From positions 1 to 20,890 of IMG/VR virus record IMGVR_UViG_3300007345_000373: 20,890 bases of DNA; one strand, written 5' to 3'. Under the pieces are notes generated by a model that worked only from the letters and a program-made list of their open reading frames with translations, did no database searches and was not told the origin of the DNA. This document shows, one piece after another, positions 1 to 20,890 of this stretch (positions within the stretch are counted from its first letter, which is position 1; every line of letters starts with the position of its first letter). Both the position numbers and the translations under genes were made by a program. Origin of the DNA: a virus.

Positions 1-460
1 GACAAATGGGTATACTCTTTACAGCTACATTGATGCAGGCGAGCCGTGGCTAGGCAAAACAATTACCGCGTACAGCAACCTCCGAATAGAAACAAAAATT
101 GAAGTAAAAAGAGACGTTGAAGGAAGTTTTCTTAACCCGCCTATTGTTATTGCTGGGAGTTACGTTGTTTACGACGCCGAAGACCTAACAGGCGCAACTG
201 TTGCTAACTTAGGCACTGACGACCATCAATTACTCTTCGGCTCTGGCGCATCTACAGAAACAAGAACAGCAATAGATAATTCCGATATAACCGGAGCTAT
301 GACAGACGCTCAAATTAAAGCTTGGCTTTCTGCCGGGTGTCCGTTAAGGCATGATTATCAAAACGAGACTAATACCGAAGATGGTCGAACGGCGTCTGTT
401 GACTCGCCTGAAGTATATACCGTTAGACTGCTGGCAGGCTCAATAACCTACATACCATAG
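1..460 (+). CDS. Partial phage structural protein, probably tail appendage (5' end missing)
   Basis: An open frame runs from the window edge (codons begin at base 2) to a TAG at 458-460, giving the last 152 residues of a longer protein; its start lies upstream. The visible part is rich in Thr, Ser, Gly and Asp, with alternating hydrophobic stretches (IVIAGSYVVYDAE, VYTVRLLAGSITYIP) typical of beta-structured tail or fibre proteins. I do not recognise a specific family. The next gene lies in the same reading frame after the TAG and a further TAA at 467-469, so readthrough would have to pass two stops. The role as an appendage protein is inferred from its position just before fibre-like and tail genes. 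Confidence 0.6.
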   Translation, partial: TNGYTLYSYIDAGEPWLGKTITAYSNLRIETKIEVKRDVEGSFLNPPIVIAGSYVVYDAEDLTGATVANLGTDDHQLLFGSGASTETRTAIDNSDITGAMTDAQIKAWLSAGCPLRHDYQNETNTEDGRTASVDSPEVYTVRLLAGSITYIP

Positions 461-472
461 AGTAACTAACAA

Positions 473-688
473 GTGACTTATTACGTTCAGGCAGATTATT
501 GGGTCAGCGGGTACGCAGTAGGCGATCCGCTACTTGCCGCATCCGTCATCAGCGGCAATGGTATAATGCAAAGCTCGTGCAGATTGCTTTGGGATAGCGA
601 GGCGGAGCCGTCTTCCGTTTGGAGCAATAAAAATGAACCGGCGGGCGACTGGGTAAGCGTCATAGAGTCAATCCAAGTTTGGAGATAA
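473..688 (+). CDS. Small hypothetical protein in tail appendage module (71 aa)
   Basis: GTG start at 473, stop TAA at 686-688. The 71-residue product is rich in Trp, Tyr, Ser and Val, has no convincing signal peptide or membrane segment, and ends with IESIQVWR. It sits 12 bases after the preceding partial gene and 3 bases before the fibre-like gene at 692. The upstream ribosome-binding signal is weak (GAG about 12 bases before the start), so translation may depend on coupling to the gene before it. No family is recognised. A minor tail or appendage protein is likely from context only. Confidence 0.5.
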   Translation: MTYYVQADYWVSGYAVGDPLLAASVISGNGIMQSSCRLLWDSEAEPSSVWSNKNEPAGDWVSVIESIQVWR

Positions 689-691
689 GTA

Positions 692-1168
692 ATGCCTAAT
701 TTAACAACATCCTACTCATTCAATAAGCCGGTAGTGGGCGGCGATGATAATGCCTGGGGTGGATATTTAAATACCAACTGGGACAGTGTTGATGATTTGC
801 TAGACGGCACGTCCACCGTTACCGGCATGGCAATCACAAACGGGGCGTTTACGACTCCATCGCTCACAGGAACCCCTACAGAAGAAGTTTATACAATTTC
901 AGGCACGTCATATAACGTCGAGCCTGATAATGGGTCAATTCAGACGTGGGCGCTAACCGCCAACTCAAGCGCCTCGGTGACAAACATGGCGAACGGGCAG
1001 GCCATCACAATGATGATTAGCGACGGATCTAGCAGAACTCTTTCATGGTCAGGCGTTAGCTGGGTTGGAGGCTCTGCCCCAACGCTAGCAACATCTGGAT
1101 ACACAGTAGTTGCGTTATGGAAGGTGGCCTCCACCGTGTACGGCTCTCATATTGGCGATACAGCATAA
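692..1168 (+). CDS. Tail fibre/appendage-like protein with WGxxLNTNWD motif (158 aa)
   Basis: ATG at 692 gives 158 residues. The N-terminus (SFNKPVVGGDDNAWGGYLNT followed by NWDSVDDLLDG, about residues 9-39) is the pattern FNKP-x-VG-x-D-x-WG-x-x-LN-x-NWD-x-x-D-x-LLDG found at the start of many tail fibre and appendage proteins in podovirus-like phages. The remainder is a Ser/Thr/Gly-rich beta-type region with an MMISDGSSRTLSWSG stretch, like short fibre or receptor-proximal modules. There is no visible enzyme motif and no long trimeric shaft, so this is a short appendage or an adaptor rather than a full fibre. Its TAA overlaps the next ATG (TAATG at 1166-1170). Confidence 0.65.
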   Translation: MPNLTTSYSFNKPVVGGDDNAWGGYLNTNWDSVDDLLDGTSTVTGMAITNGAFTTPSLTGTPTEEVYTISGTSYNVEPDNGSIQTWALTANSSASVTNMANGQAITMMISDGSSRTLSWSGVSWVGGSAPTLATSGYTVVALWKVASTVYGSHIGDTA

Positions 1169-1815
1169 TGGCTTTTAGCTCTGAAAAATTGAGGGCCGCG
1201 TCTTCTGGAGAGGCAGGAGTTACTGGGTTTATTGGGTTTGATGAAATGGCGGAGGTGACGCTACCAAGCAGCTTTACGGTGGCCTCTGCTAGCGCAGAAA
1301 ATGGCGATCTTCTTATTGCCGCCGGTCTTCAGGACAATACTGGGTACTTAATATCAACCCCGAGTGAGTTTACTTCAAGACTTAACGATACAGGCACGAG
1401 ATTTTTTGCATTTACAGATGACGCATACTCTGAGGGTTTCAGCACTGTAAGCATTAGTGCTGGCGCGACCGATACTTGTTCGGCGGGGTTAGTAGCATTT
1501 CGTGGTTATGTTTTTGACGATATTGGAGACCTCAGCAATTTAGGGACAACGGTTCAACCAGGCAGCATTACGCTAACATCAAATGACAGTATCGTTGTTT
1601 GCATTGCCGGGCACTTTGGGGGAGCAAGCGCATCACAATTTTCTCGACCCGCTGGTTACACCCCTATTTTTCGCACATCACAACTAGTCAATTCTCCAGA
1701 CCCTTATGTCTGCATATCGTATTTAACGGGCGTAAGCTCAGGGTCTTATACATCTGGGACTGTATCGCTGAGCGCGACAGGTAAGGCATTTCTAATAGGA
1801 TTGAGGCCGGTATAA
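1168..1815 (+). CDS. Beta-rich appendage protein, possible receptor-binding module (215 aa)
   Basis: The start is placed at ATG 1168, which overlaps the preceding TAA in a TAATG junction. An in-frame ATG at 1117 is less likely because it would overlap the previous gene by 52 bases and add an N-terminus that looks like shadow translation. The product begins MAFSSEKLRAAS and continues as a Ser/Gly/Thr-rich, probably all-beta protein. Stretches such as ENGDLLIAAGLQDN, AGLVAFRGYVF and SNDSIVVCIAGHF resemble the GDLL...AFRG pattern of beta-sandwich appendage proteins in environmental phages. I infer a receptor-facing or decoration role; no catalytic motif is visible. It is coupled to the next gene by another TAATG. 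Confidence 0.55.
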   Translation: MAFSSEKLRAASSGEAGVTGFIGFDEMAEVTLPSSFTVASASAENGDLLIAAGLQDNTGYLISTPSEFTSRLNDTGTRFFAFTDDAYSEGFSTVSISAGATDTCSAGLVAFRGYVFDDIGDLSNLGTTVQPGSITLTSNDSIVVCIAGHFGGASASQFSRPAGYTPIFRTSQLVNSPDPYVCISYLTGVSSGSYTSGTVSLSATGKAFLIGLRPV

Positions 1816-2339
1816 TGTTTATTAAAGTAACTGATGGCACCGCTGTTGCATATTCAGAGCGTGAACTAAGGCAAGACAACCCAAACGTCAGCTTTCCATT
1901 GGTATTGACGGAAGACGTCCTTGCCGATTTTGACGTTTATGAGGCGCAGGAAGTTAGCGAGCCGTATGATGATGTTTTGTATGTGGGGGTAAAATCTTAC
2001 GTCTTAGATGACGGGGCGTGGAAGCAAGTATGGTCGCTTTCTCCAAGACCAGAAGCGGAAGCGAAAGCGCGATCTCAAGCAAAAATTACAGCACAAGTCC
2101 AAGAGACGCTTGATGTGTTTGCTCAAACAAAAAACTACAGAGATATGTTTAGCGCGGTTGGATATGCTAGCTCTACTAGCGCAAAATTTGCAGAAGAAGC
2201 GGCTAGGTGTATCGCTCTTCGGGATCAAACATGGCTGAAGTGTTATGAGATTCTTGAAGAAGTAGAAAATGGAGCTAGGCCGATACCGAGCAGCATTGAC
2301 GATATTGTGTCAGAGTTGCCAGACTTAACTTGGAGCTAA
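1815..2339 (+). CDS. Tail fibre assembly-like/appendage accessory protein (174 aa)
   Basis: ATG at 1815 overlaps the preceding stop (TAATG). The N-terminal third (LRQDNPNVSFP, residues 18-28, then VLADFDVYEAQEV) matches a pattern common in phage appendage accessory and fibre-assembly proteins, where a LRxDNPxxSFP segment precedes a strand-rich region. From about residue 75 the protein becomes helical and rich in Ala, Glu and Lys. It ends with a segment (YEILEEVENGARPIPS followed by IDDIVSELPDL) that in similar proteins closes the helical domain. It may act as a chaperone or be a virion component; sequence alone cannot separate these. Position after fibre-like genes fits either. Confidence 0.5.
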   Translation: MFIKVTDGTAVAYSERELRQDNPNVSFPLVLTEDVLADFDVYEAQEVSEPYDDVLYVGVKSYVLDDGAWKQVWSLSPRPEAEAKARSQAKITAQVQETLDVFAQTKNYRDMFSAVGYASSTSAKFAEEAARCIALRDQTWLKCYEILEEVENGARPIPSSIDDIVSELPDLTWS

Positions 2340-2340
2340 G

Positions 2341-3852
2341 ATGCCTCTCGTTAGCCTTGATATACCACCTGGAATCTATCGTCACGGAACGGATTTAGAT
2401 GCCAAAAATCGGTGGCACGATTCCAATTTAGTTCGATGGAAAAACAATTCTTTGCGCCCTATCGGTGGCTGGGAATCATACGTCAACAGTTCTGGGACTG
2501 CCATTCAAATCACCGACGGCTCTGGCACTCAAACAATAGCCAGAGGAGCCGTTTCTTGGGTTACTAACTCAAGCGCAATTTACCTAGCGACAGGGACTTA
2601 CAATAAGTTATTTGCCATTCAAGCAGATGGCACAATTTTAGATATAACACCAGGAGGACTTACTGCGGGCTTAATTGATGCAGGTGAGAACCTTGGTTAT
2701 GGCGGAAAGTCTTACGGTTATGGCACCTATGGGACGGGTCGGACATCGGACGGCGCAACAGTTGGGGCAACGGTTTGGACGTTGGACAACTGGGGAGAGT
2801 ATTTAGTTGGTTGCTCTACCGCAGACGGCGCTATTTACGAGTGGCAATTAGGTGCTGGCACCCCTGCCGCAGTTGTAGCGAACGCGCCAACTGGAAATCA
2901 GGCGATCGTAGTCACAGCAGAGCGTTTTTTATTTGCTCTTGGCGCATCAGGAAATCCCAGAAAGGTGTCGTGGTGCGACAAAGAGGACAACACCACATGG
3001 ACGCCATTAGCCACTAACGAGGCTGGAGACATAGAGCTAGCAACAAACGGACGCATTCTTGCTGGGGCAAGGGTAAGGGGCAGAACCCTTATTTTAACGT
3101 CAACGGACGCCCATATAGCGATTTACAATGGCCCGCCTACAGTTTACGGATTTGAAAGGGTTGGCACCGGATGCGGATTAATTGCGCCACAAGCAGTTGC
3201 TAGCATTGATGATGGTGCGTTTTGGATGGGTGCTAACGCCTTCTATGTTTATGATGGATCAACCGCAAAAGAAATCCAGTGTGATGTCTTAGATCATGTT
3301 TTTGATGATATTAACAGGTCTCAAGCGAATAAGGTTTGGGCGGTTTCAAACCAAAAAAGCGGAGAGGTGTGGTGGTTTTACCCTTCAGCATCATCTAGTG
3401 AGCCAAACAAATATGCTGCTTATGACTACAAGCGAGGTTATTGGCTGATAGGAGAAATCACAAGGACAGCAGGAGTTGATGCTGGGGTTTATTCATACCC
3501 TGTGTGGATTGAAAACACTGGGTACTTGTATTATCACGAAAGAGGTCTGTCTCATGGCGGTGTTTCACCATTTGCCGAAACTGGCCCTATTATGATTCAG
3601 ACCGGCGGCAATGTGGTAAAGGCAACCAATTTGATTCCCGATGAGGAAACTCTAGGGGACGTTTCTTTAACTTTTAAGACAAGATTTTATCCTACTGACA
3701 CAGAATATACTTACGGCCCTTTTTCAACATCAAACCCCACAAGCGTTCGCTTTACGGGTCGTCAAATCCGCATGAGGATAAATGGAAGTGACTTAAAAGA
3801 TTGGCGAGTTGGATCTATGAGGCTAGACATTCAGCCTGGGGGTAAAAGGTGA
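2341..3852 (+). CDS. Tail/stabilisation protein, P22 gp10-like beta-propeller candidate (503 aa)
   Basis: ATG at 2341 is one base after the preceding TAA. The start, VSLDIPPGIYRHGTDLDAKN with RWHDSNLVRWKNNSLRPIGGW after it, is a signature of a conserved structural protein in podovirus-like phages. The body is a repeated beta pattern in which Trp- and Gly-rich strands alternate (YLATGTYNKLFAI, YLVGCSTADGAIYEW, RGRTLILTSTDAHIAI, GAFWMGANAFYVYDG), as expected of a propeller. Length (503) is near the P22 gp10 stabilisation protein (about 470), which lies in the tail between portal and needle. I infer the same role: closing the portal channel and holding the tail hub. The overall call of structural tail protein is strong; gp10 homology is moderate. 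The next gene overlaps its stop (GTGA). Confidence 0.7.
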   Translation: MPLVSLDIPPGIYRHGTDLDAKNRWHDSNLVRWKNNSLRPIGGWESYVNSSGTAIQITDGSGTQTIARGAVSWVTNSSAIYLATGTYNKLFAIQADGTILDITPGGLTAGLIDAGENLGYGGKSYGYGTYGTGRTSDGATVGATVWTLDNWGEYLVGCSTADGAIYEWQLGAGTPAAVVANAPTGNQAIVVTAERFLFALGASGNPRKVSWCDKEDNTTWTPLATNEAGDIELATNGRILAGARVRGRTLILTSTDAHIAIYNGPPTVYGFERVGTGCGLIAPQAVASIDDGAFWMGANAFYVYDGSTAKEIQCDVLDHVFDDINRSQANKVWAVSNQKSGEVWWFYPSASSSEPNKYAAYDYKRGYWLIGEITRTAGVDAGVYSYPVWIENTGYLYYHERGLSHGGVSPFAETGPIMIQTGGNVVKATNLIPDEETLGDVSLTFKTRFYPTDTEYTYGPFSTSNPTSVRFTGRQIRMRINGSDLKDWRVGSMRLDIQPGGKR

Positions 3853-4502
3853 GCGTTGGAGAAAGACCCCCGCCGCCTTCTGGGGATAAATGGAAGCCTT
3901 ATGCCGAAAGGCTTTCTGACTATTTGGTAAGAATAAGGTCTCGACTAGCCTTTCTGTCTACAAATGAGTCCGCGTTTGATGATGGTGTGATTTTATGGAG
4001 TCCTACCGGATATCCTGTAGTATCAAAAAATGGCGAGTATCGCCAAATTGTATTGGCTGACGGTTATGGATTTTTCTACAACAACTCAAGCATTGCTCTT
4101 ACGGCCAACACCGCAACGCCCATAACATATACGGCTGACGCAAATAACGAGTCTTTATCAATATCTGGCTCAGAAATTACTTTTGAAGAGAGCGGCAAAT
4201 ACTTAATTTCGTTTTCCGCAGAAATATCGTCATCGTCTAGCAGTACGGTCAATTTTGCTTTTTGGCCTAGACTAAATGGATCAAATGTTGCAAACAGCAC
4301 GATGAGAAACGCGCTACATCAAAATAATTCTACCTTGGTTGTGTCGCGGACTGCATTGTTTTCACTTTCGTCGGGAGATGTGCTTCAGGCGATGACAGCC
4401 TCGGATAGCTCTTCAGGATCATTATCAGCAACGACATCTGCAATAGCGGGTGAGCCAGCATCGCCATCTTCAACGATCAGCATAATGAGAATTAGTCAAT
4501 AA
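3849..4502 (+). CDS. Appendage protein with probable C1q/TNF-like jelly-roll tip (217 aa)
   Basis: GTG start at 3849, overlapping the preceding TGA by four bases (GTGA). Residues 1-60 are polar and partly helical (KWKPYAERLSDYLVRIRSRL), likely an attachment segment. From about residue 72 the sequence has the strand and turn order of a C1q/TNF-like jelly roll: Ala/Thr-rich strands, FEESGKYLISFSAEISSS, FAFWPRLNGSNVANSTMR, then TALFSLSSGDVLQAM and a final strand ISIMRISQ. Such domains form trimeric tips on phage fibres and in spore coats. I infer a receptor-contacting or decoration protein. A motif-based fold guess, not a family match, supports the tip. Confidence 0.6.
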   Translation: MSVGERPPPPSGDKWKPYAERLSDYLVRIRSRLAFLSTNESAFDDGVILWSPTGYPVVSKNGEYRQIVLADGYGFFYNNSSIALTANTATPITYTADANNESLSISGSEITFEESGKYLISFSAEISSSSSSTVNFAFWPRLNGSNVANSTMRNALHQNNSTLVVSRTALFSLSSGDVLQAMTASDSSSGSLSATTSAIAGEPASPSSTISIMRISQ

Positions 4503-4513
4503 CGAGTGATATA

Positions 4514-4882
4514 ATGAGCATTGACGAAGAAATGGAAAGATGTCGTGAATGGATTGAGGCGGCTTTGGACTGTGGTGGCAACACTCACGATTTTTATGAT
4601 GTGCTGGAAAATGTTAAAGCTGGTTTAATGCAGTTTTGGCCCGCCGAAGACGCCTGCGCGGTCACAGAGATTGTTTCATACCCCAAAAAAAAGGTGTTAC
4701 ATATTTTTCTTGCAGGCGGAAACATGGAAACTATCATCTCAATGAACGATTCTGCGGAGCAGTTTGCAATGCTAAATGAGTGTTCTGGGATGAGTATTGC
4801 AGGCCGAAAAGGGTGGAAAAAAGTCTTGCAGGATAAAGGCTACAAAGAAGCGTTTACAACATTAGGGAAGGACTTGATATGA
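4514..4882 (+). CDS. Small GNAT-like protein in virion module (122 aa), function unknown
   Basis: ATG at 4514, with a weak AACGAG upstream. The protein starts with an acidic helix (SIDEEMERCREWIEAAL), then has a central strand pair (CAVTEIVSYPKKKVLHIFLA) and a C-terminal segment, SIAGRKGWKKVLQDKGYKEA, that resembles the last helix-strand of GNAT acyltransferase-like phage proteins, in which a G-R-x-G-W-x-x-x-L-x-x-x-G-[WYF] element recurs. Small proteins of this kind stand beside internal virion genes in T7-like phages (compare T7 gp13). No acetyl-CoA-binding loop (Q/RxxGxG/A) is seen, so enzymatic activity is doubtful. It is coupled by ATGA to the next gene. Confidence 0.45.
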   Translation: MSIDEEMERCREWIEAALDCGGNTHDFYDVLENVKAGLMQFWPAEDACAVTEIVSYPKKKVLHIFLAGGNMETIISMNDSAEQFAMLNECSGMSIAGRKGWKKVLQDKGYKEAFTTLGKDLI

Positions 4883-5364
4883 GTGGCGGAAAAGGCGGCA
4901 GTCAAACGTCTAGCGTAGAGATACCAGCTTGGGCGGAGACAGCTATGCAGGAAAACTTACAGCGAGCTAGGCAAGCGGCTCAAATTGGGTATCAACCTTA
5001 TTACGGCCCTGACGTGGCGGCCTTTACTCCGATGCAAGAGGCAGGAATGCAAAGTTCTTATGATGCTGCTGCCGCTTACGGACTAGTTCCGCAGGGGGGG
5101 AGCGCCATGGCTGGAGTGCCTCAAGCCCAAGAATTTGCCGGAGGCGTGAGGGGTTATTCATCTGGTGATTTATTTGAGCAAGCTAGGGCGGAGTTTGAGG
5201 CTAGAAACCCTAAACAAGCGCAACAATATAATCAGCTTTTTGTTCCTTACGGAACCGCAGAAAGCAGCCCAAATCAAAATGTAATCACCCTGCCAGACGG
5301 AACAACTATCCCTTTTTCTGGGGGCGGCACACCAATCAATCCTTTTAATTTTAATTTTAGTTAA
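4879..5364 (+). CDS. Internal virion protein-like, Gln/Ala/Gly-rich (161 aa)
   Basis: ATG at 4879 overlaps the previous stop in ATGA. The N-terminus opens with a Gly/Ser tag (SGGKGGSQTSSVEIPAW), then a helical region (AMQENLQRARQAAQIGYQ) and the phrase YYGPDVAAFTPMQEAGMQSS, a pattern often seen in environmental phage virion proteins encoded between tail and portal genes. The C-terminal half is low-complexity and ends in Asn/Phe-rich residues (INPFNFNFS). No enzymatic motif or membrane segment is seen. The likely role is a minor virion or ejection-associated protein. It and the next gene share the flavour of Gly-, Gln- and Met-rich helices, and together they may once have been one protein. Confidence 0.6.
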   Translation: MSGGKGGSQTSSVEIPAWAETAMQENLQRARQAAQIGYQPYYGPDVAAFTPMQEAGMQSSYDAAAAYGLVPQGGSAMAGVPQAQEFAGGVRGYSSGDLFEQARAEFEARNPKQAQQYNQLFVPYGTAESSPNQNVITLPDGTTIPFSGGGTPINPFNFNFS

Positions 5365-5376
5365 GCAGGTATTCTT

Positions 5377-6561
5377 ATGTCACAACCAGGATCAGGCCAG
5401 CCAATGATGGCGACGCCAGGAAGTGCTAACCCAGAAGCAGGATTTTCACAGCCGTTTTCAGCTTCAAATCGTTTTAACCAGCTAGCGGGCGGATCAAATA
5501 GAATGCGCTCTGGCGCTGGGAAAGGTGGCGGTCAAGTGCAAACAGCCCCATCTGGGCCTGCAACCCCTATGTCAAATCAGCCTCCAAATATGTTTAATCA
5601 AGCATCGCAAGCAATTCAGTCGGGAATGGCTGGCGCATATGGAGAAATGGGATATCAGCCGATGATGGTAGACCCAAACATGGGGATGGGTACAGGCCAG
5701 TCTGTAGGCCAAGAGCAGATCAGTCAGTTTTTTAATCCCTACGAGAGCCAGGTTGTTGAAAGTGTAATGTCTGACATTGAGCGAGCCAGACTAATGCAGG
5801 CCAATCAGTTGGGTGCTCAAACGCAGTCGGCAGGTGCTTTTGGCGGATCTCGGCATGGAATTATGGAGTCCGAGTTAGGTAGAAATGCCTTAGATCAAAT
5901 GGCTCGATCTGCTGCCAATTTGCGGTTGCAGGGCTATAGCCAAGCTCTTGGCGCGGCGCAAAGTGAGGCAGACAGGCTTCAGCAGGCTCAGCAATTTGGT
6001 GCCGGGCAGGGCTTGCAGGCAATGCTGGCAAATCAAGCTGCTGGTCTCGCCGGTTCGGGGCAACGCTTAGCGGCGGGGCAGCAACTAGCGAATATCGGCA
6101 ATATGGGATTTGGTCAGGCGCAAAGCGTTCAGGCCAATATGCAGCAACAAGGATTAATGCAACAAGCGCTGCAGCAACAGCTTATGGACGCATCAAGAAA
6201 CCAGTATGCCGGATACTCCCAATTCCCCGGTCAAAGTCTTGGATATTACGCGCAAGCATTAGGGGCCACTCAGATACCTCAAAGCCAAACCACATCTCGT
6301 CAGCCTGGGCTGTTTGATTATCTTAGCCTCGGCCTTTCGGCGGTATCTGATATTCAGTTAAAAACCGACATTAAAGTGATTGGCCTAACCCAGGGCGGTC
6401 ATAATGTTTACGAGTGGACTTGGAACGAAAAAGGTAACGACATAGGCGAACACGGACGCGCTCGTGGCGTTATCGCTCAAGAGGTAGCGATGAAGCAGCC
6501 GGAGGCCGTTATTCGCGGAAATCATGGTTACCTAATGGTTGATTATTCAAGGATTCACTAA
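5377..6561 (+). CDS. Gln/Gly/Met-rich virion protein with C-terminal S74 chaperone domain (394 aa)
   Basis: ATG at 5377 follows AGCAGG at 5364-5369. Residues 1-110 are low-complexity Pro/Gly/Met/Gln. Residues about 112-320 are a helical Gln/Ala-rich region with an FFNPYESQVVESVMSDIERA segment typical of phage internal proteins. Residues 324-394 carry the S74 intramolecular-chaperone signature: SDIQLKTDI at 324-332 (Ser324 and Lys329 at the spacing of the known Ser-Lys cleavage dyad of endosialidase-type domains), GVIAQEV at 364-370 and GYLMVDYS at 384-391. In fibres this domain trimerises, then cuts itself off. Here it stands on a protein with no fibre shaft, and it ends right after the core. 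The next ATG overlaps the TAA (TAATG). Confidence 0.7.
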   Translation: MSQPGSGQPMMATPGSANPEAGFSQPFSASNRFNQLAGGSNRMRSGAGKGGGQVQTAPSGPATPMSNQPPNMFNQASQAIQSGMAGAYGEMGYQPMMVDPNMGMGTGQSVGQEQISQFFNPYESQVVESVMSDIERARLMQANQLGAQTQSAGAFGGSRHGIMESELGRNALDQMARSAANLRLQGYSQALGAAQSEADRLQQAQQFGAGQGLQAMLANQAAGLAGSGQRLAAGQQLANIGNMGFGQAQSVQANMQQQGLMQQALQQQLMDASRNQYAGYSQFPGQSLGYYAQALGATQIPQSQTTSRQPGLFDYLSLGLSAVSDIQLKTDIKVIGLTQGGHNVYEWTWNEKGNDIGEHGRARGVIAQEVAMKQPEAVIRGNHGYLMVDYSRIH

Positions 6562-7025
6562 TGAGCCTTCTTAATGCGTTGATTGAAATGGCTAAAAGAC
6601 CTTCTCAGGCTAGCCTGCAGGCTCCGGCCCCAACGGGTATGCCAAGTGGCGTTAATCCGTTCCAGCAGTCGCAGATGCAGGCTCAATTTAATGCGGCTAT
6701 GGCTGGGCTACCCCAATCTGGTTTTGGCCCAAATATGAGCATGGCGGCAAGTCCTATGGAGGCTCAGTCACCAGTCAATCCGATTCCCCAAGAGGGCATG
6801 ATGGATATTTTGGCGAGAAACTTTCAGGGAGGCTCTGGATACGCTGGGCTTCAGCCGCTAAGTATGCCGCATATGCAAATGTCTACCCCTGGAATGGGGC
6901 GGCCTGCAGCCATCGCACCAACGCCTGTTGAGATGACAACCGGAGCGGGAATTATGGGGTCGCCTGCCCAGAATGATAATGGCGATATGTTGAAAAAATT
7001 AATGATGATGATGGGGGCCGGATAA
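6561..7025 (+). CDS. Met/Pro/Gln-rich low-complexity virion-module protein (154 aa)
   Basis: ATG at 6561, TAATG junction with the preceding gene. The protein has a short helix at the start (SLLNALIEMAKR), a long Pro/Gln/Met/Gly-rich central region, and ends LKKLMMMMGAG. Met is very frequent, which is unusual for a globular protein and suggests a flexible, extended chain. No domain is recognised. Its place between two virion-type genes, both junctions being one-base overlaps, suggests stoichiometric co-production as part of the internal protein set. Confidence 0.55.
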   Translation: MSLLNALIEMAKRPSQASLQAPAPTGMPSGVNPFQQSQMQAQFNAAMAGLPQSGFGPNMSMAASPMEAQSPVNPIPQEGMMDILARNFQGGSGYAGLQPLSMPHMQMSTPGMGRPAAIAPTPVEMTTGAGIMGSPAQNDNGDMLKKLMMMMGAG

Positions 7026-8227
7026 TGGGTTTGATTAATTTAATGGGGCCATCTGTCCAGGCAGATATGGGGATGCCGACAGACCTGTATCCACGACAAA
7101 AAGCGCCCATCGTTACCGGCAAACCTGTTTATCAAGCGCCAGAAAAAAAGGGCTTTTTTGAGAAGCTTGGCTCTGGGGCTATGGAGTATCTGGGGGATCC
7201 GACCAACCGCGCCAGGCTTGCTGCCGCGTTTAACACGATGAGGCTGAACCCTGACCCCAATATCGCTCGCATGGCTCAGTCGCAGATTGAGACTCAGCAA
7301 GCCTTGGATCTTTTGGGCAAGCAGGGAAATAGGACGGCTGATGCGTTAGAGGCTGCCGCAAAGAGCGAAGCCAATCCTACAAGGAAAGCACAGCTTATCG
7401 CTGCGGCTGAAACCGTAAGAAGCAATCCATCTCTTGCAAAAGAGGCGGCAAAGCTATTATTTCAAAGAGAAACTTTTGGCGTAACTCCGATTGAGGTTGT
7501 TGGGCCTGACGGCCAAAGAAGATTTATTCAGATTAGCTCGTCTGGCACGGCTCAAGATGTTGAATTACCAGAAGGATTCCGGCCTAAAAAAGACGTCGAA
7601 AGAGTAGATACTGGGACAGAAATAATTTTTGTGGACACAGAAACAAACCTGCCAATAATGAGCGTCCCTAAGCAAGTTGGAGAGGCGGCAGAGGCGCAAG
7701 CGGCTGGTACTGAGAGAGGTAAAGTATCAGCGAAATCACAAGAGCAACTTCCATCCTTGCAAGACTCGGCAAGGCAGGCAAAAGAGCTAATATCATCATT
7801 GCTTGGAGAGCCCATTGATGTAGATGGCAAAATGCAATACTTAGGCACCAAAGGGTTGCAAGAGTCTACCGGAAAATACCTTGGGCAGTTAGATCCAGAA
7901 ACGCTTGCAGGGGCCACAGTTCTAAGCCAAGAAGCAATTGATACCATCCCAATAATAAATCAATTGCAAGGCAAGACGTTCTTGCAAGCATTTGAGAGCT
8001 TAAAAGGTGGCGGCCAGATTACTGAAGTAGAAGGGAAGAAGGCAGAGCAAGCAATAGGTAGATTGAGTCGGGTGCAAAGCACAGAGGCGTTTGTGGAGGC
8101 TCTTCTTGACTTGTATGAAGTTATCGAGACCGCTGAAAAAAGAGCGTTAGAAAAGGCAGGAAAACAAAGCGATCAAGGGTTAAGCGTTCAAGAGCAAGCC
8201 GACCAAATTATAGCCGGGGGCAAATAA
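7025..8227 (+). CDS. Internal/ejection-type virion protein (400 aa)
   Basis: ATG at 7025, TAATG junction on both sides. The N-terminal 45 residues are extended; then helices follow (KKGFFEKLGSGAMEYLGDPT, ARLAAAFNTMRLNPDPNIAR). A beta patch spans about 155-215 (ETFGVTPIEVVGPDGQRRFI, GTEIIFVDTETNLPIMSVP). The C-terminal segment at 306-352 reads DTIPIINQLQGKTFLQAFES, then LKGGGQITEVEGKKAEQAIG, a pattern conserved in many podovirus-like virion proteins near the ejection genes. I infer an internal head or DNA-transfer protein. No peptidoglycan hydrolase motif is present. Confidence 0.6.
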   Translation: MGLINLMGPSVQADMGMPTDLYPRQKAPIVTGKPVYQAPEKKGFFEKLGSGAMEYLGDPTNRARLAAAFNTMRLNPDPNIARMAQSQIETQQALDLLGKQGNRTADALEAAAKSEANPTRKAQLIAAAETVRSNPSLAKEAAKLLFQRETFGVTPIEVVGPDGQRRFIQISSSGTAQDVELPEGFRPKKDVERVDTGTEIIFVDTETNLPIMSVPKQVGEAAEAQAAGTERGKVSAKSQEQLPSLQDSARQAKELISSLLGEPIDVDGKMQYLGTKGLQESTGKYLGQLDPETLAGATVLSQEAIDTIPIINQLQGKTFLQAFESLKGGGQITEVEGKKAEQAIGRLSRVQSTEAFVEALLDLYEVIETAEKRALEKAGKQSDQGLSVQEQADQIIAGGK

Positions 8228-9870
8228 TGGCTACCGCTGAGCAATATGCACAATGGATCGTAAACAACGCAGACAAAAAAGGCAGTAAAGAGTTTGCGAT
8301 TGTAGAAGAGGCATATAGGCAAGCCAAACAAGAAAATGGCGCTCAGCCTATCCAGCAAATTCCGTCCGCTATCCCAGAAAAAGAGTATTCGTGGAGCGAA
8401 ATTCCATTAGAGGCGGCAAAAAATCTTCCATCATCATTAGCTAACTTGGCCGGCGGAGTTGTTGAGGCCGTTACAAACCCTTTGGAAACTGCTGACACAA
8501 TCACAAAGATTGGCGCAGGCGTTTTACAAAATGTATTGCCAGAAAGCCTTGTTCAGTATATTGGCGAAGATAAGGCGTCTCGTGATTTAGCAAATCGTGT
8601 TAGCAAGTTTTATGTTGATAGGTACGGCTCTATTGATGGATTTAAGAGGGCGCTTGCTGAAGATCCCGCTGGGGTTCTTGGTGACGTGGCTACAATACTT
8701 GGCGGGACTGGCGTAGCCTTACGCGCTGGCGGGGCCGCAAATGTGGCAGAGCAAGTCAGCAAAGCCTCTCAATTTATTGAGCCTTTAAGTGCAGCCACAA
8801 AAGCAACAGCCGCTGCTACTGGTGGCGCGGTTAGCGGCATTCTTGGCAGAACAACAGGTGTTGGCGCTGCCCCCATATCTGAGGCATTTACGTCAGGTCT
8901 TGCTGGGGGAGAAAGAGCGGCGCGATTCCGTGAGGGCATGAGAAGCGGGAATGTTGAAAAAATACTGCAAGACGCAAAGCAGAATTTGTCGTTTTTGAGA
9001 CAATCTCGGAATCAGCAGTACGCCAAAGGCATGAAGACGATTGAGGAGGCAAAAGCGCCACTCTCTTTTAAGGGTATTGACGAGGCGTTAGATGCCGCTA
9101 TACAGCGAGTAACATTTAAAGGGCAAGTTACGAATAAAGCGGCGGCAGATGCCGTATCGAAAGCCGTTCGCGCAGTTGAAGCGTGGAAAGGGCTAGATCC
9201 AGCCGAATTTCATACGCCAATCGGCATGGACGCTTTGAAACAACAGCTTGGCGGTATTATAGATGAGCTTCCAATTGAGGCAAGAAACGCGAGGGAGACA
9301 ATCAATCAAATATATAACGCCGTGAAGACTGACATTGTAAAGCAAGCCCCAGTGTATAGTCAGGTGATGAAAGGCTATTCAGAAGCTACCGATCTAATAA
9401 GAGAGATTGAAAAAACCTTGTCTCTTAAGCCTAATGCGTCCGTAGATACGCAAATAAGAAAACTGTCCTCAGTAATGCGAAATAACGTAAACACAAATTT
9501 TGGGCAGCGCGCAAAGCTCATTGAGGAATTAGAAGGAAAGCCAAATATCCTAAAGGCACCGTTAGCTGGCGCGGCATTGTCAGACATCACGCCAAGAGGG
9601 ATACAAGGTGCAACGATGGGATTAACAGGTCTCGGTGCGTATGGCGTTGGAGGGTTGCCGGTCATGGCTGGAACTGCTGCTGCCTCATCCCCTCGATTGG
9701 TCGGTGAGGCCGCTCATGCGGCAGGGGTTGCAGCAAGACCTTTAGCCGCGATACCACCTGCGGCATTTGAGATGTTCCCGTATTTAAAAACTATTAAAGA
9801 TCCACGGGCGCTCATGGCCGCCTATCAGTCAGCAATAATGAGTCGCGCAGCAGGGGGCGAAAACCAATAA
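8227..9870 (+). CDS. Ejection/internal virion protein, Ala/Gly-rich with membrane-active segments (547 aa)
   Basis: ATG at 8227, TAATG junction on both sides. It opens with a short helical repeat-like motif (YAQWIVNNADKKGSKEFAIV with EEAYRQAKQ after it), seen at the N-termini of several phage virion proteins. Hydrophobic Gly/Ala-rich stretches appear around 140-205 (GVLGDVATILGGTGVALRAG, ATAAATGGAVSGILG) and again at 458-489 (GIQGATMGLTGLGAYGVGGL). Between them lies a long amphipathic helical region. Such proteins (compare P22 gp16/gp20 and T7 gp14-16) leave the capsid and insert into the cell envelope to let DNA through. Position directly before portal supports this. Family identity is by composition and context, not by a specific domain. 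Confidence 0.65.
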   Translation: MATAEQYAQWIVNNADKKGSKEFAIVEEAYRQAKQENGAQPIQQIPSAIPEKEYSWSEIPLEAAKNLPSSLANLAGGVVEAVTNPLETADTITKIGAGVLQNVLPESLVQYIGEDKASRDLANRVSKFYVDRYGSIDGFKRALAEDPAGVLGDVATILGGTGVALRAGGAANVAEQVSKASQFIEPLSAATKATAAATGGAVSGILGRTTGVGAAPISEAFTSGLAGGERAARFREGMRSGNVEKILQDAKQNLSFLRQSRNQQYAKGMKTIEEAKAPLSFKGIDEALDAAIQRVTFKGQVTNKAAADAVSKAVRAVEAWKGLDPAEFHTPIGMDALKQQLGGIIDELPIEARNARETINQIYNAVKTDIVKQAPVYSQVMKGYSEATDLIREIEKTLSLKPNASVDTQIRKLSSVMRNNVNTNFGQRAKLIEELEGKPNILKAPLAGAALSDITPRGIQGATMGLTGLGAYGVGGLPVMAGTAAASSPRLVGEAAHAAGVAARPLAAIPPAAFEMFPYLKTIKDPRALMAAYQSAIMSRAAGGENQ

Positions 9871-11948
9871 TGCTCAAGCCAATGACAGACCAAGAGATTG
9901 AGTCAATCGCTCGTGAGGCGGTTATGGACTCTGTGGATTTCGTAGAGTCAGAGATTGCTGAAGACCGCATAAAGGCCCAGCGGTACTTTGATGGCGAGGT
10001 TGATATCGGTGAGGAAGATGGCCGATCTAAAGTTGTTGCGACCAAGGTAAGGGATACCATTCGCGCTATTAAGCCGTCTTTAATGAGAGTCTTCCTGTCT
10101 ACCGACAAGCCTGTTGAATATGTCCCATCTGGCCCAGAAGACGTGCAGTCGGCAGAGCAAGCCACCGAGTATATGCACTACAAGTTTAATGAGCAAAATG
10201 GCTACCGGGTTCTAAATGATGCGTTCCATGACGCAATGGTTAAGAAGGTGGGGGTTGTTAAGGTCTACTGGGACACCTACGAAGAGCAAGAGACTTTTGA
10301 TTTTCATGACCTTAATGAGATGGAGTATTCCGTCCTAACGGCTGAGGATGGCATTGAAGTCCTTGAGCAGACCGTCAAGAGCGAGATGTCCATTGACGAA
10401 ATGGGTATGGAGGTGGAGTCCCCTCGCTACGATTTAAAGATTGCGAGATACAAAGACACCGGAAAGATGTGCATCGACTCAGTTCCCCCGGAAGAGTTTT
10501 TTGTTGACCGTAATGCCAGAAACTTGGATTCGGCCTATTGCGTTGCCCACCGAACAGAGATGCGCGTGGGTGAGCTTGTTCAAATGGGCTATGACTTCGA
10601 TGAGGTGTCAAAGCTTAGCGGCCTTCAGCATTCCGATACGTTCTCTGAGGTTGAGGAGTTTGAGCGTCGAGGCTATGAAGAAGACTACTCTGACGAGGAC
10701 GTTCAAGACCCCTCAATGCGCTTAGTGGCGATTACCGAGGTCTACATGAAGATTGATGTAGACGGCACCGGCATTCCTACGTTGCAGAAGGTCACTTTGG
10801 GCGGTAACGGGTATAAGTTGCTTGACCGTGAGGCGTGTGGATTTATTCCGTTCGCCGTGTTTGAGGTAGACCCTGAGCCGCATACGTTCTATGGCCGATC
10901 TGTTGCTGATCTGATTATTAACGATCAGGACGCCTCTACCGCAATGCTTCGCGGCGTCTTGGATAACGTCGCCCTAACGAATAATCCACGTCTTGAGATA
11001 TTGGATGGCGCGGTCAACATTGACGATCTTTTAAATAATGAGATCGGCGGTATTGTGCGGGTTAAACAGCCGGGCGCTATACAGCCGCAGGCTATCCCCT
11101 TTGTGGCCGGACAAACGCTTACCGCTCTCCAATACTTTGACATGGAGATTGAGGGCAAAACAGGCGTTACTAAGGCGTCTACCGGCCTGTCCCCGGACGC
11201 CCTTCAGTCTACTACTGCCGCCGCTGTACAAGCTACCGTACAAGCCCAGGCTGGGCAGATTGAGGTTATGGCGAGGAACTTGGCTGAAGGCGGTATGCGC
11301 CAGATGTTTAAGTTAATGCTTCGAGTCATGGCTGAGAATATCGAAGAAGAAGAGATGATGCGGCTTGCTGGGGCTGACTATGTTCCGGTAGATCCTCGAT
11401 CGTGGAATTACGGCATGAATGTCTCTGTCAATGTTGGCTTAGGTACGGGTCGAGAAGACCAGAAGCTCGCAGCCTTAACGCAGGCGTTCCAAATACAATC
11501 TCAGATACTACAGGCGTATGGCCCGTCTAACGGTTTAGTATCGCTCACTCAGATTAGAAACACCCTGTCTGATATCTTGGCCCTTAATGGATTGAGAAAT
11601 TCCAACCGTTATTTCTCTCCCATGAACCCACAGACCGAGCAAGCACTCATGGCTCAGCAGCAACAACAGCAAGAGCCTCAAGGCGACCCCCAGGCTGATG
11701 CATATTTACAGGCTGAGATGATGAAGGCGCAGGCCAAGGCTCAAACCGATATGGCTAAGCTCCAATCGCAGCAACAGCATGACATGGCTAAGCTGCAGTT
11801 ACAGCTACAGCAATCAGCCAAGGATGATGACTTGGCGCGAGATAAGATGGATCAAGATTTATTGGTTCGGGCTGCAGAGATTATTGGAAAGTACGGCACT
11901 GCCGTAGACGTTGAGCGAATCAAGCAAATGCAAGCGGTGCCTAGATGA
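9870..11948 (+). CDS. Portal protein (692 aa)
   Basis: ATG at 9870 (TAATG). The product forms the twelve-subunit ring at the capsid vertex through which DNA enters and leaves and to which the tail binds. The N-terminal RSKVVATKVRDTIRAIKPSL and MRVFLSTDKPVEYVP segments, the PPEEFFVDRNARNLDSAYCV stretch, the GYKLLDREACGFIPFAVFEV wing/stem region and GRSVADLIINDQDASTAMLR, then LRGVLDNVALTNNPRLEI, are typical of podovirus-type portals. Length 692 is close to P22 gp1 (725). From about residue 594 there is a Gln run and a Gln/Lys/Ala coiled coil, comparable to the long C-terminal barrel of P22-like portals. It is followed, by an ATGA overlap, by a small head-module gene, then scaffold and capsid. 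Confidence 0.9.
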   Translation: MLKPMTDQEIESIAREAVMDSVDFVESEIAEDRIKAQRYFDGEVDIGEEDGRSKVVATKVRDTIRAIKPSLMRVFLSTDKPVEYVPSGPEDVQSAEQATEYMHYKFNEQNGYRVLNDAFHDAMVKKVGVVKVYWDTYEEQETFDFHDLNEMEYSVLTAEDGIEVLEQTVKSEMSIDEMGMEVESPRYDLKIARYKDTGKMCIDSVPPEEFFVDRNARNLDSAYCVAHRTEMRVGELVQMGYDFDEVSKLSGLQHSDTFSEVEEFERRGYEEDYSDEDVQDPSMRLVAITEVYMKIDVDGTGIPTLQKVTLGGNGYKLLDREACGFIPFAVFEVDPEPHTFYGRSVADLIINDQDASTAMLRGVLDNVALTNNPRLEILDGAVNIDDLLNNEIGGIVRVKQPGAIQPQAIPFVAGQTLTALQYFDMEIEGKTGVTKASTGLSPDALQSTTAAAVQATVQAQAGQIEVMARNLAEGGMRQMFKLMLRVMAENIEEEEMMRLAGADYVPVDPRSWNYGMNVSVNVGLGTGREDQKLAALTQAFQIQSQILQAYGPSNGLVSLTQIRNTLSDILALNGLRNSNRYFSPMNPQTEQALMAQQQQQQEPQGDPQADAYLQAEMMKAQAKAQTDMAKLQSQQQHDMAKLQLQLQQSAKDDDLARDKMDQDLLVRAAEIIGKYGTAVDVERIKQMQAVPR

Positions 11949-12175
11949 ATCTAAAAGATTTAGCGTCTGGCGTTAAGCGAATCCAAAACGATGACGTTTT
12001 TTGCTATATAATAGAAAGTATTAAGAAAGATCAGGCTAATATCTTTCTAAACCCGTACTCTTCTAAGGAAGACCGGGAAAACGCACATGAAATAATTCGT
12101 GGGCTATCAAAAATCGAAGACCAATTAGCTGTCATCTTACAAGATGAGAGGATCTTTGATAAAAAACTTGATTGA
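11945..12175 (+). CDS. Small helical head-module protein between portal and scaffold (76 aa)
   Basis: ATG at 11945 overlaps the portal stop (ATGA). The 76 residues are predicted largely helical and charged (ENAHEIIRGLSKIEDQLAVI), with no Cys pair or membrane segment. Small charged proteins of about this length often stand directly after portal in podovirus-like genomes, and I believe this is one, but I cannot name a family. Its coding DNA is more AT-rich to the eye than the portal gene. The scaffold gene starts 12 bases downstream at a GTG. Confidence 0.55.
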   Translation: MNLKDLASGVKRIQNDDVFCYIIESIKKDQANIFLNPYSSKEDRENAHEIIRGLSKIEDQLAVILQDERIFDKKLD

Positions 12176-12187
12176 GGACTCAGTACC

Positions 12188-13144
12188 GTGGAAACGACTG
12201 AACTTGACGGAACAATAGAATCGGCCATTTCTTCTTTGCTACAGCCAGACGCATTTGATGAAGATGTGAAGGAAGAAGAAACTGAAGAAGCATCCGAACT
12301 GGAGGACTCAGAAGAGGAACCAGAAGGTGAGGAGGCTGAATACGACGAGGCTGAAGAAGAGGACGACGAAGACACTGATGAAGCAGAGGAATCTGCCCCC
12401 GAGCTATACACCGTCAAGGTAGACGGCAAGGAAGAGCGGGTAAGCCTAGATGACCTCAAGCGAGGATACAGTGGTCAACAGTATGTCCAACAAGGTATGC
12501 AAGAGGCAGCGGTTAAGCGAAAGCAGGCCGAAGAAGTCTATGCAGCCTTATTAAATGAGCGCCAGCAGTTATCCCAACTGATGCAGCAAGCACAGCAGGG
12601 GTTTCCGCAGCCGCCGCAGGAACCTTCACGTCAGATGTTTGAGTCCGACCCCATAGGATATATGGAGGCCAAGCTGAAATACGATGAAGATGCCAAGGCA
12701 TATGGTGAGCAGATGCAGCAGTTCCAGTCTGTATTGGAGCAACAGGGTCAGGCTCAGCAAATGGCTCAACGCGCTTATTTAGAGCGAGAGATGGAGACGC
12801 TAAAGCAGGTAGTGCCTGAGTTTGCAGACCCTCAAAAGGCATCTCAAGTCCGAGACCGTTTAGTAACGATGGGGCAAGAGATTTATGGCTACGAAGCTAA
12901 TGAAGTTAGCGCAATTATGGATCACCGGGCTATCCGAGTCCTGAACGATGCAATCAAGTATCAAGAGCTAATTTCCGGCAAGAAACAGGCAGAAAAAAAT
13001 GCCAAGCCAAGACCTAAGAGAACTGTAAGGGCTGGTGCGAAGAAAACGGCGTCAAACACTAACGCTGAGAGACAAACTCGACAAAAGCTGAAGAAGAGCG
13101 GAAACATTAACGATGCTCTTTCACTTATTCTCAATGAGAGGTAA
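12188..13144 (+). CDS. Capsid scaffolding protein (318 aa)
   Basis: GTG start at 12188, preceded by GAGGACT at 12174-12180. It guides capsid protein into a procapsid and then leaves. Residues 21-72 are almost wholly Asp/Glu. Residues 74-105 hold the YTVKVDGKEERVSLDDLKRG element, typical of scaffolds in this phage group. A Gln-rich coiled coil covers about 105-200, and the C-terminus (about 266-300) is strongly basic (KPRPKRTVRAGAKKTAS), as in P22 and other scaffolds whose basic helix-loop-helix tail binds coat. The final helix is INDALSLILNER. Position between portal and coat is the canonical one. The antisense of the acidic region creates a false Ser-rich frame. Confidence 0.85.
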   Translation: METTELDGTIESAISSLLQPDAFDEDVKEEETEEASELEDSEEEPEGEEAEYDEAEEEDDEDTDEAEESAPELYTVKVDGKEERVSLDDLKRGYSGQQYVQQGMQEAAVKRKQAEEVYAALLNERQQLSQLMQQAQQGFPQPPQEPSRQMFESDPIGYMEAKLKYDEDAKAYGEQMQQFQSVLEQQGQAQQMAQRAYLEREMETLKQVVPEFADPQKASQVRDRLVTMGQEIYGYEANEVSAIMDHRAIRVLNDAIKYQELISGKKQAEKNAKPRPKRTVRAGAKKTASNTNAERQTRQKLKKSGNINDALSLILNER

Positions 13145-13149
13145 TTATC

Positions 13150-14100
13150 ATGGCGCAGCCAACCAACACCTTCGACAGTTATGACGCTGTCGGCATCCGG
13201 GAGGACTTGCAGGATGTCATCTATGACATTTCTCCCGAAGAAACTCCTTTTTATTCTGCTTGTCAGAAAGTAAAAGCAACTAACACGTTTCATGAATGGC
13301 AGCAAGATGCTCTTCGTGCATCAGCAGCTAACAAGCACATTGAAGGTGACGCGACTACTGCTGAAGCTCGCAGTGCTACCAGCCGTTTGGGTAACTACAC
13401 ACAAATTTTCAAGAACGCGGTTGTTGTACCTGACACCGACGAAGGCTTGAAGAAGGCTGGTCGTGCGGCTGAAATTGCGTACCAAACACTCAAGATCGCT
13501 CGCGAACAAAAGCTTGATATTGAGAAGGCTCTGTTTGACAACAACGCTCGCGTTGCTGGCAGCAGCAGCGTTGCTCGTGAGCTTGCTGGTGCGCCGTCTT
13601 GGCTAATCACCAACGTAGACCTTCAGTCTGGAAACAGCGGGGCGAACCCGACTGGCGACGGTACGGACGCCCGAACGGATGACGGAACGCCTACGGCTTT
13701 TTCGCAAACCAAGTTTGACGATGTAATGCAGTCAATTTGGGAGCAAGGTGGAAAGCCTGATGTGTGTTACTTGTCGGCGTTCCAAATGTCTAAGGCTCTT
13801 GGCTTTGTTGGAAACAACAATCAGCGAAACACCACTGAATCATCTCGCGTCAGCAACAATGTAGACGTGTACATGACTCCCTGGGGTAGCGTTGAGTTTG
13901 TCCCTTGCAGAGAAAACCGTTCACGCGACGTGTTTATCATGCAATCGGATATGTGGGCTGTTGGCGTTTTGCGACCCACAAAGAACGTGGCGCTAGCCAA
14001 GTCTGGTGACAATACTACTCGCCAGGTGGTCACTGAGCTTACTCTTGTTTGCAAAAACGAGAAGGCATCAGGCATCATCGCTGACAACACAACTAGCTAA
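13150..14100 (+). CDS. Major capsid protein, SU10/DUF5309 family (316 aa)
   Basis: ATG at 13150 follows GAGAGG at 13136-13141. The start NTFDSYDAVGIREDLQDVIY, then ISPEETPFYSACQK and HEWQQDALRA, are the defining N-terminal features of the SU10 major head protein family, an HK97-fold coat. Further support comes from GNYTQIFKNAVVVPDTDEGL, YLSAFQMSKALGFVG (spine helix/P-domain type) and the C-terminal strand RQVVTELTLVCKNEKASGII. It builds the icosahedral shell; each virion needs hundreds of copies. In keeping with that, an intrinsic terminator follows 16 bases after its stop, and the codon use here looks more GC-rich and regular than in the appendage genes. Confidence 0.92.
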   Translation: MAQPTNTFDSYDAVGIREDLQDVIYDISPEETPFYSACQKVKATNTFHEWQQDALRASAANKHIEGDATTAEARSATSRLGNYTQIFKNAVVVPDTDEGLKKAGRAAEIAYQTLKIAREQKLDIEKALFDNNARVAGSSSVARELAGAPSWLITNVDLQSGNSGANPTGDGTDARTDDGTPTAFSQTKFDDVMQSIWEQGGKPDVCYLSAFQMSKALGFVGNNNQRNTTESSRVSNNVDVYMTPWGSVEFVPCRENRSRDVFIMQSDMWAVGVLRPTKNVALAKSGDNTTRQVVTELTLVCKNEKASGIIADNTTS

Positions 14101-14116
14101 ATTGGTTGATATAATT

Positions 14117-14142
14117 AAGGGGGTGAAAGCCCCCTTTTTTTT
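14117..14142 (+). terminator. Intrinsic terminator after major capsid gene
   Basis: GGGGG (14119-14123) pairs with CCCCC (14130-14134) around the loop TGAAAG; two A-T pairs extend the stem, and an eight-base T run (14135-14142) follows. This is a textbook Rho-independent terminator on the + strand. It separates the head transcript from the small virion and lysis genes, or trims the abundant coat mRNA. Confidence 0.92.
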
Positions 14143-14157
14143 GTTAAGGTTTTTAAG

Positions 14158-14334
14158 ATGAAGTACAAAGTTACGATTTCAAATATGTTTGTGGACGGGA
14201 AAAAAGCTGTCCGTGGCGACATCTTGGATTTAGACGAAAGCCTTGCAGCGTCGCTAGGGGTTAGGGTTGAGCCTGTCATTGAGCCACCCAAAAAACGTGG
14301 TCGTCCAAAAAAGGCAAAAACCGATGAAGGTTAA
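14158..14334 (+). CDS. Small basic-tailed virion-module protein with AT-hook-like end (58 aa)
   Basis: ATG at 14158, with TTAAGG at 14144-14149 eight bases before it; stop TAA at 14332-14334. The 58-residue protein (MKYKVTISNMFVDGKKAVRG and on) has an N-terminal beta-type part ending DILDLDESLAASLGVRVEPV and a tail PPKKRGRPKKAK (residues 43-54) containing the RGRP core of an AT-hook. Similar short proteins with a K-R-G-R-P-K-K tail are common near capsid genes in phages, where the tail may bind DNA or protein. It is the first gene after the terminator, and its last 11 bases overlap the next gene. Confidence 0.7.
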   Translation: MKYKVTISNMFVDGKKAVRGDILDLDESLAASLGVRVEPVIEPPKKRGRPKKAKTDEG

Positions 14335-14611
14335 AGAGAAGTTTGTACCCTTAGAAGGGACAAAGTTTGGTGTACTCTCCGAGTACGATAACAATCAGTA
14401 TTTAGAAAGAAACCAATTTCTAAGGTCTCACGATGTAGGAAAAATGGGCGACAAGTGGCTGGTCGGCTCTATTCCTATGCACATACTTGCTCAATGGATG
14501 AAAGAGGAGAATGTTGCGTGGGACGACTCGGAAGGTCGAAAACGGCTAATCATGAAAAAGCTCAACGATCCAGACTTTAAAAAGCTGCGAATAGTAGAGG
14601 GGTCGCTTTAA
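14324..14611 (+). CDS. Conserved head/virion-module protein of unknown function (95 aa)
   Basis: The start is placed at ATG 14324, inside the end of the previous gene. An upstream in-frame TTG at 14267 would overlap that gene by 68 bases and add a non-natural-looking N-terminus, so I reject it. The product (MKVKEKFVPLEGTKFGVLSE and on) has a central WLVGSIPMHILAQWMKEENV and a C-terminal KRLIMKKLNDPDFKKLRIVE. The pattern IGSIPM...W......K..LNDPDF..LR recurs in small phage proteins encoded just after coat, so it is probably a head-tail or head-completion component. That role is an inference from position. Confidence 0.65.
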   Translation: MKVKEKFVPLEGTKFGVLSEYDNNQYLERNQFLRSHDVGKMGDKWLVGSIPMHILAQWMKEENVAWDDSEGRKRLIMKKLNDPDFKKLRIVEGSL

Positions 14612-14871
14612 TGGAGAAGGCATTGCAATACCTTGTTAGGCTGGGTGATGCTGTCAGTCAGCTTGTGAATGTAGCGTTCTTTTTTTCCGACAACCCTAAT
14701 GAGTCTTTATCTGGTCGCGCTTGGCGCAACCGTAATAAGTCACGTTTCTGGGGTATAATGAAAGCCGTGATTGATTTTATTGCTTATCCGTTTGAGAGAG
14801 ACCATTGCGAGAAATCCCATTTAGCGGATGTCACTCGCGCTGGCAGACTATTAAGGAATCAAGGGTTGTAA
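14611..14871 (+). CDS. Conserved small phage protein with NESLSGRAWR motif (86 aa)
   Basis: ATG at 14611 overlaps the TAA of the gene before (TAATG). The protein begins with a helix (ALQYLVRLGDAVSQLVNVAF), followed by NPNESLSGRAWRNRNKSRFW and a C-terminal helix region HCEKSHLADVTRAGRLL. The NE-[SP]-[LI]-S-[GA]-R-[AS]-[WY]-R phrase followed by a short hydrophobic helix and a His-Cys pair recurs in small phage proteins near the lysis genes; their function is unknown to me. A hydrophobic segment (VIDFIAYPF) could touch the membrane. It lies just before the lysis cassette. Confidence 0.55.
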   Translation: MEKALQYLVRLGDAVSQLVNVAFFFSDNPNESLSGRAWRNRNKSRFWGIMKAVIDFIAYPFERDHCEKSHLADVTRAGRLLRNQGL

Positions 14872-14872
14872 A

Positions 14873-15091
14873 ATGGACGCTGTTGATACGTTGATGCGCT
14901 ATGTGGTTGTGCCTCTGGGCGCGTTTGTTTGGTTGATGTATCAACGCCAGCAAGATCACACTACCCAAATCGCGGTGTTGAGGACTGAGACCGATATGGC
15001 GAGGCAGTCGCATGATCGTGAAATTGCCGACATCAAAGATAAGCTCGACAGGATTCTTGAGAAGCTGGACGACAAAGCAGATAAGTCTTAA
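14873..15091 (+). CDS. Single-TM coiled-coil protein, holin-accessory or spanin-like (72 aa)
   Basis: ATG at 14873, one base after the preceding TAA. Residues about 8-23 (MRYVVVPLGAFVWLMY) form one transmembrane helix. Residues 26-70 are a charged helix with heptad-like Leu/Ile spacing (IADIKDKLDRILEKLDDKAD), i.e. a likely coiled coil. This topology is common in phage lysis cassettes, where such proteins accompany the holin or act as the inner-membrane spanin. There is no nested lipoprotein gene visible, so an i-spanin role is not shown. It overlaps the holin gene as TAATG. Confidence 0.6.
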   Translation: MDAVDTLMRYVVVPLGAFVWLMYQRQQDHTTQIAVLRTETDMARQSHDREIADIKDKLDRILEKLDDKADKS

Positions 15092-15489
15092 TGCTTTCGA
15101 TCACTGATCTTATTGCCGGAATCTTTAAGCCAGCCGCAGAGCTTATTGATGAATTGCATACCTCTGAAGATGAAAGGCTGCAGGCAAAAACCCACCTTTT
15201 AGATGTTCAGGCCGCGGCTATGCAGCGGGTCTTTGATTACGAATCACAAGCACTTCAAGCCAAGGCCAGTATTGTCCAGGCAGAGGCTCAATCTGAGCAT
15301 TGGATAACAGCCACTTGGCGACCAATTACCATGCTGACATTCTTGACCTTGGCAGTCGGTGATTCAATGGGCTGGCTTCCGAATCCTTTGCGGGATGAGG
15401 CGTGGATGCTTTTACAAATCGGACTCGGGGGCTATGTGGTCGCTCGATCTGGGGAGAAAATCGTCAACACCGTCAAGAAGGCGCAATGA
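15091..15489 (+). CDS. Holin, GTA three-TM type (132 aa)
   Basis: ATG at 15091. The protein starts with an amphipathic segment (DLIAGIFKPAAELIDEL), then a long charged helix (residues 25-68, ending KASIVQAEAQSEHW). A hydrophobic region follows at 76-97 (WRPITMLTFLTLAVGDSMGW) and another at about 106-119 (MLLQIGLGGYVVAR). The phrase QAEA-x-SEHWITATWRPITM together with QIGLGGYVVARSGEKIV is the signature of the GTA_holin_3TM family. It forms lesions in the inner membrane at the end of infection and so releases or activates the muralytic enzyme encoded next (ATGA overlap). Confidence 0.88.
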   Translation: MLSITDLIAGIFKPAAELIDELHTSEDERLQAKTHLLDVQAAAMQRVFDYESQALQAKASIVQAEAQSEHWITATWRPITMLTFLTLAVGDSMGWLPNPLRDEAWMLLQIGLGGYVVARSGEKIVNTVKKAQ

Positions 15490-15845
15490 AATCCTACTTT
15501 ACTGATGCAGAGCTATCTTGCTCTTGCTGCGGGCTGTATTACTTCTCCCCTGAATTTCTCTATATGCTCAACGTCATCCGTGGCGAGTGCGGATTTGCCC
15601 TACCTGTAACTTCAGGCTACAGGTGTCCCAAGCACCCCGCAGAAGCCCGTAAAACGCTCCCTGGGGCGCATTCCCGCGGACTAGCCGTAGACATAGGTGT
15701 AAGCCACGAACACGCTCACAGGCTCCTAGAGGTGGCTCTAGCACAGGGTGTACCGCGTATTGGCATCCAACAGAAGGGTGAGGGCCGTTTTATTCATTTG
15801 GATATAGACCCAAGCCTGCCAACACCTACCATCTGGTCTTACTAA
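15486..15845 (+). CDS. Endolysin, peptidase M15-type D,D/L,D-carboxypeptidase (119 aa)
   Basis: The start is put at ATG 15486, overlapping the holin stop (ATGA); an upstream in-frame ATG at 15402 would sit deep in the holin gene. The 119-residue protein is a compact M15A zinc peptidase. SGYRCPKHPAEA lies at 43-54, GAHSRGLAVDI at 60-70 gives zinc ligands His62 and Asp69, and RFIHLDID at 101-108 gives His104. All the metal-binding residues are present. There is no signal peptide, so it depends on the holin to reach the cell wall, where it cuts peptide bonds of peptidoglycan. A Cys cluster near the start (SCSCCG, residues 11-16) is notable and could be redox-active or bind a second metal. Confidence 0.9.
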   Translation: MKSYFTDAELSCSCCGLYYFSPEFLYMLNVIRGECGFALPVTSGYRCPKHPAEARKTLPGAHSRGLAVDIGVSHEHAHRLLEVALAQGVPRIGIQQKGEGRFIHLDIDPSLPTPTIWSY

Positions 15846-15954
15846 GCTAATTTTATATAACTAATTAGTCTAATTGCGGGTCTTCCAACAACACTAGTGG
15901 TGTGCGAGTATTCCCTATCGGCTGGATTCTCAGATTTTAAAAAGGGAGTGAGAT
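15846..15954 (+). promoter_or_regulatory. Intergenic region with two palindromes and possible promoter for early genes
   Basis: This 109-base gap divides the lysis cassette from the early block and is the longest gene-free stretch in the window. It contains ACTAATTAGT (15860-15869), a perfect 10-base palindrome; CTAATT three times (15847, 15861 and 15870); and CACTAGTG (15892-15899), a second palindrome, inside ACAC-TAGTG-GTGT. TATAAC at 15856-15861 could be a -10 box, but no good -35 hexamer is seen 16-18 bases before it. AAGGGAG at 15942-15948 is the ribosome-binding site for the gene at 15955. Operator function is an inference. Confidence 0.4.
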
Positions 15955-16275
15955 ATGGATATGTCAGTTGATGAGGTGCTTGAGTACATTAACGAGATCC
16001 ACCCCGACTGGCGCGACGATGGCTTTATCGGGTACTTTGATGAGTGGGCGATGGATGGTATCGCCTACAACTTCTTCAAGGCGAATATGTCCTGGCTGGA
16101 CGATGTGGCTCCTGCCATTGTTGAGAACCGCTTTGAGTGGGTTCTTATGGCGTTTGACCCGCTTCAGACTGATGACTTCCGCGCACACAATCGCAAGGCG
16201 ATCTGGGAATACATCAAAAAAGCGGCGCATGAGTTTTATCTTGAGAAAGAAGCGGAGGGCATAGCTTATGCGTAA
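15955..16275 (+). CDS. Hypothetical early protein, acidic and Trp-rich (106 aa)
   Basis: ATG at 15955, with a good AAGGGAG ribosome-binding site six bases before it. The product is acidic, helical and rich in Trp and Phe (YINEIHPDWRDDGFIGYFDE, FEWVLMAFDPLQTDDFR). It contains no Cys pair, nucleotide-binding motif or membrane segment. It is the first gene after the regulatory gap, so it is probably expressed early; small acidic first-expressed phage proteins often act on host targets, but nothing here shows that. Its stop overlaps the next gene by eight bases (16268-16275). Confidence 0.6.
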   Translation: MDMSVDEVLEYINEIHPDWRDDGFIGYFDEWAMDGIAYNFFKANMSWLDDVAPAIVENRFEWVLMAFDPLQTDDFRAHNRKAIWEYIKKAAHEFYLEKEAEGIAYA

Positions 16276-16447
16276 CGCTCAGGATATTGCCCGATCTCTC
16301 ATTGTCGATGAGCAGTTTTGGGAATACTTCAAAGGCTGGGATGCCCAGAACGAAGGCAAGCCCTTAGCTGATGATGCCTCTGATTTATTCAAGCGAGGCT
16401 ATGGCGACAGCTATGCCGCCGGAGAAATGGAGACTTGCCATGATTGA
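16268..16447 (+). CDS. Small hypothetical early protein (59 aa)
   Basis: ATG at 16268, inside the end of the previous gene; stop TGA at 16445-16447. The 59-residue protein starts MRNAQDIARSLIVDEQFWEY and ends YGDSYAAGEMETCHD. It is helical and acidic, with a central Gly/Asp linker. No domain is recognised. The evidence that it is real is the tight fit: eight-base overlaps on both sides in the same style as four junctions in this block, and the absence of another frame that could fill the space. The region's only other long + frame (from an ATG at 16371) would produce an odd N-terminal extension for the next gene. Confidence 0.6.
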   Translation: MRNAQDIARSLIVDEQFWEYFKGWDAQNEGKPLADDASDLFKRGYGDSYAAGEMETCHD

Positions 16448-16667
16448 GGAAAAAACTCTGGAAAATTACGTCATACCCCACACAAATGGGCAGTTAGCAG
16501 GCTGCCCCTCATGTAGGCGCATATTCGGGGGTAATAAGGCGTTTGACGCTCACCGTGTAGGTAGGCATGGGGTAGACCGTAAATGCGCTAAAAACCTTGA
16601 GGCGGTCGGTCTGAGGCTAGATTCAAGAGGGTTCTGGGGTAAACAATTCGAGGGGAGCAGAAAATGA
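16440..16667 (+). CDS. FDXHR-type putative zinc-binding protein (75 aa)
   Basis: The start is taken as ATG 16440, which overlaps the previous stop by eight bases; an in-frame ATG at 16371 would run most of the way through that gene. Residues 22-25 (CPSC), the FDAHR motif at 35-39 with His38, and Cys49 form a likely CCHC zinc site. After this comes GL(R)LDSRGFWG. The spacing C-x2-C-x12-H and the FDxHR phrase match the FDXHR family of small phage zinc-binding proteins, whose function is unknown. Position beside a putative annealing protein and a small SSB-like protein suggests nucleic-acid work, which is an inference. Confidence 0.75.
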   Translation: MIEEKTLENYVIPHTNGQLAGCPSCRRIFGGNKAFDAHRVGRHGVDRKCAKNLEAVGLRLDSRGFWGKQFEGSRK

Positions 16668-17269
16668 AGGATGGCGTTGTAAATATCCACGGGAAGGAGT
16701 ACAAGACGGTTGCCAAGCGCGTAGCCGACTTTCGTGACCAATTCCCTAATTACACCTTAGTCACTGAGCTTGTGTCAGCAGACGATCAGCGCGTGGTTAT
16801 GGTGTCCAAGGTGTATGACGCAGATAACCGCCTAGTGTCTACAGGATGGGCTGAGGAGCGCAGGGATGCGTCTAAAATCCATCAGTTTTCATCGCTCGAG
16901 GTATGCGAGACAAGCGCCTGTGGCCGCGCCGTGGCCTTCCTTCATCGTGATTTGATGGGGTCGGAGATAGCAAGCGCCGACGAGGTGGCAAACGCTATCA
17001 GCCAGCAAAATGCGTCTGAGGCGGTAGAGCCGTTGATGAAGCACAACGATGCTGTAAGGGCTAACTTTAATTCAATCGCCTACATGAAGGAGGCGCATGA
17101 GAATGGCGATGCCCTGGCATTTGCCGAGGCGTGGCTTGAGCTGGATGACGACACCAAATCGGCGTTGTGGTTAGCTCCAACCAAAGGCGGTGTATTCACT
17201 ACCGCAGAACGGGCGTTTTTGCGCTCAGATGAAGTAAACCAAGCCAGAAAGGAGATTATGAATGGCTGA
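16664..17269 (+). CDS. Putative ssDNA-annealing/recombination protein (201 aa)
   Basis: ATG at 16664 (ATGA overlap). The N-terminal part, VNIHGKEYKTVAKRVADFRD and on to about residue 60, is a mixed alpha/beta region; then comes WAEERRDASKIHQFSSLEVC and ETSACGRAVAFL (residues 62-93). The signature S-x-L-E-x-CETSAxGRA-x-AFL followed by IASADEVANAI occurs in a widespread phage family of Erf/Rad52-like or OB-fold ssDNA-binding proteins. The last 80 residues are helical and acidic. The likely role is to bind ssDNA and pair complementary strands during replication-linked recombination. The neighbours, an SSB-tip protein and, further on, a NinB/Orf-like protein, are consistent. The family name is my judgement, not a verified match. 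Confidence 0.55.
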   Translation: MKDGVVNIHGKEYKTVAKRVADFRDQFPNYTLVTELVSADDQRVVMVSKVYDADNRLVSTGWAEERRDASKIHQFSSLEVCETSACGRAVAFLHRDLMGSEIASADEVANAISQQNASEAVEPLMKHNDAVRANFNSIAYMKEAHENGDALAFAEAWLELDDDTKSALWLAPTKGGVFTTAERAFLRSDEVNQARKEIMNG

Positions 17270-17516
17270 CATGATTGGTGGTTTTTACCCAAAACCCCGT
17301 AACCCTAACGCCCCTGACTGGGTAATCTGCAAGGCTAGCATTAACGTGGCCCAATTCCGCGAGTGGATGCAGACGCACTTGAAGGCTAACCCTGAAGAGG
17401 AGTGGATTAATATGGACTTGCTCATTGCTAAGTCTGGGAAGGGCTACGCCAAAATTGACGACTGGAAGCCTGACGGCGTGAAGTCTGAAGTAATGGACGA
17501 GGATATTCCGTTTTAG
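17262..17516 (+). CDS. Small protein with SSB-like acidic C-terminal tip (84 aa)
   Basis: ATG at 17262, eight-base overlap with the previous gene. The product starts MADMIGGFYPKPRNPNAPDW and has a beta-rich core (VICKASINVAQF, WINMDLLIAKSGKGYAKIDD). It ends VMDEDIPF, which is nearly the DDDIPF tip of bacterial SSB, the peptide that recruits DNA-processing enzymes. It is far shorter than SSB (about 178 residues) and I cannot confirm an OB-fold, though the strands and small size allow one. Paired with a putative annealing gene immediately upstream, a role in ssDNA handling is a reasonable inference. Confidence 0.55.
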   Translation: MADMIGGFYPKPRNPNAPDWVICKASINVAQFREWMQTHLKANPEEEWINMDLLIAKSGKGYAKIDDWKPDGVKSEVMDEDIPF

Positions 17517-17524
17517 GGGTCTGT

Positions 17525-17734
17525 ATGTTTATTCACGTTGGCGATAGACTACGCGAGGCGCAAAAGAAGCGGTGCATTAACTGCCGTGAGCTTGGGGAGA
17601 GAATGGGGAAGAGTCAGCAACAGATTAGCCGCTGGCGCAAATCATCCGATCTGAAAGTGCATACGGTGCAATCACTGTGCAAGGCGTTAGACGTTAGCAT
17701 TGCCGAATTTTTGGCAGAAAAAAGCCCTCGTTAA
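17525..17734 (+). CDS. XRE/Cro-family HTH transcription regulator (69 aa)
   Basis: ATG at 17525, eight bases after the previous stop, with the weak purine-rich AGGGGT at 17515-17520. Residues about 20-57 form the five-helix XRE fold: CRELGERMGKSQQQISRWRK is helices 2 and 3, and LCKALDVSIAEFLAEKS is the end. Length 69 matches Cro-like single-domain proteins, and there is no cleavage or oligomerisation domain as in CI. It probably binds an operator in this region; the palindromes at 15860 and 15892 and the hairpins just downstream are candidates. Its stop codon lies in the loop of an inverted repeat. Confidence 0.8.
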   Translation: MFIHVGDRLREAQKKRCINCRELGERMGKSQQQISRWRKSSDLKVHTVQSLCKALDVSIAEFLAEKSPR

Positions 17735-17741
17735 GAGGGCT
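17718..17741 (-). terminator. Inverted repeat, terminator-shaped on the minus strand
   Basis: AGCCCTC (17723-17729), loop GTTAA, GAGGGCT (17735-17741) make a perfect 7-base stem, preceded by A bases from 17718. Read on the minus strand the hairpin is followed by a T run, which is the intrinsic terminator layout; on the + strand it is followed by AAAGCCC, which is not. The loop contains the XRE gene's stop codon. No minus-strand gene is seen here, so it may stop antisense transcription or act as an mRNA hairpin. Confidence 0.5.
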
Positions 17742-17744
17742 AAA

Positions 17745-17756
17745 GCCCATACGGGC
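17745..17756. repeat. Second small inverted repeat after XRE gene
   Basis: GCCC (17745-17748), ATAC, GGGC (17753-17756). A short 4-base stem directly following the first hairpin. It might be part of an operator or simply extend the RNA structure; on its own it is weak. Confidence 0.3.
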
Positions 17757-17774
17757 AAGGGAGTTCACCTACAT

Positions 17775-17787
17775 TATACTAAGGGGG
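17775..17787 (+). promoter_or_regulatory. Possible -10 box and ribosome-binding site before primase-like gene
   Basis: TATACT at 17775-17780 differs from TATAAT at one position, but no clear -35 box stands 16-18 bases upstream, so promoter status is uncertain. AAGGGGG at 17781-17787 lies four bases before GTG 17792 and decides that start. Confidence 0.35.
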
Positions 17788-17791
17788 TTCT

Positions 17792-18196
17792 GTGTCTGCA
17801 CAGGATATTTTGGATCGTGTCGCATTTTTTAAGCAAATTGGTACAGGTAGATGGGTTTGCACTTGCCCATCCCATCAGGATAAATCTCCAAGCCTAAGAA
17901 TTACTGAGACTGATGACGGTAAGGTCTTAATCAAGTGTTGGTCTGGCTGTTCAGCCTTAGACGTTCTTACATCTATCGGCTTGTCCTGGTCGAGCTTATT
18001 TCCTGATGATGGTTACAGACGGACGCGGGTTCAGCGTGATGATCGGGTCGAGGACTACATTGTTGAGTTTGCTGAGTATGCCAAAAAGACCGGCAAGCAA
18101 TTAACCCAAGCCGATAAGCAGGCGTATGCCAGAGCTTTAAAGAAAGGTGGTCGCGCTAATGGTTTCGTTAGTAAGGTCATTAAGGAAGCATCGTGA
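17792..18196 (+). CDS. CHC2 zinc-finger primase-like protein lacking Toprim domain (134 aa)
   Basis: GTG start at 17792, supported by AAGGGGG upstream. The N-terminal 75 residues are the CHC2 zinc-binding domain of DnaG-type primases: CPSHQDKSPSLRI with Cys25 and His28, then CWSGCSALDVLTSIGLSW with Cys49 and Cys53, then LFPDDGYR. The rest (75-134) is a charged helical tail ending FVSKVIKEAS. Only the template-recognition domain is present; there is no Toprim catalytic fold. In other phages this domain is fused to Toprim-helicase; here the helicase is separate, two genes downstream. The protein may present template to a host primase or to another phage enzyme. The next gene overlaps (GTGA). 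Confidence 0.8.
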   Translation: MSAQDILDRVAFFKQIGTGRWVCTCPSHQDKSPSLRITETDDGKVLIKCWSGCSALDVLTSIGLSWSSLFPDDGYRRTRVQRDDRVEDYIVEFAEYAKKTGKQLTQADKQAYARALKKGGRANGFVSKVIKEAS

Positions 18197-18816
18197 GTAT
18201 TGAGGCTATTAATTGGGCCCTTAACAAGGTCACAAACGTGACCAGCACTCAGAAGGCCGTACTCATTGCCTTAGCGGATAGGGCAGACGCTCAAGGGAAA
18301 TGCTTTCCTAGCTATCAAGACATCATTACCAGAAGTTGCGCGTCACGCAATGCAGTATGCAGCGCATTAGCCTCCTTGGTGGAAAAAGGGCTTATCTCGA
18401 AGGAGCCGAGGTTTAACAAGTCTACGATCTACACCTTGAACCTTAGCGGTACGGAAATGAATACCGGCGATAGCGGTCTTCAGATGAATACCAGTAGCGT
18501 TACGCAAATAAAGAACGCTAGCGGTATAGAATTGAATACTCTAACCATCAAAGAACCATCAATTAACAACCAAAGGGGTAAACGTGGCCGTTACAAGCCG
18601 CCGGAGGAAGTCGATAAAAGTGTCTGGAAGGACTGGGTGGCGTATCGTCAAGAGTTTAAGGGGCCGACTACTGACAGGTCACTAGCGATAGTTGCCAACA
18701 AGTTAAAGCCCTTGAGTCATGCCAAGCAGAGGGAGTGCGTTGACATGGCTATTGAGTGTGGGTGGAAATCAGTGTTTCCTAAAGACAATAAAAATGATGG
18801 GGAGTTTATTCTGTGA
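18193..18816 (+). CDS. Winged-HTH replication initiator, lambda O-like (207 aa)
   Basis: GTG at 18193 (GTGA overlap). Residues 1-82 form an HTH_36-type winged helix: AINWALNKVTNVTSTQKAVL, CFPSYQDIITRSCASRN and ALASLVEKGLISK, then a wing of two strands. Residues 84-117 are a Ser/Thr/Asn linker with a fourfold repeat of S-G-x-[EQ]-[ML]-N-T, which is the translation of the DNA iterons at 18444-18539. A basic patch (RGKRGRYKPP) follows. The C-terminal domain at 140-207 (VWKDWVAYRQEFKGPTTDRS and on) may contact the helicase. Layout, order before helicase and the embedded repeats resemble lambda O, so I infer an initiator that binds its own gene as origin. Sequence homology to O itself is not claimed. 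Confidence 0.7.
   Translation: MSIEAINWALNKVTNVTSTQKAVLIALADRADAQGKCFPSYQDIITRSCASRNAVCSALASLVEKGLISKEPRFNKSTIYTLNLSGTEMNTGDSGLQMNTSSVTQIKNASGIELNTLTIKEPSINNQRGKRGRYKPPEEVDKSVWKDWVAYRQEFKGPTTDRSLAIVANKLKPLSHAKQRECVDMAIECGWKSVFPKDNKNDGEFIL
18444..18539 (+). repeat. Four iteron-like direct repeats (candidate replication origin)
   Basis: Four 21-base copies with the consensus TAGCGGT-N6-ATGAATAC begin at 18444, 18471, 18495 and 18519, so the pitch is 27, 24 and 24 bases. TAGCGGT is exact in copies 1, 2 and 4 (TAGCGTT in 3); ATGAATAC is exact in 1 and 2, TTGAATAC in 4 and degenerate in 3. The T before AGC is kept in all four although the encoded residue differs (Leu, Asp, Ser, Ala), and Ser is AGC each time. 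That points to constraint on DNA rather than on protein. Confidence 0.75.
18540..18575 (+). other. A-rich, G-poor segment beside iterons, candidate unwinding element
   Basis: About two thirds A+T with only one G on the + strand between 18541 and 18574. It holds AACCATCAA twice (18543-18551 and 18554-18562), 11 bases apart, and then AATTAACAACCAAA. An AT-rich, strand-biased tract immediately following four iterons is what the lambda origin has; here it is inferred to be the site of initial strand opening. Confidence 0.5.
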
Positions 18817-19766
18817 GACAGATACAACAGTCAGAGGTTGAGGACTTTACCGATAAAGACTTGCAAGACGTTTATGGCAAGGTCGAGGATTTAGACGTTG
18901 TAGACATTGATGCCTTTCGGGAGGAGTTTCTTAACCATCTAGTAACCGATGCGGCCCAGTCGGGCATTCAGTTGCCCTGGGCTGAGACAAGCGATCTTGT
19001 CAGGCTTAGGATGGGCGAGGTTTCAGTCTGGGCGGGTATTAACGGCCACATGAAATCTACCGTTTTAAACCAGTGCCTTACATGGGCAGCGTCAAAGGTT
19101 CCCGTTGGGTTAGCTAGCTTTGAGATGAGCGTTAAGGATACTGCCAAGCTAATGTGTATGCAGTCAGCCGCTAGCGATCAGCCAACCAGGGATTACGGCG
19201 AGCGGTTTGCCAATTGGTCAAAGGACAAGATTTTTTGGTATCGGATACTTGGAGGGGTTCAGCCTATTCAATGCTTAGGGGCGATTGTCGCGATGGCAAG
19301 GCGAGGCTGCAAGATCGTTGCCATTGATAATCTACAGTTTACTGGCGTCACGGAGGACATACAGCGTGAGCGGTTATTTTTTAATCAACTCATGGGATTG
19401 GCTGAGGCGCTGGATATACACATTGCTGTTGTGCATCACGTTAGGAAGCCAGAGCGGGGGGGAGATGAGTATGTCCCGACTCGCTTTGATGTACGAGGCG
19501 GCGGGACGATTACGGATCAGTGCCATCTTTTGATGATCGTCTGGCATAACAAAAAAAGGAAAGAGGCGCTAAACAAGCAGATGTATGGGATACCGCTAAA
19601 CGAAAGAGAGCAAGAGGTTTTAGAAAAGCAGTCAGACCTCAAGCTGGTAGTGGCAAAACAGCGTCATGGCACTGGCTTTGAGGGAACGATAGGGCTTTAT
19701 CAGACATCTGGCCGGGCGTTTAAAAAGAGGGAGAACTCAACCGCGCTGATATTGGAGGGCATATGA
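18813..19766 (+). CDS. DnaB/Twinkle-like replicative helicase, RecA fold (317 aa)
   Basis: GTG at 18813 (GTGA overlap). Residues 66-245 carry the RecA-type core: Walker A AGINGHMKST (74-83, Lys81), SFEMS at 102-106 with the catalytic-type Glu104 as in DnaB SLEMS, Walker B KIVAIDNLQ (167-175, Asp172), the VVHHVRKP segment at 206-213, and FDVRGGGTITDQCHLLMIVW at 225-244, corresponding to DnaB motifs H3/H4. It should be a hexameric 5'-3' helicase at the fork. No N-terminal DnaB or primase domain is present; residues 1-60 are acidic and may bind a loader or the initiator. The Walker A has Met where Gly is usual before Lys. Confidence 0.82.
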   Translation: MRQIQQSEVEDFTDKDLQDVYGKVEDLDVVDIDAFREEFLNHLVTDAAQSGIQLPWAETSDLVRLRMGEVSVWAGINGHMKSTVLNQCLTWAASKVPVGLASFEMSVKDTAKLMCMQSAASDQPTRDYGERFANWSKDKIFWYRILGGVQPIQCLGAIVAMARRGCKIVAIDNLQFTGVTEDIQRERLFFNQLMGLAEALDIHIAVVHHVRKPERGGDEYVPTRFDVRGGGTITDQCHLLMIVWHNKKRKEALNKQMYGIPLNEREQEVLEKQSDLKLVVAKQRHGTGFEGTIGLYQTSGRAFKKRENSTALILEGI

Positions 19767-20095
19767 ATCGCGAAATGAGCCTGGATGAGGCGATAGAAAT
19801 ATACACGAGAACCGAGAGCTTTTGCTCTAGCACCCCTTTTACCAAAAGCGATATGTCAACAAGGCTCAAACAAAGTAATGAGTTTGCGATGGACGCTATC
19901 AGAGTGATGCTGCTGGATGACGTTATTGTTCCGACAGTAAAAGACTCAAAAGGGAATGAGCGTTTTATAAAGAGCAGCGAGTGCCGCAAGTTAATCATTA
20001 AAAAATGGAGGGAAGAAAATGTCGGAGAGCTTGCATATTACAAAGGATTTAACCACTTCGGCAATGCAGATACAGGTTGGCGGGGAGCATTATAA
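19763..20095 (+). CDS. Hypothetical protein of replication block (110 aa)
   Basis: ATG at 19763 (ATGA overlap with the helicase). A helical, polar protein (DEAIEIYTRTESFCSSTPFT, RLKQSNEFAMDAIRVMLLDD) ending in a basic and aromatic tail (KKWREENVGELAYYKGFNHF). No family is recognised. The last 77 bases are shared with the DUF3310 gene in another frame, so the C-terminus is either constrained or, if a shorter form is used, dispensable. Confidence 0.55.
   Translation: MNREMSLDEAIEIYTRTESFCSSTPFTKSDMSTRLKQSNEFAMDAIRVMLLDDVIVPTVKDSKGNERFIKSSECRKLIIKKWREENVGELAYYKGFNHFGNADTGWRGAL
20007..20011 (+). promoter_or_regulatory. Strong ribosome-binding site deciding DUF3310 start
   Basis: GGAGG at 20007-20011, followed by GAAGAAA and ATG at 20019 (seven-base spacer). 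The alternative ATG at 20064 has no such site, so the upstream start is preferred despite its overlap with the preceding gene. Confidence 0.75.
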
Positions 20096-20267
20096 GAACA
20101 TGGCAATTGGGCCATTGGAATACGCCCTAGCCAATAACTTAGGCCCGTGTGAGCATGGAGTGATTAAGTACGTGTCTCGGTACAAAGATAAAGGTGGCGT
20201 TGATGATCTTCGTAAGGCCCGACATCTGCTAGATATTATGATTGAGCGGCTTGTTAAAAATGTCTGA
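20019..20267 (+). CDS. DUF3310 family phage protein, possible nucleotide-metabolism role (82 aa)
   Basis: ATG at 20019 with GGAGG upstream. The core, QVGGEHYKNMAIGPLEYALA with CEHGVIKYVSRYKDKGGVDD and LRKARHLLDIMIER, is a clear DUF3310 signature (the GGxHY...P-[LI]-[ED]...K-Y-[IV]-x-R-x-K-x-KGG-x-x-DL-x-K-A pattern). Related sequence occurs in T7 gp1.7, a nucleotide kinase, but the short form lacks anything I can call a kinase domain. The family is common in phage early regions. Residues 1-17 (MSESLHITKDLTTSAMQ) lie before the core and are encoded in the overlap with the upstream gene. The next gene overlaps its stop by eight bases. Confidence 0.85.
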   Translation: MSESLHITKDLTTSAMQIQVGGEHYKNMAIGPLEYALANNLGPCEHGVIKYVSRYKDKGGVDDLRKARHLLDIMIERLVKNV

Positions 20268-20694
20268 GTTTTGGATTATTAAAGATGCGACGCAAATCAC
20301 TGAAAGATTGGTGTTTTTTGAGCGATGGTTGAGAGATAATTGGAATTGGGAGTATCCAGTACAGTTTAAAGTTGGCCGCTATCAAGAGAAGCGGTCGCTA
20401 TCGCAGAATGCTCTGTTCCATGTTTGGTGCCGAGAGATGGCAGATCACTTCTCATCGAAGGGCGCAGACATAACAGAGGCAACGATGAAAGAGCTTCTCA
20501 AGTACAAGTTTCTTGGCACAGAAGATCGAGTAATCCACAAAACCGTTATTCCGGGGCAGGTTAGGGAAACCAGCGGCCTCGGTAGAGGGGAGATGATGGA
20601 TTTTATGGATCAGGTGCAAAGCTGGGCGCTAGACCACGGAGTAAAGCTAACCTGTCCCATAGATTCGGAGTATATGAAACTCAAAGGGGGTTAG
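20260..20694 (+). CDS. NinB/Orf-like recombination mediator (144 aa)
   Basis: The start is ATG 20260, overlapping the previous stop by eight bases; a TTG six codons earlier is in frame but less likely. The segment KRSLSQNALFHVWCREMADH (residues 44-63) matches the RS-x-x-QN-x-x-[LF]-[HW] pattern of the NinB/Orf family. Near the C-terminus GRGEMMDFMDQVQSWALDHG and VKLTCPID fit the family's closing helix and strand. Length 144 is close to lambda Orf (146). Lambda Orf helps annealing proteins displace SSB from ssDNA; the same role here would fit the putative annealing protein at 16664. The middle (ATMKELLKYKFLG and after) is more divergent. Confidence 0.6.
   Translation: MSEFWIIKDATQITERLVFFERWLRDNWNWEYPVQFKVGRYQEKRSLSQNALFHVWCREMADHFSSKGADITEATMKELLKYKFLGTEDRVIHKTVIPGQVRETSGLGRGEMMDFMDQVQSWALDHGVKLTCPIDSEYMKLKGG
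20683..20690 (+). promoter_or_regulatory. Ribosome-binding site for the final partial gene
   Basis: AAAGGGGG at 20683-20690, five bases before GTG 20696. It supports GTG 20696 over the GTG at 20694, whose frame closes after 20 codons. Confidence 0.6.
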
Positions 20695-20695
20695 T

Positions 20696-20890
20696 GTGGG
20701 CCATCCATTACTACAGTTTTGCCAAACACAAGAGCAAGCAGATGCAGTCACGCTGACTGAAATTGAGGGTCTTAGCCAAAGAGAGGCCGCGTCAAGGCTA
20801 GGAATCTGCAGAACAGCGTTGAGAGATAGGCTGACAGTTGTTAAAAACAAGGCTGCAAAAAGAGGCTACAGTCCAAATAATGACTGGAAC
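20696..20890 (+). CDS. HTH-domain phage protein, 3' end beyond window (65 aa visible)
   Basis: GTG at 20696, one base after the previous TAG, open to the window edge. Visible sequence starts MGHPLLQFCQTQEQADAVTL. Residues 26-50 (LSQREAASRLGICRTALRDR) are a helix-turn-helix of the sigma-70 region 4/transposase-like type; then come KNKAAKRGYSPNNDWN. In other environmental phages an N-terminal domain of this kind (HTH followed by a basic ...AA..GY.P..D phrase) leads into a larger protein, often a nuclease-like one, but the rest is not visible here and I assign no function beyond DNA binding. Confidence 0.65.
   Translation, partial: MGHPLLQFCQTQEQADAVTLTEIEGLSQREAASRLGICRTALRDRLTVVKNKAAKRGYSPNNDWN

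Follow-up and report, generated by a model that had tools for sequence, protein, structure and literature searches.

A phased AACC tract beside exchangeable iterons in a putative intragenic origin of phages with HTH_36 initiators

In phage lambda, the replication origin lies within the initiator gene O, where four palindromic iterons with a pitch of 20-24 nt occupy the middle of the gene and a strand-biased A-rich tract follows on their 3' side. O binds these palindromes as a dimer, and the AT-rich DNA next to them opens (PMC7466680, PMC6022878). Among known gene layouts, that of 18-12-ninB in phage P22 comes nearest to the one described here and is closer to it than lambda O-P. In P22, an initiator gene with an internal origin, made up of iteron-like repeats and then an A-rich repeat tract, stands directly ahead of a replicative helicase gene that the phage itself carries, with ninB a short way further on. 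The mechanism by which initiators open the DNA beside the sites they bind is still described as unsettled; at oriC, the DnaA-trio provides short repeats within the unwinding region that are read as sequence beside the initiator sites (PMC5043065).

The DNA analysed here (the window) is an entire IMG/VR record, linear and 20,890 bases long, and is probably a fragment of a phage genome. It had originally been predicted to contain a lambda-O-style origin. The architecture of that prediction was found as described and is conserved among relatives: direct repeats in the linker-coding part of an initiator gene, an adjacent AT-rich and strand-asymmetric tract, and a helicase gene next. The protein itself proved to be of another family, as shown below.

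The initiator gene and its neighbours

The initiator gene (18193..18816, on the + strand like all features given here) encodes 207 amino acids, with a winged helix, a disordered linker and a helical C-terminal domain. Its N terminus matches the Pfam domain HTH_36 (PF13730) at 5e-12, with 45.9 bits against a curated cut-off of 25. Membership in the lambda O family was considered and rejected, as the protein gave no match to PF04492, the domain found in lambda O (6e-36) and in P22 gp18 (Phage_rep_O, 7e-38). It also matches several PHROGs annotated as 'replication initiation' or 'O-like' (7e-21 to 6e-19), which places it among the HTH_36 'O-like' phage initiators (PF13730; PHROG 1032/678/391).

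In an AlphaFold (AF2) model, a winged helix (aa 18-82) is followed by a linker, with aa 87-132 predicted to be disordered (pLDDT<50), and then by three C-terminal helices (aa 142-155, 161-171 and 176-189). The DNA-binding part containing HTH_36 (aa 1-82; 18193..18438) covaries with the iteron type, as described below, and the helical C-terminal part (aa 142-189; 18616..18759) is presumed to contact the helicase or another partner. No solved structural homologue of the initiator was found by sequence, and a fold search with the model returned generic winged helices only (E>0.01).

The next gene (317 aa; 18813..19766) had been predicted to encode the helicase, and this agrees with our searches. 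Its product matches the T7 gp4 helicase structure (PDB 1e0j, 2e-6) and phrog_239 (DNA primase/helicase, 4e-32); among Pfam domains, AAA_25 was barely above and DnaB_C barely below the cut-off. Judged by these matches, it is a phage-encoded homologue of T7-gp4-type hexameric helicases. Upstream of the initiator lies a gene for a DnaG-type zinc ribbon (134 aa, primase zinc domain only; 17792..18196), which matches phrog_6088 (DNA primase, 6e-18) and, under the cut-off, Zn_ribbon_DnaG (1e-3). Zinc ribbon, initiator, helicase and NinB follow one another in this order in most relatives as well.

Across 17792-19766, a T7-gp4-like primase-helicase seems to be split around the initiator, with no primase polymerase domain in between. 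Seven related records, possibly fragments, gave no Toprim_2 match. The P-loop sequence of the helicase is GINGHMKST in the window, compared with GINGHKKST in the relatives looked at (L030, L032 and L091), and both versions are without the usual glycine ahead of the lysine. In L091, initiator and helicase form a single open frame of 482 aa (from 2501), which may be a true fusion or the result of a sequencing error.

Iterons constrained as DNA and exchanged with the binding domain

Four direct repeats with a pitch of 27, 24 and 24 lie inside the linker-coding region: iteron 1 (TAGCGGTACGGAAATGAATACC, 18444..18465), iteron 2 (TAGCGGTCTTCAGATGAATACC, 18471..18492), the degenerate iteron 3 (TAGCGTTACGCAAATAAAGAAC, 18495..18516) and iteron 4 (TAGCGGTATAGAATTGAATACT, 18519..18540). 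Their number and pitch are those of the original prediction. When the window was shuffled 100 times with its dinucleotides preserved, no shuffle reached the observed number of consensus matches. Copies 1 and 2 fit the consensus TAGCGGT-N6-ATGAATAC exactly and copy 4 has one mismatch; copy 3 has four and thereby escapes a search allowing three. The window iterons are weakly palindromic, with a dyad score that was equalled in 16 of 1000 synonymous randomisations. By the same procedure, dyad symmetry is strong (0/1000) in many other iteron types (L013, L027, L077, L082 and L084), and significant symmetry is absent from some arrays, for example those of L021, L065 and L068.

Every pitch is a multiple of 3, in coding sequence for a segment predicted to be disordered. 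The repeats could therefore be a peptide repeat in a flexible linker and nothing else, arisen for instance by tandem duplication without a function of the DNA. We compared the four copies while holding the encoded peptide fixed. Their mean pairwise DNA identity is 0.72, against an expected 0.555 +/- 0.033, and only 1 of 20,000 synonymous randomisations made them as alike. Thirty distinct relatives carry arrays in the equivalent disordered linker; in 29 of these no synonymous randomisation out of 1000 was as repetitive, and in the other one 3 were.

As this within-array test alone leaves a recent duplication possible, we turned to codon comparisons between phages that have the same binding-domain type but diverged sequences, using the residues they have in common. 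The codons of these residues were usually better kept in the array than in the rest of the gene. Synonymous identity was 26/29 in the array and 54/120 elsewhere for L017 and L029 (p=7e-6), and 18/18 and 40/102, respectively, for L023 and L027 (p=4e-7). Over two 30-nt bins, the arrays of L017 and L029 share about 96% of their bases, with flanks at 50-60% identity. Synonymous conservation of the array was the check proposed along with the original prediction, and its outcome is favourable. On the synonymous tests we reject a repeat kept for its peptide only, a reading that we find scarcely credible, and according to these comparisons the constraint on the iterons acts at the level of DNA. The predicted reason was only partly correct: T-AGC is constant across the four window copies, but the AGC codon varies in relatives, where AGT and GGT occur.

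Arrays can also differ between close relatives. Between the window and L009, no part of the gene varies as much as the array, which is 66% identical in 30-nt bins (gene-relative positions 240-300). The neighbouring genes of these two phages are essentially identical despite this divergence. The variability is consistent with recombination of array segments, as if exchange were frequent. A natural change in iteron number is seen in phage cdtI (L157, 1266-1397), where a block of iterons is duplicated in tandem, exactly 66 nt, relative to SfV.

Several recognition-helix types occur among the relatives, and each goes with iterons of its own kind. In a partial Mantel analysis, the array was correlated with the DNA-binding domain at 0.44 (0/2000) and with the C-terminal domain at 0.15 (16/2000). 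By this measure, the iterons are co-inherited with the HTH domain and far less with the C-terminal domain. In two separate swaps (window/L017 and L016/L029), binding domain and array were replaced as a single block; the flanks are mostly 75-100% identical, the exchanged block mostly 26-73%. On its right-hand side, the block stops where the array stops or shortly after the start of the tract that follows it. The C-terminal domain is exchanged independently of binding domain and iterons, and one binding domain can precede at least two unrelated kinds of C-terminal domain (in L030, L032 and others).

The AACC tract downstream of the iterons

An A-rich, G-poor tract had been predicted directly after the repeats, and it indeed begins at 18541, immediately after iteron 4. 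A-richness turned out to be an incomplete description. The tract (CTAACCATCAAAGAACCATCAATTAACAACCAAAG, 18541..18575), a putative unwinding or loading element, contains AACC at 18543 and 18554 and a degenerate AACA at 18565, that is, with a pitch of 11 nt. This pattern occurs once in the window, against 0.06 expected. In all 30 of the distinct relatives the tract is almost invariant, synonymous sites included, whatever the iteron type.

To quantify this feature, we defined a chain as three or more AACC spaced 10-12 nt; with two exact units and a degenerate third, the window itself falls short of this definition. From 270 collected initiator genes, 115 remained after dereplication. A chain was present in 65 of these 115, which share ancestry and are thus not fully independent and of which five (L109, L130, L135, L136 and L143) had entered through the tract pattern itself. 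Permutation of synonymous codons within genes gave 7.3 +/- 2.0 genes (maximum 13). Because AACC and the 10-12 window were chosen after some of the 115 genes had been viewed, a ranking of all tetramers and a scan of spacings are the fairer tests. AACC ranked first of 256 tetramers (65 genes), followed by the overlapping ACCA (40) and GAAC (39) and then by CACC (12). The spacing peaked at 11-12 nt, and a minor harmonic was seen at 22-23. The orientation is fixed, as a chain of the reverse complement GGTT was found in 0 genes. A direct repeat (>=14/16 bases) lies within 45 nt upstream of the chain in 62/65 genes, compared to 1/65 after shuffling.

In 63 of the 65 chain genes, the AACC copies stand in more than one reading frame and are translated as LT, RT or EP. 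Units at 10-12 nt in different frames are a further argument against repeats maintained for their peptide. Many genes that fail the strict definition hold a degenerate version of the chain, such as L029, or L073 with units 25 nt apart. Of the L132-family genes that were matched via their C-terminal part only, many have no AACC chain. Of 17 whole records, 11 contain the three-unit pattern, at a single place each, and in every record that could be matched to a fetched locus this place was the initiator; the pattern is absent from three array-less relatives.

We also searched for the tract independently of the initiator. A scan of IMG/VR for CTAACCAYCAWNGAAYCAYCAA returned 58 stretches, and among them, besides members of the window's family, were four quite different HTH initiators (L110, L111, L117 and L132), each with its own repeats immediately upstream of the tract. 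In 84,980 prokaryote genomes the same pattern gave ten matches, of which seven lie in initiators from Halomonadaceae or Aquabacterium, with an estimated chance level of a few matches per 257 Gb searched. The matches L149, L153 and L156 lie outside any initiator and probably arose by chance. In phages retrieved through protein similarity and not through the pattern, looser units (AGAACC, GAACC or TAACC) recur every ~11-12 nt right after the repeats. A blastn search of phages with the tract consensus gave unrelated matches only, the Halomonas query found no viral relative, and a scan with the SfV protein yielded near-identical copies only. In the open-licence PubMed Central papers searched, we found no description of an AACC tract; BstA/aba, a candidate from this literature, is a different element.

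It could be argued that the tract is a simple unwinding region of low stability and that AACC reflects composition or common descent. Indeed, the GC content of the tract is below that of the gene in every set (0.39-0.46 versus 0.48-0.64), and the genes have HTH_36 ancestry in common. However, composition hardly accounts for 65 genes with AACC against 12 with the next unrelated tetramer, for the sharp spacing, or for the fixed strand combined with mixed reading frames. In high-GC phages the tract still has 46% GC. Nor is it the least stable DNA of the window: it ranks at about the least stable 5% at 36 bp and is unexceptional at 60-100 bp. We therefore consider a simple unwinding region unlikely. 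Taken at the level of sequence, the tract is a phased AACC element and more than AT-rich DNA, and it is retained across unrelated iterons, several C-terminal domains and different partner genes.

A proposed origin and its relation to known systems

The original reading of the region as an origin is supported overall. We think it likely that 18444-18575 forms a theta-type phage origin inside the initiator gene, where the opened tract would be read as sequence and the helicase loaded. We infer the steps of binding, melting, reading and loading as follows. The initiator would bind the four iterons through its HTH_36 winged helix, probably as dimers because the iterons seem to be imperfect palindromes, and the resulting nucleoprotein complex would open the DNA immediately downstream. 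The AACC units would then be read as sequence, most likely on the captured single strand, either by the HTH_36 half common to these initiators or by a conserved host factor. Finally, the T7-gp4-type helicase would be loaded via the exchangeable C-terminal domain.

Initiators often autoregulate, and the iterons could instead be an operator or copy-control site, with replication starting elsewhere. Such a site would suit the absence of a skew change at the iterons: GC skew is positive over the entire 20.9-kb record, which, since this is probably a fragment, counts neither for nor against an origin. Array-less relatives also fit an operator. L086-L092 have an HTH_36 domain (recognition segment AHRETV) and the helicase family of the window (seen in L091), together with a short linker, and their gene contains neither repeats nor AACC tract. 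The three of their records that were searched (39, 36 and 11 kb) had no AACC chain anywhere, and their origin was sought and not found; therefore, the intragenic origin is not universal. On the other hand, the array lies mid-gene beside a conserved tract and not at a promoter, and the equivalent layout is a proven origin in lambda and an annotated one in P22. An operator as the sole function thus seems quite improbable to us, and we retain the origin reading.

As to what reads the tract, a host protein (DnaA, IHF, primase or another) might dock there or bend the DNA, and the initiator would then not be the reader. Initiators that differ in C-terminal domain and partner gene have kept the tract, and a spacing of about one helical turn would suit a protein that binds duplex DNA. 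However, PF04492 phages of the same broad host group, lambda and P22, have a different tract, with ACACAAAAGACA in common, which points to the initiator class and not to the host. We regard a host docking site as somewhat unlikely. Since the tract is kept with HTH_36 initiators and differs in the PF04492 phages, the HTH_36 class is the common factor; the conserved N-terminal half of the initiator is thus the first suspect as reader, and a host factor the main alternative. Tentatively, we propose that HTH_36 initiators of proteobacterial phages could share an undescribed sequence-specific element: oriented AACC units at ~11 nt, 3' of exchangeable iterons, serving as a signal for strand capture or helicase loading.

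In natural genomes, binding sites and tract appear as separable parts, as the iterons move with the DNA-binding domain and the tract stays. This offers a compact, mutable test case for the question of whether an opened strand is recognised by its sequence. The AACC rule may also serve as a simple aid for finding origins in phage genomes with unfamiliar iterons.

The window protein belongs to the family of HTH_36 'replication initiation O-like' proteins found in lambdoid and Pseudomonas phages (SfV, cdtI, LESphi3, Itty13 and CUB19); the Pfam domain was tested and is present in SfV and LESphi3. Lambdoid phages with HTH_36 that are recorded from E. coli include mEp460 and Ayreon. Like the window, cdtI, SfV, LESphi3 and CUB19 have linker repeats followed by an AACC tract, and the tract is also found in Itty13, but iteron sequences, C-terminal domains and partner genes (P, DnaB or unknown) differ. 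P22 shares the layout of the window, yet its gp12 is annotated as DnaB-like and not T7-gp4-like, and its tract repeats ACAAAAGACA at 14 nt instead of AACC at ~11 nt. Lambda has no AACC chain, its iteron sequence is unrelated, and its partner is the loader P acting with host DnaB, whereas the window encodes its own helicase. The tracts of lambda (L099, ~920-960) and P22 (L372, ~1925-1960) have ACACAAAAGACA followed by ACAAAAG in common despite differing iterons, and the PF04492 class may have a conserved tract sequence of its own.

More distantly, the window protein shows weak winged-helix fold similarity, with low TM-scores and no sequence match, to PDB 4pql, 4pt7 and 5kbj, which we take to be RepA_N-type staphylococcal plasmid initiators. 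In the RepA_N family, too, iterons lie inside rep. The DnaA-trio of oriC and the 13-mers of RK2 resemble the AACC tract as short repeated units in an unwinding region; unit, spacing and initiator class are unrelated, and the likeness is an analogy only. If our proposal is true, the AACC element would correspond in phages to the DnaA-trio, and its reader would be either the conserved half of the initiator or a host factor.
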